Positions 1-64,000 of a stretch of 64,000 nucleotides of DNA are shown piece by piece. The DNA comes from a virus. Every line of letters begins with the position of its first letter. Position 1 is the stretch's first letter. A program made the position numbers and the translations under genes. Under the pieces are notes generated by a model. That model was not told where the DNA came from, searched no databases, and saw only the letters and a list, made by a program, of their open reading frames with translations. The stretch lies in IMG/VR virus record IMGVR_UViG_3300034102_000864, positions 1 to 64,000 of that record, one strand, 5' to 3'.

Positions 1-1344
1 AATCAGTCACCTTATATTCAAAACTGCACTAACTTTATTCCAAACAGCATTGGAATGAAGATTGACGGTAAGCATTCGATTGGACCAACCAAGTCAATGG
101 TTCTTGACTCTTATACTCAATACAATCAAGGTGGTATAGGAGTTTCAATTACCAACGAAGGATATGCTCAGTTGGTTTCACTCTTCACAATTTGCCCAGA
201 TACTGCAGTCTTTTGTGGAAGTGGTGCTGCTTGTGATCTTACAAACTCTAATGCTTCTTTTGGCAACTATGGTCTTGTAGCAGATGGTGTAGGACCAAGA
301 AAGTATACGGGTATTGTAACAGTTGCGGCAGATGCAAATAGTGATAGATTTGTTTTAGATTTAAATACGACAACTTATAATGTATCAAATGCTGTTTATG
401 ATAACGTAAGTGGTGTTACGACAATCACTACTTCTGGTAATCATAACTTTTCTGTTGGAATGGGAGTCACGATTGCTGGACTTGGTTTTACTTGCCCATC
501 TGGACCAGGAATTGTTACATACCCAAGTGGTAATTATGGTTATGTTTTTGAAATTCAATCGGTTCCTGCCGCAAATCAATTAGTAGTTAATGTTGGTACT
601 TCAACTCTACCTCATACATATGTTTCTGGTGGAGCAGTAGCAATTAATGTTGTAAGACCTTTCGATGGGCAGGTTGTTTATTTTGATAACTTATATTATA
701 CGGTGAATAAAATTAGAGTGAGTGATGGTGGATCTGGATATGATTCGAGTCCAGTTGTTACAATTTCTGCACCTTCAAGTTCTTGGGGAGTTCAGGCAAC
801 AGCAGTCGCAGAAGTGACGAATGGAAATGTGACTGCAATTGAGATTGTTTCAAGTGGAAGAGGTTATACAACGGCACCAACAATTACAATTGCTGGTCCC
901 AATGTTGGGATAAATACAGCAACAGCAACTTTAGAATTACTACCTACTTATTATTCTATTCTAAGTTCAACTCCAGTTTCTGCTGGTATTTGTACAATTA
1001 CCGTAAGTGATAATGTTCCTTATGCAGTTGGTGTTGGTTCGACTGTTCCATTCTTTAAGCAAAGCAGAGTATTAGCATCTGGACATTCTTTTGAATATAT
1101 TGGTTCTGGTACAAATATTAATGGTGCTCTTCCAGCACAAGGTGGTGTTCCAATTCAAGATAATGAGGTTGATATGAGAAATGGTGGTCTAGTTGTTTAT
1201 ACCAGTACCGATCAATCTGGAAATTTCAGAATTGGTGAGGGTGTTGCAATTAACCAATTGACAGGAACTATTTCTGGTCGTTTTTATTCGAAGAGTTTGT
1301 TCTCTACAATGACACCATTTATTCTAGCATTAGGAGGAGAATAA
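1..1344 (+). CDS. Large beta-helix-type virion structural protein, C-terminal 447 residues (5' truncated by window edge)
   Basis: The frame is open from base 1, so the first in-window ATG (55) is not a real start. The N-terminal part visible here has a SPYIQN...SMV...GVSITNEGYAQLVS pattern followed by LTNSNASFGNYGL. This is the same module plan as the protein that begins at 61337, so the two are probable paralogues. Around residue 130 of this piece is a small beta domain of the type NHNFSVGMGVTI. Further on are two tandem SGY(D/T) units (DGGSGYDSSPVVTIS and SSGRGYTTAPTITIA), a motif recurring in other virion proteins of this window. The next gene starts 4 bases after the stop. The role is virion or tail surface protein by context; no enzymatic motif is seen. 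Confidence 0.85.
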   Translation, partial: NQSPYIQNCTNFIPNSIGMKIDGKHSIGPTKSMVLDSYTQYNQGGIGVSITNEGYAQLVSLFTICPDTAVFCGSGAACDLTNSNASFGNYGLVADGVGPRKYTGIVTVAADANSDRFVLDLNTTTYNVSNAVYDNVSGVTTITTSGNHNFSVGMGVTIAGLGFTCPSGPGIVTYPSGNYGYVFEIQSVPAANQLVVNVGTSTLPHTYVSGGAVAINVVRPFDGQVVYFDNLYYTVNKIRVSDGGSGYDSSPVVTISAPSSSWGVQATAVAEVTNGNVTAIEIVSSGRGYTTAPTITIAGPNVGINTATATLELLPTYYSILSSTPVSAGICTITVSDNVPYAVGVGSTVPFFKQSRVLASGHSFEYIGSGTNINGALPAQGGVPIQDNEVDMRNGGLVVYTSTDQSGNFRIGEGVAINQLTGTISGRFYSKSLFSTMTPFILALGGE

Positions 1345-1348
1345 AAGA

Positions 1349-1690
1349 ATGGCATTACCATTAAATGTATTTAAAACAGTTACAAAAGTTGCAACAACAA
1401 ATCCAGTAGGAATTTATACGGCACCGGTTGGATATACAGGGGTTGTTCTTTTAGCACAGGCAGCAAATGTTGGTGGTGGAACTCAAACAGTTTCTTTTTC
1501 ACATCAAAGAACAACTGCTGGAATTGCAGTTACTACAGAAATATTAAAGAGTTTTCCAATTTCTTCAAGTGATACTGCAAATCTTCTTGTAGGAAAACTT
1601 GTTCTTGAATCTGGTGATGTTCTTGTTTTGTCCGCAAGTAATGGAACTGATGTTAAATTTCTTGGCAGCATCTTAGAAACACTTAACTAA
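1349..1690 (+). CDS. Small beta-rich virion-associated protein (113 aa)
   Basis: Starts at ATG 1349, preceded by GGAGGAG within the end of the upstream gene. The composition is Val/Thr/Gly-rich with no Cys, and the hydrophobic pattern suggests a single beta-sandwich domain. It sits in an unbroken structural operon between the beta-helix protein and a giant fibre. It resembles the 120-aa protein at 7524 in size, composition and position, each lying next to a giant fibre, so the two may be related accessory or fibre-cap proteins. The family is not recognised and the function is unknown. Confidence 0.8.
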   Translation: MALPLNVFKTVTKVATTNPVGIYTAPVGYTGVVLLAQAANVGGGTQTVSFSHQRTTAGIAVTTEILKSFPISSSDTANLLVGKLVLESGDVLVLSASNGTDVKFLGSILETLN

Positions 1691-1705
1691 TAAAGTATCA
1701 ATCAA

Positions 1706-4700
1706 ATGGCAAAGTACACCAGTGGTAGACAGAAGAATCTAAAAGTTGGTATCGTATCATATAGTGAAAATCTTACTTCACTTGAGGTAGTTGGTAAGGT
1801 TGGTATTGGTACAACTAATGCTGGTGGGGGAAGTTTATATGTTGTTGGTGATAGTTATATAACTGGAATTTTAACTGCAAATAGAATTTTTAGTAATGTT
1901 TATGGTGAGGCAATTGGTGGTAATACTATTGTAGGTACTTCATTAAGTATTTCTGGTATAAGCACTCTTGGAGTCACTAGTGCTACTAACCTAACAGCAC
2001 AACAACTTAATGTTTCTGGTATTAGTACTTTAGGTGTTACTAGTGCTACTAACCTAACAGCACAACAACTTAATGTTTCTGGTATTACAACGACCAACAA
2101 CCTGAATGTAACTGGTGTTGGAACCTTCTTATCTGGAAATTTAAATATAAGAAACCCAGCAAATACTTTTGGTTATACGATTGCTGGTGGTGCAATTACT
2201 GCTGATAGAATTCTTACATTACCAGTCGTCACATCAAATACTGGTATTGCAGTAACTGGTTTAAACCAAACATTCACTGGAACTCAAACATTTTCGGGTC
2301 TTACTGTAACTGGTACATTTAACCATACTGGAGGAACTGGAACTCTTGCTAATAATGGGGCCGCAGCAGCAACAGCAAATATTGCTACTGGAGCACTTGC
2401 ATCTGGAATATCAAAAACAATCAACTTTGGTACTGGTGGTGCTTCTGGTTCCTTTACTCAAATCAATATTGGACCAATTTCTGGTGTTGGTACTGTTTTA
2501 GTTAATACTGGAACCAATTTGGGTATTGGTTCTGCAACACCAACATCAAAACTTGATGTAGTTGGTGATGCAAGAGTTTCTGGTATCGTTACAGCAACTA
2601 CTTTTGTTGGTGCTCTAACTGGAATAGCAGCATCTGCAACTCAACTTGTAACACCAAGAACTTTTGAAATCACTGGTGACGTTGTTGCTTCCGCCATTAG
2701 TTTTGATGGAACTGGTAGTGTATCATTAGCAGCTACCATTCAACCTAATAGTGTTGGTTTAGGAACTGATACTACTGGAGATTATGTTCAGACAGTTTCC
2801 GGAACCTCTAATCAAATCACCGTAACTGGTGGAACAGGTGAAAGTTCAACACCAACATTAAGTCTTCCCACAAACTTAATTGCTCCTGAAGATTTAACGG
2901 TTACAAGAGATCTTCAAGTTAATCGTAATTTAAATGTAAATGGAAATATTACGATTGGTGGATCAACAGCGTTTGTCAATGTTCAAGAATTAGTTGTTAC
3001 TGACCCTGATATTATTCTTGGATATAGAACTGATGCATTTGGTAATGATGTTTCTAACGATAATACTGCGAATCATGGTGGTGTTGCTCTTGCTTCAACA
3101 GAAGGAAATCCATTAGTTAATCTTGTTGTTGCTGGTATTGAAACAGCACCTGCCACATATAAGAAAATTATGTGGTTTAAGGAAGGCACCTTTGCCGGAC
3201 TTGGTACTGATGCTTGGTTAATTAACTATGCGGTTGGCATTGGATCAACACAGTTCCCTAATGGAACAAGACTTGCTGCTGGTAATGTTCAATTTACTCA
3301 AAATGATTTAGCAGTTGTAAGAAACATTAATGCGAGTGGTGTTGGTACTATTGCAAGACTGAATAGTACCAATGCCACTTTAACAAATATTAATTCAACT
3401 GGTGTCTCAACACTTGGAATTACTACATTCACAGGTGCCGTAAGTTTTGGAACTTCTGCTTACTTTGGTGATGGTAATAGATTATATTTTGGAAACACTC
3501 CATCTTTGGATATTTATCATTCATCTGGTGAATCTTACATTAGGGATATTGGTGCTGGTAATTTAAGATTAGAAACTAATGGTGCTGCAGTTGTTATTGC
3601 GACCACTTCAGGTGAATCTATGGGTTCGTTCATAAGGAATGGATCAGTAGAACTCTATTACGACAATGTAAAAGAATTTGAAACCACTGGATATGGTGCA
3701 ACGGTCTTTGGTATTCTTCAATCACAAGGACTTCAAGTTTCTGGTGTTTCAACATTAGGTATTACAACTACTACTAATCTAACAACCCAAAACATTAATA
3801 ACTCTGGTGTTACAACTACCAACTCTTTGAACATTGGTGCTACACAAGTCATTAGTTCTTCAAGAGAACTTCAAAATATTATTTCACTTGATGCCACAAC
3901 AACATCGACAATTGAAGCAGCAATTGCTAATGGACCTAATACTTTTACTGATTTAAGTGTTACTGGTGTTTCAACACTTGGAGTTACCAGTGCTACTAAT
4001 TTAACAGCACAAACTTTAAATGTTTCTGGTGTTTCTACACTTGGAATAACTACATTTACTGATTCTGTAAATTTTGGTTCTAATGCATTTTTTGGTGATA
4101 ATGATAATTTAAATTTTGGTGATGGTAATGATTTACAAATTTACCACAATGGGGATAATAGTTATATTGATGATGTTGGAACAGGTAATTTATACATAAG
4201 ATCTAATCAAACTGAAATACAAAAATATACTGGAGAAACAATAGCCCAATTCATAGCAGATGGTGCAGTAGGACTTTATTATGATAATGTAAAAGAATTT
4301 GAAACTACTGGGTATGGTGCTACTGTTTATGGAGTTTTACAATCTCAGGGACTTCAAGTTTCTGGTATCTCAACACTTGGAGTTACATCAACCACTAACT
4401 TAATAACACAACAACTGAATGTATCTGGTGTTGGAACCTTCCAATCTTCTGGATTAAAGATAGTTGGACAATCAACTTCTTTCCAATATTCCATTGTTGG
4501 TTCTGCGATTGCTGCAAACAGAAACCTTACATTACCTTTAATTACTAGTGATGATACTGTTGCGGTTCTTGGTACATCTCAATCATTTACTGCAGCACAA
4601 ACATTCTCTGCAGGAATAACTGCCACTTCTACTCTTACATTAAGTGGTTCAACTACAGGAACTCATGTATTTGGTAGCAACCAGACATCAGGAACTATAA

Positions 4701-7522
4701 CATTAGGTGGAACTGGTGGTACTGGTACAATTACTTTTGGTCGTTCTACTGCTTCCCAGACTACTAACATTCAATCAGGTGCATCTGGTGTAGGAACAAC
4801 CAAGACAATCAACTTTGGTACTGGTGGTGCTTCTGGTTCCTTTACTCAAATAAATATTGGACCAACTGCTGGAGTTGGTACTGTTGTTATTAACTCAGGA
4901 ACTAGACTTGGTATTGGATCTGCAATTCCAACAGCAGCACTTGATATTGCAGGAGACGCAAGAGTTTCTGGTGTTACAACTACCAACTCTCTGAACATTG
5001 GTGCTACTCAAGTCATTAGTTCTGCAAGACAACTTCAGAACATTTCTTCACTTGATGCTACAACAACGGCAACAATTGAATCTGCAATTGCTAATGCTCC
5101 TAATACCTTTACAGACCTTCGAGTAACTGGAATCTCAACCTTTACTAATGGACCTGTATTAATAGGAACCGCAACAACAACAGGCACTGCATCACAACCA
5201 CTTCAAGTAACTGGTGGTGCTTATATTTCTGGTAATACCGGTATAGGAACCACAACACCAACATCAACACTTACAGTTCAGGGTGATGCAAGAGTTTCTG
5301 GTGTTACAACTACCAACTCTCTGAACATTGGTGCTACTCAAGTTATTAGTTCAGCAAGACAACTTCAGAATATTGCTTCACTTGATGCTACGACAACGGC
5401 AACAATTGAATCTGCAATCGCTAATGCTCCTAATACTTTTGCCGATCTAAATGTTACAGGCATCACTACTCTTGGAATCACTAGTGCCACTAACTTAACA
5501 GCACAACAACTGAATGTTTCTGGTGTTTCGACAATATCAGTCAATAGTTCTATTGACGCATTAAGAATTACTCAACTTGGAACTGGAAATGCTCTGGTAG
5601 TTGAAGATTCTACAAATCCTGATGTAACTCCTTTTGTTGTAACTAGCTCTGGTTCTGTTGGCATTGGAACTACAGATCCAACTGATAAGTTAGAGGTGGT
5701 TGGTAGGGTTAAAATTGGTGCAGTTGGACTAAACAACGCATTTAATATAAGAAGACCAACTGATGGTGCAGATGGGATAACAATTGGATTTGCTGCGACT
5801 GATAGTAGTAGTGAGGCAAGTTTTAAACACGGTAGTGGAAGTGGTTATTATACTATTCAGTTAAATGGAACTGGTGGAGAACAAGGTAATGGATTTAATG
5901 AGAAGTTTAGATTTACAAGTGCCGCACGACTGGGTATTGGTAAATCAAATCCTTCTGCTGAACTTGATGTTTTTGGTGGTGCTAATTTTACCAACAGAGT
6001 ATTAATAGGTTCTGCAACCTCTACTGGAACTGCATCACAAGCACTTCAAGTTACTGGTGGTGCTTATGTTTCTGGTAATCTTGGAGTTGGTGTTACAAAT
6101 CCAGCATCAAATACACAAGTTGCAATTGCTGGAACATTAGGTATTAGTGAAGTCGGAGTTAATGGAACCAGAACATTATTCACATCAAGTGGTGGTGGAT
6201 TTGTATTAAATCATAACGATAATAGCAATATTAATATTCAATCACAAGGTTCAAATAGACTTGCTTATCAATTCTCAAATAATAGTTGGACTATTCCTGC
6301 TAATGGAACTGCATTGCTTATAGGAGCAGGTGCCACAACAGGAACAGCAAACCAATTACTTCGTGTAGAAGGTGGTGCTTATGTTTCTGGTAATCTTGGA
6401 GTAGGATCTACAAATCCAACATCAGCACTTACAGTTCAGGGTGATATAAGAGTTTCTGGTGTCATAACTGCATCGCAGTTCATTAGATCTGGTGGAACCT
6501 CATCACAATTCCTTAAAGCTGATGGTTCTGTTGATTCCTCGACATATTTAACTGCAGAGTCTGACACTTTAAATACCGTTACAAACAGAGGTAATAGTAC
6601 TACTAATGGTATTTCCGTTGGAGTATTGACTGCAACTGGTATTCAAGGTATTGGAATTTATTCTGGGGGGAATCTAGTAACATCTGGTGTTATTACGGCA
6701 CTGAATTTTGTTGGAACAGGTAATACGTTTGCAGTTGTTGGAAACAGAATTGATATCAGCATTTCTAGCAGTAATGCTACGAGTGGATATGCTTCAACTG
6801 CTGGTATAGCAACCTATGCAACATCAGCAGGTGTTTCAACAAATCTCAAGGGTGGTCTTGCTGGTAATATTCCTTATCAGTCTGCAGCAGATACCACAGT
6901 ATTCTTAACAAACGGTGCTTCTGGAACAATACTTCAATCTAATGGAGTTGGTAATGCTCCTACTTGGGTTCCTGCTGCTCCTGCTAATGCTATTACTGGA
7001 TTGACAATAAGAGATGAAGGAACTCTTGTTGGAGGTGCAAACAGTGTTTCTCAATTAAACTTTGTTGGTAATATTGTTTCTGTTGCATCTACGGCAGGTA
7101 TTGCTACAATTACATTTGTTTCACCTGGAGTTACAAGAAATGTAAGTACACACACAGCAACCGCAGGTCAAACATCATTCTCTGCAACTTATGAAGTTGG
7201 TTATGTTGATGTTTATCTTAATGGTGCTAAACTCAGTGGAACACAATATACTGCAACAAATGGAACAACAATTGAGTTAATTGAAAGTGCTTCATTAGAT
7301 GATATTGTAGAAATTATTGGATTAAGTAATATTAATATTGTTGGACCTGGAGTTGGAATAGCAACAGCAGGTGGAACTGTAGGAACTGGAGTAACTTTAT
7401 TTGATTTCAGAGGATCAGGAATTTCTACAGTTGCAGTTACTTCAGGTGTAGCAACAATAAATATAACAGGTGGAAGTTCTACTCCAGATATAAGTCCAGT
7501 AATGATGTCTATGATTTTCTAA
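1706..7522 (+). CDS. Giant mosaic tail-fibre-like protein (1938 aa)
   Basis: Built from repeated fibre modules. These include SGISTLGVTSATNLTAQQLN units, GIGTTNP-type units, TASQPLQVTGGAYVSGN units, and two copies of a roughly 95-residue block containing (L/Q)IYH...SYI.D.G.GNL and YYDNVKEFETTGYGATV. Residues about 318-547 are nearly duplicated in the 1361-aa fibre at 11163. The N-terminus contains GVGIGTTN and the segment TGILTANRIFSNVYGE, also present in the 11163 protein, suggesting a common anchor. Such glycine/serine/threonine-rich repeats are typical of trimeric phage fibres. The C-terminus has a short globular region (VGYVDVYLNGAKLSGTQY), a motif common in phage fibre tips. Receptor binding is inferred, not shown. 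Confidence 0.85.
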   Translation: MAKYTSGRQKNLKVGIVSYSENLTSLEVVGKVGIGTTNAGGGSLYVVGDSYITGILTANRIFSNVYGEAIGGNTIVGTSLSISGISTLGVTSATNLTAQQLNVSGISTLGVTSATNLTAQQLNVSGITTTNNLNVTGVGTFLSGNLNIRNPANTFGYTIAGGAITADRILTLPVVTSNTGIAVTGLNQTFTGTQTFSGLTVTGTFNHTGGTGTLANNGAAAATANIATGALASGISKTINFGTGGASGSFTQINIGPISGVGTVLVNTGTNLGIGSATPTSKLDVVGDARVSGIVTATTFVGALTGIAASATQLVTPRTFEITGDVVASAISFDGTGSVSLAATIQPNSVGLGTDTTGDYVQTVSGTSNQITVTGGTGESSTPTLSLPTNLIAPEDLTVTRDLQVNRNLNVNGNITIGGSTAFVNVQELVVTDPDIILGYRTDAFGNDVSNDNTANHGGVALASTEGNPLVNLVVAGIETAPATYKKIMWFKEGTFAGLGTDAWLINYAVGIGSTQFPNGTRLAAGNVQFTQNDLAVVRNINASGVGTIARLNSTNATLTNINSTGVSTLGITTFTGAVSFGTSAYFGDGNRLYFGNTPSLDIYHSSGESYIRDIGAGNLRLETNGAAVVIATTSGESMGSFIRNGSVELYYDNVKEFETTGYGATVFGILQSQGLQVSGVSTLGITTTTNLTTQNINNSGVTTTNSLNIGATQVISSSRELQNIISLDATTTSTIEAAIANGPNTFTDLSVTGVSTLGVTSATNLTAQTLNVSGVSTLGITTFTDSVNFGSNAFFGDNDNLNFGDGNDLQIYHNGDNSYIDDVGTGNLYIRSNQTEIQKYTGETIAQFIADGAVGLYYDNVKEFETTGYGATVYGVLQSQGLQVSGISTLGVTSTTNLITQQLNVSGVGTFQSSGLKIVGQSTSFQYSIVGSAIAANRNLTLPLITSDDTVAVLGTSQSFTAAQTFSAGITATSTLTLSGSTTGTHVFGSNQTSGTITLGGTGGTGTITFGRSTASQTTNIQSGASGVGTTKTINFGTGGASGSFTQINIGPTAGVGTVVINSGTRLGIGSAIPTAALDIAGDARVSGVTTTNSLNIGATQVISSARQLQNISSLDATTTATIESAIANAPNTFTDLRVTGISTFTNGPVLIGTATTTGTASQPLQVTGGAYISGNTGIGTTTPTSTLTVQGDARVSGVTTTNSLNIGATQVISSARQLQNIASLDATTTATIESAIANAPNTFADLNVTGITTLGITSATNLTAQQLNVSGVSTISVNSSIDALRITQLGTGNALVVEDSTNPDVTPFVVTSSGSVGIGTTDPTDKLEVVGRVKIGAVGLNNAFNIRRPTDGADGITIGFAATDSSSEASFKHGSGSGYYTIQLNGTGGEQGNGFNEKFRFTSAARLGIGKSNPSAELDVFGGANFTNRVLIGSATSTGTASQALQVTGGAYVSGNLGVGVTNPASNTQVAIAGTLGISEVGVNGTRTLFTSSGGGFVLNHNDNSNINIQSQGSNRLAYQFSNNSWTIPANGTALLIGAGATTGTANQLLRVEGGAYVSGNLGVGSTNPTSALTVQGDIRVSGVITASQFIRSGGTSSQFLKADGSVDSSTYLTAESDTLNTVTNRGNSTTNGISVGVLTATGIQGIGIYSGGNLVTSGVITALNFVGTGNTFAVVGNRIDISISSSNATSGYASTAGIATYATSAGVSTNLKGGLAGNIPYQSAADTTVFLTNGASGTILQSNGVGNAPTWVPAAPANAITGLTIRDEGTLVGGANSVSQLNFVGNIVSVASTAGIATITFVSPGVTRNVSTHTATAGQTSFSATYEVGYVDVYLNGAKLSGTQYTATNGTTIELIESASLDDIVEIIGLSNINIVGPGVGIATAGGTVGTGVTLFDFRGSGISTVAVTSGVATINITGGSSTPDISPVMMSMIF
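1951..2094 (+). repeat. 63-bp tandem duplication in fibre gene
   Basis: Two adjacent copies of a 63-bp unit encode 21 residues each (STLGVTSATNLTAQQLNVSGI). The second halves of the two copies are essentially identical at nucleotide level, which points to recent unequal recombination inside the fibre gene. Diverged copies recur at about 3965-4030, 5460-5525, 11850-11915 and 12165-12230. Confidence 0.8.
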
Positions 7523-7523
7523 A

Positions 7524-7886
7524 ATGGCAGCACCAAATCTTAAAAATCCAAATACAATCACCGGTATTACTTCAAGTGTAAGTATTAATACTGCATCAAT
7601 TACTGGTATTCTCACTAATACTGCGAATAGTAATAAAGTCTTCAAAATTAATACTATTTTTGCCGCAAATGTAGGGACGACAACTGCTACTAATGTAAGT
7701 ATCAGTGTTTTGAGAGGTGGAACTGATGTGTATCTTGCAAAATCAATATCAGTCCCTGTCGGAACAACTCAAATAATATCAACGAAAGAGACATATTTTT
7801 ATCTTGAAGAAAACGTTGGAATTAGGGGGCAGGCATCTTCTGCTAATACCATTGATGTGACAATTTCTTATGAGGAGATTTCATAA
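7524..7886 (+). CDS. Small beta-rich structural protein (120 aa)
   Basis: ATG is one base after the stop of the giant fibre; its own stop overlaps the next start (7886). The N-terminal half is Thr/Ser/Ile-rich and the C-terminal half has alternating hydrophobic residues ending in VTISYEEIS, consistent with a small beta-sandwich. It resembles the 113-aa protein at 1349 in scale and composition. Probably a virion accessory protein; the function is not recognised. Confidence 0.75.
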   Translation: MAAPNLKNPNTITGITSSVSINTASITGILTNTANSNKVFKINTIFAANVGTTTATNVSISVLRGGTDVYLAKSISVPVGTTQIISTKETYFYLEENVGIRGQASSANTIDVTISYEEIS

Positions 7887-10800
7887 TGGTTAGAAAACTG
7901 ATAGGAAATGCTAATCAAATATCAGGTATCTATGAACTTGATGATAGTGCTTCTTTATCCAATAAATTAGATAATTTAAGTAGGTATGTTTATGATAACA
8001 AATCAACTCCTCTTATTCCGGGAAACATAGGTAATATTACTGATTTATACATTTCACCAGACGAAACAAAACTTTATGTAATAGATTCATCTGCTGATAC
8101 AATTTATCAAAATTCTCTTTCTGATGGTTATATATTTTCAGATTATAATAATCTAAAATCATTTTTGTTGTCTGGTCAAGACGGATCACCACAAGGGGTC
8201 TATATTGGTGCTGCTGGAACGGCAATGTATATCGTTGGAAACACAAATGATACAATCTATCAGTACACCTTAAGTACTGCATATGATGTTTCTACGATAT
8301 CTTATTCGGGCATATCATCACTTATATCGGCAAGAGAAACGAATCCAACAGATATAACTTTTAGTGATGATGGCACTAAGGTTTATGTTGTAGGTCAAAC
8401 TGCTGCTGGCGCTGGATTGATTTCTTTGGGAGAATATGTTCATCAATTTAACTTAACCACTGCCTGGAATGTTGGTACTGCTGGATACTCTACAAGTTTT
8501 TATGTAAATCCCCAAACTTCTACAGCACCAAATGGTCTTACTATTGGTGCTGGTGGTACTGCAATGTACGTGAATAACTCCACCACTGTGTACCAATATA
8601 CCTTAGGAACTGCTTGGCAAGTCAATACTGCTTCTTATACGAATAAGTCTCTTCTTGTAAGTGGTCAAGACACAACCCAGTCATCAATTTATTTTAAAGA
8701 TGATGGTACTAAGCTTTATACTGTAGGTGCAATTAATGACAACGTATATGAATATTCTCTAGGTATTCCGTGGGACATTAGTACCGCATCTTATGATACT
8801 GAGTTCTTTTATGTCGGTGCTCAGGATGCAACATCAACAGGACTTTATATTGCCCCCGATGGAAAAAACGTTTATGTTACGGGATCTACTAGCAGTAGAG
8901 TTAATCAATATCCTTTGAGAACTGCGTGGGATCTTAAAACGGTTGATGTTACACCATCTCTTTTTATAGGATTTTTGGAAGGTACTGCACAATCACTTTA
9001 TTTCAAACCTGATGGCACTTCAGTTTATATTTTAGGATCCGTTGGAGATAGAATTTATCAAATTCCATTAAATACTCCTTGGGACCTTAGAACTTCTGGA
9101 ATATCATCTATAAGTGCCTATCCTGTTGCTGCTCAAGACATAACATCAGTAGGAGTTTACATTGGTGCTGCTGGAACTGCTATGTATATCGTTGGATCCA
9201 CAAGTGACACGATTTATCAATATACCTTAGGAACTGCATATGATGTTTCTACAGCATCTTATTCTGGTATATCATCTGTTATATCTGCAAGAGAAACGGA
9301 TCCAACAGATATAACTTTTAGTGATGATGGCACTAAGGTTTATGTTGTGGGTCAAACTGGTGTTGGTTTACCCGTTGCTTCAGGAGAATATGTTCACCAA
9401 TTTAACTTAAGCACTGCCTGGAATGTTGGTACTGCAGGTTACTCAACAAGTTTTAATGTCAGTCAAGAATCAGCACCAACAGGAGTTTATATTGGTGCTG
9501 CGGGCACAGCAATGTATGTAGTTGGAACCGCAAATGATACAGTATATCAATACACATTGGGGACTGCCTGGCAAGTCAATACTGCTTCTTATACAAATGT
9601 AAGTTTTTCTATAAATACTCAAGATGCTGGCCCACAATCAATTTATTTTAAAGATGATGGGACCAAGATGTATATGTTGGGATCTACCAATGATGCCATA
9701 CATCAATATTCTCTAAGCACTGCTTGGAATGTTAGCACTGCATCTTATGAGAATAAGAGTCTTTATGTTGGAGCACACGAAGGAACATCAAATGGACTTT
9801 ATTTCAGTCCTGATGGTACAAGTATTTATATAGTTGGATCTGGCAATGATAGGGTTGTTAGATATCCACTTTCTACTGCTTGGGATATTTCTACTTGGGT
9901 TCAATCGTTTTATGTTGGAACTCAAGAAACAGTACCAAATGCAATTTACTTTAAACCTGATGGAACTATAGTTTATATATTGGGAACTTCTCAAGATACA
10001 ATTTTTCAATATTCTTTAACCACACCTTGGGATCTTACTACAGCATCTTATACTAACAAGAGTTTTTCTATCACACTTTTTGAGGTAACACCAACAGGTC
10101 TTCATTTTAGCAGTGATGGAACTAGAGTTTATGTTGTGGGTAATACTAATGATAGAGTTCATTTATTTAAATTAGCAACTGCGTGGGATATTAGTACTGC
10201 ATTTAATCCTTACAATATTAAGAGTTTTTCTGTTAATTCTCAAGACACTTCACCACAAGGGGTCTATATTGGTGCTGATGGCACGGCAATGTACATAATG
10301 GGAGATACTAATAATACAATCTATCAGTACACCTTAGGTACTGCATATGATGTTTCTACAGCATCTTATTCGGGAATATCTTCTAATATAACCACAAGAG
10401 AAACTGTTCCACAAGATCTAACTTTTAGTGATGATGGCACTAAGGTTTATGTTGTAGGTCAAGCTGCTGCTGGCGCTGGACTAATTGCGGGTGCCGAATA
10501 TGTTCATCAATTTAATTTAACCACTGCCTGGAATGTTGGTACTGCTGGATACTCTACAAGTTTTTATGTGACTACTCAAACTAGTTCAACACCAGCTGGT
10601 CTTACTATTGGTGCTGGTGGTACTGCAATGTATGTCAATAATAGCTCTAACGTTTATCAATATACCTTAGGAACTGCTTGGGAAGTCAATACTTCTTCTT
10701 ATACAAGTAAGACTTTTGTTATAAGTACTCAAGATGCTGGCCCACAATCAATTTATTTTAAAGATAATGGAACCAAGATGTATATGTTGGGATCTATCAA

Positions 10801-11131
10801 TGATGCTATATATCAATATTCTCTAAGTACTCCGTGGGACATTAGTACCACATCTTCTGATACTAAATTATTTAATGTCGGAGGTCAAGAGACAAATGCA
10901 AATGGACTTTATTTCAAACCCGATGGCAAAACTGTTTATATAGTTGGATCTACTGGTGATGCTGTGGTTTCTTATGACTTAGATATTCCTTGGGAGATAT
11001 CATCTTTTAGTAAGTCTTTGAATGTTGCTACACAAGAGGTTGGTTCTACAGGAGTTAGGTTAACTGAGGATCTATCAAAATTATACATTGTTGGATCTGC
11101 AAGATTGAATTCTTATGATTTTCTTACTTAA
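7886..11131 (+). CDS. Multi-propeller repeat virion protein with 20 blade-like repeats (1081 aa)
   Basis: About twenty repeats of 45-55 residues. Each is built as DGTK(V/M)Y(V/M)(V/L)G...(D)(T/A)(I/V)(Y/H)Q(Y/F).L.TAW(D/N/Q)(V/I).TASY, the DG-plus-strand pattern seen in WD40/YVTN-type beta-propeller blades. A higher-order repeat is visible: blades 2-4, 8-10 and 15-17 are nearly identical triplets (IYQYTL, then VHQFNL, then VYQYTL), so the chain looks like three related propellers of about 6-7 blades. Propellers on phage fibres usually mediate carbohydrate or protein binding; here that is inference. It lies in the fibre operon with a 1-base overlap upstream. No signal peptide or catalytic motif is seen. 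Confidence 0.75.
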   Translation: MVRKLIGNANQISGIYELDDSASLSNKLDNLSRYVYDNKSTPLIPGNIGNITDLYISPDETKLYVIDSSADTIYQNSLSDGYIFSDYNNLKSFLLSGQDGSPQGVYIGAAGTAMYIVGNTNDTIYQYTLSTAYDVSTISYSGISSLISARETNPTDITFSDDGTKVYVVGQTAAGAGLISLGEYVHQFNLTTAWNVGTAGYSTSFYVNPQTSTAPNGLTIGAGGTAMYVNNSTTVYQYTLGTAWQVNTASYTNKSLLVSGQDTTQSSIYFKDDGTKLYTVGAINDNVYEYSLGIPWDISTASYDTEFFYVGAQDATSTGLYIAPDGKNVYVTGSTSSRVNQYPLRTAWDLKTVDVTPSLFIGFLEGTAQSLYFKPDGTSVYILGSVGDRIYQIPLNTPWDLRTSGISSISAYPVAAQDITSVGVYIGAAGTAMYIVGSTSDTIYQYTLGTAYDVSTASYSGISSVISARETDPTDITFSDDGTKVYVVGQTGVGLPVASGEYVHQFNLSTAWNVGTAGYSTSFNVSQESAPTGVYIGAAGTAMYVVGTANDTVYQYTLGTAWQVNTASYTNVSFSINTQDAGPQSIYFKDDGTKMYMLGSTNDAIHQYSLSTAWNVSTASYENKSLYVGAHEGTSNGLYFSPDGTSIYIVGSGNDRVVRYPLSTAWDISTWVQSFYVGTQETVPNAIYFKPDGTIVYILGTSQDTIFQYSLTTPWDLTTASYTNKSFSITLFEVTPTGLHFSSDGTRVYVVGNTNDRVHLFKLATAWDISTAFNPYNIKSFSVNSQDTSPQGVYIGADGTAMYIMGDTNNTIYQYTLGTAYDVSTASYSGISSNITTRETVPQDLTFSDDGTKVYVVGQAAAGAGLIAGAEYVHQFNLTTAWNVGTAGYSTSFYVTTQTSSTPAGLTIGAGGTAMYVNNSSNVYQYTLGTAWEVNTSSYTSKTFVISTQDAGPQSIYFKDNGTKMYMLGSINDAIYQYSLSTPWDISTTSSDTKLFNVGGQETNANGLYFKPDGKTVYIVGSTGDAVVSYDLDIPWEISSFSKSLNVATQEVGSTGVRLTEDLSKLYIVGSARLNSYDFLT

Positions 11132-11141
11132 TCGTAATCAA

Positions 11142-11148
11142 ATAAATA
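11142..11148 (+). promoter_or_regulatory. T4-type late promoter core ATAAATA
   Basis: ATAAATA 15 bases upstream of the ATG of the 1361-aa fibre, in the 31-base gap after the propeller gene. It matches the T4/cyanophage late-promoter core. Confidence 0.6.
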
Positions 11149-11162
11149 TTTAAAAAATACCA

Positions 11163-14100
11163 ATGGCAGACAGAACAAGATATACTGCTAACTTAGTTTC
11201 TGATAATAATCTGTATGTAGATCCAACTACAGATAGGGTTGGTATAGGAACCACAAATCCAACATCAAAACTCTATGTTGTTGGTGATACTTATGTAACT
11301 GGAATTTTAACAGCAAATAGAATTTTCAGTAACGTTTATGGTGAATTTACGGGTGGATCAATAAGTGGTGCTGATATTGTTGGAACAGCATTAAGTATTT
11401 CAGGAATCTCCACCTTTACTAATGGACCTGTGTTCATTGGTTCTGGAACATCAACAGGAACAGCATCACAAAGACTTCAAGTAACTGGTGGTGCTTATGT
11501 TTCTGGTAATCTTGGTATAGGTCTTACAAATCCATCGCAATCTCTACACGTTCAAGGTAACGCCAGAGTTACTGGTGCGGTTTATGATTCTACAAATTCT
11601 GCAGGAACATCGGGTCAGGTTCTTCAATCAACTGTAACTGGGACACAGTGGGTTTCTGCCGCTCCTGCTGGTGCTGTTACTGGTTTAGTAATTAGAGATT
11701 CTAACAATAATATTGTTGGATCATCTGGTAGTATAACTCAATTAACTTTTGGTAGTGGATTTGGTGTAACTGGAACTACAGGTCCTGCTGGTATTGCTAC
11801 CGTTACACTATCCAGTAATCTTGTAGGAACATCATTATCTATTTCTGGTATAAGTACTCTTGGTGTTACTAGTACCACTAACTTAACAGCACAGCAACTG
11901 AATGTTTCTGGTGTTGTTACTGCTACTTCATTCTATGGATCTGGTGCTAATTTAACAGGATTAATTGCGAATACCGTAGCAACATCTTCTACAACGACAC
12001 CGCAATTTATTGGATTCTTAACCACTAACTCTGGAATTAGTACTTCTATTTTAGCAAGTTCCACTTTAACTTATATTCCTTCATCTGGAAATTTGGGTAT
12101 AGGGACCACTGCACCAACATCAAAACTTGACGTAGTTGGTAATGTAAGAGTTTCTGGTATTTCTACCCTCGGTATTACTTCCACTACTAATCTAACAGCA
12201 CAGCAACTTAATGTTTCTGGAATTTCTACATTCCAATCAAGTAACTTAAAGGTAAGAAACCCAACAAACACTTTTGAGTATTCTATTGTTGGTTCTGCAA
12301 TTGCAGCAAATAGAAATCTTACGATACCTTTACTTACTGGTGATGATACTATTGCAACTCTTGGTTTAGATCAAACTTTTACTGGTAATCAAACTTTCGG
12401 TGGAACATTATCTGCAACAGCAACAATTAGCTTAAGTGGTGCTGGTGCAGGCGCTCACTTGTTCGGTAGCAACCAAACAACAGGAAGTTTAACATTTGGT
12501 GGGACTTCTGGTACTGGCAATATTACTTTTGGTCGCGCTACAACATCTCAAACAACTAATATTCAAGCAGGTGTTACTGCTTCTGGAAACCAAAAAACAA
12601 TCAACCTTGGTACTAGTGGTGCTTCTGGATCCTTTACTCAAATCAATATTGGTCCAGGTCCTTCTGCTGGTGTTGGTACTGTTTTAATTAATACCGGCAC
12701 TAGACTCGGTATTGGTTCTGCAATTCCAAGAGCAGCACTTGATGTTGCAGGAGATGTAAGAGTTTCTGGTGTCGTCACAGCAACTACTTTTGTTGGTGCA
12801 TTAACAGGTACTGCTACCACAGCAACAAAACTTGAAACCGCAAGAACGTTCCAAATCACTGGTGACGTTGTTGCTTCTGCTATTTCCTTTGATGGTACCG
12901 GTAATGTATCATTAGCAGCTACCATTCAACCCAATAGTGTTGGTTTAGGAACAGATACGACTGGTGATTATGTAACAAACATTACAGGAACTTCAAACCA
13001 AATCACAGTTACTTCTGGAACTGGAGAAGGTTCGACACCTACATTAAGTATTCCAAGTCAATTTACAGCACCACAAGATGTAACAGTTACTAGAGATCTA
13101 CAAGTCAATCGTAACTTAAATGTCAATGGCAATATTACAATTGGTGGAACATCTGCAGCATTATTTTCACAAACATTAAGTATATTTGACCCAGACATTG
13201 TTCTTGGTTATAGGACTGATGCATTTGGGAATGATGTTTCGAATGATAGTACTGCAAATCACGGTGGTGTTGCTCTTGCATCTACTGAAGGAACTCCACT
13301 GGTTGATCTTTTTATTGCTGGTATTGAAACTAATCCTTCCACATATAAGAAAATTATGTGGTTCAAGTCTGGTACTTTTAGTGGACTTGGAACTGATGCT
13401 TGGTTAATTAACTATGCTGTTGGTATTGGTTCCACTCAAGTACCCAATGAAGTAAGACTTGCTGCTGGTAATGTCCAATTCACCCAAAATGATTTAGCAG
13501 TCGTAAGAAACATTAATGCAAGTGGTGTTGTAACCGCAATATCATTTAGTGGTAATGCTTCAAGTGCTACTTACGCCACAACAGCAGGAGTATCTACATC
13601 AGTTATTGGTGGTATTGGTTCCATAACTCAATTAAGTGTTTCTGGTGTCTCAACAGTCGGTTTCTTAACGGCAACTGGTATTTGGAATGCTGGTATTACA
13701 ACCTCTTCAAGAATTACCCTCAACGGAGCAAACAACACCGCAGACGGTGGAGGACAAATATATCTCAACGGAGCAACAGGAAATCGTATTGACTTTAATA
13801 CAAATGGTATTGCTACTCCTACGTTTACAACAAGAAGTGCAGGAACCAAGATAGTTTTATATCCAACTAGTACTCCTAGTACTTCTGTTGATTATGCATT
13901 TGGTATTGCTAGTAATATTTTATGGTCTTCTGTTAATGATTCCGGAGCATCATTTAGATGGTATGCAGGAACCACACAACTCGCAGACCTCAAAGGAACT
14001 GGTGAGTTAGTTATTGGTTCTACAAGTCTCACTGGAACCGCATCACAAAGACTTCAAGTGACTGGTGGTGCTTATGTCAGTGGTTCTGTTGGAATTGCAA

Positions 14101-15248
14101 CTACAAACCCAGTAGCATCTCTCCAAGTCAAAGATGCACTGGCATTTGAGACCACAAACACCACAACCACAACTACCTCGCAAGTCGCAGTAGATACTTT
14201 CGCAACGGCAACATTCCGTTCTGCAAAATATCAGGCACAAATCACCTGTCCTGGTCAAATCTCAGTCTTGGGTGGCATCACAACTGGTGGAAGAGGATAC
14301 ACTGCTGGAACATTCAATGTGACCTTCACAACCTCTTCTGGTAATGGTTCAGCAGCACAAGGAACTCTAGTAGTTTCAAATGGAACTGTAGGACAAATTA
14401 GTGTTTCTTCTGGTGGTTCTGGTTATACTGCTGGTGATGTTCTCACAGCATCAGGTGGTTCAGGACTTCAAGTTTCTGTCGGCACAACTTCAGGAACAGG
14501 TGCTATTCTCACTCTTGGTTCAATTACAAGTGCTGGTATTGGTTACACTGCTGGCGTTGGAGTTGGAACTACATCTCTTACATTCTTGGGTGGAACTGGA
14601 ACTGGTGCCGTAGGACTTGCAACGATCTTTGATGGTGTAATTACAAGTTCTACATTACTCCAACAACCAACTACAGGAACTGGTGGAACCACTTACTATT
14701 CTGGTTCTAACTATTCAACAGCATCAGTTCTTTCAGTCACTAGATCTGATTTGACAAATACCATCACAACAATCACTGGTTCTGTCGGTGTTTCTACATT
14801 TACATCACTTACAACACACGGATTATTTGTAAATGATATTATTCGTTCTTCAAGTACATCTAATGGATTAACTGCTGGTACTGATTATTATGTTGTGACC
14901 ACTCCAACTACAACAACATTTACACTTGGAACTTCTCTTGGTGTTGGAATTACATTCACTGCAGGAACTTCACTTTCAATTGGTTTCTTCCGCAATAGTG
15001 CAAATGCTGGTGGACAAGTTGCTTATACAAATGCAATCACTGGAGTTTCGACAAATCATCAGGTCAGTGATTTGATGGTTCTTCAAAATGGAACTAATGC
15101 TGACTTTATTGAATATGCAACGATTGCAAATGATGATGTTCTTGGAACGTTTGCTGCTGATATTTCTGGTGCGAATGCAAGATTATTATTCACGCCAACC
15201 TATCCAAACAATACCATTAAAGTCGCAAGACAGGCAATTACGGTATGA
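11163..15248 (+). CDS. Giant mosaic tail-fibre-like protein (1361 aa)
   Basis: A second mosaic fibre. The N-terminus (VGIGTTNPTSKLYVVGDTY, then TGILTANRIFSNVYGE) matches that of the 1938-aa fibre. Residues about 560-790 match a block of the same protein (ARTF.ITGDVVASAISFDG through NDLAVVRNINASG). After that block the proteins diverge: this one carries a C-terminal region with SGY(T) units (GGRGYTAGTF, GGSGYTAGDV) and a VSTFTSLTTHGLFVNDII unit of the recurring structural-protein type. Probably a trimeric fibre. The stop overlaps the next ATG (ATGA at 15245). The arrangement suggests two fibres that share shaft sequence and differ at the tip. Confidence 0.85.
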   Translation: MADRTRYTANLVSDNNLYVDPTTDRVGIGTTNPTSKLYVVGDTYVTGILTANRIFSNVYGEFTGGSISGADIVGTALSISGISTFTNGPVFIGSGTSTGTASQRLQVTGGAYVSGNLGIGLTNPSQSLHVQGNARVTGAVYDSTNSAGTSGQVLQSTVTGTQWVSAAPAGAVTGLVIRDSNNNIVGSSGSITQLTFGSGFGVTGTTGPAGIATVTLSSNLVGTSLSISGISTLGVTSTTNLTAQQLNVSGVVTATSFYGSGANLTGLIANTVATSSTTTPQFIGFLTTNSGISTSILASSTLTYIPSSGNLGIGTTAPTSKLDVVGNVRVSGISTLGITSTTNLTAQQLNVSGISTFQSSNLKVRNPTNTFEYSIVGSAIAANRNLTIPLLTGDDTIATLGLDQTFTGNQTFGGTLSATATISLSGAGAGAHLFGSNQTTGSLTFGGTSGTGNITFGRATTSQTTNIQAGVTASGNQKTINLGTSGASGSFTQINIGPGPSAGVGTVLINTGTRLGIGSAIPRAALDVAGDVRVSGVVTATTFVGALTGTATTATKLETARTFQITGDVVASAISFDGTGNVSLAATIQPNSVGLGTDTTGDYVTNITGTSNQITVTSGTGEGSTPTLSIPSQFTAPQDVTVTRDLQVNRNLNVNGNITIGGTSAALFSQTLSIFDPDIVLGYRTDAFGNDVSNDSTANHGGVALASTEGTPLVDLFIAGIETNPSTYKKIMWFKSGTFSGLGTDAWLINYAVGIGSTQVPNEVRLAAGNVQFTQNDLAVVRNINASGVVTAISFSGNASSATYATTAGVSTSVIGGIGSITQLSVSGVSTVGFLTATGIWNAGITTSSRITLNGANNTADGGGQIYLNGATGNRIDFNTNGIATPTFTTRSAGTKIVLYPTSTPSTSVDYAFGIASNILWSSVNDSGASFRWYAGTTQLADLKGTGELVIGSTSLTGTASQRLQVTGGAYVSGSVGIATTNPVASLQVKDALAFETTNTTTTTTSQVAVDTFATATFRSAKYQAQITCPGQISVLGGITTGGRGYTAGTFNVTFTTSSGNGSAAQGTLVVSNGTVGQISVSSGGSGYTAGDVLTASGGSGLQVSVGTTSGTGAILTLGSITSAGIGYTAGVGVGTTSLTFLGGTGTGAVGLATIFDGVITSSTLLQQPTTGTGGTTYYSGSNYSTASVLSVTRSDLTNTITTITGSVGVSTFTSLTTHGLFVNDIIRSSSTSNGLTAGTDYYVVTTPTTTTFTLGTSLGVGITFTAGTSLSIGFFRNSANAGGQVAYTNAITGVSTNHQVSDLMVLQNGTNADFIEYATIANDDVLGTFAADISGANARLLFTPTYPNNTIKVARQAITV

Positions 15249-16666
15249 GTATTATAAGAAACGGAATATTAAGTGCTGATTTAGACGCACCTATAACAGC
15301 ACCGACACTTAATTTAGACTTTGCAAACTCACAAAGTTTAGACCCACGTATTACATTCACTCGGGGTTCGATTGGAACTCGTGTGAATAAGAATGGATTG
15401 ATTGAGATAGTACCAGCAAATCAACCAAGATTTGATTATGACCCTATCAGTGGTGAGTGTAAGGGTTTATTGATTGAGGAACAGAGAACTAATTTAGTTA
15501 CGAACAGTACAAGTGCAACCTTTACTGGTCTTACTGGACTTTCAACCACAACTGATGGTTCATTAGCACCAGATGGAAATCCTGCAATTGTTTATATTCC
15601 AACAACATCTGCAACTTATCACGCGAGTAATAGTGACTTTTGTACTCTCAATTTAGATACTGTTGGAATTGCAACAGGTTCTAGTTTGGATGTAACTTAC
15701 TCTATGTGGATTAAAGATTATAATAGTAGTGATTTGGGAGTTTATTTTGTAACACAGGCAGATATTTCTGGAACATCTCCTTCTTATGCACTAAGAATTG
15801 CAAAACCAAAAGCACCAACTTGGATTGGTGGTACTTTAAATACTGGTTGGACAAGAAATTATGAAAAAATAGTACCATATCAAAATGGTTGGTATAGATT
15901 TATTCAGTCATACAGATATACAAGGCAGACAAGTTATAACAGATTGGCATTTTATATACAGATTTATAATAATCGTAACGTACAAACTTATCGTGGTGAT
16001 GGGACTTCTGGAATTTATATCTGGGGACCACAAGTAGAAACAGCAGTCTCACCATCACAAGCACCCTTTGAGACTTCTTATATTCCAACATCAGGTTCTC
16101 AAGTTACAAGAAGTCCAGATTTGGCACGACTTCAAGAACCTTATTTTTCTCCAATCTTTAATAAGTATGAGGGAAGTGTATCAGTTAATTACAATATTGA
16201 TAATCCTGTGGATACTGGAACTGTCTATGGATTGCAAAGGACCCAAACTTTATTTTACATTGGAGATAAAAATGATGTCACATATCAAGGATATGGAGTG
16301 AATATTAGTAGGTCAACTGCATTTGTGCATAGATTATCTGGTCAGGCATTTACTCAAACTGCTAATGCTTCAACTGGAAGTGTTTATGCATTAAATTCTC
16401 CAATCAATAATGGAAAATTTTGTTTTACATACGACCAAAATAAACTTAAAGTTTCTTGCGATGCTCTTAGTAATATAACTTCTTTAAATCGTTTAGGAAC
16501 TTATAATCAACAACAATCTATTACTACACAAGTTTTCAATGAACTTACAATTGGGTGGGGAAATAATTCTGGTTTTGGTAATAGATATATTACTGGAACC
16601 ATCAAATCTCTTCAATATTATCCAAAAGCATTAAATGATGCTGAGATGTTATATCTAACGAGGTAA
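15245..16666 (+). CDS. Lectin-like adhesin, paralogue 1 of 3 (473 aa)
   Basis: First of three tandem paralogues. All carry an N-terminal cassette LDPRITFTRGS.GTR, PRFDYDP and GLLIEE.R.NL, and a C-terminal LamG-like ending (here IKSLQYYPKALNDAEM). The central sequence is variable with a sulphur-poor beta pattern, as expected for a concanavalin A-like jelly roll. Many phages carry this cassette on tail or head fibres, and carbohydrate binding is inferred from the fold. The start overlaps the preceding stop by 4 bases (ATGA) and the next paralogue begins one base after the stop. Confidence 0.75.
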   Translation: MSIIRNGILSADLDAPITAPTLNLDFANSQSLDPRITFTRGSIGTRVNKNGLIEIVPANQPRFDYDPISGECKGLLIEEQRTNLVTNSTSATFTGLTGLSTTTDGSLAPDGNPAIVYIPTTSATYHASNSDFCTLNLDTVGIATGSSLDVTYSMWIKDYNSSDLGVYFVTQADISGTSPSYALRIAKPKAPTWIGGTLNTGWTRNYEKIVPYQNGWYRFIQSYRYTRQTSYNRLAFYIQIYNNRNVQTYRGDGTSGIYIWGPQVETAVSPSQAPFETSYIPTSGSQVTRSPDLARLQEPYFSPIFNKYEGSVSVNYNIDNPVDTGTVYGLQRTQTLFYIGDKNDVTYQGYGVNISRSTAFVHRLSGQAFTQTANASTGSVYALNSPINNGKFCFTYDQNKLKVSCDALSNITSLNRLGTYNQQQSITTQVFNELTIGWGNNSGFGNRYITGTIKSLQYYPKALNDAEMLYLTR

Positions 16667-16667
16667 T

Positions 16668-17969
16668 ATGTCTAAAATACTCATAGGTCGTGGTGATACT
16701 GATTTAAATTATCCAATCTGTCGTCCAAGTTTAGACTTGGATTTCACACAAGAAGAGTTAGATCCTCGCATTACATTCACCAGAGGAAGTATTGGAACTC
16801 GTGTCAATCGTAATCGTTTGATTGAAACTGTTGATGCAAATCAACCAAGATTTGATTATGACCCTGTGACTGGTGAGTGTAAGGGTTTATTGATTGAGGA
16901 GAGTAGGCAGAACTTATTTACAAATAGTAACGACTTTACAGTTTGGACTAAACAAACAACAGGAACTGGTGTAGTTGGCATTACAACAAATTATACTACT
17001 TCTCCTGATGGAACAACAAATGCAACCAGATATTTTATTCAAAATGGTGGAGGAACATTTTATTCCATTTTTAGAGGAGTATCTCCAATATCTGCAAATA
17101 CTTCATATTCATATTCAATTTTTGTAAAAGCAAGCACAACTGTTCCAGTTCCAGCATCTTCATTTACTTTGGTTGTCTTTGATGGATCTATTGCAAGTTT
17201 TGTTACTTATAATTTAAATACGGGAACTATTCAATCAACATTTGCGAATACCAATCTAACAATCGGTTCTGGTTCCACCATTACAAATTATGGAAATGGT
17301 TGGTACAGATGTGTATTTGTGTTTTCGCATTCTGTTGGTGGAAGTGGATTTCAATTTAAAGCAGATATAGGTTCAACAAGACACAATCAAGAATTGTTTA
17401 TTTACGGAGCACAATTAGAAGCAGGAGCATTTCCAACATCTTATATACCCACAACAGCATCCACAGTCACTCGTTCTGCTGATACTGCTTCTATGACTGG
17501 AACTAACTTCTCAAGTTGGTATAATCAAAATGAAGGAACGATATATGTTAATAATAAGATACCTTATACACCATCATCAGTTTCTTTATATTTTTTAATT
17601 TTTGGAATTAATGCTGGAAATAGACATAGTATTGAACAAACAACAGCAAATGGATTGACTTATATTACTCAAAATAGTGGTGGAATACAATACTGGAGCA
17701 CTTCTGGTTCTGGAGTATTACCCGCAAATACAAACAGAAAAACCACATATGCATATAGTTCTTCTAATATTAAAACTTTATTATCGGGAACTTCCAATCA
17801 AACTTATACATTTAGTGTGAAATCAACTACCGATGTTTATAAATCTATGACGACTATGTATATTGGAAGATTTAGTGATAGTTTATATTTTTTAAACGGA
17901 ACCATAAGTCGTCTCACTTATTACCCAAGAGCACTCAAACCAAATCAACTTCAACTCTTAACACAGTAA
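16668..17969 (+). CDS. Lectin-like adhesin, paralogue 2 of 3 (433 aa)
   Basis: Same layout as its neighbours: LDPRITFTRGSIGTRVN near residue 30, PRFDYDPVTGECKGLLIEE near 60-80, PTSYIPTTASTVTRSADTA near 250, and the C-terminal ISRLTYYPRALKPNQL. The segment TASMTGTNFSSWYNQ is shared with paralogue 3 but not 1, so the middle regions have been exchanged piecewise. Probably a concanavalin A-like glycan-binding fibre or decoration protein. Confidence 0.75.
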   Translation: MSKILIGRGDTDLNYPICRPSLDLDFTQEELDPRITFTRGSIGTRVNRNRLIETVDANQPRFDYDPVTGECKGLLIEESRQNLFTNSNDFTVWTKQTTGTGVVGITTNYTTSPDGTTNATRYFIQNGGGTFYSIFRGVSPISANTSYSYSIFVKASTTVPVPASSFTLVVFDGSIASFVTYNLNTGTIQSTFANTNLTIGSGSTITNYGNGWYRCVFVFSHSVGGSGFQFKADIGSTRHNQELFIYGAQLEAGAFPTSYIPTTASTVTRSADTASMTGTNFSSWYNQNEGTIYVNNKIPYTPSSVSLYFLIFGINAGNRHSIEQTTANGLTYITQNSGGIQYWSTSGSGVLPANTNRKTTYAYSSSNIKTLLSGTSNQTYTFSVKSTTDVYKSMTTMYIGRFSDSLYFLNGTISRLTYYPRALKPNQLQLLTQ

Positions 17970-17970
17970 G

Positions 17971-19182
17971 ATGTCTATACTTTCTCTTCAAAAACAATCA
18001 CAAAACACAGACTTTCCAAATGTTCGCCCATCTTTGGATTTGAGATTTGCTCTTGCGAAAAAGTTAGACCCACGCATTACATTCACTCGTGGAAGCACTG
18101 GAACTTATTTTGGTCCTGATGGTCTTATGAGAACTGCTGATGTGAATGAACCAAGATTCGACCACGATCCAATTTCAGGGCAAAGTTTGGGATTGTTGAT
18201 TGAGGAGAGTAGAATTAATCAATTAGTAAGAGGTGATATTGAAGGAACTGTTGGAGCACAACCAACTGGGATGCAACTTTTTGGTCCAAGTAATGGGCAA
18301 ACTGCTGTTGTATCAACTGATGTATTTTTAGGACCAAACGGACAATCTTGTAAACATACAAGAGGTACTTGGTCAGATAGTAATATTGGATACTTTGGTA
18401 GTGGAACAGTGACTGCTGGTTCCACTTATGTTTTTTCTGCTTATGTTTATATTCCTTCTTCGCAAGCAAAAAACTTTGAAGGGAAAACTGTAAGATTTTC
18501 TATGGAAAGTCCAAATACAGGTTCAACTCTTGCTTCTGCTGATGTAACAATTGTAGACAGATGGCAGAGAGTATGGGGAACTTGTGTTCCTTCTACGACT
18601 TCTGCTACTTGGGTTTTAAGAACAACTGCAAATACTGGTAGTTTCTTTTATACTGATTGCTGGCAATTAGAACTTGGTAGTCTTCCAACATCCTATATGC
18701 CTGCTTCTGGAGGTTCTCAATTCACAAGAAGTGCTGATACTGCTTCTATGACTGGAACTAATTTCTCAAGTTGGTATAATCAAAGTGAAGGAACTATTTC
18801 TGTAGATTGTGCAAGTCCTACACTATCTATTATTCCTGTTGCAATTTCTGATGGAACTGTAAGTAACAGATTTCAATTAGAGGTAGGTACAAATGCAAGA
18901 GGTGTTCGTGTTGTATTTAATGGAATACTTCAAACATCATATATTTCTTATACTTATAACACAAAACAAAAAATGATAATGAGTTATAGTTCAAGTTCTG
19001 TTAATTTTGTAAATGCTGGTGTTGTAGCAACTCTTATTAGACCACAAGGAATACCTAATGTAAATATTTTGAGAATAGGAGCAAATGTTGCTAATGCTGG
19101 TCAAAATAATTTACCAATAAGTCGTCTCACATACTATCCAATCCAACTCACCAATCAACAACTTATAAATTTAACCAACTAA
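17971..19182 (+). CDS. Lectin-like adhesin, paralogue 3 of 3 (403 aa)
   Basis: N-terminal LDPRITFTRGSTGTYF, PRFDHDPISGQSLGLLIEE, central RSADTASMTGTNFSSWYNQ and C-terminal ISRLTYYPIQLTNQQL place it with the two preceding paralogues. The N-terminal cassette has drifted (GTYFGPDGLM in place of GTRVN.N.LI). It is likely a jelly-roll carbohydrate-binding virion protein. It ends the tight three-gene array; a late-promoter core overlaps its stop. Confidence 0.75.
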   Translation: MSILSLQKQSQNTDFPNVRPSLDLRFALAKKLDPRITFTRGSTGTYFGPDGLMRTADVNEPRFDHDPISGQSLGLLIEESRINQLVRGDIEGTVGAQPTGMQLFGPSNGQTAVVSTDVFLGPNGQSCKHTRGTWSDSNIGYFGSGTVTAGSTYVFSAYVYIPSSQAKNFEGKTVRFSMESPNTGSTLASADVTIVDRWQRVWGTCVPSTTSATWVLRTTANTGSFFYTDCWQLELGSLPTSYMPASGGSQFTRSADTASMTGTNFSSWYNQSEGTISVDCASPTLSIIPVAISDGTVSNRFQLEVGTNARGVRVVFNGILQTSYISYTYNTKQKMIMSYSSSSVNFVNAGVVATLIRPQGIPNVNILRIGANVANAGQNNLPISRLTYYPIQLTNQQLINLTN

Positions 19183-19185
19183 ATA
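19179..19185 (+). promoter_or_regulatory. Late promoter core CTAAATA
   Basis: CTAAATA overlaps the stop of the lectin-like gene and lies 16 bases upstream of the ATG at 19201. Confidence 0.5.
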
Positions 19186-19200
19186 CTAATAAAACTCATT

Positions 19201-19521
19201 ATGATAGATTACTACCTAAAATTTACCACAGAAGAAGAAGCATTCCAAGCATTCAAGGAAGCAGGTTATACTTCACAAGATGAAGAAGGAAAAGAGTTTA
19301 TCATTTCAGCAACTCACCAGTATTGTGTCGATGAGGTTGGAACCATTTACAAAGGTGGTAAGTGGGAACCAAATGAATCTGGTGAGATTGTACTGATTGA
19401 AGAACCTGTGAGACTTGATGGTTGGCATATTAATGTAAGAATATTAAGTGGTGATATTGCTGAAAACTTGAAGGACTTTGTGATTGATAATCCCAAGACA
19501 CCTTATCGCATTTTCGGATAA
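19201..19521 (+). CDS. Small acidic protein in fibre operon (106 aa)
   Basis: Glu/Asp-rich protein starting MIDYYLKFTTEEEAFQAF, ending PYRIFG. It contains one Cys and no membrane segment. Small acidic proteins next to fibre genes are often assembly chaperones, but no known family is recognised, so that role is only a suggestion. The next fibre starts 7 bases after the stop. Confidence 0.75.
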   Translation: MIDYYLKFTTEEEAFQAFKEAGYTSQDEEGKEFIISATHQYCVDEVGTIYKGGKWEPNESGEIVLIEEPVRLDGWHINVRILSGDIAENLKDFVIDNPKTPYRIFG

Positions 19522-19528
19522 TAAGTAG

Positions 19529-21043
19529 ATGGCAAACCTATTTGGCACAGGCATAAACCAAATTCCAACAAATGGAATGTTGGGGAACCTTGCGTTCCAG
19601 GATAAGGCATATGTAAGTGTTGATAAGGTTGGTATAGGTTCTACATTTGTTGATAGTGGAACAGTAGGGCAGATATTACAGGTTTATGGTGGTGGTGCTT
19701 ATATTGATGGTAGTGTTGGAGTAGGAACCACAAATCCAACAGTAAAATTGGATGTAGTTGGTGGTGCTAAGTTTACTGGTGTTGTAACAGCATCAAGTTT
19801 TATCGGTAATGCTTCAAGTGCATCATATGCTACAACCGCTGGTATAGCAACTTACTCCACTACAGCAGGGATATCTACTTATGCAACCACTGCTGGTATT
19901 GCAACTTATGCAACCTCAAGTGGAATAGCAACTTATGCTACAACAGCAGGAGTATCCACAAGTGTCATAGGTGGTATAGGTTCAATTACACAACTTCAAG
20001 TAACTGGAATCTCAACCTTTACTAACGGACCAGTATTAATTGGAACGGCAACCTCAACAGGAACAGCATCACAAAGACTTCAAGTTACTGGTGGTGCTTA
20101 TGTTTCTGATAATGTTGGTATAGGAACCACAAATCCACAAACAAAACTTGAAGTTAATGGTATTATTGGATTTACTGGAATTACTGATCCATTTTCTGAA
20201 TTTAGAAATAATATAAGAATAGGTGATAGTAGTACAGGTTCTAATTTAACTCCAGGATCTCCATCGAATTTCAGTGGTCTTGATAATATCCTTATTGGTC
20301 GTTCTGCTGGTACTGCTACTACTTCTGGATCTAAAAATATTTTTATAGGTCGTCTTGCTGGTCTTAGTAATACTAATGGGGACGTAAATATTTTTATTGG
20401 AGACGGTGCTGGACAATACAATACATCTGGAGTTGGTAATATTTTCCTAGGACAAACATCTGGTTCTAGTAATACTTCTGGAGGTATAAATAATTTTATT
20501 GGATATGATGCAGGTCTAGGAAATATAAGTGGAAGTGAAAATAACTTCTTTGGTAGAGGTGCTGGATATTATAATACCACAGGAGATTATAATAATTTTA
20601 TTGGTCAATATTCTGCAGAAAATAATACTACTGGTTCTCAAAATAATTTCTTTGGAAGGTTTTCCGGATTTAATAATATTAGTGGATCCAAAAATACCTT
20701 TATAGGAAATTATACTGGCATATCAACAGCAGCGTCCAACAAAGTTATTATTGGTTTAGGTTTTAATTATTCATATCCTTTTGATTCCCCAAGTACCACT
20801 AAAGATACTCAATTTGCTGTAGGTGTAAGAACAGATTCTAATGCATCTAGATACTGGTTAGTTGGTGATGAGAACTTTAATGTTGGTATAGGAACTATAT
20901 CACCATCATTCAAGGCAGACATTGCAGGTGACGCAAGAGTAACTTCCACAAACAAAATGAGATTCGGTGGAACCGCAGGAACCACAAACTTCTATATACA
21001 GTACAACTCAACTACAAATAGTTTGGATTTTGTAGCAGGATAA
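19529..21043 (+). CDS. Tail-fibre-like protein with YadA-like 17-residue repeats (504 aa)
   Basis: The first half uses shared fibre modules (VGVGTTNPTVKLDVVG, five 9-residue YATTAGI(A/S)T repeats, TASQRLQVTGGAYVS). Residues about 250-400 are eight-plus 17-residue units of the form N(N/I)FIG..AG..NTSG.., the left-handed parallel beta-roll pattern of trimeric autotransporter (YadA-like) heads. The C-terminus is a short unique tip. A trimeric fibre with a beta-roll head is inferred. A small conserved gene follows 4 bases downstream. Confidence 0.8.
   Translation: MANLFGTGINQIPTNGMLGNLAFQDKAYVSVDKVGIGSTFVDSGTVGQILQVYGGGAYIDGSVGVGTTNPTVKLDVVGGAKFTGVVTASSFIGNASSASYATTAGIATYSTTAGISTYATTAGIATYATSSGIATYATTAGVSTSVIGGIGSITQLQVTGISTFTNGPVLIGTATSTGTASQRLQVTGGAYVSDNVGIGTTNPQTKLEVNGIIGFTGITDPFSEFRNNIRIGDSSTGSNLTPGSPSNFSGLDNILIGRSAGTATTSGSKNIFIGRLAGLSNTNGDVNIFIGDGAGQYNTSGVGNIFLGQTSGSSNTSGGINNFIGYDAGLGNISGSENNFFGRGAGYYNTTGDYNNFIGQYSAENNTTGSQNNFFGRFSGFNNISGSKNTFIGNYTGISTAASNKVIIGLGFNYSYPFDSPSTTKDTQFAVGVRTDSNASRYWLVGDENFNVGIGTISPSFKADIAGDARVTSTNKMRFGGTAGTTNFYIQYNSTTNSLDFVAG
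19826..19960 (+). repeat. Five 27-bp (9-aa) tandem repeats
   Basis: Five consecutive units encoding variants of YATTAGIAT (Y(A/S)T(T/S)(A/S)G(I/V)(A/S)T). A single copy-like motif recurs in the 1938-aa fibre near 6790-6840 and in the 1361-aa fibre near 13560-13600. Confidence 0.8.
20281..20732 (+). repeat. 51-bp (17-aa) YadA-like beta-roll repeats
   Basis: Eight full units and a partial one, consensus NIFIG..AG..NTSG.., within the 504-aa fibre. The nucleotide sequence is more diverged than the protein sequence, so this array is older than the Kelch-like arrays further right. Confidence 0.75.
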
Positions 21044-21047
21044 GATT

Positions 21048-21344
21048 ATGGGTGTTGTAGGAAGATTAGATCAATATGCATCGATGCTTGCTGGTGAGTT
21101 TGATGAGACCACAGCAAACAATCCAAGTATCACTGGACTTGGAACTTATTATGCTTCAGAGTTTTCTGAGAATGTTGGAATAACTACCACACTATCAGCA
21201 AATGTCTTTGCTCCTTATGACCCTGTATATGATGAGTTTGGTGGAACTCTATTTGGTGCAGGACAAGGAAGGTATATGAGACATAATACTGATAAGACGG
21301 TGATTGTTTATAATGAAATTGATGAAGTCACAACTATTTACTAA
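21048..21344 (+). CDS. Small conserved-type structural-operon protein (98 aa)
   Basis: ATG 4 bases after the 504-aa fibre; SD-like GGATAAG overlaps that stop. The protein begins MGVVGRLDQYASMLAGEFDE and ends in an acidic/aromatic tail. The tail strand pattern (KTVIVYNEIDEVTTIY) suggests a small mixed fold. It is co-oriented with structural genes and followed by a late promoter. Family not recognised. Confidence 0.7.
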   Translation: MGVVGRLDQYASMLAGEFDETTANNPSITGLGTYYASEFSENVGITTTLSANVFAPYDPVYDEFGGTLFGAGQGRYMRHNTDKTVIVYNEIDEVTTIY

Positions 21345-21347
21345 CAC

Positions 21348-21354
21348 ATAAATA
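21348..21354 (+). promoter_or_regulatory. Late promoter core ATAAATA
   Basis: ATAAATA 22 bases upstream of ATG 21376, in the only gap between the two structural genes. Confidence 0.6.
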
Positions 21355-21375
21355 TAACAAAGGTATTCATTAATT

Positions 21376-24300
21376 ATGGCAAGAAAGGCAATACTGGAAA
21401 CTGGATATACATTCACTCCTTCCACAAATACTATCGTCATTCCTCGTGTCATACCGAGAGAACGATTAATTCTGATTACCAATGTAACGACGAACACAGT
21501 AATTTATAATTTCTCTGACTCAAATCTAAAAGCAACTTCTTATACTGTTTCAACTTCTGGTGGTACGAATACAACCACAGTCGTATTGAATTATAGTACT
21601 GCTTCGATGAGTAGTACTGATAAACTTCAAATCATTGTAGATGAATATGATGAGAAGTTTACACCTTCAGAAGCATATGTAGACCCTGTAAATAAATTTA
21701 GAGTTTCAACTCCACAAGCACTGATTGATACTGACTTTGAATATGGTAGTCAGATTACAAAGTGGGAAAATCTTGCGATGATTAATAATCGTCCTTTTGC
21801 TTATCCTTCTTCAGTTGGCATAACTGGAATCGGCACAATTACATTACCTACTAACTCAAGAACAGTCACAGTTGTAGTTTCTGGTGGAGCTCCACCTGGA
21901 ATTGGAACAGCAATTACGGTTCAAGATACTTATCTGAATATTGCGAATGGAAACTTTATTGTAGAATCTGTTGGTGCTGGTAATACAAACTTTACTTATA
22001 CTGCAAGAGCAACAAATACAACAACAGTTACAAATATTTTTGACTCCAATAAGACTGGTATATTTTCTGGAACCACATATACAAATGCTCAGATTGGTGG
22101 AACACCAACATTCTCTTGGACTTCTGGAACTGCAATTCCTGTAACAACTACAGTTCCTCATGGTCTTGCCATTGGTAATGAGGTTTCGGTTGTCGGAACA
22201 TCGCAGGTAAATGCAAATGGTTCTTTTGTGGTTGCTACAATTACCAGTTCAACTGCATTTACTTATTATTCAACTACTGCACCAGCAGCAAACCCAACTG
22301 GTGGAAGAATCTTCGTAAGACCTCAAGGACAATTTTTGCACAGACCATTCGATGGTGGAATTATTTTCACATCAAACTCAAATGGAAACTTTGAGCAAGC
22401 AATTCGCCAAACCAGAAGATATTTTCGTTATCAATCTGGTAAAGGTATTCAAGTCAGTTCTGGTACTATTTTAAAACCAAGTTTGCAGATTGATAGTTTA
22501 ACTTCAACTGGATTGAGTATTGGAAGTACAATTAGAGTACAAACAAAAGAACAGCATAATATTCAGGCAGCAACACCAGGAACTCAAATTACACTTTCTG
22601 GTGTAAATGAATCTGGATATAATGGAACTTATACTGTAACTTCCGTAACTGGATATAATAGTTTTAATGTTACATCAACTTCTGGAATTGGTTCAACGGT
22701 TGCGTCTGGAACTTATAACTGTTCTGTTTCAAGTTGGTATGGATGTTCCAATCGTCTTGGAAGTTTTGATGCTCAAAATGGAATATTCTTTGAGTTTGAT
22801 GGGCAAACACTTTCTGCGGTTCGTAGAAGTTCTACCTATCAACTTGCAGGAAAAGTTACTGCAACAAATGGTTCAAATACTATTACTCAAACAAATGCAA
22901 CATTCCCAACAGTATTTGCAAAACAACTAAACATTGGAGATTTTATTGTTCTTCGTGGTCAGTCATATCGTGTTGTTGATATTGCAAGTGATACTTCTAT
23001 GACGATTTCTCCTTCGTATAGAGGAGCAACTGCCGATTATGTAATCATCTCAAAAACACAAGATACAAAATATCCACAATCATCTTGGAACATTGACAAG
23101 TGTGATGGTACGGGTCCTTCTGGATATAATATTGATCTTACCAAGATGCAGATGTTCTATATGGACTACTCTTGGTATGGTGCTGGATTCATTCGTTGGG
23201 GATTCAGAGGTCCAGATGGCAATGTAATTTACTGCCATAAAATACCAAATAATAATGTCAATACAGAAGCATATATGCGTTCTGGAAACTTACCAGCACG
23301 ATATGAATCTGAAAGTCTTCCACCAACAACCAAAATTACTAGAAGTGTGGGAGCATCCGATACATTTGTTGGTATTGCAAGCACTGCAGGATTCCCAACT
23401 GCTGGTACAATCGTTGTTCGTAATGCAAATACTTATGAGTATATGAATTATGCTGGTATTGGAACAACTGCATTTACTGGGGTCACAAGAGCAAGGTCTG
23501 GCAGTACTTCTCTTGCACTTACGGTTGCCTCTGGATCTAATGTGGCAACTGCAACCACCACAAACCTACAAGTAGGTCAGAGAGTGATTGGTGGATTCCC
23601 AGAAGGAACCTACGTCAGTGCAATTGGTGTTGGAAATATTACATTAAGTCAGGCAGCAACCACAGCAAACCCAACAGTAATTATTCCCCCAATGGGAGCA
23701 TCATCGGGTCAATCATTTACTTTCTCTGCTACGGACCCAGTTGCTGTTGAACTTGCATTCCCAACTTATGGACCTTCTATTTCTCACTGGGGAACTAGTG
23801 TGATTATGGATGGTCGTTATGATGATGATAAATCTTTGGTCTTTACTTACGGTCAAAGAACTGCTACTACTATTTCTCCTGGTGCAACACGGGCACTACT
23901 TGCAATTCGTGTTGCACCATCAGTAGACAATGGAGTTGCCGCAGCATTTGGACAAAGAGAATTAATCAATAGAATGCAATTAGTTCTTCGAAATCTGGGA
24001 ATCTCAATTCGTGGTAGTACAACATCAAACATTCTTGTACAAGCACTCTTAAATGCGACTCCATCAACCACAAATACTTGGACGAATGCTATTGGTAATG
24101 CTACGGGACAACAAAATTCCAGTTTGGCACAAATTGTCGATTATGCTGGTGGTTCAACTACAGTAACAGGTGGTGAAGTTACTGCAGGTCTATTCTCTTC
24201 TGGTACTAGCACACTTGATTTAAGTTCTGTAAGAGACTTGGGTAATTGTATTCTTGGTGGAGGTGGTGCTACTTCAAATAGTGGAATATATCCAGACGGT

Positions 24301-24393
24301 CCAGATACATTAACAATTACTGTAACTAATATTGCTGCCACTGGTGATGTCAATGTAACTGCAAGAATTTCTTGGACGGAGGCACAAGCATAA
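21376..24393 (+). CDS. Large virion structural protein (1005 aa)
   Basis: Begins MARKAILETGYTFTPSTNTIVIP, with a regular beta-rich N-terminal domain. Residues about 255-310 and 370-435 contain PHGLAIGNEVSVVG and QHNI..PGTQITLSG units, a small recurrent structural domain of the form PH.L..G..V also found in the proteins at 61337 and 1. The central part (RYFRYQSGKGIQVSSG, SSWYGCSNRLGSFD, FYMDYSWYGAGFIRWGFRG) is rich in aromatics, suggesting a globular domain. The C-terminal part is a long beta region. Probably a large baseplate-peripheral or tail-fibre structural protein; no enzyme motif is seen. Confidence 0.8.
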   Translation: MARKAILETGYTFTPSTNTIVIPRVIPRERLILITNVTTNTVIYNFSDSNLKATSYTVSTSGGTNTTTVVLNYSTASMSSTDKLQIIVDEYDEKFTPSEAYVDPVNKFRVSTPQALIDTDFEYGSQITKWENLAMINNRPFAYPSSVGITGIGTITLPTNSRTVTVVVSGGAPPGIGTAITVQDTYLNIANGNFIVESVGAGNTNFTYTARATNTTTVTNIFDSNKTGIFSGTTYTNAQIGGTPTFSWTSGTAIPVTTTVPHGLAIGNEVSVVGTSQVNANGSFVVATITSSTAFTYYSTTAPAANPTGGRIFVRPQGQFLHRPFDGGIIFTSNSNGNFEQAIRQTRRYFRYQSGKGIQVSSGTILKPSLQIDSLTSTGLSIGSTIRVQTKEQHNIQAATPGTQITLSGVNESGYNGTYTVTSVTGYNSFNVTSTSGIGSTVASGTYNCSVSSWYGCSNRLGSFDAQNGIFFEFDGQTLSAVRRSSTYQLAGKVTATNGSNTITQTNATFPTVFAKQLNIGDFIVLRGQSYRVVDIASDTSMTISPSYRGATADYVIISKTQDTKYPQSSWNIDKCDGTGPSGYNIDLTKMQMFYMDYSWYGAGFIRWGFRGPDGNVIYCHKIPNNNVNTEAYMRSGNLPARYESESLPPTTKITRSVGASDTFVGIASTAGFPTAGTIVVRNANTYEYMNYAGIGTTAFTGVTRARSGSTSLALTVASGSNVATATTTNLQVGQRVIGGFPEGTYVSAIGVGNITLSQAATTANPTVIIPPMGASSGQSFTFSATDPVAVELAFPTYGPSISHWGTSVIMDGRYDDDKSLVFTYGQRTATTISPGATRALLAIRVAPSVDNGVAAAFGQRELINRMQLVLRNLGISIRGSTTSNILVQALLNATPSTTNTWTNAIGNATGQQNSSLAQIVDYAGGSTTVTGGEVTAGLFSSGTSTLDLSSVRDLGNCILGGGGATSNSGIYPDGPDTLTITVTNIAATGDVNVTARISWTEAQA

Positions 24394-24396
24394 GAA

Positions 24397-26013
24397 ATGG
24401 CTAAACTTAAATCTGGTACAAGGATTTACGGAACAGCGACAATTGATACTAGTGTTGTAGTAGGTTCTGCCGTAACATTAAGTTCTTCCGGAATTTTGAT
24501 TGGTTCTGCAACATCAACGGGAACCGCATCACAACCATTACAAGTTACTGGTGGTGCTTATGTTTCTGGTAATCTTGGTATAGGAATCACAAATCCATCA
24601 CAATCTTTACACGTTCAAGGTAATGCTAGAGTTACTGGTGCTGTTTATGATTCAACAAACTCACCAGGAACATCAGGTCAGGTCCTCCAATCAACAGTAA
24701 CGGGAACCCAATGGACTACTGCAGCAGCAGGTGGTGGTGGATCTGGTAAGTTTGATACATCAATTGATAATGTTGTTTACGTTCAACCAACAGGAACATT
24801 GGATATTGTTGGAGTTGGTACAACAACCACACAAATCACAACACTTCCTGCTGGTTCGAATAAGTATTTGGTCCATTCAATTCACGTTACTAATATATCC
24901 AACGGTGATGCTGAAATTACTTCTGGGTTTGTAATGAATGCAAGAAAAGTTCCCGCAACAATTGTTTCTGGTGGTGGAATTGGAGTTGCAGCTGCTGGTA
25001 TTCATACCATTAGAGTTAGTGTGGCAAGCAGTATTAGAATTGGTATGGCTGTAACTGGACAAGGAAATATTGGAGAGACAATAGGTATTGGTTCAACTGC
25101 AGGATTCCAGTATAACACATATGTAACAAGTGTAGATGGAAACCTAATTACATTAAGTAAACCAATTGCAGGTGCTGCTGTATCTGGTACTGCTTGGTTT
25201 TCACCAGTTTCTAAAGTTTCATCTCGTCTTCCAGTTCCTGTTGGTTCTGCAGTTGAACTTTTAAAACAACCGATGGTTTTGGATGCATTGGATAGTATTG
25301 TGCTACAATCTACTGGTGCTGGCACTGGTGTCGGTACAACTTCAACTGCTGTATTCACACAAACAGCAAACTCAAATATTGTATCTTGCACTGTTGGTTC
25401 TGCGATTACAAACTTCATTTATGCAGGTCAATTAGTTCAAGGTATAGGAACCAATACTGGCATTCAAACAAATACATTTATTGGTGTTGGTTATACTCCA
25501 GGATCAAACTTAGTTCCACTTACAAGACCAGCAACATCTACATTAGCATCACAAACACTTTCATTCACTGATGTTATAACACCACAAGATGGTGCATTAC
25601 AAGCAACAATTGTCTATCAATCTTCTACAGACACTTCATATTTAAATGGAACTGGTACTGTTGTTGGTATTGTAACATTAGCATCACAGGCAGTTTCAGG
25701 AGTTACTTCAACAACTCCATTCCCTTATTATGGAACTGGAAACCTTTATCCTTCTACTGTTCAGTCTATTCGAGTTTCAAATATATCTGATGGTTCTATC
25801 TATCCTGGTGGAGATTATCCTGTCTCTGTAGGTATTGGTAATAGTGATACAGTATTCTCCTGGTTGGCATATAATATGGTGATTCCAAGAAACTCTTCAA
25901 TTGAACTTTGTGAGGCACCAAAGAGATTGGGGATTGGACAGTCAATCTTTGCATTATCAAACACAGTTGGAGTTATCGAAATACAGGTCGCAGGAAAACA
26001 AAAAACAACATAA
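24397..26013 (+). CDS. Fibre-like protein with shared N-terminal module (538 aa)
   Basis: Residues about 30-110 (TASQPLQVTGGAYVSGN, LHVQGNARVTGAVYD, GTSGQVLQSTVTGTQW) are nearly identical to a block of the 1361-aa fibre, including at DNA level. The remainder is a distinct beta-rich C-terminal region (VHSIHVTNISNGDAEIT, NSSIELCEAPKRLGIGQS). The latter resembles small-domain structural proteins that sit at fibre joints. The gene begins 4 bases after the 1005-aa protein and is followed directly by a glycosyltransferase. Confidence 0.75.
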   Translation: MAKLKSGTRIYGTATIDTSVVVGSAVTLSSSGILIGSATSTGTASQPLQVTGGAYVSGNLGIGITNPSQSLHVQGNARVTGAVYDSTNSPGTSGQVLQSTVTGTQWTTAAAGGGGSGKFDTSIDNVVYVQPTGTLDIVGVGTTTTQITTLPAGSNKYLVHSIHVTNISNGDAEITSGFVMNARKVPATIVSGGGIGVAAAGIHTIRVSVASSIRIGMAVTGQGNIGETIGIGSTAGFQYNTYVTSVDGNLITLSKPIAGAAVSGTAWFSPVSKVSSRLPVPVGSAVELLKQPMVLDALDSIVLQSTGAGTGVGTTSTAVFTQTANSNIVSCTVGSAITNFIYAGQLVQGIGTNTGIQTNTFIGVGYTPGSNLVPLTRPATSTLASQTLSFTDVITPQDGALQATIVYQSSTDTSYLNGTGTVVGIVTLASQAVSGVTSTTPFPYYGTGNLYPSTVQSIRVSNISDGSIYPGGDYPVSVGIGNSDTVFSWLAYNMVIPRNSSIELCEAPKRLGIGQSIFALSNTVGVIEIQVAGKQKTT

Positions 26014-26016
26014 TTT

Positions 26017-26670
26017 ATGAGTATTCTTATATCATTACCTTGTTATGGTGGATTAGTGAATGAAAAAACCACAACATCACTGTTTAATCTTGGTAAACTT
26101 TTAGTTCGCAATAATATAGATCACGGCATAATGACTGTCGCAAATGAGTCTTTGATTACTCACGGACGGTCAAGAATTGCTAATTTCTTTATGAATAATA
26201 CTGAGTTTGAGTATCTGTTCTGTCTGGATGCTGATGTTGCCTTTTCGCCAGAAGATATGTTGAAGTTATATTCGTATCAAAAACCAATCGTGTCTGCATC
26301 ATATCCTATGAAGACACTACCAATACGACACTGTTATGAACTTTATAATCCTGTAAAGTTATGTGGAAATCTTGTGAAGATTGGTGGAATTGGTATGGGA
26401 TTTGTATTAATTCATAGAAGTGTCTTTGAGAAACTAAATAATCATTATAGTGAATTAAAGTATTTTCCGGGATTGAATAATTCAAACTATCCAATTACTG
26501 AAAAAGAATATCATAATTCATATCACTACTTTGCAGAAATGAATAAGGAAGGAAAATACTTGGGAGAAGATATGAGTTTCTTTCATCGTGTCAGTGATAT
26601 TGGTTATGATGTTTGGTTGGATACAAGTATAGAATTACAGCACATCGGTTCTCACGTATTCGGTAAGTAA
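26017..26670 (+). CDS. GT-A fold glycosyltransferase-like protein (217 aa)
   Basis: Starts MSILISLPCYGGLVNEKTT and contains GRSRIANFF followed by FLFCLDADV-like metal-binding DxD (LDADVAF, residues about 74-80). That layout is typical of GT-A glycosyltransferases with a nucleotide-sugar binding N-terminal half. GGIGMGFVLIHRSVFEKL and LGEDMSFFHRVSDIGYDVWLD further on match acceptor-side elements in such enzymes. The predicted reaction is transfer of a sugar from a nucleotide sugar; the acceptor is unknown. It sits 2 bases upstream of the first Kelch-like propeller gene and opens the modification island, so a virion-protein acceptor is a reasonable inference. Modification of phage DNA or host envelope remains possible. 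Confidence 0.8.
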   Translation: MSILISLPCYGGLVNEKTTTSLFNLGKLLVRNNIDHGIMTVANESLITHGRSRIANFFMNNTEFEYLFCLDADVAFSPEDMLKLYSYQKPIVSASYPMKTLPIRHCYELYNPVKLCGNLVKIGGIGMGFVLIHRSVFEKLNNHYSELKYFPGLNNSNYPITEKEYHNSYHYFAEMNKEGKYLGEDMSFFHRVSDIGYDVWLDTSIELQHIGSHVFGK

Positions 26671-26671
26671 A

Positions 26672-28546
26672 ATGGCAATTGGAGTATTTGGTCTACAAGT
26701 TGCTTACAGATTAAAGAGACTTGAGGTGATGAGTGTTGATGATACTCACGGATGGTTTGGTGGTGGTTTTCCAGCACTATTAACAGTAGACCGTATAGAT
26801 TTTTCTAATGATACTGGAACTACAAACATTAGAGGTTCATTAAGTGTAGGAAGAAGTGCTGCGGGAGCAACAGGAAACTCTAACTATGGTTGGTTTGGTG
26901 GTGGTAATTCTCCAGGAGTATTATCATCAGTAGATAGAGTAGATTTTTCCAATGATTCTCCAGCAGTATCAGTAAGAGGTCCATTAAGTTTAGCAAGAGA
27001 TGGAGTATCAGCAACAGGAAACTCTAACTATGGTTGGTTTGGTGGTGGATTTGGTGTAAGTAGTAGATCAATTGTAGACCGTATAGATTTCTCTAATGAT
27101 TCTTCCACGGCATCACCAAGAGGTCCATTAAGTTCATCAAGATATAGTGGAGCGTCAACAGGAAACTCTAACTATGGTTGGATTTCTGGTGGGCAAAATC
27201 CAACACTATTTTCAACAGTAGACCGTATAGATTTTGCAAATGATTCTTCAACGGCATCACCAAGAAGTCCATTGAGTTCAGCAAGAAGTTCTTTATCAGC
27301 AACAGGAAACTCTAATTATGGTTGGTTTGGCGGTGGTACTACTCCAGGACCAGTAGTAGCAACAGTAGACCGTATAGATTTCTCAAATGATTCTGTATCA
27401 GTATCAGTAAGGGGTTCATTATTTACGGCAAGATATGGTTTAGCAGCAACAGGAAACTCTAACTATGGTTGGTTCGGTGGTGGTTCTATTAGTGGACCAG
27501 GAGTATCAACAGTAGACCGTATAGATTTCTCTAATGATTCAGTATCAGCATCACCAAGAGGACCATTAAGTTTAGCAAGACAAGGTTTAGCATCAACATC
27601 GGGACAAGCAAAAGGACCAGCAATCAAACTGCAAAAAGCAGGGAATTATGGTTGGTTTGGTGGTGGTGGACCATCACTTGCGGGGGGTGCAACTGCAACA
27701 GTAGATCGTATAGATTTTTCTAATGATTTGGCAACAGCATCACCAAGAGGTTCATTAAGTAAAACAAAATCTCAAATATCAGCAACAGGAAATTCTAACT
27801 ATGGTTGGTTTGGTAGTGGTATTACTACACCACCAACACCAGCAACAGTATCAACAGTAGACCGTATAGATTTTTCTAATGATTTGGCAACAGCATCAGT
27901 TAGAGGTATATTAAGTTCAACAAGATATGCTTTAGCAGCAACAGGAAACTCTAACTATGGTTGGTTTGGTGGTGGTGGTCTTAATCCGCCAATAACATCA
28001 ATAGTGGACCGTATCAATTTTTCAAATGATTTAGAAACAGCATCACCTAGAGGTTCATTAACTCAAACAAGATTTAGATTAGCAGCAACAGGAAATTCTA
28101 ACTATGGTTGGTTTGGTGGTGGTAGAGGTGGTTCTCCAATATCAACAGTAGCAACAGTAGACCGTATAGATTTTTCCAATGATTCTGCAACAGCATCACC
28201 AAGAGGTCCATTAAGTGCTGCAAGATATTCTTTAGCAGCAACAGGAAACTCTAACTATGGTTGGTTTGGTGGTGGTGCTTTTCCAGCAAAAGCAACAGTG
28301 GACCGTATAGATTTCTCTAATGATTCCACAACGACATCAGTTAGAGGTCCATTAAGTTCGGCAAGATATCATTTATCGGCAACAGGAAACTCTAATTATG
28401 GTTGGTTTGGTGCAGGTCTTTCACCAGCACAAGTATCAACAGCAGATCGTATAAACTTTTCAAATGATTCTGTGTCAGCATCAATTAGAGGATTACTTGG
28501 GACAAAAACCTTCTTCTATGGAGCAACCTCCAACAGCACCAAATAA
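26672..28546 (+). CDS. Kelch-like double propeller, paralogue A: 12 repeats, 6+6 (624 aa)
   Basis: After about 26 N-terminal residues come twelve repeats of 45-52 residues with consensus NYGWFGGG, then a variable loop, (T)VDRIDFSNDS, TASPRGPLS and AR..LAATG. The GG doublet, V.RIDF strand, R..L and terminal A/T follow the Kelch blade plan. Between repeats 6 and 7 the spacer ATGNS is replaced by a 15-residue linker (SGQAKGPAIKLQKAG), giving two groups of six, consistent with two six-bladed propellers. The loops after GGG are variable and often Pro-rich. No catalytic residues are evident; a virion adhesin role is inferred from context. Confidence 0.8.
   Translation: MAIGVFGLQVAYRLKRLEVMSVDDTHGWFGGGFPALLTVDRIDFSNDTGTTNIRGSLSVGRSAAGATGNSNYGWFGGGNSPGVLSSVDRVDFSNDSPAVSVRGPLSLARDGVSATGNSNYGWFGGGFGVSSRSIVDRIDFSNDSSTASPRGPLSSSRYSGASTGNSNYGWISGGQNPTLFSTVDRIDFANDSSTASPRSPLSSARSSLSATGNSNYGWFGGGTTPGPVVATVDRIDFSNDSVSVSVRGSLFTARYGLAATGNSNYGWFGGGSISGPGVSTVDRIDFSNDSVSASPRGPLSLARQGLASTSGQAKGPAIKLQKAGNYGWFGGGGPSLAGGATATVDRIDFSNDLATASPRGSLSKTKSQISATGNSNYGWFGSGITTPPTPATVSTVDRIDFSNDLATASVRGILSSTRYALAATGNSNYGWFGGGGLNPPITSIVDRINFSNDLETASPRGSLTQTRFRLAATGNSNYGWFGGGRGGSPISTVATVDRIDFSNDSATASPRGPLSAARYSLAATGNSNYGWFGGGAFPAKATVDRIDFSNDSTTTSVRGPLSSARYHLSATGNSNYGWFGAGLSPAQVSTADRINFSNDSVSASIRGLLGTKTFFYGATSNSTK
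26746..28510 (+). repeat. Array of twelve ~145-150 bp Kelch-like repeats (A)
   Basis: Long stretches such as AACTATGGTTGGTTTGG and GACCGTATAGATTT recur almost unchanged at DNA level in every unit and in the arrays B and C, implying ongoing recombination or gene conversion among about 36 copies. Confidence 0.85.
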
Positions 28547-28562
28547 ATAACTCAAACTACAT
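28543..28562 (+). promoter_or_regulatory. Late promoter core with shared leader element (upstream of oxygenase 1)
   Basis: ATAAATA overlapping the stop of propeller A, followed after one base by CTCAAACTACAT. The same composite, differing at one base, precedes the second oxygenase gene at 35879. Confidence 0.65.
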
Positions 28563-28570
28563 CATTTCTT

Positions 28571-29182
28571 ATGAAGCAGAATATTATTATTGTTGATAAT
28601 TTCTATGAGAATCCATATGAAGTTCGTCAATACGCATTAAATCTGGAGTATCCACAACCACAAGACGGATATACCTATCCAGGTAGAAACTCAAAAGGAA
28701 CTTTTTATAATCAAGAGATTCACGATAAGTTTGAGAATTTAATTGGAAGACATTTAGTTCCTGCTGATTGTGGTAATCATGGAGATTTTAGATTATCATT
28801 AGAAGCAGATACATTCCAACAAGACATTCATATTGACCCAATCTGGGAATGGGGTTGTGTTCTTTACATGAATCTACCGCATCAGTGTATTGATGAGGCA
28901 GGAACATCATTCTGGAAACATAAGAAACTGGGGTGGGAAAGAGTTCCAGAACAACAAGAAGCAGGTTGGTTTGGTTATACTTCTTATGATGAAATCCGTG
29001 ATGGTATTGTGTATGGTGATGGACTTGACCGTTCTAAGTGGGAGAGATACTGTTTGGCAAATATGAAGTATAATAGAGCAGTCATCTTTGACCCAAAACT
29101 CTGGCACTCACACGGAGCAAACTTTGGAGATAGTTTAGAAAATGGTAGATTAGTTCAATTGTTCTTCTTTAATAATGCATAA
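28571..29182 (+). CDS. 2-oxoglutarate/Fe(II)-dependent oxygenase-like protein, DUF6445-like (203 aa)
   Basis: The iron-binding triad is visible: H87-x-D89 in DIHIDPIWEWG and H179 in KLWHSHGANFG, with R193 in place to bind 2-oxoglutarate. The N-terminal IIIVDNFYENPYEVRQYA is typical of the DUF6445-type family. Predicted chemistry is hydroxylation of a substrate with O2 and 2-oxoglutarate; the substrate is unknown. It follows propeller A and its last 8 bases overlap the sulfotransferase, so the two are translationally linked. A role in modifying virion adhesins or a sugar is inferred from this cluster. Confidence 0.8.
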   Translation: MKQNIIIVDNFYENPYEVRQYALNLEYPQPQDGYTYPGRNSKGTFYNQEIHDKFENLIGRHLVPADCGNHGDFRLSLEADTFQQDIHIDPIWEWGCVLYMNLPHQCIDEAGTSFWKHKKLGWERVPEQQEAGWFGYTSYDEIRDGIVYGDGLDRSKWERYCLANMKYNRAVIFDPKLWHSHGANFGDSLENGRLVQLFFFNNA

Positions 29183-30005
29183 GACTTATTTTTTTGAGAG
29201 TGGATTGCCACGTTCTGGTTCTACATTACTTTCTGCAATTCTAAATCAAAATCCAGATATTCACTGCGGTGCAATTTCTCCTGTGCTGGAGATTATGTAT
29301 TATACAGAGCAATACTTTGAAGGGTCGGAGCAGGCACTTGCATATCCAAAACCAGAGCAACATCATAAGATTATTTCAAGTGTGATTGATAATTATTATG
29401 ATGATATTGATAAACCAATCGTAGTGGATAAATGCCGTGCCTGGACTAATAACACCGATAGAATACAAGAATACATTACAAAGACTCCAAAGATTCTGTG
29501 CCCTGTGAGAGATGTTGTAGAGATTCTTGCATCGTTTATTCAAATGATTCATCGCAATTCCAATCAAGTATCTTTTGTAGATAAGGCACTCACAGAACAA
29601 GGATATGAACTGACTGATGATAATCGGTGCGACCATCTAATGTCTCCCGTAGGTATTGTAGACCAGTCCTTATATGCCTTTGGAGAGGGGTTCAGAAAGG
29701 GTTGTGAGAGGTATATGCATATGATTGAGTATAATGACTTGGTAAATTGTCCAGAAGAAACGATGCACAAGGTTTATAAGTTCTTAGAGATTCCCGAATA
29801 CAAACACGACTTTGGTAATGTCAGTCATAAATACCGTGAGAGAGATAATGATATTTACGGACTAAGTGATATGCACGAAGTTCGTAAGCAAGTAAAAAGA
29901 ACTTCTAAAAGACCTGAAGAAGTTTTAAGTGATTATGTATTGAATAAGTATTCTGGTATGGAATTTTGGAGAAAGGCAAAACCACCAATTAGTTTGTTCA
30001 TATAA
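29175..30005 (+). CDS. Sulfotransferase (PAPS-dependent) (276 aa)
   Basis: N-terminal 5'-phosphosulfate loop GLPRSGSTLLSAIL (residues 10-23) and a 3'-phosphate motif ILCPVRDVVEILASF (about residues 105-119) define the PAPS-dependent sulfotransferase fold. Length is normal for the family. Predicted reaction: transfer of sulfate from PAPS to a hydroxyl or amine, commonly of a glycan or a tyrosine. ATG overlaps the stop of the oxygenase by 8 bases, and propeller B begins 4 bases after its stop. Sulfotransferases are uncommon in phage late-gene regions. The target is not determined by sequence. Confidence 0.85.
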   Translation: MHKTYFFESGLPRSGSTLLSAILNQNPDIHCGAISPVLEIMYYTEQYFEGSEQALAYPKPEQHHKIISSVIDNYYDDIDKPIVVDKCRAWTNNTDRIQEYITKTPKILCPVRDVVEILASFIQMIHRNSNQVSFVDKALTEQGYELTDDNRCDHLMSPVGIVDQSLYAFGEGFRKGCERYMHMIEYNDLVNCPEETMHKVYKFLEIPEYKHDFGNVSHKYRERDNDIYGLSDMHEVRKQVKRTSKRPEEVLSDYVLNKYSGMEFWRKAKPPISLFI

Positions 30006-30009
30006 GTAA

Positions 30010-31893
30010 ATGACAATCAATAATAACAATATATTTGGAGCATTTACACTTGGAGAAGTTCGTAGTGGACGACTGACTGGTGAATGGTTAAATAAAGAAT
30101 CCGTTGCGAATTATGGTTGGTTTGGTGGTGGTTATAATAGTATTGCAACAGTAGATCGTATAGATTTCTCCAATGATTCTTCCACGGCATCACCAAGAGG
30201 TTCATTAAGTTCGGGAAGACATGGTTTAGCAGCAACAGGAAACTCTAACTACGGTTGGTTTGGTGGTGGTGTTATTCCTGCAAGATCACTTTCTACAGTA
30301 GATCGTATAGACTTTTCTAATGATTCTCCAACTGCATCAATTAGAGGTTCATTAAGTTCAGCAAGATATTACTTAGCAGCAACAGGAAACTCTAACTATG
30401 GTTGGTTTGGTGGTGGTTTCCCTGGTCCAAGATCAATAGTAGACCGTATAGATTTCTCTAATGATGCAGCAACAGCATCACCTAGAGGATCATTAAGTTT
30501 AGCAAGATATAATTTAGCAGCAACAGGAAACTCCAATTATGGTTGGTTTGGTGGTGGAAATCCAGGGTTTACATCAACAGTAGACCGTATAGATCTTTCT
30601 AATGATTCTGGAACAGCATCACCAAGAGGTCCATTAAGTTCGGCAAGATATAGTTTAGCAGCAACAGGAAACTCTAACTATGGTTGGTTCGGTGGTGGTG
30701 GACCTAGTTCTACACCAGGACCATTATCAAGAGTAGATCGTATTGATTTCTCTAATGATTCTTCAACAGCATCAGTAAGAGGTCCATTAACTTTAGAAAG
30801 AACTCGATTGGCGGCAACAGGAAACTCTAATTATGGTTGGTTTGGTGGTGGTTATAATACAGTTACTAGGAGTACAGTAGACCGTATAGATTTTTCTAAT
30901 GATTCTGTATCAGCATCATTAAGGGGTTCATTAAATCCTGCAGGAAAAACAACACACACAGCAACCTCAGGAGTTCTCAATATTCGCAGACAAAAAGCAG
31001 GGAATTATGGTTGGTTTGGTGGTGGTTTTCCATCAGCAGACAGAGTAGACCGTATAGATTTTTCTAATGATTCCGCAACAGCATCAGTTAGAGGTCCATT
31101 AAGTTCAGCAAGATATAGATTAGCAGCAACAGGAAACTCTAACTACGGTTGGTTTGGTGGTGGTAGAGCAGGATCTCCAATAGCAAATACATCAAGAGTA
31201 GACCGTATTAATTTCGCAAATGATTCTCCATCAGCATCAGTAAGAGGACCATTAAGTTTAGCAAGATCTAGTATGGGTGCAACAGGAAATTCTAACTATG
31301 GTTGGTTCGGTGGTGGTGGTACTCCATCAGTAGTAGCAACGGTACATCGCATAGATTTCTCAAATGATTCTTCAACCGCATCAACAAAAGGTCCATTAAG
31401 TTCCGGAAGATATACTCCAGGAGCAACAGGAAACTCTAACTACGGTTGGTTTGGTGGTGGATTTGTTTCATCTCCGACACCATCTTATGTAACAACAGTA
31501 GACCGTATAGATTTCTCTAATGATTCTTCAACCGCATCACCAAGAGGTCCATTAAGTTCAGCAAGATATGGTTTAGCAGCAACAGGAAACTCTAACTATG
31601 GTTGGTTTGGTGGTGGTTATGCTCCTACAACAGTTAGATCAACAGTAGACCGTATAGATTTCTCCAATGATTCCTCAACAACATCAGTAAGAGGTCCATT
31701 AAGTTCAGCAAGATATAGATTAGCAGCAACAGGAAACTCTAACTACGGTTGGTTTGGTGGTGGTGATCCTGGACCATTATCAACAGTAGACCGTATCAAT
31801 TTTGCAAATGATTCTGCAACAGCATCACCAAGAGGTTCATTATTTACAACAAAATATTCTTCAGCAGCAACCTCCAACACCCCAATAGGATAA
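30010..31893 (+). CDS. Kelch-like double propeller, paralogue B: 12 repeats, 6+6 (627 aa)
   Basis: Short N-terminus (IFGAFTLGEVRSGRL, residues 8-22), then twelve repeats with the NYGWFGGG / VDRIDFSNDS / RGPLSSAR consensus. Between repeats 6 and 7 is the linker (ATSGVLNIRRQKAG), at the same place as in paralogues A and C. The variable loops differ strongly (YNSIA, VIPARSLS, FPGPRS, GPSSTPGPLS, RAGSPIANTS). Ends TSNTPIG, as paralogue C does (TANTPIG). Probably a displayed adhesin. Confidence 0.8.
   Translation: MTINNNNIFGAFTLGEVRSGRLTGEWLNKESVANYGWFGGGYNSIATVDRIDFSNDSSTASPRGSLSSGRHGLAATGNSNYGWFGGGVIPARSLSTVDRIDFSNDSPTASIRGSLSSARYYLAATGNSNYGWFGGGFPGPRSIVDRIDFSNDAATASPRGSLSLARYNLAATGNSNYGWFGGGNPGFTSTVDRIDLSNDSGTASPRGPLSSARYSLAATGNSNYGWFGGGGPSSTPGPLSRVDRIDFSNDSSTASVRGPLTLERTRLAATGNSNYGWFGGGYNTVTRSTVDRIDFSNDSVSASLRGSLNPAGKTTHTATSGVLNIRRQKAGNYGWFGGGFPSADRVDRIDFSNDSATASVRGPLSSARYRLAATGNSNYGWFGGGRAGSPIANTSRVDRINFANDSPSASVRGPLSLARSSMGATGNSNYGWFGGGGTPSVVATVHRIDFSNDSSTASTKGPLSSGRYTPGATGNSNYGWFGGGFVSSPTPSYVTTVDRIDFSNDSSTASPRGPLSSARYGLAATGNSNYGWFGGGYAPTTVRSTVDRIDFSNDSSTTSVRGPLSSARYRLAATGNSNYGWFGGGDPGPLSTVDRINFANDSATASPRGSLFTTKYSSAATSNTPIG
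30109..31860 (+). repeat. Array of twelve Kelch-like repeats (B)
   Basis: Same unit as arrays A and C. The frame-conserved core is nearly invariant while the segment right after GGTGGTGGT differs in sequence and length from unit to unit. Confidence 0.85.
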
Positions 31894-31896
31894 AAT

Positions 31897-33630
31897 ATGA
31901 AATCAGGAGCAAGTGAAAGTTCTTATTTTTTTCTTGAAGAATATTATAAGTTTCCAGAAAACATTATAGTTTCTCATTTACCACAAGAACTTCAACAATC
32001 AAATAAACCAATCAAAGTATTATGGTCGCAACATTCTTACGACCAACCAGTTTATCTTAACTTTGATTTTTCAATTTGTGATTTAATTGTCTCTCCATCC
32101 AACTGGTGTAGAGAACAATTCATTAAGTATCATCATATCCCAGAGAATAAAATTGTCACAATTCCAACAGGAGTATCAAAGCAATTTACATACTCATCAA
32201 GAAAATCAAAGACATTTATCTATACTTCCATACCATATAAAGGTCTTGAGGTATTAGCACAAATCATTCCTCATATTCCAGAGGCAACATTCAAGATTTT
32301 CTCTGCGATGAATCTTTATGATATTCAAGAAGACCCATACACAGAACTTTATGAATATCTTAAATCACTTCCAAATGTCGTCTACTCACCAGCAGTAGAC
32401 CAAGCAGAACTCATAGAGCACTTACAGGATGCTGCATTCTTTATTCATCCAAATATTTGGGAGGAAACATTCTGTGTTTCATTAGCAGAAGCAATGTCTT
32501 GTGGATGCTTTCCAATTCTTACAGATATTGGAGCACTTCCAGAAGTATCAAATGAGATTGCAAATATTGTTCCTATGGAAGGTATAAGAACCACCAAAGG
32601 ATATGAAGTCACAGACAACTTCCTAAATAACTTTATAGATGCCTGTAAATCTGCAGTATATTTCTTTGATAATGACAGGCAGTACTACGACCAAATTTCA
32701 CAATCTGTTTCACATTATGCTACTGAAACTTATGATTGGAAAAAAATTGCAAACGTTTGGAAACAAACATTAGAACCATTTAGTAAACAAACTATGACTG
32801 AAAATTGTAACCAACTGCAAATTATTTCCCCAGAGGAAGCAGTAAGTAACGAAGAGTATTTACAACAGGCATTTCAAGAAGTGCTTCGTTGGGAAGAAGC
32901 AGACAAAGAACTGGCACAAGGAAGAACTAATTTTCAGATTGAGAAGTTCTTTCTGTTAGAGCAATATACAGTTCCTGCAGCATTTCAGGCAGCAATTAAG
33001 AATCGTCGTATTCTTGCCGAAGGTTATATGCAGAAACTGATTGAGATGAAAGAAAAGGTTCGTGAGTTTGAGTATCGTTGGAAAGGTAAGAATACTGATG
33101 AACCCGTAGAGTGGCATACTTCTGGACCGAATGGTGGTTCCACAAAACTCTATTGGTATGATTTGGATTCAATCTCAACTCAAAACTATTTGAAGTCTTG
33201 TGAGTTGGAAATTCGTGACCGCATTCAGCAGATGAATTTCTTTGATAAGATTATTAATCGTCTGATTGAACTAAATGGTGGTAAGACAGTTACTAGAGAA
33301 CAGTTTGAAGCAGAAGATCACGTTTATTGGGAACGTCGTTTTGCAGAGCAATCTCTGGATGAAATGGTAAGTTCCAAGACTGGTATTAGTATTGGTAATC
33401 TCCACTCAATGAGAAGAGGAACTGCACCTACTCTTGTAAGTGATGATACAAATAGAATCAAGAATGGTTATGGTTCACTTGCCGATGCAATTAATGACCC
33501 TGATAGATTCTTGAATACTCTGCAAGAGAAAGTTCTTCGTGGTATTGAAGAAGTGACGAATACTGATTTAGGTTTGCTTGCACCTGGAACAGAACAACAT
33601 CAACAACTTTTAGAATCCAGAAACTCATAA
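31897..33630 (+). CDS. GT4-type glycosyltransferase fused to a C-terminal alpha-helical domain (577 aa)
   Basis: Residues 1-290 look like a GT-B/GT4 glycosyltransferase: KVLWSQHSYDQP, DLIVSPSNWCREQF, and the donor-site E-x7-E motif at E190-E198 (WEETFCVSLAEAMSCG). Residues about 300-577 are long charged helices (NEEYLQQAFQEVLRWEEADKEL, EKFFLLEQYTVPAAFQAAI, REFEYRWKG) without any GT feature. That part looks like an independent virion-type or coiled-coil protein. The fusion could tether the enzyme to a structural target. Predicted reaction: retaining transfer of a sugar from a nucleotide sugar, acceptor unknown. Flanked on both sides by Kelch-like propeller genes. Start ATG is 4 bases after propeller B. 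Confidence 0.8.
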   Translation: MKSGASESSYFFLEEYYKFPENIIVSHLPQELQQSNKPIKVLWSQHSYDQPVYLNFDFSICDLIVSPSNWCREQFIKYHHIPENKIVTIPTGVSKQFTYSSRKSKTFIYTSIPYKGLEVLAQIIPHIPEATFKIFSAMNLYDIQEDPYTELYEYLKSLPNVVYSPAVDQAELIEHLQDAAFFIHPNIWEETFCVSLAEAMSCGCFPILTDIGALPEVSNEIANIVPMEGIRTTKGYEVTDNFLNNFIDACKSAVYFFDNDRQYYDQISQSVSHYATETYDWKKIANVWKQTLEPFSKQTMTENCNQLQIISPEEAVSNEEYLQQAFQEVLRWEEADKELAQGRTNFQIEKFFLLEQYTVPAAFQAAIKNRRILAEGYMQKLIEMKEKVREFEYRWKGKNTDEPVEWHTSGPNGGSTKLYWYDLDSISTQNYLKSCELEIRDRIQQMNFFDKIINRLIELNGGKTVTREQFEAEDHVYWERRFAEQSLDEMVSSKTGISIGNLHSMRRGTAPTLVSDDTNRIKNGYGSLADAINDPDRFLNTLQEKVLRGIEEVTNTDLGLLAPGTEQHQQLLESRNS

Positions 33631-33641
33631 GGAGAAAGTAG

Positions 33642-35882
33642 ATGCCAGCAGGAGACGTATTTGGTCTTGATGGATTTTTTCTAAACGTATCAAATCCCAT
33701 TACGGTTTCTGCTGTAGATATTAACTCTACTGCTGCTGGTGCCGGTATTACTGTAACTGCTGGTTCTTTTAGTTCTGGAACAGTCACTCTTACACTTTCA
33801 ACTGCTGCTGGTCTTTCTACAACACCTTTTTATACTGGTGCAAAGATAGCAGTTTCTGGTCTCGCAATCGCATCAGGAGTAGCACATACTGGATATAATG
33901 GAAATTTTGTAGTCACAGGATTTGCAGGAACCACAACAGTTTCTTATGCGACTACTGGTTATGTTGGTCCTGTGACTGCTGGTATTACCACAACTGGTTT
34001 GGTAATGTTAGTGACTGATACTGCAGTTACGAATACCACTTGGAGTAGTTCTCAAACTCACGGTTGGTTCGGTGGTGGACAATCTCCATCAACAGGATTT
34101 TCAACAGTAGACCGCATAGATTTCTCCAATGATACTGGAACTGCAAATATTAGAGGTTCATTAAGTTCAGCAAGAAATGAGTTAGCAGCAACAGGAAACT
34201 CTAACTATGGTTGGTTTGGTGGTGGATATGTTCCAGTAGCATATTCAACAGTAGACCGTATAGATTTCTCTAATGATTCTTCAACGGCATCACCTAGAGG
34301 TCCATTGAGTCGTACTAGATATCGTTTAGCAGCAACAAGTAACAGTTCTTATGGTTGGTTTGGTGGTGGTGAATTCTCACCATTTGTATTATCAACAGTA
34401 GACCGTATAGATTTCTCTAATGATTCTGGAACAGCATCAGTCAGAGGTCCATTAAGTTTTGCTGCGAATATATTAGCAGCAACAGGAAACTCTAACTATG
34501 GTTGGTTTGGTGGTGGTAATACTCCAGGAGTATTATCATCAGTAGGTCGTATAGATTATGCTAATGATGCAGCAACAGCATCACCTAGAGGTCCATTAAG
34601 TTCAGCAAGAAGAGATTTAGCAGCAACAAGTAACAGTTCTTATGGTTGGTTTGGTGGTGGTTTTCCTGGTCCAGGAGTATTATCAAGAGTAGACCGTATA
34701 GATTTTTCTAATGATTCTTCAACGGCATCAGTAAGAGGTTCATTAAGTTCAGCAAGAAATCTTTTAGCAGCAACAGGAAACTCTAATTATGGTTGGTTTG
34801 GTGGTGGTACTGGTGGTTCTGGTGCAATATCAAGAGTAGACCGCATAGATTTTTCTAATGATTCCACAACAACATCACCAAGAGGTCCATTAAGTTCATC
34901 AAGATATCGTTTAGCAGCAACATCAGGGCAGGCAAGGTCTTCAAGTATTCGTCTACAAAAAGCAGGGAATTATGGTTGGTTTGGTGGTGGAAGTTCTGGG
35001 GGAGCACCATTTACTGGATACTCAACAGTAGATCGTATAGATTTCTCAAATGATTCCTCAACAGCATCACCAAGAGGTTCATTGATTGCAACAAAATATA
35101 TAAAAGCAGCAACAGGAAACTCTAACTATGGTTGGTTTGGTGGACAATTCATCACTCCTACACCAGGAAGAGCATCAACAGTAGACCGTATAAATTTCTC
35201 CAATGATTCTGCAACACCACTAATTAGAGGTTCATTGAGTTCAGCAAAAAATAATGTAGCAGCAACAGGAAATTATAATTATGGGTGGTTTGGTGGTGGA
35301 TATCCGGGATCTGTTGGAACAGCAGCAGTAGACCGTATAAATTTTTCTAATGATGAATTAACAGCATCATCAAGAGGACCATTGAGTTCAGCAAAATATA
35401 ATTCTGCAGCAACAGGAAATTATAATTATGGGTGGTTTTCTGGTGGAACTATTCAACCATCACCTGCACTTCCACCGGTTAATTTATCATCAACAGACCG
35501 TATAGATTTCTCTAATGATTCTGCAACAGCATCACCAAGAGGTCTATTAAGTTTAGCAAGAGGAGGTTTAGCAGCAACAGGAAACTCTAACTATGGTTGG
35601 TTTGGTGGTGGTAGTGGACCAATATCAACAGTAGACCGTATAGATTTTTCAAATGATTCTGCAACAGCAACTGTTAGAGGTCCATTAAATGGAGTAAGAT
35701 CTCTTCTAGCAGCAACAGGAAACTCTAACTATGGATGGTTTGGTGGTGGTATTTCTCCTGGAGGAACATCAACAGTGCATCGATTAGATTTCTCTAACGA
35801 TTCTGTATCAGCATCACCAAGGGGTCTATTAAGTCAGGCAAGATCATTATTAGCAGCAACAGCCAATACACCAATAGGATAA
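33642..35882 (+). CDS. Kelch-like double propeller, paralogue C, with extra N-terminal beta domain (746 aa)
   Basis: Strong SD AAGGAGAAA upstream of ATG. About 140 N-terminal residues form a Thr/Gly-rich beta domain (TGYNGNFVVTGFAGTTTVSY) absent from paralogues A and B. Then come twelve repeats, six + six, with the linker SGQARSSSIRLQKAG between repeats 6 and 7. Loops are variable and several are Pro-rich (FPGPGVLS, TIQPSPALPPVNLS, ITPTPGRAS). One unit has SSYGWFGGG in place of SNYGWFGGG, and two have YNYGWF. Probably a displayed adhesin with its own attachment domain. Confidence 0.8.
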   Translation: MPAGDVFGLDGFFLNVSNPITVSAVDINSTAAGAGITVTAGSFSSGTVTLTLSTAAGLSTTPFYTGAKIAVSGLAIASGVAHTGYNGNFVVTGFAGTTTVSYATTGYVGPVTAGITTTGLVMLVTDTAVTNTTWSSSQTHGWFGGGQSPSTGFSTVDRIDFSNDTGTANIRGSLSSARNELAATGNSNYGWFGGGYVPVAYSTVDRIDFSNDSSTASPRGPLSRTRYRLAATSNSSYGWFGGGEFSPFVLSTVDRIDFSNDSGTASVRGPLSFAANILAATGNSNYGWFGGGNTPGVLSSVGRIDYANDAATASPRGPLSSARRDLAATSNSSYGWFGGGFPGPGVLSRVDRIDFSNDSSTASVRGSLSSARNLLAATGNSNYGWFGGGTGGSGAISRVDRIDFSNDSTTTSPRGPLSSSRYRLAATSGQARSSSIRLQKAGNYGWFGGGSSGGAPFTGYSTVDRIDFSNDSSTASPRGSLIATKYIKAATGNSNYGWFGGQFITPTPGRASTVDRINFSNDSATPLIRGSLSSAKNNVAATGNYNYGWFGGGYPGSVGTAAVDRINFSNDELTASSRGPLSSAKYNSAATGNYNYGWFSGGTIQPSPALPPVNLSSTDRIDFSNDSATASPRGLLSLARGGLAATGNSNYGWFGGGSGPISTVDRIDFSNDSATATVRGPLNGVRSLLAATGNSNYGWFGGGISPGGTSTVHRLDFSNDSVSASPRGLLSQARSLLAATANTPIG
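34060..35870 (+). repeat. Array of twelve Kelch-like repeats (C)
   Basis: Same repeat unit as arrays A and B, somewhat more diverged in repeats 8-10 (for example NYNYGWFSGG), so this copy is probably the least homogenised. Confidence 0.8.
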
Positions 35883-35898
35883 ATACCTCAAACTACAT
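35879..35898 (+). promoter_or_regulatory. Late promoter core with shared leader element (upstream of oxygenase 2)
   Basis: ATAAATA overlapping the stop of propeller C, then CTCAAACTACAT. The matching composite at 28543 differs by one base. ATG of the oxygenase is at 35907. Confidence 0.65.
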
Positions 35899-35906
35899 TA
35901 TAAGCA

Positions 35907-36557
35907 ATGAATTTATTATCCAAAGTTTTGATTGCACCAAAAGTCATCAATCAGGAAGGTATTGATGCACTGGTAAATCATATGAAAACTTCAAAAACAG
36001 AAGACCTTTCAGTATTTGATCCAGACAAATCCAATCAGACACGAGGAACTGAATGGATTACAGATAAGAAAACAAGAGATACTCAAATTGCTCCAATTGA
36101 ACCTGTATTTCCACAGGTTAACGAATTGATGCATCATATTGTAAAGCAAGTTATCAATCCTTTTTATCAGTTTGAAGTTGATAGTTCAGAAGTTCCACAA
36201 CTACTCTGCTATGGTGTAGGAGGACACTACCAACCTCATATTGATGGTGAAGGTATATGGACTGCACCAGATCAGACACAACTTTGGAGAAAGACAGTAG
36301 ATCGTGATTTGTCTATGGTCTTATATTTGAATGATGGATTTGAAGGTGGAGATTTTGTATTTCCAGACCTTCATATTCATATTCGTCCTGAACCTGGACT
36401 TCTTGTATGTTTTCCTTCTAATAGGTATTATCGTCACGGTGTTGAACCAGTCACCAAAGGAAACCGATATTCAATGGTAACTTGGATGACAGTCAAAGGA
36501 TTTGAGAGTATGGAGACACAATGCAATAATCTCAAATCTAAATATGGGGTGTGTTGA
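35907..36557 (+). CDS. Prolyl-4-hydroxylase-like 2OG-Fe(II) oxygenase (216 aa)
   Basis: Clear P4H-type metal site: H111-x-D113 in GGHYQPHIDGEG and H177 in YYRHGVEPVTKGNR, with R187 placed to bind the 2-oxoglutarate carboxylate. RDLSMVLYLNDGFEGGDFVFP is the core strand-turn-strand. The family hydroxylates prolines or related side chains in proteins. It lies at the end of the island after three propellers with Pro-rich loops and three group-transfer enzymes, which makes these loops plausible substrates (inference). The -35 box of the next promoter overlaps its stop codon. Confidence 0.85.
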   Translation: MNLLSKVLIAPKVINQEGIDALVNHMKTSKTEDLSVFDPDKSNQTRGTEWITDKKTRDTQIAPIEPVFPQVNELMHHIVKQVINPFYQFEVDSSEVPQLLCYGVGGHYQPHIDGEGIWTAPDQTQLWRKTVDRDLSMVLYLNDGFEGGDFVFPDLHIHIRPEPGLLVCFPSNRYYRHGVEPVTKGNRYSMVTWMTVKGFESMETQCNNLKSKYGVC

Positions 36558-36583
36558 CAAAAACTTTTAATTACCCTATAATA
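36555..36583 (+). promoter_or_regulatory. Consensus sigma70-type promoter (TTGACA, 17 nt, TATAAT)
   Basis: TTGACA at 36555-36560, 17-nt spacer, TATAAT at 36578-36583: a perfect consensus. The -35 box overlaps the TGA stop of the oxygenase gene. The expected start is near 36589-36590, leading into the candidate small RNA. Confidence 0.85.
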
Positions 36584-36589
36584 TCCAAG

Positions 36590-36686
36590 TCTTCAACATC
36601 CTTGTAACTTTGGGAATGAAGACCCTCTCTGTGGTGGGAGAGGTGAGTTGGTGGTTACTAAGGAGGGTTTATATCCTCCTTTTTTT
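36590..36686 (+). ncRNA. Candidate structured small RNA (~97 nt), no known family
   Basis: Bounded by a perfect promoter and an intrinsic terminator and able to form three hairpins. These are GTCTTCA (36590-36596) with TGAAGAC (36617-36623), 7 bp perfect; CCTCTC with GAGAGG (36624-36643), 6 bp; and the terminator stem at 36660-36681. The only ORF inside (28 codons from ATG 36616) has no SD and runs through the terminator. It could be a free regulatory RNA or a short attenuated leader of the glutaredoxin operon. The sequence does not resemble any RNA family known to me. Confidence 0.55.
36660..36686 (+). terminator. Intrinsic terminator after candidate small RNA
   Basis: 7-bp stem AAGGAGG/CCTCCTT with an 8-nt loop, followed by a run of T to 36686. 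Confidence 0.85.
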
Positions 36687-36720
36687 CTATTATAAATTAT
36701 AATAAAAATAGATAACAATT

Positions 36721-36963
36721 ATGAATTTCACAGTATACTCAAAAGAAGATTGCCCATATTGCTATAAAGTTAAACAAGTTCTTGAATTGACAGGAAGTAA
36801 CTTTGTGGTTTATAATTTAGGGGAACATTTTACCAGAGATGAGTTTTATGCTGAGTTTGGTGAAGGATCTACCTTTCCACAGGTTATTTGTAATGACAAG
36901 AAATTAGGAGGATCAGTTGACACAATCAAATTCCTCAAGGAACAACAAATCATCAAATCCTGA
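36721..36963 (+). CDS. Glutaredoxin (80 aa)
   Basis: Classical short glutaredoxin: redox motif CPYC at residues 14-17 (KEDCPYCYKV), TFPQVICNDKKLGG glutathione-site segment, and full length for the class. It reduces disulfides with glutathione; in T4-like phages it commonly supplies electrons to ribonucleotide reductase. The 3' end overlaps the next small ORF. The upstream terminator separates it from the candidate sRNA, so part of its transcription probably arises from the A/T-rich gap at 36690-36720. Confidence 0.9.
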   Translation: MNFTVYSKEDCPYCYKVKQVLELTGSNFVVYNLGEHFTRDEFYAEFGEGSTFPQVICNDKKLGGSVDTIKFLKEQQIIKS

Positions 36964-37168
36964 CCTAAATAAAAAAGAAGACCACAGAAATCGTGGTATT
37001 GAACTCATTCTTTATGGGGGTAAAAGAAAGCAAACTCAACCATTTCACATCATTTTTGAGAAGATAGTTTGCTTTCTAAATCGGGAAGTCACTATCTATT
37101 TCGAATTTTCCTTTAAGTCAAGGAAGAAAAAAGTAGTTTCCCGAGGTAAAAGAAATGTTAGCAGTTAG
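36917..37168 (+). CDS. Small basic conserved-type protein (83 aa) with probable TTG start
   Basis: Starts at TTG 36917 inside the glutaredoxin gene, with AGGAGG a few bases upstream (36906-36911), an excellent SD for a rare start. The N-terminal 15 residues are low complexity. The core (NKKEDHRNRGIELILYGGKRKQ) is Lys/Arg-rich, and the C-terminal part holds aromatic/beta-like segments. It overlaps both neighbours, typical of compact phage operons. Function unknown; similar small ORFs are seen next to glutaredoxin in cyanophages. Confidence 0.6.
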   Translation: MTQSNSSRNNKSSNPDLNKKEDHRNRGIELILYGGKRKQTQPFHIIFEKIVCFLNREVTIYFEFSFKSRKKKVVSRGKRNVSS

Positions 37169-37385
37169 TTTAGTATTTGGTTCCTTTCTAACAGTATTGT
37201 TTCTTATAGTGGGAGTAATGGTAGGTTGGGTAGCAAGAGAATATATGATGAACTATCGGGAAATTCCAAGACCTCACCCCGAAATGTTTGATAATCAGGG
37301 AAACTTGATTCCAGATGAGGTGATCGCATTTAATTTTGAGAACTATCATGACTACGACGACACAGAAGAAGACAACGACGACTAA
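37155..37385 (+). CDS. Small membrane protein with acidic tail (76 aa)
   Basis: One N-terminal transmembrane helix (residues 4-26, VSLVFGSFLTVLFLIVGVMVGWV), a short positively charged stop (AREYMMNYREIPRP), then an acidic C-terminal tail ending DDTEEDNDD. SD GAGG lies upstream. Topology suggests an N-out or N-in single-pass inner-membrane protein. The gene overlaps those on both sides. Function not recognised. Confidence 0.75.
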   Translation: MLAVSLVFGSFLTVLFLIVGVMVGWVAREYMMNYREIPRPHPEMFDNQGNLIPDEVIAFNFENYHDYDDTEEDNDD

Positions 37386-37956
37386 AACAACTAAACCAAA
37401 GGTAGTTAAAGAAACTCCTATTGTGGAACTTCCTAACAATCCTCTTGCTTTTGAAGTCTTTGATTTAATTTCTAAGCAAAGATCTAACCAAAAGAAGGTA
37501 GAACTGTTGCAAAAGTATAATCATGATTCAATACGGGCTCTTTTGATTTGGAACTTTGATGAATCAGTAATTACAATGCTTCCTGATGGGCCAGTTCCTT
37601 ATTCGAGTTATGGTGATCAAACTGTAAATAGTGGAACTCTTTCTAATAAACTTACGGAAGAAATTCGAGCTATGTATGAGACTGGTTCATTCTCTTTAGG
37701 TGTATCGGATGTTCAAGGAAGAACAACAATTCGTAAAGAGTATAAACATTTTTATCATTTTATTAAGGGCGGTAATGATGCTATAAGCTCCATTCGTCGT
37801 GAGACAATGTTTATCAATCTTTTGCAGGGACTTCACCCACTTGAAGCAGAAATTATTTGTTTCGTTAAAGATAAAAAACTTCAAGAAAAATATAAAATTA
37901 GCAAAGAAATTGTATCTGAAGCTTTTCCTCAGATTACTTGGGGAGGACGTTCGTGA
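37348..37956 (+). CDS. DUF6433-like conserved phage protein (202 aa)
   Basis: I prefer ATG 37348 over the upstream TTG. The first 25 residues are a Thr/Lys-rich disordered leader (MTTTTQKKTTTTKTTKPK), then a helical domain (LAFEVFDLISKQRSNQKKVELLQKYNHDS, IRALLIWNFDESVITMLP) followed by INLLQGLHPLEAEIICFVKDKKLQEKY. This resembles the DUF6433 family found near replication genes in T4-like phages; the function is unknown. The stop overlaps the next start (GTGA at 37953). Confidence 0.7.
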   Translation: MTTTTQKKTTTTKTTKPKVVKETPIVELPNNPLAFEVFDLISKQRSNQKKVELLQKYNHDSIRALLIWNFDESVITMLPDGPVPYSSYGDQTVNSGTLSNKLTEEIRAMYETGSFSLGVSDVQGRTTIRKEYKHFYHFIKGGNDAISSIRRETMFINLLQGLHPLEAEIICFVKDKKLQEKYKISKEIVSEAFPQITWGGRS

Positions 37957-38291
37957 ACCAAGTTATTAATAAAACTACGGAAAAGCATATGGACCATTGG
38001 ACATCAGCAGAAAAGGAAACCTGTAAGTCACGATACGGTTGTGACATTTTGATTGAAAATTGTTCGTATGCTGATGTCTGTACTAAAGAAGCACCGAATG
38101 ATGCACATATCATTAAATATATGGTCGATGATAAACTTTGCTTTGATTTAACAAGGGGAACTAAAATTCGTTTATTCGATATGTATTGGGATAAGTTTCG
38201 TGAAAATTTAAAGTCAATTGATTGGGGATACGGCAAATACAATCCAAAGACCTGGGGTTACCAGGCACCTAAAACCAAAAAGCGGAAGTGA
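37953..38291 (+). CDS. Cys-containing conserved-type phage protein (112 aa)
   Basis: GTG 37953 is favoured: GGAGGACG precedes it and it overlaps the upstream stop as GTGA. It contains five Cys in the first 55 residues (ETCKSRYGCDILIENCSYADVC), spaced like a possible metal site but not matching a named finger. The C-terminus is basic (WGYQAPKTKKRK). Not recognised beyond being of the small-ORF type common in cyanophages. Confidence 0.65.
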   Translation: MNQVINKTTEKHMDHWTSAEKETCKSRYGCDILIENCSYADVCTKEAPNDAHIIKYMVDDKLCFDLTRGTKIRLFDMYWDKFRENLKSIDWGYGKYNPKTWGYQAPKTKKRK

Positions 38292-38310
38292 TTCCCCAGA
38301 TCGGGGGAAA
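38290..38310 (+). other. Hairpin downstream of small-ORF cluster
   Basis: TTCCCC...GGGGAA stem with six-base loop right after the stop at 38291. It is followed by A's rather than T's, so it is not a good terminator on +. It may stabilise transcript ends. Confidence 0.35.
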
Positions 38311-38375
38311 AAATCCCGGCAAAATTTTTGTCTATTAAGATTTTATAAAATTGTAACATTTTATACAATCAATTG

Positions 38376-38405
38376 TTGCTAAATATCCCCGAAAGGGAGT
38401 ATAAT
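38376..38405 (+). promoter_or_regulatory. Sigma70-like promoter (TTGCTA, 18 nt, TATAAT)
   Basis: TTGCTA 38376-38381, 18-nt spacer, TATAAT 38400-38405. CTAAATA overlaps the -35 region (38379-38385), so early and late signals may coincide. Upstream of the 50-aa ORF. Confidence 0.65.
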
Positions 38406-38468
38406 ACTCTCATCGTTCATCTGGAAATCCAGACGGAAGTAAGACAACTCGGAACGGGTCGTTCATCT

Positions 38469-38621
38469 ATGGAGACACTCATTCTTACATGCCTACAAGC
38501 ACAATTGATTGCTGGGAGAGTTAATAAACAAGACATTCCCAGACAATATAAGAATGATTTGATATGGGAGATTAAACAAATTTCTCCAAAAGAGTGTAAA
38601 ATAGACGCAAAAGTTGACTGA
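38469..38621 (+). CDS. Small conserved-type protein (50 aa)
   Basis: ATG 38469 (METLILTCLQAQLIAG) is preferred to the TTG 96 bases upstream, which lies before the -10 box of the promoter. Amphipathic helices and one Cys are visible. The leader between promoter and ATG is about 55 nt. Function unknown. Confidence 0.55.
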   Translation: METLILTCLQAQLIAGRVNKQDIPRQYKNDLIWEIKQISPKECKIDAKVD

Positions 38622-38660
38622 AGGAACGCTACCTAACCTAACAGTAAAGGAGCAAACCTA

Positions 38661-38792
38661 ATGACAACAGCAACCTATCGTGGTGTTAAATACAACGTAG
38701 AAGATCGTAAGATCAATGTTCTTCAATTGATTAAAGAACAAATTGAAAAAGAACAACGTCGTAAAGAAGCACAATTAGCAGCAATTAAATAA
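38661..38792 (+). CDS. DUF4278-like small protein (43 aa)
   Basis: Too short for routine ORF lists but convincing. AAAGGAG SD at 38646-38652 is followed by ATG 38661. The protein MTTATYRGVKYNVEDRK begins with the YRGV.Y motif of cyanobacterial DUF4278 proteins, then has a highly charged helix (KEQIEKEQRRKEAQ). It ends directly before a strong terminator. Function not known. Confidence 0.75.
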   Translation: MTTATYRGVKYNVEDRKINVLQLIKEQIEKEQRRKEAQLAAIK

Positions 38793-38796
38793 TATG

Positions 38797-38825
38797 AAGG
38801 AGGGTTGATTCCCTCCTTTTTTTAT
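38797..38825 (+). terminator. Strong intrinsic terminator whose loop is a -35 box
   Basis: Perfect 8-bp stem AAGGAGGG (38797-38804) / CCCTCCTT (38811-38818), six-base loop TTGATT, then T's. The loop is the -35 hexamer of a likely promoter: 17 bases after it is TAAAAT at 38828-38833. Confidence 0.9.
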
Positions 38826-38833
38826 GCTAAAAT
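38805..38833 (+). promoter_or_regulatory. Promoter-like element nested in terminator
   Basis: TTGATT (38805-38810), 17-nt spacer, TAAAAT (38828-38833). Expected start near 38840, 15 bases upstream of the 51-aa ORF at 38855. Confidence 0.5.
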
Positions 38834-38854
38834 GTCTTGAGAGAATGGTATCTT

Positions 38855-39010
38855 ATGGACACAGATAAACTAAAACTTATTGTCCGTAATTTAGAACTCT
38901 TAGTTGATTCTCTAAAAGCAGAAATATATTCTGATGTTAGGGCATATAATTTTGATGATATCAAACCAAAGGAGTTAGATTACGACGAAATTTTTGAGGA
39001 TTCTGAATGA
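38855..39010 (+). CDS. Small acidic phage protein (51 aa)
   Basis: ATG 38855, frame open to TGA 39010. It is strongly acidic, with a helix (LIVRNLELLVDSLKAEIYSD) followed by FDDIKPKELDYDEIFEDSE. The stop overlaps the next ATG (ATGA), showing operon coupling. Function unknown. Confidence 0.65.
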   Translation: MDTDKLKLIVRNLELLVDSLKAEIYSDVRAYNFDDIKPKELDYDEIFEDSE

Positions 39011-39162
39011 GAAGTAAAAAAGTAATTCAATTAATTAAAGAAGCACTAAAGCAAGACTATTTGTATTCTAGTGAAGAACTTCATTTTATGAGAGAACAAC
39101 TTTCTATGCTACAATTAGAAAAGCAAAATTTAAAAGAATATCGAGGATTTGGAAAGAAATGA
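39007..39162 (+). CDS. Small helical phage protein (51 aa)
   Basis: ATG 39007 overlaps the upstream stop; its own TGA overlaps the ATG of thyX (ATGA at 39159). Almost all helix (KKVIQLIKEALKQDYLYSSEELHFMREQL), Lys/Glu-rich. Function unknown; translationally coupled to thyX. Confidence 0.65.
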   Translation: MRSKKVIQLIKEALKQDYLYSSEELHFMREQLSMLQLEKQNLKEYRGFGKK

Positions 39163-39794
39163 CAGTTAAACTTATTTCGGTAACTCCCGATGCAGAAAAA
39201 ACAATGGCATTTATTGCACGAGTTAGCAATCCTGCGAATCAAGACAACGAAAACTATGCCAAGTTGCTTGCTTATTGCATTAAGCATAATCATTGGTCTG
39301 TTTTTGAACAGTCTTCTATGACTCTTGAGATTGAGACCAATCGTGGCATTGCGGCTCAGATTTTGCGTCATAGGTCCTTTACATATCAGGAATTTTCACA
39401 ACGATATGCAGATACAAATCTGATCACCGAGAATATTCCTATTCCAGAACTTCGCAAGCAAGATACCAAGAATCGTCAGAATTCTACGGATGATCTTGGT
39501 GACTATGTGAAGTTAAAGTTCCAATCAGAAATTGCTGAACTGTTTACCAATGCTAATAACCTCTACAAGAGGATGTTAGAAGCAGGTGTGGCAAAGGAGT
39601 GTGCAAGGTTTGTACTGCCCTTAGCGACTCCCACACGTATCTATATGACCGGTTCTTGCAGGTCATGGATACATTATATCAATCTCCGTTCGGCAAACGG
39701 AACTCAGAAAGAACATATGGACATTGCTCTGGAATGTAAGAAGGTATTCACCGAACAATTTCCAACGGTTGCAGAAGCTCTTGAGTGGATCTAA
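39159..39794 (+). CDS. thyX: Flavin-dependent thymidylate synthase ThyX (211 aa)
   Basis: The diagnostic ThyX motif RHR-x7-S is at R70-H71-R72...S80 (QILRHRSFTYQEFSQRY), and the full length matches the family. It methylates dUMP to dTMP using methylenetetrahydrofolate and FAD/NADPH for phage DNA synthesis. Start ATG overlaps the upstream small ORF by 4 bases. Cyanophages typically use ThyX rather than the T4 Td enzyme, in line with this being a cyanophage. Confidence 0.95.
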   Translation: MTVKLISVTPDAEKTMAFIARVSNPANQDNENYAKLLAYCIKHNHWSVFEQSSMTLEIETNRGIAAQILRHRSFTYQEFSQRYADTNLITENIPIPELRKQDTKNRQNSTDDLGDYVKLKFQSEIAELFTNANNLYKRMLEAGVAKECARFVLPLATPTRIYMTGSCRSWIHYINLRSANGTQKEHMDIALECKKVFTEQFPTVAEALEWI

Positions 39795-39797
39795 ATA
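39791..39797 (+). promoter_or_regulatory. Late promoter core CTAAATA
   Basis: CTAAATA overlaps the stop of thyX, 24 bases upstream of ATG 39821. Confidence 0.5.
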
Positions 39798-39820
39798 AAT
39801 TATCTTGAATTCGTAACTTT

Positions 39821-40069
39821 ATGGCGACTTATCCTGTTATTAACAATATCACTGGTGAACAGAAAGAAGTGGAAATGAGTGTTCACGACTGGGATCAGTG
39901 GAAAAAAGACAATCCAGACTGGGCTCGCGACTGGTCTGATCCATCTACTTGCCCTTCTCCTGGAGAAGTTGGTGAGTGGAGAGATAAACTTGTAAATAAG
40001 CATCCTGGATGGAACGAAGTTCTTTCTAAGGCAAGTAAAGCACCAGGTTCCCGTGTAAAAAAAATCTAA
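39821..40069 (+). CDS. Conserved-type phage protein of unknown function (82 aa)
   Basis: MATYPVINNITGEQKEVEM, then a Trp/Asp-rich segment (VHDWDQWKKDNPDWARDWSDP), then a short basic tail (GSRVKKI). It overlaps the phoH start by one base. ORFs of this type lie next to phoH in T4-like cyanophages, so a conserved core function is likely, but it is not known. Confidence 0.7.
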   Translation: MATYPVINNITGEQKEVEMSVHDWDQWKKDNPDWARDWSDPSTCPSPGEVGEWRDKLVNKHPGWNEVLSKASKAPGSRVKKI

Positions 40070-40827
40070 TGGCAAGAAGAAAAAGAAGTAACGAGATCCA
40101 ACCAATTGGAGTTGGTTTAACTGCAAAACAAATGAAGAGGAGAAAACCTCTCAGTGCTGAATATTTGGTCGATATTGATCCACTGACAGAAAACCAAAAA
40201 CGTCTATTTGAATCTTATGCCGAAGGCAAACATCTTGTTGCCTATGGGTGTGCTGGAACTGGTAAGACCTTTATTTCTCTTTATAATGCCCTACAGGATG
40301 TTCTAGATGAATCAACTCCTTATGAGAAAATTTATCTTGTTCGTTCTCTAGTAGCTACAAGAGAAATTGGTTTTCTTCCTGGAACACACGATGATAAGGC
40401 AGATATTTACCAGATTCCTTATAAGAATATGGTGAAGTATATGTTCCAACTTTCAAGTGATGCTGAATTTGAGATGCTTTATGGTAACTTAAAGTCACAG
40501 GAAACTATCAAGTTTTGGAGCACATCTTTCCTTCGTGGAACAACTCTTGATAATGCAATCATCATTGTGGATGAGTTTCAGAATCTTAATTTCCACGAAC
40601 TAGATTCTATTATTACTCGTGTAGGTGAGAATACAAAAATCTGTTTCTGTGGTGATGCTTCTCAATCAGACTTGCAGAAAACAAATGAGCGCAATGGTAT
40701 TGTGGACTTTATGACAGTCTTGCGTAAAATGCCATCATTTGATATAATTGAATTTGGTGTAGACGATATTGTTCGTTCTGGACTTGTTAAGGAGTACATT
40801 ATTGCTAAAATGGATGCTGGTTTTTAA
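40069..40827 (+). CDS. phoH: PhoH-like P-loop ATPase (252 aa)
   Basis: Walker A GCAGTGKT (residues 60-67), Walker B IIIVDEFQN (VDE 167-169) and the sensor-like FCGDASQSD (193-201) match PhoH. The 50-residue N-terminal leader is basic. It is an ATPase of uncertain role, often called a phosphate-stress gene and widespread in marine phages. Start overlaps the 82-aa ORF stop, and its own stop overlaps the next ATG by one base. Confidence 0.93.
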   Translation: MARRKRSNEIQPIGVGLTAKQMKRRKPLSAEYLVDIDPLTENQKRLFESYAEGKHLVAYGCAGTGKTFISLYNALQDVLDESTPYEKIYLVRSLVATREIGFLPGTHDDKADIYQIPYKNMVKYMFQLSSDAEFEMLYGNLKSQETIKFWSTSFLRGTTLDNAIIIVDEFQNLNFHELDSIITRVGENTKICFCGDASQSDLQKTNERNGIVDFMTVLRKMPSFDIIEFGVDDIVRSGLVKEYIIAKMDAGF

Positions 40828-41507
40828 TGTTTAATCATATTGATATTGAACTCCCTCAGTTGGAGCGTGAAACCATTGATGGTGTAAGGTACTACAAAGT
40901 TCCTGATGAAGAAGAACTTATTCGACTGGTCTCCATCACTTCGGTGACCAGTCATTTTAATAAAGAAATCTTTGTTAACTGGCGTAAAAAAGTTGGTGAA
41001 GAGGAGGCAGATAAAATTACACGACAAGCAACAAGTCGTGGAACGGATATGCACTCTCTTACAGAGCATTACCTTAAAAATCAAAAACTACCAGAAGTTC
41101 AACCTTTATCCGATTTTCTGTTTAAGATTGCAAAAACAGAAATTAATCGTATAAATAATATCTATGCCCTTGAAGGGTCCCTATATAGTAGGCAACTGGG
41201 TATTGCTGGGACAGTTGATTGTATTGCCGAATATAATGGCGAGTTATCAATAATCGACTTTAAGACTTCTAAAAAACCAAAACCACGTGAGTGGATCGAA
41301 CATTATTTCGTTCAGGCAGCAGCATATGCTTGTATGTTTTATGAACTGACTGAAATCCCTGTGAAAAAACTTGTAATTTTAATGGCTTGTGAAAATGGAG
41401 AATGCGTCGTCTATGAAGAATATGATAAAGCAAAATACATCAAACTACTCAGCAAATACATTAGAAAGTTTGTTGGAGATAAACTGGAACTCTATGGAAC
41501 CAAATAA
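40827..41507 (+). CDS. PD-(D/E)XK family nuclease (226 aa)
   Basis: Active-site pattern: GTDMHSLTE (H76, E80), GTVDCIAEYNGELSIIDFKTSKK with D131, D144 and K146, then Q163-x3-Y167. These are the RecB/Cas4/MGME1-type exonuclease motifs. It is likely a single-strand exonuclease in replication or recombination. It lies between phoH and gp33, a common place for it in T4-like cyanophages. gp33 begins inside its last 14 bases. Confidence 0.85.
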   Translation: MFNHIDIELPQLERETIDGVRYYKVPDEEELIRLVSITSVTSHFNKEIFVNWRKKVGEEEADKITRQATSRGTDMHSLTEHYLKNQKLPEVQPLSDFLFKIAKTEINRINNIYALEGSLYSRQLGIAGTVDCIAEYNGELSIIDFKTSKKPKPREWIEHYFVQAAAYACMFYELTEIPVKKLVILMACENGECVVYEEYDKAKYIKLLSKYIRKFVGDKLELYGTK

Positions 41508-41754
41508 AGAACTAGAACAGGCAATAGAAAATAAGTTTTTAACTCCTTCCAAGTTTGCTCTTGAGATTGAAAAGATTGTAGCAGAAGAAAATTTTAACTA
41601 TATTGATGCAATTTGTCACTATTGCGAAATCAATTGTCTTGAGGTAGAATCTGTTACAAAACTCATTTCAAAACCTTTGAAAGAGAAATTAAAGTGGGAC
41701 GCAACCCGTCTTAACTTTATGAAACGAACTTCGAGAGCAAAACTTCCGTTATGA
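41494..41754 (+). CDS. gp33: Late-promoter transcription coactivator gp33 (86 aa)
   Basis: MEPNKELEQAIENKF start, then YIDAICHYCEINCLEVESV and LISKPLKEKLKWDATRLNFMKRTSR: the layout expected for gp33, which bridges host RNA polymerase and the sliding clamp for late transcription. ATG 41494 is chosen because the longer frame upstream is in the nuclease gene. It is followed by gp59 with ATGA overlap, the same 33-59-32 order as T4. The late-promoter motifs throughout this window are consistent with it. Confidence 0.8.
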   Translation: MEPNKELEQAIENKFLTPSKFALEIEKIVAEENFNYIDAICHYCEINCLEVESVTKLISKPLKEKLKWDATRLNFMKRTSRAKLPL

Positions 41755-42341
41755 GTCCCTTTGAGACGTATCAAACTTATCTTTCTATGAAAAGTCATTT
41801 TACTAACAGTAAATATGACTTTTTTAAGTATGGAGGCAAATCGAGAGCAACTGTCACTTCGTTCAATAAACGTAAAGACAAATACTGGTTTGAAAAAAGT
41901 TCAAGGAAATATTCAGATAAAGAAATAGTAGACTTTTTACTAGCAAATTTTGTATCTACAGACAACCCACAAAACTTATGGATTGGAGAAATTATCAATT
42001 CTGGAGAAAGGACTTACGCAGATTGGATGCGGAGACAACAGAGTTTGACTTACTTGTTCAAAGAACAGTCAACGGAATTGTTCTCAGAGAACGAATTAGA
42101 AACTGTGTTCAATTGTTCCAAAGGTCACCCGATAGTTCTCAAAAGGTTTCTAAGCGGGAAATTATCGCCAGAAACATTCGTAATCTACGACAAAATATTT
42201 TCAATCGTCAAAGATTTTGATAAAAAACTTCTGGATCCAGTGTGGGAAACCGTAAGTTTGAAAATCAAGAAGTACAATCCATTTCTAAATATTGATGTAT
42301 TCCAGTACAAGAAGATTTTAAGGGCAATCATAGATGAGTAA
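41751..42341 (+). CDS. gp59: Helicase loader gp59 (196 aa)
   Basis: N-terminal MSPFETYQTYLSMKSHF and SKYDFFKYGGKSRA, plus VLKRFLSGKLSPETFVIYDKI in the C-terminal half, are characteristic of gp59, which loads the gp41 helicase on gp32-coated ssDNA. Length is close to T4 (217 aa). Located between gp33 and the DUF1825-like gene. Overlaps both. Confidence 0.85.
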   Translation: MSPFETYQTYLSMKSHFTNSKYDFFKYGGKSRATVTSFNKRKDKYWFEKSSRKYSDKEIVDFLLANFVSTDNPQNLWIGEIINSGERTYADWMRRQQSLTYLFKEQSTELFSENELETVFNCSKGHPIVLKRFLSGKLSPETFVIYDKIFSIVKDFDKKLLDPVWETVSLKIKKYNPFLNIDVFQYKKILRAIIDE

Positions 42342-42666
42342 CTTTTTTGACTCCGATATTATTCAAGACGAACTGAAAGAAATCAATAAGTTACAAGAGG
42401 AGATTTACGGAAGTATTCTCACTTTTGGTATGATGACCCGTGAAGATAAACTGGAACATATTGAAAAACTACAAGTACTCCTTGAAAAGCAACGTGTAAT
42501 GTACACACGTTTGTCTCTTTCCGATGACCCAGAAGCGGTTGAAATGAAAGAGAATCTTCGTAAATCAGTTGCTTTGATGGGTTTCCCACCAGAGACTGAT
42601 ATGAGTATCTTGTTTAAGAGTATGGACAAAACAATCGAATCTTTAAAGCAGTTTGTTGACCGATGA
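42334..42666 (+). CDS. DUF1825-like protein (110 aa)
   Basis: MSNFFDSDIIQDELKEI and DKLEHIEKLQVLLEKQRVMYTRLSLSDDP, then FPPETDMSILFKSMDKTIESLKQF: helical, resembling the cyanobacterial DUF1825 family. Function unknown; its position just before gp32 suggests a replication or host-interaction role. Start overlaps the end of gp59 by 8 bases. The -35 element of the gp32 promoter lies in its last codons. Confidence 0.65.
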   Translation: MSNFFDSDIIQDELKEINKLQEEIYGSILTFGMMTREDKLEHIEKLQVLLEKQRVMYTRLSLSDDPEAVEMKENLRKSVALMGFPPETDMSILFKSMDKTIESLKQFVDR

Positions 42667-42684
42667 GGTCATTCCTGCTATAAT
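42656..42684 (+). promoter_or_regulatory. Sigma70-type promoter for gp32 (TTGACC, 17 nt, TATAAT)
   Basis: TTGACC 42656-42661, 17-nt spacer, TATAAT 42679-42684. It overlaps the end of the DUF1825-like gene. The leader of about 37 nt to ATG 42728 contains GAGG. It would give gp32 its own strong transcript. Confidence 0.85.
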
Positions 42685-42727
42685 ATCCGAGTAATCCCCC
42701 GAATCCAATTAATCCGAGGTAATCCAA

Positions 42728-43651
42728 ATGTCTTTTGCTGACCTTAAGAAGCAATCTAAACTTGGCAATCTTACTGCCAAATTGGTTAAAGAAGTTGAAA
42801 AAATGAATACAAGCAGCGGTTCTTCTGATGACCGTCTGTGGAAACTGGATGTAGATAAGAGTGGCAATGGTTATGCCGTCATCCGTTTCCTCCCTGCTCC
42901 GAACGGTGAGGACCTTCCGTTCGTGAAACTCTACAGTCACGCATTCCAAGGTCCTGGTGGTTGGTATATTGAGAATTCTCTGACTACTCTCAATCAGAAA
43001 GATCCCGTGTCGGAACTGAACTCTGAACTGTGGAACAATGGTACTGATGCTGGCAAAGAACTGGCACGTAAGCAAAAACGTAAACTGACTTACGTTTCCA
43101 ACATCTACGTTGTGAAGGATCCTGCTAACCCTTCCAACGAAGGTAAGGTCTTCCTGTACAAGTTTGGTAAGAAGATCTTCGACAAACTGACTGCTGCGAT
43201 GCAACCTGAGTTTGAAGATGAAGAAGCAATCGATCCGTTTGACTTCTGGCAAGGTGCCAACTTTAAACTGAAGGCAAAGAACGTTGCTGGTTATCGCAAC
43301 TATGATTCCAGTGAGTTTGCCGCACAAGGTGCTCTGCTGGACGATGATGATGCAATGGAAGCAATCTGGAAGAAGCAATATTCTCTTGCTGAACTGGTTG
43401 CTGCTGATCAGTTCAAGTCTTATGATGAACTGAAGAAGCGTCTTGACTATGTGCTGGGTTCCAAAGGTTCCCGCCGTGTGGATGAAGAAGTTGCTGAAGA
43501 GGAAGAGTATTCCCGTGGTCCTGCGAAAGAATTGACTGAAGATCTTCGCAGTGAACTCAACAATCTTCAACCCACCCGTCGTGCTGTTGCGGTTGAAGAA
43601 GATGAGGATGATGATGCCCTGTCCTACTTTGCCCGTCTTGCCGAAGAGTGA
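42728..43651 (+). CDS. gp32: Single-stranded DNA-binding protein gp32, cysteine-free variant (307 aa)
   Basis: N-terminal basic cooperative region (LKKQSKLGNLTAKLVKEV), OB-fold core (VIRFLPAPNGEDLPFVKLYSHAF, GGWYIENSLTTLNQKDP), and an acidic C-terminal tail ending EEDEDDDALSYFARLAEE, as in T4 gp32. T4 gp32 binds zinc with His-Cys3; this protein has no Cys at all, so the zinc site is missing. Codon use (CTG, CGT, GGT-rich) and higher GC differ from its neighbours, probably reflecting heavy expression or different ancestry. Own consensus promoter upstream. Confidence 0.93.
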   Translation: MSFADLKKQSKLGNLTAKLVKEVEKMNTSSGSSDDRLWKLDVDKSGNGYAVIRFLPAPNGEDLPFVKLYSHAFQGPGGWYIENSLTTLNQKDPVSELNSELWNNGTDAGKELARKQKRKLTYVSNIYVVKDPANPSNEGKVFLYKFGKKIFDKLTAAMQPEFEDEEAIDPFDFWQGANFKLKAKNVAGYRNYDSSEFAAQGALLDDDDAMEAIWKKQYSLAELVAADQFKSYDELKKRLDYVLGSKGSRRVDEEVAEEEEYSRGPAKELTEDLRSELNNLQPTRRAVAVEEDEDDDALSYFARLAEE

Positions 43652-44265
43652 AGTCAGATTACACTATTAACCGTGTAAATAAGTCCGAAGCCGCAGAGTT
43701 ACTTCTGCGGTTTCATTATCTTAAGGACTTTTCAAAAGGTTTTAAATCTGGGTATAACTACGGTCTTTATAAAAATAATGACTTCTGCCCATTGAATATT
43801 GGTGGTATTCAGGGAGTCTGTGTGTTTACAGGACTCCCTGTTCCTGAAATTGCTCAAGGTGCTTTTGGATTAGAAAGAAATGAACAACAAGGACTTTTTG
43901 AACTTTCCAGATTATGCATCCACCCAGACACACAATCTGGCGAACATAATATCACTTCTTGGTTTGTTTCAAGATCGATTAGACAGTTACGGAAGGATAC
44001 TGAAGTTAAAGCAATCATCTCTTACGCTGATAGTGATTTCCATAATGGTACAATCTATCGTGCTTGTAACTTTAAATATTGCGGACTCACAGACCCAAAG
44101 AAAGATTTCTACTATGCAGACGGAACTAAACACTCTAGAGGCAAAATTAAAGGTGCTGCAGGAGAATGGAAAGAACGCTCCCGCAAGCACCGATATGTGA
44201 TGATGTTTGATAAGAGTTTAGAACTCTTATGGCATAGTGATCCTGGTATTTTCAGTTCGGATTAA
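43648..44265 (+). CDS. Mom-like DNA-modification protein (205 aa)
   Basis: GTG 43648 overlaps the gp32 stop (GTGA). RFHYLKDFSKGFKSGYNYGL, GVCVFTGLPVPEIAQGAFG, LFELSRLCIHPDTQSGEHN and SYADSDFHNGTIYRACNFKYCGL match the Mom family, GNAT-fold proteins which in phage Mu convert adenine to a carbamoylmethyl derivative that blocks restriction. The presence next to gp32 suggests a role on replicating phage DNA. Other GNAT-type roles cannot be excluded. The last 39 bases overlap gp53, which is on the opposite strand. Confidence 0.75.
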   Translation: MKSDYTINRVNKSEAAELLLRFHYLKDFSKGFKSGYNYGLYKNNDFCPLNIGGIQGVCVFTGLPVPEIAQGAFGLERNEQQGLFELSRLCIHPDTQSGEHNITSWFVSRSIRQLRKDTEVKAIISYADSDFHNGTIYRACNFKYCGLTDPKKDFYYADGTKHSRGKIKGAAGEWKERSRKHRYVMMFDKSLELLWHSDPGIFSSD

Positions 44266-44916
44266 AGATTCATCAACATATTGAGAAGAACGATCATAAA
44301 TCATAATTTCTCTCATATCATTCAAGAATTGTTGTAGATATGATGGTTTAAGCAAATAAATTGAAGATTTTTCATCATTTTTTATAGATTCATATTCATA
44401 ATTGCTTACACCAATAATTGGATTTGGTATTTTTATAACATTTGCACCTAAAATCGTACTATCATTTGTATAGTATTCATTATTATAATAATACTGAATC
44501 TTAAAATCTAGAGGAACAACTTTTTTTGCTGGCAAAATTAATTTTCCATCTGGATCTTTTACCTCAACAGTTTCATAGTGGTGGATATCATTGAGTGCAG
44601 TTCCATACAGATTTTCTGCATACTTATAAAGTTGATAATTAGACAAAGGCCATTCATTACGAACATTAATAATACCAGCAGTCATCAAAACTACCCAATC
44701 GAGTTCTGCATCCCCATAAAATTCTTCTGCAACAGTATCTGGTCTTGCACCGTCAACAATTTCATATTTGTTAAAGATAGTAAAAACACCTTTTAAGTCG
44801 TCACGTAATTTATTTCTTCTGAATAAATTTTTAACCCTCAAATAACTTTGCGATGAAGTTTTATCAGAAAGAAAGGATTGATAATCTAATTCTGGAAGTT
44901 CTCTAAAGTATCCCAT
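44227..44916 (-). CDS. gp53: Baseplate wedge subunit gp53 (229 aa)
   Basis: MGYFRELPELDYQSFLSD, FRRNKLRDDLKGVFTIFNKYEIVDGARPDTVAEEFYGDAELDWVVL and ...NEWPLSNYQLYKYAE are characteristic of gp53, which joins wedges around the hub. Length is slightly above T4 (196 aa). It begins a minus-strand block; its 3' end converges on the Mom-like gene. It starts one base after the stop of gp48. Confidence 0.85.
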   Translation of the reverse strand: MGYFRELPELDYQSFLSDKTSSQSYLRVKNLFRRNKLRDDLKGVFTIFNKYEIVDGARPDTVAEEFYGDAELDWVVLMTAGIINVRNEWPLSNYQLYKYAENLYGTALNDIHHYETVEVKDPDGKLILPAKKVVPLDFKIQYYYNNEYYTNDSTILGANVIKIPNPIIGVSNYEYESIKNDEKSSIYLLKPSYLQQFLNDMREIMIYDRSSQYVDESLIRTENTRITMP

Positions 44917-44917
44917 T

Positions 44918-45757
44918 TTAGAATCCTACTCCATTTGCTGCCGAAGTATAGTCTCTATCATAAATTGGTTCAATTTCCTTAAATCCTAAGTCCATATTGT
45001 AAGATATTGGGGATCCATCACTATATGTTGCATAAACACCCTCACCAGTATAATTGACAGACATATCTGTTAAGAATGTTTGTTTAAACAAATGTAGATA
45101 TGGGTGAATCTCATTTCCTTTTTTATAGGTTAATTGGAAAATATCTGGTGTTTTTAAAAATTTTTCAGAGGTTCCTGTTTTTGGTGCCATTGATTTTTTC
45201 AACGTATTTATTATTTCTCTAATATTCTTTGCTTCATCTGGATCTCTAGGAGTCATCTTAAAAGAAAATTTAAAAGATCTCAAAGTGACACCATTGAAGA
45301 GAAGTTCCATATTTGGGTTTATAATCTGTCCATCTTCTCTTGCAACAATTTGACCAAGACTTAGGTTTCCACCAAAAGGAATATTTGCTGCTTGTGCTGC
45401 TATAGATTGACCATATCTTTTTGCAACTTCTGGATCTGTAAACACATTAGTCAAGTTTGATAGTGTTTTACTAAGTTCTTCCCCTGCAGAAACACTATTG
45501 GGTCCATTACCTATATCGGGACTGATAGCATTATAGACTCCAGCAGTAAAACCATCTAAACTATCATCAGAATAGGAGACACTATTACCATCCTGAATAT
45601 TTGATGGTATGGGAAGTATGATCGTACCTATAATATTCTTTGCAACACTTTGAGCATTCCCAGTAATAGTTCCTTTCGGACGACTATAATCCAGAATTTG
45701 AATCTGCAAATAATCTGTAGTTCCTGATATAATTTCTGCAGGATATCTAAGTGCCAT
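44918..45757 (-). CDS. gp48: Baseplate tail-tube cap protein gp48 (279 aa)
   Basis: N-terminal MALRYPAEIISGTTDYLQIQILDY and the FKFSFKMTPRDPDEAKNIREIINTLKKSMAP segment are typical of cyanophage gp48. The C-terminal YKKGNEIHPYLHLFKQTFLTDMSVNYT also fits tail-tube-like folds. It caps the central hub with gp54 before tube polymerisation. It lies between the 136-aa protein and gp53 on -. Confidence 0.8.
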   Translation of the reverse strand: MALRYPAEIISGTTDYLQIQILDYSRPKGTITGNAQSVAKNIIGTIILPIPSNIQDGNSVSYSDDSLDGFTAGVYNAISPDIGNGPNSVSAGEELSKTLSNLTNVFTDPEVAKRYGQSIAAQAANIPFGGNLSLGQIVAREDGQIINPNMELLFNGVTLRSFKFSFKMTPRDPDEAKNIREIINTLKKSMAPKTGTSEKFLKTPDIFQLTYKKGNEIHPYLHLFKQTFLTDMSVNYTGEGVYATYSDGSPISYNMDLGFKEIEPIYDRDYTSAANGVGF

Positions 45758-45771
45758 TTATCCTTTTCTAA

Positions 45772-46182
45772 CTATTTAGAAGGATTTTCCGAAAGATCTG
45801 CATATGGAAGTCTCTGTATATCCGTTAATTCTTCTTTTTGAACTTCATAAAGATCTCCGACTATTTCTTCCCAAGTATATTGTCGAGATTCTCCCCAATG
45901 AAAATTAATTCCTGTAAATCCCCAATTAAAAACTTTGGTGACACCAACTAATGGATACATATCATAACTTAAACCAGGTGTTTTAGCGATGTAAGTAAAT
46001 GTATAAATGCTGTTTGGTTGTACCTGAACTTTTTTAATAACTGGTAAAATATTTTTAATTTCATTCATTAAATTATCTGGTTTTTCAATACCAATTAAAC
46101 TATCAACCAATTCACGGAGTTGATTAGTCTTATCATCGGTTGGATTTTGCTCTCTTCTTTCTTTAAGAGTTTTTCTTGGCAT
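45772..46182 (-). CDS. Conserved-type virion/baseplate-associated protein (136 aa)
   Basis: Starts MPRKTLKERREQNPTDDK, then helical segment and a beta region (KVQVQPNSIYTFTYIAKTPGLSYDMYP, FNWGFTGINFHWGESRQYTW). It is placed between gp4 and gp48, overlapping gp4's stop by one base. Cyanophages have an ORF here, and baseplate or head/tail completion function is inferred from context only. Confidence 0.7.
   Translation of the reverse strand: MPRKTLKERREQNPTDDKTNQLRELVDSLIGIEKPDNLMNEIKNILPVIKKVQVQPNSIYTFTYIAKTPGLSYDMYPLVGVTKVFNWGFTGINFHWGESRQYTWEEIVGDLYEVQKEELTDIQRLPYADLSENPSK
45773..45779 (-). promoter_or_regulatory. Minus-strand late promoter core CTAAATA
   Basis: CTAAATA on -, 15 bases upstream of the gp48 ATG and overlapping the end of the preceding gene. 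Confidence 0.5.
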
Positions 46183-46619
46183 TACTTAATACCTAATTCG
46201 TTTTCTGTTAGGATTTTAAATTCATAACCACGATCAAGACACCATTCTTTTGCTGCTTTCCATTTTGCCTGATTTTTAGCATATTCAACCACTTCGTAGA
46301 TGTAACCCTTAGTTTTTCTTTTTGGAACTTTTGGCTCTATTGTTTGTCTTTGTGGTTTGATCTCAATAATATATTTTTTAACTTGACCAGTAGATTCCTT
46401 TACTTTGATATAAAAGTCTGGAAAATATCTGTGAATGCGATTATCTACTGGTGAACGGTAGGGTAATGCTAATTCTTCACTTCCCCATTCAATGATATTT
46501 TCATTGAGATCACAATAGACCATAAACTTTCTTTCCCACAATGATCTATAAATGATGTTTGTTGGGTCACCTTTGTATTTTTTAGGATAAGAAGGTTGGA
46601 ATCTTCCTTTATATGACAT
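46182..46619 (-). CDS. gp4: Head-completion protein gp4 (145 aa)
   Basis: MSYKGRFQPSYPKKYKGDPTNIIYRSLWERKF and YFPDFYIKV with VKKYIIEIKPQRQT give the gp4 pattern: D149-like acid followed by E-x-K, similar to an endonuclease fold. The T4 protein (150 aa) is needed for head completion, perhaps acting on DNA ends. Overlaps the next gene by one base. Divergent from the gp54 gene, 41 bases away, with mirrored late promoters. Confidence 0.85.
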   Translation of the reverse strand: MSYKGRFQPSYPKKYKGDPTNIIYRSLWERKFMVYCDLNENIIEWGSEELALPYRSPVDNRIHRYFPDFYIKVKESTGQVKKYIIEIKPQRQTIEPKVPKRKTKGYIYEVVEYAKNQAKWKAAKEWCLDRGYEFKILTENELGIK

Positions 46620-46626
46620 CTAAATA
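46620..46626 (+). promoter_or_regulatory. Late promoter core CTAAATA (for gp54)
   Basis: CTAAATA on +, 34 bases upstream of GTG 46661; one half of a divergent pair. Confidence 0.65.
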
Positions 46627-46652
46627 CTTAATAATATAAGTCTCGTATAAGG

Positions 46653-46659
46653 TATTTAG
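46653..46659 (-). promoter_or_regulatory. Late promoter core CTAAATA (for gp4)
   Basis: CTAAATA on -, 33 bases upstream of the gp4 ATG; mirror image of the + core at 46620. Confidence 0.65.
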
Positions 46660-46660
46660 A

Positions 46661-47560
46661 GTGGCAAATTCTCTTGTCCAGAAACTTACAATGTCCGAGA
46701 TGAAAGAACGGATAGGTAATCTCGCTCAAACTAATTATTACTATGTTGAACTTGGTATATCTAACGAATTACAAAATCATTTCAAGACCAGTTATGGTGG
46801 CGAACTAACTGATATTGGTAGATTCGTGAATAGATTGGGTTATTTGTGCTCAGAAGCTTCTCTACCAACAACTTCATATGCAACCGCAGAAGTTAAAGAT
46901 AATTTTATGGGAGTAACGCAAGAATTTGCTCATACTAGATTATATACTGATATTGATTTAACTTTTTATGTGGATGCTGAATATAATGTTTTAAGATTTT
47001 TTGAGGGGTGGATGGATTATATTGCTGGTGGAAATAAACCAAAAGAAGAACCTGCTGCTTCTTCTTATCCCAGTGGTCTTAGTGGAAGCATTTATAGAAG
47101 ATTTAATTATCCAAAATTTTACAAAATGAATACAATGAAAATTTATAAATTTGAGAGAGATTATAAAAAACAATTAGAATATACTTTTATAAATGCATTT
47201 CCAAAGTCACTTTCAACTGTTGCAGTTTCTTATGGTCCAGCAGATATATTAAAAGCCACAGTTACCTTTAATTTTGATAGATATCTTGTTCAAAGATCTG
47301 ATATGTATCAAGAACCTGAAGATACTAGTAAAATTCAAAATCCAACTTCAGGAAATTCTGCATCAAATGCAGGTTTACCAGCAGATCCAAAACTACAACT
47401 TCAATTGAGTCAGTCTTCTGGATCAAGAAGTAGTTTGAGACAAGATATTTTTGAAATACAACAATCAACATTAGCTTCAATTTTAAGGCAGCAGGGATAT
47501 AATGCAGTATCTGGAGGTCCGACAGGAGTAACTGTAAACGGCCTTCCATTATATCAATAA
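46661..47560 (+). CDS. gp54: Baseplate tail-tube initiator gp54 (299 aa)
   Basis: GTG start at 46661. LTMSEMKERIGNLAQTNYYYVEL, CSEASLPTTSYATAEVKDNFMGVTQEFAHTRLYTDIDLTFYVDAEYNVLRFFEGWMDYI: pattern of cyanophage gp54, related to the tail tube fold and initiating tube growth on the hub. Length close to T4 (320 aa). A roughly 75-residue Ser/Gly/Gln-rich tail with NPTSGNSASNAGL is extra. First gene of a + operon opposite gp4. Confidence 0.75.
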   Translation: MANSLVQKLTMSEMKERIGNLAQTNYYYVELGISNELQNHFKTSYGGELTDIGRFVNRLGYLCSEASLPTTSYATAEVKDNFMGVTQEFAHTRLYTDIDLTFYVDAEYNVLRFFEGWMDYIAGGNKPKEEPAASSYPSGLSGSIYRRFNYPKFYKMNTMKIYKFERDYKKQLEYTFINAFPKSLSTVAVSYGPADILKATVTFNFDRYLVQRSDMYQEPEDTSKIQNPTSGNSASNAGLPADPKLQLQLSQSSGSRSSLRQDIFEIQQSTLASILRQQGYNAVSGGPTGVTVNGLPLYQ

Positions 47561-47563
47561 ATA
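47557..47563 (+). promoter_or_regulatory. Late promoter core ATAAATA
   Basis: ATAAATA overlaps the gp54 stop, 27 bases upstream of ATG 47591. Confidence 0.55.
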
Positions 47564-47590
47564 ATTAAAACTGAATTGTATTAAGGGATT

Positions 47591-48313
47591 ATGCCTTTAC
47601 CAAAAATTAATACTCCAGCTTATGAGTTGGAACTACCTTCGACTGGTAAAAAAATTAAATATCGTCCTTTCCTAGTCCGAGAAGAAAAAATCTTACTGAT
47701 GGCACTAGAATCTGAAGATATGAAGCAGATTACTGATGCAGTAGTTCAAATTTTATCAGATTGTCTACTTACAAAAACAGTTAAGGTTTCAGACCTTTCT
47801 ACATTTGATATTGAATATTTGTTCTTAAATGTTCGTTCCAGATCAGTTGGAGAAACTGTTGAAGTAAATGTTACTTGTCCTGATGATGGTGAAACTCAGG
47901 TCACGATGGAAATTGATTTAGATACAATTAAAGTTCAAAAAAATAAAGACCATAATAGCATTATTAAATTAGATGATAATCTTTCAATGAAACTCAAGTA
48001 TCCATCTCTTGAGCAATTTATTGATAATAACTTTGAGACTAGTGAAGATATGAGCAACGTCGATAAGTCTCTTGAGTTAGTAACTTCTTGTATTGATATT
48101 ATCTATGATTCTGAAGAAAGTTGGCGTGCTGCAGATTGCACAAAGAAAGAACTTGAAGAATTTCTTGAGCAATTGAATACAAAGCAGTTTAAAGAAATTG
48201 AAACTTTCTTTACGACAATGCCAAAATTGAGTCATACAATTAAGGTTAAGAATCCAAATACAAAAGTCGAATCTGAGGTTGTCCTGGAGGGCCTAGCAAG
48301 TTTTTTCAGTTGA
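47591..48313 (+). CDS. gp26: Baseplate hub subunit gp26-like (240 aa)
   Basis: MPLPKINTPAYELELPSTGKKIKYRPFLVREEKILLMALES and FDIEYLFLNVRSRSVGETVEVNVTCPDDG correspond to the T4 gp26-type hub family (208 aa in T4). Helical C-terminus. Needed to assemble the baseplate hub. Its stop is just ahead of the small gp51-like ORF. Confidence 0.8.
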   Translation: MPLPKINTPAYELELPSTGKKIKYRPFLVREEKILLMALESEDMKQITDAVVQILSDCLLTKTVKVSDLSTFDIEYLFLNVRSRSVGETVEVNVTCPDDGETQVTMEIDLDTIKVQKNKDHNSIIKLDDNLSMKLKYPSLEQFIDNNFETSEDMSNVDKSLELVTSCIDIIYDSEESWRAADCTKKELEEFLEQLNTKQFKEIETFFTTMPKLSHTIKVKNPNTKVESEVVLEGLASFFS

Positions 48314-48315
48314 GT

Positions 48316-48495
48316 ATGGCTCATACTAATCTTGAGTCATACTACAAGATTAATTTTGCTTTGATGCAGCACCATAAATATTCACTAACAGAGCTTGAAA
48401 ATATGATTCCCTGGGAAAGGGATATTTATATTGCTTTATTAGAACAATTTATTGAAGCAGAAAATCTAAAGGCACAACAACGTAGTGGAATTTAA
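48316..48495 (+). CDS. Small gp51-like baseplate hub assembly protein (59 aa)
   Basis: ATG 48316 chosen over TTG 48310 that overlaps the stop. Helical: SYYKINFALMQHHKYSLTELENMIPWERDIYIALLEQF. Small ORFs of this kind after gp26 are annotated gp51 in cyanophages, but T4 gp51 is much longer (249 aa), so homology is uncertain. The last 11 bases overlap the next gene. Confidence 0.6.
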   Translation: MAHTNLESYYKINFALMQHHKYSLTELENMIPWERDIYIALLEQFIEAENLKAQQRSGI

Positions 48496-50656
48496 TCAGA
48501 GTTTTAAAGCACCATCGATACCAAAATTGAGTAAGAAGAATATTTCTTCTTCGGTTCTTCGTGTGTCTTCTGCGGCCTCTTCTTCTTCCAACACATTAGA
48601 ATCAAAATCAAAAATTACAAAATTTTCTTTTAGACCATTTTCGTCAAAGTTAAATGAAAAAATTGAAACTATAAATCAACCAATATCTGAAGCACTTAAA
48701 CCTACTGAGCAAAGTAAAAATAATAATTCTGATGTACAAGGAGCACTTGTAGAGACAAATAGAATTCTTGTTGAGATACAGAAACAACTTGCTCTTGATT
48801 TTGCAATGCGAATTGCAGAAGAAAAGCAATCTCTTAAAAAAATAAAAGCATCAGAGGCAAAAAGAAAAGTCTTTGATAAAGAAAAATTTGTAGAAGGTGG
48901 AAAAAAATTAGTAGATACTGGAAAAAATATAGTTAATAAACTTACTCAACCAGTAAAGAGTATTTTTGATAAAATTAAAGAATTTTTTGGATTAATTTTA
49001 ACTAAAGTACTTTTAGGAGAAGCATTTAAGTGGTTACGAGATCCTAATAATAGAAAATTATTAGATGGAATTTTTTATTGGATAGGAAAAGCATTTATTC
49101 CTGCCGTCATTGCAATTATTGGTTACAAAGTTTTTAAGTGGGTAAAAAGACTTTGGATGATTGGAAAATTCCTTTGGAAACTTCCTGGAAGATTAATAGG
49201 AGTTATAGGAAAATTACTTACTGCTTTGGGTTTAAAAGGTGCTCCAGCAGCAACTTCTGCAGCTAGTGCAGCAACGTCTGCAGCAGTAAAGGCAAGTACC
49301 TCATCAGCATATGCAGCAACAAAGGCAGGAAAAGCATATGCTGGAATGCAGGCACAAAGAAACTTACCTAAATGGGCACAAAAGGCAGCAGGTGGAAGTG
49401 CTAGTAGATTTGCAGCATCTAATGAAAGAATTATTCAGGGCACAGCAAATCTAGGAGATAAATTAAGAGTTGGCTCTAGAATGAAGGGGATGCCTGGCAT
49501 TGGTCAGATTGCAGAAGGTTTTAGTGGTGGTGTAAAGGGAATTTTTGGTAAAGCTGGTGGTGCAATAAGTGGATTTGGTGATTCAATAACTACAAAATTT
49601 GTTTCACCAATTATTGATGTTGTACTACCAAAAGTTCCACCTAAAGTTAGACAAAAAGTTGCTGGTGCAGTGGCATCAAAAGGATTAAAAAGATTTCTTC
49701 CTTTTGTCAATACATTATTTGGAACTGTAGAAGGTGCCTCACGATTATTTAAGGGAGATATTGAAGGTGCATTAATATCATTTGCTTCTGCTATTCCAGT
49801 TGTTGGATGGGGTGCCCTGGCATTAGACATTTATAGGTCTGTTGATCCGGAGGGATATAAAAAGAATATAAGAATGGGAATGACCACAGAAGATATGAAT
49901 GCTGCTATTTCTCAGGGATTTGGTAGTATCGGTACAGGTATGTCTGCTGCAGGAATGGCAACAGGTGGTACAGTTCCTGGATCTGGATCTGGAAAGGTTG
50001 ATAGTGTAAAAACTATGCTTGCCCCTGGAGAAGAAGTTATTAATACGTCTTCTGCAATGTTATTCAGACCCTTGCTAAAAGATATTAATGACAATTCTGG
50101 AAGATTGTGGACTACCTTTAGTAAGGCAGTTCGTAAATTATCTGCAACTTCAGAATATCAAAAAGATGTATCTGAAGAGTATTCTAAGGTTATTGATGAA
50201 TTTAATGAAAATATTAAAAAGTCAATTGATAAAAAGAAGAAACCAAGACCAAATCCAAACCCAAGTCCACCAGTAACGACAACTCCCCCTCCTACCCCAT
50301 CTTTACCTCCACCAGCAACTCCAACTACATCTATTCCAGAAAAAGATAAAGAAAAGAAAGATGATAAACCAGCAGCTTTATCTGGTGGATCAATAACACC
50401 AGTGCAACCAAAGGATCAACCTGGGGCAAGTGTGACACCTGGTGGAGGATCTTCAATGTCTGGTGTCATACCACCAGATACATCTGGTGCTGGTGGTATG
50501 AATTTCTTACAAATGAATTTACCTGATGCTGGTGGAGTTCCTAGAATTCCTCAACCACCATCACAAGCAACTGATGTTTCTGTTATAGCACCATTTAATC
50601 CTATAAATCCATATATGAATGTTACTCCTGGATGGTATGGAATTCATATGAGATAA
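48485..50656 (+). CDS. Tape-measure/hub-like structural protein with membrane-active segments (723 aa)
   Basis: GTG 48485 inside the small upstream ORF. The first 120 residues are Ser/Lys-rich disorder and coiled coil; then LTQPVKSIFDKIKEFFGLILTKVLLGEA, and hydrophobic segments (FIPAVIAIIGYKVFKWVKRL, LIGVIGKLLTALGL; later FLPFVNTLFGTVEGASRLF and ISFASAIPVVGWGALALDIY). VDSVKTMLAPGEEVINTSSAM resembles the APGE motif seen near the C-terminus of tail tape-measure proteins. Then comes a Pro-rich disordered tail (PPVTTTPPPTPSLPPPATP). Together this suggests a tape measure or gp29-like hub protein that could insert in the membrane on ejection (inference). Confidence 0.65.
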   Translation: MEFNQSFKAPSIPKLSKKNISSSVLRVSSAASSSSNTLESKSKITKFSFRPFSSKLNEKIETINQPISEALKPTEQSKNNNSDVQGALVETNRILVEIQKQLALDFAMRIAEEKQSLKKIKASEAKRKVFDKEKFVEGGKKLVDTGKNIVNKLTQPVKSIFDKIKEFFGLILTKVLLGEAFKWLRDPNNRKLLDGIFYWIGKAFIPAVIAIIGYKVFKWVKRLWMIGKFLWKLPGRLIGVIGKLLTALGLKGAPAATSAASAATSAAVKASTSSAYAATKAGKAYAGMQAQRNLPKWAQKAAGGSASRFAASNERIIQGTANLGDKLRVGSRMKGMPGIGQIAEGFSGGVKGIFGKAGGAISGFGDSITTKFVSPIIDVVLPKVPPKVRQKVAGAVASKGLKRFLPFVNTLFGTVEGASRLFKGDIEGALISFASAIPVVGWGALALDIYRSVDPEGYKKNIRMGMTTEDMNAAISQGFGSIGTGMSAAGMATGGTVPGSGSGKVDSVKTMLAPGEEVINTSSAMLFRPLLKDINDNSGRLWTTFSKAVRKLSATSEYQKDVSEEYSKVIDEFNENIKKSIDKKKKPRPNPNPSPPVTTTPPPTPSLPPPATPTTSIPEKDKEKKDDKPAALSGGSITPVQPKDQPGASVTPGGGSSMSGVIPPDTSGAGGMNFLQMNLPDAGGVPRIPQPPSQATDVSVIAPFNPINPYMNVTPGWYGIHMR

Positions 50657-50657
50657 T

Positions 50658-52799
50658 ATGGAAAAAGAAATAACAAAGTTAAAATTAAATGCTACGAATA
50701 TTAAAAGTTCTTTGGTCTTTTCTAATAAAGAACTGAGAAAACTTAGAATTCAAAAAAATGATTTATTCGTGAGATTAGAAAAGCAAAAAGAATTAAGAAC
50801 AAAAGAACAAGCATTAGAAACACCTAAAATAGGTGCGGCATTTCAGAGACTAACATCTATTGTAACAACACCCGTCAAGAGTATTTTTGATCGTATACTT
50901 GAATTTTTTGGTTTAATTGCTCTTAAGGTTTTGATAGGTGAATTACCAAAACTTATCGATCAAGTTAATTCCTTTTTTAACAGTGGATTTGTAAAATCTG
51001 TTGGCAGTATCTTATCAATAATTGGAACTGGTCTTCAAAAAGTTGGTGAATTGATTGGTTTGATTCCAAAACAAGAACAAGATCAAATTATGAGTGATTT
51101 GAAAGAGATAGAGAAAAATGTAGATGATGATTTAAAATTAGCAGATCAATCTGATAAAGATATTGCTACATTGCAAAGGCAATTAAATCTCGCCGAAAAA
51201 CCAGAGAAACCAGAAAAACCACCAAAGCCAGAAAAACCATTACCATCTCCACCACCTACAAGAGAAGCAGTACAATCTCAAAAAGATAATTCTAAAACTG
51301 CTCAGTCTGGGGCATTCTCGGTTTCTACTCAAAATAGAGAAATACCAGCACCAAAACTAACACCAATGAGGGAAAATGTTCAAAAATTTGCTCAGGGTGG
51401 AACAGTTAAATCAGAAAACGAAAAAGGAAAACCAACATATCAACCAAAGAAAAGTATAGCACTAAAAACATCTCAACGTTCACTTACTGATGGATTTACT
51501 CAATTTTCTTCTGCTGTAAATAACATTTCAGATTCTGCAGAACGAGATGAAGAAAATATGCTTGCACTTGCCGAAGTATCAAAGAATTTTAATAAGTGGG
51601 ATTCAATGTTAAAATTCTTTGGTGGTGGAGATGGAGGTGATGGTGGAGATGGAGGTGATGGGGGTGGAGATGGAGGTGATGGTGGAGATGGAGGTGGATT
51701 AACTGTTGGTAAATGGGGTCCAATGCTTGATTTAATTGCTTCTGGTGAAGGTGGATATGATTCTGTTAATCCTGGTTTAGTGAGACCAGAAATTAGAGAT
51801 ATGAATCTGGGGCAATTACTTGATTTCATGGCAGAATCTAAACGTAAAAAGGGTGGTTCTGCAGCACTTGGGAGATATCAATTCATTAATCCACAATTAG
51901 CATATCAATTATCTGGATTGAATCCTAGTGAAAAATTTACTCCTGCAAACCAAGACAAAATGGCTGTTGCTTATCTTGAGAAAAAACGTCCTGGTAAAGA
52001 ATGGTTGGCGGGGAAAATATCAACTAGAGATTATATTGAAGAACTTTCTAATGAGTGGGGTGCTTTTAGAAGTTATAGTGGTAATGTTTTACCTGGAAAT
52101 AGTGGAAAAATAGGACCAGAAAAAATTGAAGCAGCATTAAAAAAAGTTAAAAAAGGTGGTTATTCTGCAGAAGAACTTTCTAGATCCATCGAACAAGTAC
52201 CACCAGGAAATACAAAAGTAGTTGTTTCAAGTAGATATGGTGTTCAAAGAGGTAGTAGAATGCATGGTGGAACTGATCTTTCCACCAAGCATGGCACTCC
52301 TCTTAGAGCAGTTGCAGATGGTAAAATTGTTGAAACTGGATTTGATGGGAAAGGATGGGGATACTTTTTAGTTTATAAAGATACTTCTGGTCTTTATCAT
52401 CTCTATGGGCATATGCCAAAAGGATCTTTCAAAACTAGTGGGACAGTTAAAAAAGGTGAAGTGATTGGTAAAGTTGGCTCAACTGGCAGATCTACTGGAC
52501 CACACCTTCACTGGGAAATTGGGAAAAGTTGGAACGGAACTATTGGTGGAAAATTTGATCCTTTGAAAATTTATAGCCCAAATGCACCATTTAATACTCC
52601 ATTACAAAGTGTTGCATCTAAACAAAATAAAACTTTAGTTACACCAAACCAACCACAAACTCCAGAACAAGCAGCAATGGTTATTTTTGCCAGACAACCC
52701 AGAACACAATATATTCCAGTTCCATTCCAACAACCATCGCCAGCAAGAAATTCATTGGCAGCACCCACACCGTCATTATCACCATTATGGGGAGGTTAA
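50658..52799 (+). CDS. Tail-associated muramidase/endopeptidase: coiled coil, lysozyme-like and M23 domains (713 aa)
   Basis: Domain order: N-terminal coiled coil (residues 1-65); TPVKSIFDRILEFFGLIALKVLIGE (75-100), a motif shared with the preceding 723-aa protein; Pro/Lys-rich stretch; a (GGD)n linker (about residues 322-346); a lysozyme-like domain with catalytic-type E364 (LIASGEGGYDSVN) and SAALGRYQFIN; then an M23 LytM-type metallopeptidase with H536-x3-D540 (MHGGTDLSTKHG) and H616-L-H618 (GPHLHWEIG). Such an enzyme would cut both glycan and peptide bonds of peptidoglycan during ejection, replacing T4 gp5's lysozyme. Its place between hub proteins fits. Confidence 0.85.
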   Translation: MEKEITKLKLNATNIKSSLVFSNKELRKLRIQKNDLFVRLEKQKELRTKEQALETPKIGAAFQRLTSIVTTPVKSIFDRILEFFGLIALKVLIGELPKLIDQVNSFFNSGFVKSVGSILSIIGTGLQKVGELIGLIPKQEQDQIMSDLKEIEKNVDDDLKLADQSDKDIATLQRQLNLAEKPEKPEKPPKPEKPLPSPPPTREAVQSQKDNSKTAQSGAFSVSTQNREIPAPKLTPMRENVQKFAQGGTVKSENEKGKPTYQPKKSIALKTSQRSLTDGFTQFSSAVNNISDSAERDEENMLALAEVSKNFNKWDSMLKFFGGGDGGDGGDGGDGGGDGGDGGDGGGLTVGKWGPMLDLIASGEGGYDSVNPGLVRPEIRDMNLGQLLDFMAESKRKKGGSAALGRYQFINPQLAYQLSGLNPSEKFTPANQDKMAVAYLEKKRPGKEWLAGKISTRDYIEELSNEWGAFRSYSGNVLPGNSGKIGPEKIEAALKKVKKGGYSAEELSRSIEQVPPGNTKVVVSSRYGVQRGSRMHGGTDLSTKHGTPLRAVADGKIVETGFDGKGWGYFLVYKDTSGLYHLYGHMPKGSFKTSGTVKKGEVIGKVGSTGRSTGPHLHWEIGKSWNGTIGGKFDPLKIYSPNAPFNTPLQSVASKQNKTLVTPNQPQTPEQAAMVIFARQPRTQYIPVPFQQPSPARNSLAAPTPSLSPLWGG
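51621..51699 (+). repeat. Low-complexity GATGGAGGT repeats encoding (Gly-Gly-Asp)n linker
   Basis: Multiple copies of GATGGAGGT/GATGGTGGA encode GGDGGDGG. Slippage-prone, so length may vary among strains. Acts as a flexible, acidic linker between the tail-anchored part and the enzymatic domains. Confidence 0.85.
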
Positions 52800-52802
52800 T
52801 AA

Positions 52803-54083
52803 ATGTCTAGTGCATCACAAGCATCTACATACGAGATTTTCAAAATTCAAAAAAAGGGAAGACCTGCGATAGACATTACGGGTCAGGAAAAAATAGGACC
52901 AAAGACGGTTGGATTTAATTATTATGAAAGTTTATTTTCTCCAAGTGTAACTGCTACATTGAGTGTCATTGAAACTGGATCATCAGTTAATTATGATCCA
53001 AAATACGATAGTCAGTCAAGAATTGGAACACTTAGTTCTGCATTACCATTATCTGGAGATGTTTCTGTTGCTTTTAAAATCAGAAGTAAGTATGGAATTT
53101 TAGATTTTACAAAAAATTCACTTCTTTTTGATAAGATTATATCTCCAGGATCTGAATCTAACCGTGAAGCAATTATAATGAATTTGGTTTCTAAAAACTT
53201 TAAATTAAATGAAGAAGCAACGGTTTATAAAAAATATTCTGGAAATATAGGAAACAGTGTTCGTGGTTTGATAGAGGAGTATTTAAAAACTAATGTTGCC
53301 GTAGATCAAACTAAAAACTCATATTCATTCATTGGGAATGGAAAGTCTCCTTTTGAAATAATTTGCAAATTAGCATCTAAATCAATACCTGGGAAGGGAA
53401 ATCCTGGATATTTTTTCTATGAAACAAGATCTGGTTTAAATTTTAAATCAATCGATGAATTAATTCGTCAACAACCTGTCGCAAGTTACTACCGAACTGA
53501 TGTTTTAAGATCAAACATTGATAATGATGAAAACGATTTCAAAATTCTCTTTAAAACTGATGTTAGAAAAAGTGATCTTGCCAATCTCTTAAGATCGGGT
53601 GCCATTTATAGTAAGAATGTATTTTTTGATCCACAATCTTTTAAATATGAAGAAAAAATTGAAAATCTTTCTGAGAATCTTTCAACATCTTTAGGTAAAG
53701 ATCCTGTTTTACCTACAGTAAGTTCTTTTACGAGAACTCATTTTCATATAAAAGATATTGGTGCTTTGAGTCAAAAAATTCTAGATGATGTTAATAATGA
53801 TCCCAAAGAATGGCAAGCAAGATCGACAATGAGATATAATATGTTATTTTCTCAAGCAATTCAAATTCAGGTTCCTTGTAATATCAAATTAAAAGCTGGA
53901 GATATAATTATTTGCAATTTTGAGGCAGTTACTTCGGACAGTAAGATTCAAGGACCAGATCCAGTGATGAGTGGAAAATATTTAATTGTTAATTTATGTC
54001 ATCATTTTGATCCCTTAAGATCTTTTACTTCATTAACTCTTGCTCGTGATAGTTATGGTCTATATACTAATAAAAGCAAATAA
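52803..54083 (+). CDS. gp27: Baseplate hub protein gp27-like (426 aa)
   Basis: Starts MSSASQASTYEIFKIQKKG. It contains TVGFNYYESLFSPSVTATLSVIETGS and a central FDKIISPGSESNREAIIMNL, and the C-terminal RYNMLFSQAIQIQVPCNIKLKAGDIIICNF with SGKYLIVNLCHHFDP follows the gp27/VgrG-like hub architecture. T4 gp27 forms a trimeric platform for gp5. The downstream OB-fold ORF starts at the last base of its stop. Confidence 0.75.
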   Translation: MSSASQASTYEIFKIQKKGRPAIDITGQEKIGPKTVGFNYYESLFSPSVTATLSVIETGSSVNYDPKYDSQSRIGTLSSALPLSGDVSVAFKIRSKYGILDFTKNSLLFDKIISPGSESNREAIIMNLVSKNFKLNEEATVYKKYSGNIGNSVRGLIEEYLKTNVAVDQTKNSYSFIGNGKSPFEIICKLASKSIPGKGNPGYFFYETRSGLNFKSIDELIRQQPVASYYRTDVLRSNIDNDENDFKILFKTDVRKSDLANLLRSGAIYSKNVFFDPQSFKYEEKIENLSENLSTSLGKDPVLPTVSSFTRTHFHIKDIGALSQKILDDVNNDPKEWQARSTMRYNMLFSQAIQIQVPCNIKLKAGDIIICNFEAVTSDSKIQGPDPVMSGKYLIVNLCHHFDPLRSFTSLTLARDSYGLYTNKSK

Positions 54084-54571
54084 TGGCTGATAGTTTAGCT
54101 CAAGTATATCTTTCAAAACCTTTTCTTGCTCAAGTTGCACCTGGTCAAAATCAATATCTCAAAGGTGCAAAATGGGATGAGGCTCATGGTGATAGAGTTA
54201 GAATAAGAATACCTGGAAAACATCCAAGCACTAATGAACTCAATGATGATGATTTACCCTGGGCTATTATAGCAAAACCAACATCACAAGGAAATCGTAA
54301 TGGTGGGTCTGTAGGTATATGGGGTGGTGAGTGGGTTTTGGCTTGTTATTTGGATGAAAGTGAGCAAGTTCCTATTATCACTCACGTTCTTGGAAATAAT
54401 TTATCCGATTATGATCTAAGAGAATCTAAAAATGGAACAACGGAATTTAAAAGAGTAGATCGATTTAATTATGGGTTATTACCAGCAAATCATCAAGTAA
54501 TTGGTGATGCAAAAAAACCATTTGGTCCTGCACAACCAACTAGAGATGAATTTAAAAATGCAATGAAATGA
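54083..54571 (+). CDS. gp5: gp5 N-terminal (OB-fold) domain as a separate gene (162 aa)
   Basis: GDRVRIRIPGKHPSTNEL, DDDLPWAIIAKPTSQG, GGSVGIWGGEWVLACYLDESEQVPIITHVL: the OB fold of gp5/VgrG. The lysozyme and needle domains present in T4 gp5 are absent; they are in the ORFs at 50658 and 56638. Start overlaps the gp27-like stop by one base. Late promoter core follows its stop. Confidence 0.75.
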   Translation: MADSLAQVYLSKPFLAQVAPGQNQYLKGAKWDEAHGDRVRIRIPGKHPSTNELNDDDLPWAIIAKPTSQGNRNGGSVGIWGGEWVLACYLDESEQVPIITHVLGNNLSDYDLRESKNGTTEFKRVDRFNYGLLPANHQVIGDAKKPFGPAQPTRDEFKNAMK

Positions 54572-54574
54572 GAA

Positions 54575-54581
54575 ATAAATA
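54575..54581 (+). promoter_or_regulatory. Late promoter core ATAAATA
   Basis: ATAAATA 3 bases after the gp5-OB stop and upstream of the 676-aa ORF. Confidence 0.55.
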
Positions 54582-54588
54582 TCAACAC

Positions 54589-54598
54589 AAGGAGGTGA
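54589..54598 (+). promoter_or_regulatory. Full-length Shine-Dalgarno AAGGAGGTGA
   Basis: AAGGAGGTGA is fully complementary to the 16S rRNA 3' end, 7 bases before ATG 54606, and unusually strong for this window. Confidence 0.85.
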
Positions 54599-54605
54599 AG
54601 TATTA

Positions 54606-56636
54606 ATGGCAGATCAGATTGGATCACAAAGTCAACCAGCAAGGGTTCCAGATCCTGTTGAAACACAACCAATACCTGTTTTAACAACATTAAGTACTGA
54701 AGACTTAAACAATATAGAAGCAACAAATCGTAATGTCATTACAGATTTGAATCAAATTCAATCTGATAGTTGGACTGATGAAGAGTGGAAATTATATACT
54801 GCCGCTGCTGGAAATATAAAAGCAGTTCAAGACGCTAAAACTGCAAAAACTTCTGATGATTGCAATACAAAGCAAACTGATAAAGGATATACATTATCTG
54901 ATTCAAAAAAATGTGAGGCATTTGTCAATTCTACGGCATATAAACAAGCAAGACAGACGCAACAAGAACAAATATCTTTACCAGATCCTTGTGGAACTTC
55001 TGAATTAGCAGGTATTAATACAGAATTACTTAAATTCTTTCAAAGACTTAAGGCAATTAAACAGTGGGGTCAACTTTATGTTAATGGCACCATTAATAAG
55101 GTTGGCAAAATATCAAGTTTAATAAGAAATAGTGCTAGTATCATTGGAGCAATTCTTAAAATTTTAATTCAAAGACTACGAGATTATCTAATAGGTAAAA
55201 TAAGAGCAGGTATACAAGATTTAATCGATTTACTTTTACCTACCGTTGCAAAAGCAATTAAAAATACAATCATTCAAAAAGTTGTAGATGCTATTTTCTG
55301 TAAGTTTAAAGATATCGCAGCTGGAATCGCAAATATGGTTGCTGATTTCTTATTTGAATTGATTGGAAAAATTGTTAATGTTCCATTTTGTGCAGCACTG
55401 CAATGGACAAATGCATTAGTTAATAAGTTGGCTTCACAAATTGACAAATCAATTGGTCCAATATTAGATCAAATTAATGATGTATTGGGTGGAGTTACTA
55501 AAATTGTTGGTAGTGTATTCCAAGCATTAGATTTTATTCTTGGATTTGAATCTTTCTTGTGTGCAAAACCAAATTGTCCAGAAATAAAAGATTTTAAAGC
55601 AGACCCTTTTTGGGGTGGACCAACACAAAAAGACATTGATAACTTTAATAATTTCTTACCTGTTCCTAGTGATTCTGATCTTATTGAAGGTGCCACTGGA
55701 TGGACAAAGGATCTTCCAATTTTTGGGGGTAAATTGGGACAATATGATGGAACATTACCTTCCAGTGTAATTCAGTGTGATACCACACCTTTCCGTTGCG
55801 GTCCACCATCTGTAGTAATTTTTGGTGGTGGTGGATTTGGTGCTGCAGCTAATGCTGTTGTTGATACAATGGGTCAAATTGTTGGTGTCGATTTAGCATC
55901 TCGTGGTTCTGGATATACAACTCCACCTTTTATTAGCATTGTAGATAATTGTCAAAATGGAAGTTATGCATCAGCATATGCGGAAATTAACGATGATGGT
56001 GAAGTTTCGGATATTGTTATCGTTAATCCTGGAAATGGTTATTTACCAGAACCCAATGGACTAGATGAGTTTGGTCAACCTATTGATTCTTCTACTAATA
56101 CTAATTTAAATTCCACACAAAATAATATAATTAATGACTATGTTATTTGTCTCTCTGGATTTAAAGTTCTTTCTACTGGAATAGGTTATAAAGCATCCGA
56201 TAGTATTAAAATCGCACCAAATATACCAGGACTGAACGCCACTGTAAGACTGACAGAATCTGGTCAAATTTTTGATATTAAACTCACGAATAAAGTATGT
56301 GGATTAACTGAAATACCAGAAATACAAATAAATAGTGAAATAGGTGCTGGTTGTGAAATCAAACCCATATTTGATATTATTAAAGTTAGTGAAACAAATC
56401 CTTTAGATTCTAGATCAATAGATGTCAATAATTCTGGACAATCTCAACTTTTAGATAGTCAACAAGTGGCTGATATTTCTATTGATTCAATCAGTAAAGA
56501 AGTTTTAGATTCAAATACACGTAGAGCTTTGGTTCAGGGTGAAATTGCAGATGAAACACAACTTTTTGCAACGATTCGATCTGGGTCTAGAGTAGGAAAA
56601 ACAAACATTGTAAGAGTTATTGATTGTGTGAGATAA
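54606..56636 (+). CDS. Large baseplate/tail structural protein with SGY repeat domain (676 aa)
   Basis: N-terminal disordered region, Cys-containing middle (DDCNTKQTDKGY; TAYKQARQT), then long helices (RDYLIGKIRAGIQDLIDLLLP, ANMVADFLFELIGKIVNVPFCAALQW) of a partly hydrophobic helical bundle. From about residue 430 a beta domain has RGSGYTTPPFISI and NPGNGYLPEPNG units, as in the protein at 1. Strong SD. Position between the gp5-OB and needle ORFs suggests a hub or spike adaptor; a defined function is not recognised. Confidence 0.75.
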   Translation: MADQIGSQSQPARVPDPVETQPIPVLTTLSTEDLNNIEATNRNVITDLNQIQSDSWTDEEWKLYTAAAGNIKAVQDAKTAKTSDDCNTKQTDKGYTLSDSKKCEAFVNSTAYKQARQTQQEQISLPDPCGTSELAGINTELLKFFQRLKAIKQWGQLYVNGTINKVGKISSLIRNSASIIGAILKILIQRLRDYLIGKIRAGIQDLIDLLLPTVAKAIKNTIIQKVVDAIFCKFKDIAAGIANMVADFLFELIGKIVNVPFCAALQWTNALVNKLASQIDKSIGPILDQINDVLGGVTKIVGSVFQALDFILGFESFLCAKPNCPEIKDFKADPFWGGPTQKDIDNFNNFLPVPSDSDLIEGATGWTKDLPIFGGKLGQYDGTLPSSVIQCDTTPFRCGPPSVVIFGGGGFGAAANAVVDTMGQIVGVDLASRGSGYTTPPFISIVDNCQNGSYASAYAEINDDGEVSDIVIVNPGNGYLPEPNGLDEFGQPIDSSTNTNLNSTQNNIINDYVICLSGFKVLSTGIGYKASDSIKIAPNIPGLNATVRLTESGQIFDIKLTNKVCGLTEIPEIQINSEIGAGCEIKPIFDIIKVSETNPLDSRSIDVNNSGQSQLLDSQQVADISIDSISKEVLDSNTRRALVQGEIADETQLFATIRSGSRVGKTNIVRVIDCVR

Positions 56637-56637
56637 A

Positions 56638-57228
56638 ATGACACTTAAACCAGAACATACGCTAACAGATAATACCTATGGAACCATTTTTATGGGTCCT
56701 TCCGGTGACGAGAAGAATAATCCTGGAACACATTATGTGAGATCTTTGGCCAATGGAAACATTGAAATGCATACAAAACCAGGAAATAAATCTGAAATTA
56801 TTCAAGGAACAAATCATGAAGTTGTCGTTGGTTCAGTTCCTGGAGATGATCGAAAGAAAAAAGAAAAAGAAACTGTAGCAAGATCTATTACTGTTAAAGA
56901 TGGTGATATTGCTATCATTGCAGAAAATGGTAATATTAAATTAAAAGCTAAAAATATTTTTATTGAAACTGTTGGTGATGGTAATGATGGATCATTTATG
57001 GTAAAGGCAAACGAAGCCATTACAATGGTTGCTGGTGAACAAATGACTTTAGGTGGTGCAAAAATTTGTTTGTCAAGTGCAGACTCTATAACATTAAATG
57101 GTCAGGGTTTGCTTTACATTTTATGCAAAGATATTAGTGAGGGTTCCCCATTATCTGGATTATTAAGTAATTTTGTTCCTGGAGCAGTTTCAAAATTAAT
57201 CGATGCAATTGCGTTAAGTTGCAAATAA
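56638..57228 (+). CDS. gp5: gp5 C-terminal needle-like beta-helix protein (196 aa)
   Basis: GTHYVRSLANGNIEMHTKPGNKSEIIQG, SITVKDGDIAIIAENGNIKLKAKNIFIET, then GSFMVKANEAITMVAGEQMTLGG: octad-like repeats of the gp5 C-terminal triple-stranded beta-helix (membrane-puncturing needle). C-terminal hydrophobic tail. It begins 1 base after the 676-aa ORF. The OB fold and lysozyme of T4 gp5 are encoded elsewhere in this window. Confidence 0.75.
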   Translation: MTLKPEHTLTDNTYGTIFMGPSGDEKNNPGTHYVRSLANGNIEMHTKPGNKSEIIQGTNHEVVVGSVPGDDRKKKEKETVARSITVKDGDIAIIAENGNIKLKAKNIFIETVGDGNDGSFMVKANEAITMVAGEQMTLGGAKICLSSADSITLNGQGLLYILCKDISEGSPLSGLLSNFVPGAVSKLIDAIALSCK

Positions 57229-57237
57229 GGAGAAAAT

Positions 57238-58059
57238 ATGGCATTTACTAAACTTGAGAGTGGTACTTTAGACGTTTTTAGTCCTTTAGCCGGTGGAGCT
57301 CTTCTTTTTCCAAAAGGATTTTGGGAACCTGGAACTGCATCAATACATAAACTACATTGTGGTCAGGGAGCATCTGCAGTACCATTTTCTGCATCACTGG
57401 TTGTAGGACCATCTATAACTTCACCACTTTCAATTAACACTGTTGGAATGGAAGTTCTCACTGGAGTGAGAAATTTATTTGGTGTTGATACTACAGTTGG
57501 GCAAGATATTAGTCTTGGTGCATTGAATGTTGAATGGTCTTCTCTAGGGAATCATTTTACTGGTGCAGAATTTATAGTAAGTCCACTTGCAGAATCTGTA
57601 TCTCCACGAATACCTTTAAGTGCTTTAAGTGGTGATTTAAATGGTTTTTGGAAAGTCAATGGTCTTCCAGTATCTGGAGAACCTGATTTAACATCTGATG
57701 TAAGATTGAAGAAAAATATTGAGACCTTTAGTAATGGGCTAGAAATCATTCTTCAGTTAAATCCCGTTCGATTTGATTGGAGAGAAGATTTATGTCCTGA
57801 TTCTTTCTTAAATGAATATAGAGAACCAGAAGATGAATATGGTTACCCTGGAGAAATTAAAAGACAGTATGGTTTAATTGCACAAGAAGTAGAAACAATT
57901 GCACCAGATTTAATTGGTGAAAGAAAAATGTATGATGAAACATACAAGTTGATTAGATATGAAAAGATTGTTCCGATTTTAATTTCTGCCGTCAAAGATC
58001 AACAAGATCAAATAGATGAATTGAAGAGAGAAATACAATCTTTAAAAGAAAATAAATAG
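57238..58059 (+). CDS. Fibre protein with C-terminal S74 intramolecular chaperone (273 aa)
   Basis: Residues 153-273 carry the peptidase S74 signature (SDVRLKKNIETFSNGL, then RYDWREDL-like FDWRED and GLIAQEVETIAPDL). The self-cleavage Ser is S153 before D154. The C-terminal VKDQQDQIDELKREIQSLKE is a coiled coil that trimerises. Upstream is a beta domain with FSPLAGGALLFPKG. The chaperone folds the trimeric fibre and is cut off. SD AAGGAG 7 bases before ATG. Confidence 0.85.
   Translation: MAFTKLESGTLDVFSPLAGGALLFPKGFWEPGTASIHKLHCGQGASAVPFSASLVVGPSITSPLSINTVGMEVLTGVRNLFGVDTTVGQDISLGALNVEWSSLGNHFTGAEFIVSPLAESVSPRIPLSALSGDLNGFWKVNGLPVSGEPDLTSDVRLKKNIETFSNGLEIILQLNPVRFDWREDLCPDSFLNEYREPEDEYGYPGEIKRQYGLIAQEVETIAPDLIGERKMYDETYKLIRYEKIVPILISAVKDQQDQIDELKREIQSLKENK
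58052..58058 (+). promoter_or_regulatory. Late promoter core ATAAATA
   Basis: ATAAATA at the stop of the S74 gene, 20 bases before ATG 58079. Confidence 0.5.
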
Positions 58060-58078
58060 ACAAAAAGTGAATTGAAAG

Positions 58079-59725
58079 ATGGATCAAAGTTTAAAAAATA
58101 GCATCATTAATATTTTTAAAGAAGAGCAAGATCAAATGGATGGTGCTCTAGATAATAAGAGTGACGTAAAAGCACCTGATACAATTACTGAATATACTGT
58201 CACACAAAATTCTGATGGTACTTGGTCTAAAAATGAAAGAACAAAAAAACCTGATTTTTATGATGGTAGTGTAGATAAGAAAAATAGAGATAAAGTTAAA
58301 AAAAAGGCAAAAGACTTACAAGCATTTTGCAGAGAAATTGATAATAAAATTTTAGATTTCAATTCTCAAATTGATGCCAAAAAACAACAATTGGTCAGTC
58401 TAACAGCACAGGCAAAAACTGCAAATTGTTGGGTAGGTACTGCTCATAGTTTACCTGTTGGTGGAATATCCAAATATTATGGAACAGATATTGCATTTAA
58501 TGGTGAAGTTGAAAATATTAAAATTTATCCCAAAATGGCAGGTCCTCAACAGGATAATAATGCAAAAAATGTATTTGATCCAGATACAATATATACACTA
58601 AATGATACTTACTCTGGATATGGTTATAAGAATCTACCAGAGAGAGTAGTTTATGAAAATACAGACGGTGTTGGAACTGGTTCTAGTATCGATGGTAGTG
58701 GTAGTTCTCTAGGTGCTGTAAAGTTCGATATTTCAAAAATACAGTCTGATCACAATGCACGTTCATTCAGTTCAGTTGGTGTTGGCACTAATGCAATTTG
58801 GACTTGGTACTATGACGGAGCAACTTCACCAGCAACTTGTGTTTCTATTGCAAATAGCATAGACAGCATTTACGACGAAATTATATCCTTAAGAAAAGAA
58901 AGAAATGCTTTAAGACGTGATTTGAACGTAATAAAAGATAAAAAGATGGAAAAAGAACTTGCTTCTTGGGGACTAAACAGAGTCGCATCGGAAGTAAAGG
59001 AAAGAAAGACGGTTCATACATCTGTGATTAATGCAATTAATAGTTTTAATGATGATATTACTGTCAATGATAAGTCTCTTGTTCTTTATCTTGATGCCGG
59101 AGACAATGATTCTTATTCTGGAGTCGGAACTTCTTGGTATGATTTGAATGGTAGTGGTAAAGTTGCAACTCTTGTCAATGGTCCTACTTATGATTATGCA
59201 AATGGTGGATCGATTGTATTTGTTGAAATTCCAAATCTACAGTATGCAACAGTATCTACTTCAACAGTTACTGCACATTCTAATAATCCATTTACGTTAG
59301 AATCGTGGGCAAAAAATACATTAAGTGGTGATTATAATACTGTTTTAACTGCAGTTGGACCAGATAGAGAAATTGGATTTCATAATGGACAATTTCTTTA
59401 TGGTGGAAATGGTGGTGCTGGAAATACATTAAGATTTGCTGGGACAAATACAATAGGAAATTGGTATCATTTAGTGATGACTTTTGAAGGTTTAGGAGAC
59501 AAGATAGCAAAATTTTATGTAAATGGAGTTTTAATTGATGCAAACTCAATTGGTGATAATGGAGCAACTTCAACTTCTACTATAAGGATTGGTTCTTACT
59601 CTACTTCTGGATCTGAATTTTTAACTGGAAATGTTGCAATTGCACGAATTTATAATAAGTGTTTATCGGCAGCAGAAGTAACACAAAACTTTAATGATAC
59701 TAAGGGAAGATTTAACATCTCATAA
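58079..59725 (+). CDS. Coiled-coil protein with C-terminal LamG/concanavalin A-like domain (548 aa)
   Basis: Residues 1-110 are charged and coiled coil (MDQSLKNSIINIFKEEQDQMDGAL, KKAKDLQAFCREIDNKILDFN). A globular middle with GTAHSLPVGGISKYYGTDIAF follows, another coiled-coil segment, then a LamG domain from about residue 330: LVLYLDAGDNDSYSG, FTLESWAKNT, WYHLVMTFEG, and NVAIARIYNKCLSAAEV. Likely a fibre or decoration protein that binds glycans. A consensus promoter starts 22 bases after its stop. Confidence 0.75.
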   Translation: MDQSLKNSIINIFKEEQDQMDGALDNKSDVKAPDTITEYTVTQNSDGTWSKNERTKKPDFYDGSVDKKNRDKVKKKAKDLQAFCREIDNKILDFNSQIDAKKQQLVSLTAQAKTANCWVGTAHSLPVGGISKYYGTDIAFNGEVENIKIYPKMAGPQQDNNAKNVFDPDTIYTLNDTYSGYGYKNLPERVVYENTDGVGTGSSIDGSGSSLGAVKFDISKIQSDHNARSFSSVGVGTNAIWTWYYDGATSPATCVSIANSIDSIYDEIISLRKERNALRRDLNVIKDKKMEKELASWGLNRVASEVKERKTVHTSVINAINSFNDDITVNDKSLVLYLDAGDNDSYSGVGTSWYDLNGSGKVATLVNGPTYDYANGGSIVFVEIPNLQYATVSTSTVTAHSNNPFTLESWAKNTLSGDYNTVLTAVGPDREIGFHNGQFLYGGNGGAGNTLRFAGTNTIGNWYHLVMTFEGLGDKIAKFYVNGVLIDANSIGDNGATSTSTIRIGSYSTSGSEFLTGNVAIARIYNKCLSAAEVTQNFNDTKGRFNIS

Positions 59726-59746
59726 CCAGTTTTCCAACTGGCACAC

Positions 59747-59775
59747 TTGACACCAACCCCCATTTACCCTATAAT
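59747..59775 (+). promoter_or_regulatory. Consensus sigma70-type promoter flanked by inverted repeat
   Basis: TTGACA 59747-59752, 17-nt spacer, TATAAT 59770-59775. A perfect 8-bp inverted repeat ACCCCCAT (59756-59763) / ATGGGGGT (59776-59783) brackets the -10 region. Drives the 66-aa ORF at 59801. Confidence 0.85.
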
Positions 59776-59800
59776 ATGGGGGTAATCAACGGAACACCAA

Positions 59801-60001
59801 ATGAGCACCGCACAAGAGACCGTCCAAGGCATTGTGATTGATGTATGCAGCAAGTCTTTTCTTCTTCTGAGTGATCAGGGAAACACCAAGACTGTACAGT
59901 GCGACAATACCGAAGAGTTTATGAACGTGTTGGAAGTTGTTACTGCTCAACTTGATCCTGAGCAGATTGAGTATGCTGACCTTGCCATTTACGGTGAGTG
60001 A
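59801..60001 (+). CDS. Small acidic conserved-type protein (66 aa)
   Basis: MSTAQETVQGIVIDVCSKSFLLLSDQG, then helices EEFMNVLEVV, LDPEQIEYADLAIYGE. A small beta N-terminus plus helical tail. Preceded by a consensus promoter and GGAACACCAA leader. Early expression is suggested; function unknown. Confidence 0.7.
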   Translation: MSTAQETVQGIVIDVCSKSFLLLSDQGNTKTVQCDNTEEFMNVLEVVTAQLDPEQIEYADLAIYGE

Positions 60002-60010
60002 TGCTATAAT
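59982..60010 (+). promoter_or_regulatory. Sigma70-like promoter (TTGCCA, 17 nt, TATAAT) next to late core
   Basis: TTGCCA 59982-59987, 17-nt spacer, TATAAT 60005-60010. ATAAATA follows directly at 60011-60017, so this may be a dual early/late promoter for the Phd-like ORF. Confidence 0.75.
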
Positions 60011-60032
60011 ATAAATACCGAAAAAGAAACGA

Positions 60033-60206
60033 ATGGAAGTTTTCACAGTGGAAGAGTTTCAAGAGAGGTTTGACGAACTCATTGAGAGAGTGGAAAACGG
60101 AGAGCAATTAGGTATAATTAATGAGAATGGGCAGGCAGCAGTTATGATGCCTGCAGATGATGACTTTGTACGAATACACACTGTGTGTAATAACGAAGCA
60201 TCATAA
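60033..60206 (+). CDS. Phd/YefM-like antitoxin-type protein (57 aa)
   Basis: ATG 60033, TAA 60206. MEVFTVEEFQERFDELIERVENGEQLGIINENGQAAVMM follows the N-terminal fold of Phd/YefM antitoxins (a strand, SEF.-type helix, ...V..GE...I...G..AAV). The usual toxin-binding C-terminal tail is very short and no toxin gene adjoins it. It could be a stand-alone regulator that binds the host toxin or its own promoter. Confidence 0.6.
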   Translation: MEVFTVEEFQERFDELIERVENGEQLGIINENGQAAVMMPADDDFVRIHTVCNNEAS

Positions 60207-60214
60207 ACGCAGAA

Positions 60215-60302
60215 GCGAGTGAGACTTGGTAGTCAGAGGAGTCTTATAAACTCTTTCCGCCAGATTAGCGGCTTTGACCTGGTTCGAATCCAGGCACTCG
60301 TA
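60215..60302 (+). tRNA. Atypical class-II-like tRNA, anticodon loop CTTATAA (UAU?)
   Basis: Acceptor GCGAGTG/CACTCGT (first pair G-T), T-arm CCTGG-TTCGAAT-CCAGG, anticodon stem GGAGT/ACTCT with loop CTTATAA (anticodon UAU by position), and a long variable arm with CCGC/GCGG. The D-arm is GACT-TGGT-AGTC, with only a 4-base loop. A UAU anticodon with a long variable arm is unusual, so the amino acid is uncertain, and this may be an eroded tRNA. Confidence 0.65.
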
Positions 60303-60304
60303 TC

Positions 60305-60331
60305 ACTCTAAACTACATTAGAGTATAAATA
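60305..60331 (+). promoter_or_regulatory. Hairpin plus perfect late promoter TATAAATA
   Basis: 7-bp inverted repeat ACTCTAA (60305-60311) / TTAGAGT (60318-60324) ends at the T of TATAAATA (60324-60331), 24 bases before the HNH ATG. The hairpin may also terminate or process the preceding tRNA. Confidence 0.6.
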
Positions 60332-60355
60332 AAAGTGTAGAGTGGTCTAACTTCT

Positions 60356-60775
60356 ATGGTAGGAACTTGTAAAAAATGCGAGAAAACTTTTAAATATTCT
60401 CCATCCCAATCAAACGGCATCTATTGTTCCAATAAATGTCAGCAAGAATACCTTTATGAACAAAATATTACTGATTGGTTGTCCAAAAAAATAACTGGAA
60501 AAGTTAGGGATGGAAGGCCAAGTGATTTTGTTAGAAGGTATATGCTTGAAGAAGCAGGACATAAATGTTCTGAATGTGGTTGGGGAAAAGCAAATCCAGT
60601 AAATGGTATTATCTACCTTGAAATAGACCACATAGATGGTTCGAGAGAAAATGGATACAAAGAAAACTTACGAGTTTTGTGTCCAAACTGTCATACTTTG
60701 ACTGATACTTATAAAACTTTAAACAAAAAAGTTGGGTATCATAAAAAAAGAAAGCAGTTAAACGAGCTGGTTTAG
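60356..60775 (+). CDS. HNH homing-type endonuclease inserted in tRNA cluster (139 aa)
   Basis: N-terminal zinc ribbon (CKKCEKTFKY...YCSNKC), a second Cys pair (HKCSECGWG), and HNH core (LEIDHIDGSRENGYKENLRVLCPNCHT). It nicks or cuts DNA. Its last codons (ELV-stop) lie within the first 10 bases of the tRNA-Met gene. Location between two tRNA genes is typical for mobile endonucleases, and its own late promoter lies upstream. Confidence 0.85.
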   Translation: MVGTCKKCEKTFKYSPSQSNGIYCSNKCQQEYLYEQNITDWLSKKITGKVRDGRPSDFVRRYMLEEAGHKCSECGWGKANPVNGIIYLEIDHIDGSRENGYKENLRVLCPNCHTLTDTYKTLNKKVGYHKKRKQLNELV

Positions 60776-60838
60776 CAATCTGGCGAATGCAATCGACTCA
60801 TAATCGATGGGAGGCGAGTTCGATCCTCGCAACCAGCA
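60766..60838 (+). tRNA. tRNA-Met (CAT)
   Basis: 73 nt. Acceptor GCTGGTT/AACCAGC, D stem GCA/TGC, anticodon stem ATCGA/TCGAT with loop CTCATAA (anticodon CAT), T-arm GCGAG-TTCGATC-CTCGC. CAT could also be a tRNA-Ile2 (lysidine-modified), but the loop matches elongator Met. The 5' end overlaps the HNH gene. Confidence 0.85.
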
Positions 60839-60839
60839 C

Positions 60840-60868
60840 TTGACCACTACAACTCTATGAGTTATAAT
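60840..60868 (+). promoter_or_regulatory. Sigma70-type promoter for tRNA-Leu (TTGACC, 17 nt, TATAAT)
   Basis: TTGACC 60840-60845, 17-nt spacer, TATAAT 60863-60868, 12 bases before the tRNA-Leu 5' end. Confidence 0.8.
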
Positions 60869-60880
60869 GGTCTCATACAA

Positions 60881-60963
60881 GCGAGTATGGTGGAATCGGT
60901 AGACACACCAGACTTAAAATCTGTTGGGCATTGCTCGTGGGAGTTCAAGTCTCCCTACTCGCA
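60881..60963 (+). tRNA. tRNA-Leu (TAA)
   Basis: 83 nt class II. Acceptor GCGAGTA/TACTCGC, loop CTTAAAA (anticodon TAA, reads UUA), long variable arm, T-arm with TTCAAGT loop (GGGAG/CTCCC). UUA is frequent in this AT-rich window, so it could help translate phage genes in a less AT-rich host. Confidence 0.9.
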
Positions 60964-60969
60964 CTAAAA

Positions 60970-60976
60970 ATAAATA
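60970..60976 (+). promoter_or_regulatory. Late promoter core ATAAATA
   Basis: ATAAATA just past tRNA-Leu, 20 bases before ATG 60996. Confidence 0.55.
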
Positions 60977-60995
60977 CAAGATATGGGAATTTCCT

Positions 60996-61301
60996 ATGTC
61001 TTATCGTATCGATCACGCATACTGCTGGTACAATAATGGCAGTATGATTGTGAAGATGTACTTTATCAATCATATTCCTTTTACATTTGACGAACTTCCC
61101 GATGGACACTTATATGATCTAGATCTTTGTAGATTGGCAGACAAAGAAAGATCTTTTGAGCCAGAAGACTTGTACAGAAATTCTTTCTATCTGATAGATG
61201 AAGAGGTACATCCTTGCTTCTTTCCAGTTGAGTTAGAGAATCCTGAAGATATGCCTGACGATATAGAATTTGAATATGATGGGGAAGATTTGACTAACTA
61301 A
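60996..61301 (+). CDS. Acidic conserved-type protein (101 aa)
   Basis: ATG 60996 (MSYRIDHAYCWYNNG) is preferred to an upstream start inside the tRNA. The protein is rich in Asp/Glu, aromatic and Leu residues, with C-terminal DDIEFEYDGEDLTN. Function unknown. Confidence 0.7.
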   Translation: MSYRIDHAYCWYNNGSMIVKMYFINHIPFTFDELPDGHLYDLDLCRLADKERSFEPEDLYRNSFYLIDEEVHPCFFPVELENPEDMPDDIEFEYDGEDLTN

Positions 61302-61304
61302 ATA
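61298..61304 (+). promoter_or_regulatory. Late promoter core CTAAATA
   Basis: CTAAATA overlaps the preceding stop, 33 bases before ATG 61337. Confidence 0.55.
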
Positions 61305-61336
61305 AAACATAGAAATCTTCTGGTTGTTATAATCCG

Positions 61337-64000
61337 ATGCCTCTTAATAAGTTAGATAATTTTATCAAGAATACTGAAGGTCGTATTCTTTATGTAAGTC
61401 CAAGTGATCTTGATTCAACAGACAGTATTGATAATCAGGGTAATTCTCTTGCCAGACCCTTTAAAACAGTTCAGAGAGCACTTTTAGAGGCTGCAAGATT
61501 TTCATATGTGAAGGGTGATGATAATGATATTACAGAAAAAACAACAATTTTACTTCTTCCTGGTGAGCACATAATTGATAATAGACCAGGTTTTAGACTT
61601 TACAATGATGCAGGGACTGCTAAAGTCGTATCACCAGATTCGAGTATTGGTGTAACAAATCCAACTGCAACTGCAGCTTTAAGTTTATCACTTTCTTCTA
61701 ATTTTGATTTAACTCAACTTGATAATATCCTATACAAGTTTAATAGTATTTACGGTGGTGTTATCGTACCTAGAGGTGTATCGATAGTTGGTTTAGACCT
61801 TAGAAAGACAAAGATTCGTCCTAAGTATGTACCAAACCCAACAGACTCATCAGCATCTAAAACTGCTATTTTTAGACTCACCGGTGCTTGTTACTTATGG
61901 CAGTTTTCTTTCTTTGATGCTAGAGAAAGTGAATTAGCATATACAAATCCAACAGATTTTACTGATACAGCAAAACCAACATTTTCCCACCACAAAGTAA
62001 CGTGTTTTGAATATTGTGATGGTGTAAACAAATATGCTAATACTGGTCTTACAGACCTTGATATGTATTATGCAAAATTATCTCACGCATATGGCACTAG
62101 TGCTGGTACGAGAGAAATTGATCAAAAATATCCAACTGATGCTGGTGGGTTTGCAAAACAACGTCCAGAATGGGAAATTGTTGGTGCTTTTGATAGTGAT
62201 GTAATTCCTGTTTCTGCAATTAGTATTAGCTCTTCTGGTAGCAATTTAGTTACAGTCACAACATCAGTTCCTCACGAATTTAATGAAGGAACTCCAATCA
62301 AGGTTAGAAATGTAATTCCAGTAGATTACAATATTTCCACAAAAGTTCAAACAGTTTTAAGTGATACTAAATTTACTTATTTGATTCCTAATGCAAGACG
62401 AGATCTTGACTTAAATGGCAATGCTTCTTCTGCAACTGTAGTTATTGAAACTGATACTGTTTCTGGTGCTTCTCCTTATATCTTCAACATCTCTATGCGT
62501 TCTGTATGGGGTATGAACGGAATGCACGCTGATGGTGCAAAGGCTTCTGGTTTCCGTTCAATGGTTGTTGCCCAATTTACGGGTGTTTCTCTGCAAAAAG
62601 ATGATCGTGCTTTTGTAAAATACTTCCAAGATTCTAGAAAGTATATTGGAATTGATGTAACTAAAGTAACAGGATCGGAATTATCTGGTCGATCTTCATC
62701 TACAGATCCTGGGACTGCATTCCACCTAGATCCTGCAGCAATTTACCGAAATGGTTGGGAGTCTTCTCACATTAAGGCATCGAATGATTCATTTATTCAG
62801 GTCGTATCTGTATTCGCAATTGGATTTACTAAACATTTTGATGGAGAATCTGGTGCAGACTACAGTATTACAAACTCTAACTCTAACTTTGGACAAATTT
62901 CTCTAAATGGTGATGGTTTTAAAGCAGAAGCATTTGATAAAGATAATAATTTATTCCTGACAAATATTGTTACACCCAAATCTATTGTAGGAACGCCAAA
63001 AACCGTTGACTGGATTTCACTTGATGTTGGAGTTACAACTACTGTCGGTGTATCAACTCGACTCTATCTGTTTGGATTTAAATCTCAAGATGATATTCCA
63101 CCAGTTTTAACTCAAGGATATCGCATTGGTGGCGCAGTAAATGATAAGTTGTATGTGACAATAAACAATGTCGAATATTCGGCAGACATTGTGATGTCTG
63201 ATGGAGTGACTAGTAGTGTAAAAGATTACACAGTATCAACTGTCAATAATAATAGATTTACACTAAGTAGTGCTCATACTCTAGAGAATACAGAAAAAGT
63301 TACATTACAGAGTTTAAGTGGAGATCTTCCTGAAAATATTACCGAGCACACTGTTTATTATGCAATTACTTCTAGCATTAATGCTACTCGAACAGATGGT
63401 ATAACGTTATCATCAACTCAGATTCAACTTGCAACTTCTCAGGCAGATGCAAGTCTTGGTATTCCCGTTACAATTTATGGTGGTAAAGATCTTAAACTTT
63501 TAAGTAGAGTTCACGATAAACAAGCTGGAGATATTGGGCATTCTGTTCAGTTTGATTCTACGAATAAGCAATGGTTTATTACTGTAAAATCAACAAACAA
63601 TACAATCTATAGTCAACTTGCTGCTTTAGGTGTCGGTGGATATCAAGCTAGAACTGATCCATCGTATATTAAGAGGATTCCAGATACAAGAAGTTTGGAT
63701 GAAAAATTATATAAACTTAGAGTTGTCATTCCAAAAGAACTTTTGGGTGCAAAAGCTCCAGAACCTGGATTTATTATTCAAGAGAGTAGTACAACTGGTG
63801 CAAGAAATGATTCCGATTTCCTTCTTCCAACTACCAGGAATCTAAATTATTTTGACTACAATTATAGTAAAAATCCAAGATTAATTGCAAGTTGCTCAAG
63901 ATCTACTGCAGTTAATGGAGTTTATACTGTAACAGTTGTAAGTGAAACCCCTCACGATCTCCAAGTTGGCAATAGCATTAAAATTTATAATGTAAAAGAT
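61337..64000 (+). CDS. Large beta-helix-type virion structural protein, N-terminal 888 residues (3' truncated by window edge)
   Basis: ATG 61337, frame open to the window end (888 codons). MPLNKLDNFIKNTEGRILYVSPSDLD, ARPFKTVQRALLEAARFSYV, ILLLPGEHIIDNRPGFRLYND: start of a pectate-lyase-like beta-helix fold. It has the units SPYIFNISMRSVWGMNG and ITNSNSNFGQISLNGDG, matching the module plan of the protein at 1, and PHEFNEGTPIKV and PHDLQVGNSIKI units. Large structural proteins of this type occur in T4-like cyanophages; function on the virion is not known. Confidence 0.85.
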   Translation, partial: MPLNKLDNFIKNTEGRILYVSPSDLDSTDSIDNQGNSLARPFKTVQRALLEAARFSYVKGDDNDITEKTTILLLPGEHIIDNRPGFRLYNDAGTAKVVSPDSSIGVTNPTATAALSLSLSSNFDLTQLDNILYKFNSIYGGVIVPRGVSIVGLDLRKTKIRPKYVPNPTDSSASKTAIFRLTGACYLWQFSFFDARESELAYTNPTDFTDTAKPTFSHHKVTCFEYCDGVNKYANTGLTDLDMYYAKLSHAYGTSAGTREIDQKYPTDAGGFAKQRPEWEIVGAFDSDVIPVSAISISSSGSNLVTVTTSVPHEFNEGTPIKVRNVIPVDYNISTKVQTVLSDTKFTYLIPNARRDLDLNGNASSATVVIETDTVSGASPYIFNISMRSVWGMNGMHADGAKASGFRSMVVAQFTGVSLQKDDRAFVKYFQDSRKYIGIDVTKVTGSELSGRSSSTDPGTAFHLDPAAIYRNGWESSHIKASNDSFIQVVSVFAIGFTKHFDGESGADYSITNSNSNFGQISLNGDGFKAEAFDKDNNLFLTNIVTPKSIVGTPKTVDWISLDVGVTTTVGVSTRLYLFGFKSQDDIPPVLTQGYRIGGAVNDKLYVTINNVEYSADIVMSDGVTSSVKDYTVSTVNNNRFTLSSAHTLENTEKVTLQSLSGDLPENITEHTVYYAITSSINATRTDGITLSSTQIQLATSQADASLGIPVTIYGGKDLKLLSRVHDKQAGDIGHSVQFDSTNKQWFITVKSTNNTIYSQLAALGVGGYQARTDPSYIKRIPDTRSLDEKLYKLRVVIPKELLGAKAPEPGFIIQESSTTGARNDSDFLLPTTRNLNYFDYNYSKNPRLIASCSRSTAVNGVYTVTVVSETPHDLQVGNSIKIYNVKD

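Follow-up and report, generated by a model that had tools for sequence, protein, structure and literature searches.

Organization of the locus and its promoter

The window, a 64-kb stretch that forms part of a 76.6-kb viral record, carries on its + strand a gene for a 2OG-Fe(II) oxygenase at 35907–36557 (PF13640, E 2.9e-17) followed by a gene for glutaredoxin (NrdC) at 36721–36963 (PF00462, E 9e-12), the ATG of which is at 36721. A candidate small RNA (sRNA) unit occupies 36554–36686 on the same strand, as are all its features described below; it sits, as the original prediction had placed it, in the gap between these two genes, with its -35 box overlapping the oxygenase stop codon (36555–36557). 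The perfect TTGACA-N17-TATAAT promoter that had been claimed was recovered with 12 of 12 matches in a promoter scan at 36554–36582, the -35 box TTGACA at 36554–36559 and the -10 box TATAAT, after the 17-nt spacer, at 36577–36582, so that the true start is 36554 and the 36555 given earlier was one base late. Perfect TTGACA-N16..18-TATAAT sites are rare in the 64 kb (three, vs. 0.15 expected by chance). On the 3' side of the unit, at 36691–36699 (+ strand), lies TATAAATTA, a T4-late-promoter-like element that probably serves the glutaredoxin gene; TATAAAT follows the T run in 35 of the 38 relatives described below (96% column identity) and resembles the T4-type late promoter established for T4-like phages.

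Other elements of the window were recorded in passing. Within the glutaredoxin gene, at 36787–36816, there is a second perfect promoter (TTGACA-18-TATAAT). Its hexamers are conserved in all but three of 29 distinct homologues (26 of 29), and this may, judged by such conservation, be a real internal promoter. A glutamine riboswitch aptamer (RF01739, 42 bits), a known cyanophage element, was found at 38412–38460, and at 59747–60302 a perfect promoter is followed by a DUF7294 gene, a gene for a Phd/YefM-like antitoxin (just under the Pfam cut-off) and then a tRNA-Ile(TAT) gene.

Predicted RNA and its fold

With its start set from the -10 box and its end from the T run, the predicted sRNA extends from 36589 to 36686 and is about 98 nt long, a small correction to the 97 nt proposed originally; the covariance-model match on the window RNA covers 36587–36684 with 110 bits. 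The predicted fold has an energy of -37.5 kcal/mol (z = -3.27), and none of 200 dinucleotide shuffles was as good. The three hairpins and the T run that had been described are all present, but their stems, counted earlier as 7, 6 and 7 bp, are of 7+4, 7 and 9 bp in our fold. Hairpin 1 (36589–36623), with compensatory changes at its pairs, exposes a conserved 9-nt apical loop, UGUAACUUU, at 36603–36611, and hairpin 2 (36624–36643) carries in its loop the sequence GUGGUG (36631–36636), the first GGUGG-type motif. A linker at 36644–36659, single-stranded according to the alignment, holds the second motif, UUGGUGGU, at 36648–36655, and is followed at 36660–36686 by an intrinsic terminator, AAGGAGGGT-TTAT-ATCCTCCTT plus the T run, in which the sequence of the predicted stem is swapped across the family while its pairing is kept.

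Conservation and covariation among relatives

A blastn comparison with the phage collection gave no near DNA relative of the unit in its entirety. Viral contigs fetched by the two flanking proteins yielded 38 distinct versions of the unit, counting that of the window, and the addition of DNA-pattern searches widened the set to 101 distinct phage loci. In the protein-selected set mean identity was 98.1% for the -35 box and 99.5% for the -10 box vs. 69% for the spacer and 72% for the six bases that follow the -10 box, and it rose again to 93% over hairpins 1 and 2 with the linker and to 98% in the T run. Since the promoter hexamers and the RNA are conserved while the spacer is free to change, selection acts on the hexamers and on the RNA. 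Across the loci with enough upstream sequence, the promoter was kept in 92 of 95.

In a structure-blind MAFFT alignment of hairpins 1 and 2, 98.1% of cells were paired and 53 two-sided changes were counted, as compared to 11.1 in shuffled alignments and at most 16 when the structure was slid along the alignment. The wider family of 37 members gave 96.3% of cells paired and 98 two-sided changes vs. 36.0 after shuffling, figures to be read with the fact in mind that this alignment was fitted to the model and leans towards its structure; here hairpin 2 had two-sided changes at all five counted pairs. Pairing is likewise kept among the variants of the terminator stem, which include GGAGGG/CCCTCC, GAGGAG/CTCCTC and GGGGGC/GCCCCC besides others. 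The check for covariation in related phages that had been proposed was thus borne out, in that about 100 relatives keep the promoter hexamers, the compensated hairpins and the terminator, but not the small ORF considered below, and the small-RNA reading is, as far as comparison of sequences goes, strongly supported.

Conserved unpaired motifs

Three unpaired parts of the RNA are conserved: hairpin 1 has its 9-nt loop (YUGYRWCUU), hairpin 2 has GUGGUG in its loop, and a second GGUGG lies elsewhere. In most clades this second copy is in the linker, as UUGGUGGU or AAGGUGGAAC, whereas one clade (L388, L389, L399, L400, L401 and L417) has it in the terminator loop. On average each RNA has 1.95 copies of GGUGG vs. 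0.17 in shuffles, a conservation that is partly circular because the DNA patterns that widened the set required GTGGTG; the protein-selected set shows the motif free of this bias, and the copy in the terminator loop falls outside the pattern. A short repeated motif that shifts its place yet keeps its number suggests a binding site, and we consider the hairpin 1 loop and the two GGUGG motifs to be putative binding sites, most likely base-pairing seeds. As a separate observation, TGGTGGT, a motif that the sRNA shares, occurs in the window 101 times vs. 8 expected, a 12-fold excess almost entirely on the + strand, with many of the sites at 26.7–35.8 kb in glycine-repeat, tail-fibre-like genes.

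Distribution and genomic neighbours

In the cultured freshwater phage S-SRM01 (MW015081), whose host is Synechococcus KCZYC6 (PMC8557907), an unannotated copy of the RNA lies at 10975–11078 before the glutaredoxin gene (96 bits, E 1.2e-19), and a text search of the paper on this phage found no mention of an sRNA or non-coding RNA (PMC8557907). The marine T4-like phages S-PM2, Syn9, P-SSM2, P-HM2, S-RSM4, S-SM1 and ACG-2014d gave no match, or weak matches at chance level only. No host-encoded copy was detected in 312 picocyanobacterial genomes (14 + 299, one common to both) by a model search that had no positive control there. The unit had no match in Rfam 15 in a gathering scan, and the best hit of a permissive scan was on the other strand (E 0.34). 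The cyanophage literature, searched mostly outside subscription papers, contained CfrI, abiF, wcaG, manA, glnA and PhotoRC-II and nothing resembling the present RNA, although an earlier description is possible. We class the RNA as a new family, found in freshwater T4-like cyanophages, of a kind that is already known, namely the phage-encoded sRNA.

A glutaredoxin gene is directly downstream in 75 of the 101 distinct loci, mostly at +30 to +42 where the distance was measured. The RNA is not restricted to this neighbour, nor is it always upstream of the glutaredoxin gene class: 14 of the 101 loci have downstream a 727-aa protein with no Pfam match and three an HNH-like ORF, while at single loci the RNA precedes other ORFs (two), a GIY-like ORF or a collagen-like fibre gene, the names HNH-like, GIY-like and collagen-like having been given by eye, with no family match behind them. 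One 96.8-kb contig bears two copies of the RNA 42 kb apart, neither of them directly before a glutaredoxin gene. The copy with the promoter precedes a small gene and a Phd-like antitoxin gene, resembling the DUF7294/Phd arrangement at 59.8–60.2 kb of the window; the other, without such a promoter, lies behind a short ORF and before a collagen-like fibre gene. On contig G310 (L454) the RNA gene precedes a cassette like that at 59747–60302 of the window. The variety of neighbours and the two-copy contig argue against a leader dedicated to glutaredoxin and for an RNA working in trans.

Variants of the unit were also seen. At 11 loci, such as L189 and G310:58913–59013, a version of the RNA lacks the promoter; it lies 22 nt 3' of the end of an 89-aa ORF, counted from the stop codon, and is possibly a 3'UTR-derived form. 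Two apparently decayed copies before glutaredoxin genes (L054:2876–2968 and L086:4040–4136) have lost the promoter, and in them the motif is lost or reduced.

Searches for targets

No convincing target emerged. At the psbA starts of picocyanobacteria ACCACC was not consistently present, and phage mRNA leaders from the window and from S-SRM01, assessed by duplex energy and motif counts, scored little or no better than with shuffled queries. In S-SRM01 ACCACC and CACCAC were slightly over-represented ahead of start codons (4 and 6 genes vs. 0–1 in control stretches), numbers too small to build on. The complement of the hairpin 1 loop had three scattered one-mismatch matches in 13 host genomes, no more than its reversed control, and these were not conserved. 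Hairpin 2 is near-complementary to the motif of the host sRNA Yfr1 in one lineage, which includes S-SRM01, with energies of about -15 to -19 kcal/mol and z mostly from -2 to -2.8. We rejected the RNA as a Yfr1 sponge: the complementarity does not extend across the family (mean z -0.9), and scrambled versions of the motif do equally well.

Interpretation

Cumulatively, the occurrence of the same folded RNA in about 100 related viral sequences makes it very probable that this is a real regulatory RNA, and we have good confidence, irrespective of the seed mechanism proposed below, that the unit is the gene of a trans-acting sRNA. Comparative sequence analysis establishes its promoter, its structure, its non-coding nature and its independence of neighbouring genes. 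We propose that the sRNA would be transcribed from the consensus promoter by the RNA polymerase of the host, directed by the main sigma factor, which suggests that transcription probably occurs early in infection, and that the transcript would end at its own terminator as a non-coding RNA of ~98 nt with three hairpins, presumably acting in trans. Its contact sites would be the GGUGG pair and the 9-nt apical loop of the first hairpin, all kept unpaired by stable stems. That these sites are base-pairing seeds for mRNAs containing CCACC is the most likely mechanism, put forward tentatively; next, and possible, is that they bind a protein or a further RNA, or serve as a decoy for it. With the TATAAAT element 3' of the T run, the early RNA would be insulated from a later glutaredoxin transcript.

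The decoy is a sub-case of the trans reading, in which the GGUGG pair would titrate a host protein or sRNA with an architecture similar to that of Csr/Rsm or anti-sRNA systems. The identical short motif, displayed twice and shifting between the linker and the terminator loop, is consistent with it, as is the near-complementarity of hairpin 2 to the Yfr1 motif in the lineage of S-SRM01. Against this, GGUGG differs from the GGA motif of CsrA, no GGUGG-binding protein of cyanobacteria is known to us, and pairing with Yfr1 failed to hold across the family or to exceed that of scrambled motifs, so that we regard titration as a minor possibility. Its more specific form, in which a multivalent GGUGG RNA would sequester a host RNA-binding protein or sRNA and so reprogram or disarm the cell early in infection, is likewise a minor possibility.

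Were the RNA instead a cis-acting, riboswitch-like leader or attenuator of the glutaredoxin gene, it would respond to some signal and its terminator would control read-through into that gene; the frequency with which glutaredoxin is directly downstream, the fact that the RNA ends in a terminator and the true riboswitch for glutamine in the same window all speak for this. We nevertheless consider it unlikely: the same RNA precedes unrelated genes, neither copy on the two-copy contig is directly before glutaredoxin, the terminator stems vary freely with no conserved alternative pairing seen by eye, and TATAAATTA 3' of the T run is likely to provide glutaredoxin with a start of its own. The change of neighbours would also fit a promoter/terminator cassette of the PeSL type, an element known in T4-like phages (PMC4503421), conserved only for recombination and for insulation of the neighbouring genes. 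Such a cassette would need a promoter and a terminator and nothing else, whereas in the present unit it is the intervening RNA that is conserved: hairpins 1 and 2 covary and the loops are maintained, but the spacer and the 5' bases drift. This makes the cassette explanation very improbable. Coding for a small protein is the least credible of all. The window does have a 28-codon ATG frame, and a comparable one occurs in some of its close relatives, but the ATG is missing in 21 of 72 unique relatives and indels in the remainder leave frames that range from 8 to 35 codons, so that the ORF is missing or frameshifted in most relatives; the idea is largely refuted, and the earlier statement that no ORF is supported holds in the sense that the frame exists and is not conserved.

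The RNA family is widespread in environmental viral contigs and has strong covariation support, and few phage-encoded trans-acting sRNAs are known for cyanophages. Because it occurs in a phage that is in culture with its host (S-SRM01 and Synechococcus KCZYC6), what a phage sRNA does when cyanobacteria are infected becomes directly testable.

Comparison with known systems

The cyanobacterial host sRNAs Yfr1 and Yfr2 resemble the RNA described here in being short and in having a conserved motif, but we found no sequence relation to them, and complementarity to Yfr1 was confined to one lineage and did not go beyond controls. PeSL cassettes of T4-like phages similarly combine an early promoter with a stem-loop at points of gene shuffling. 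In these the stem-loop comes first and the early promoter follows, with no conserved product between them; in contrast, the present unit has the order promoter, RNA, terminator, and the RNA is its conserved part, which sets it apart from a PeSL so defined. CfrI of cyanophage S-PM2 is also a non-coding RNA of a T4-like cyanophage, although it is antisense, ~225 nt in length and linked to psbA (PMC12197685), while the new RNA is ~98 nt long and intergenic and has no credible copy in S-PM2. The glnA, wcaG, manA and PhotoRC-II elements are likewise structured RNAs in intergenic regions of cyanophages, but each is associated with particular classes of gene, and their typical place is the 5' UTR (PMC2864571, PMC9964418), whereas the RNA reported here comes with a promoter and a terminator of its own and is found beside varied genes. 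The closest likeness is to the trans-acting sRNAs of phages (reviewed in PMC12197685), which are also short stand-alone phage genes with their own promoter and terminator and a structured, non-coding product; from these the new RNA, which has no Rfam match, differs by its occurrence in freshwater T4-like cyanophages and by its two GGUGG motifs.
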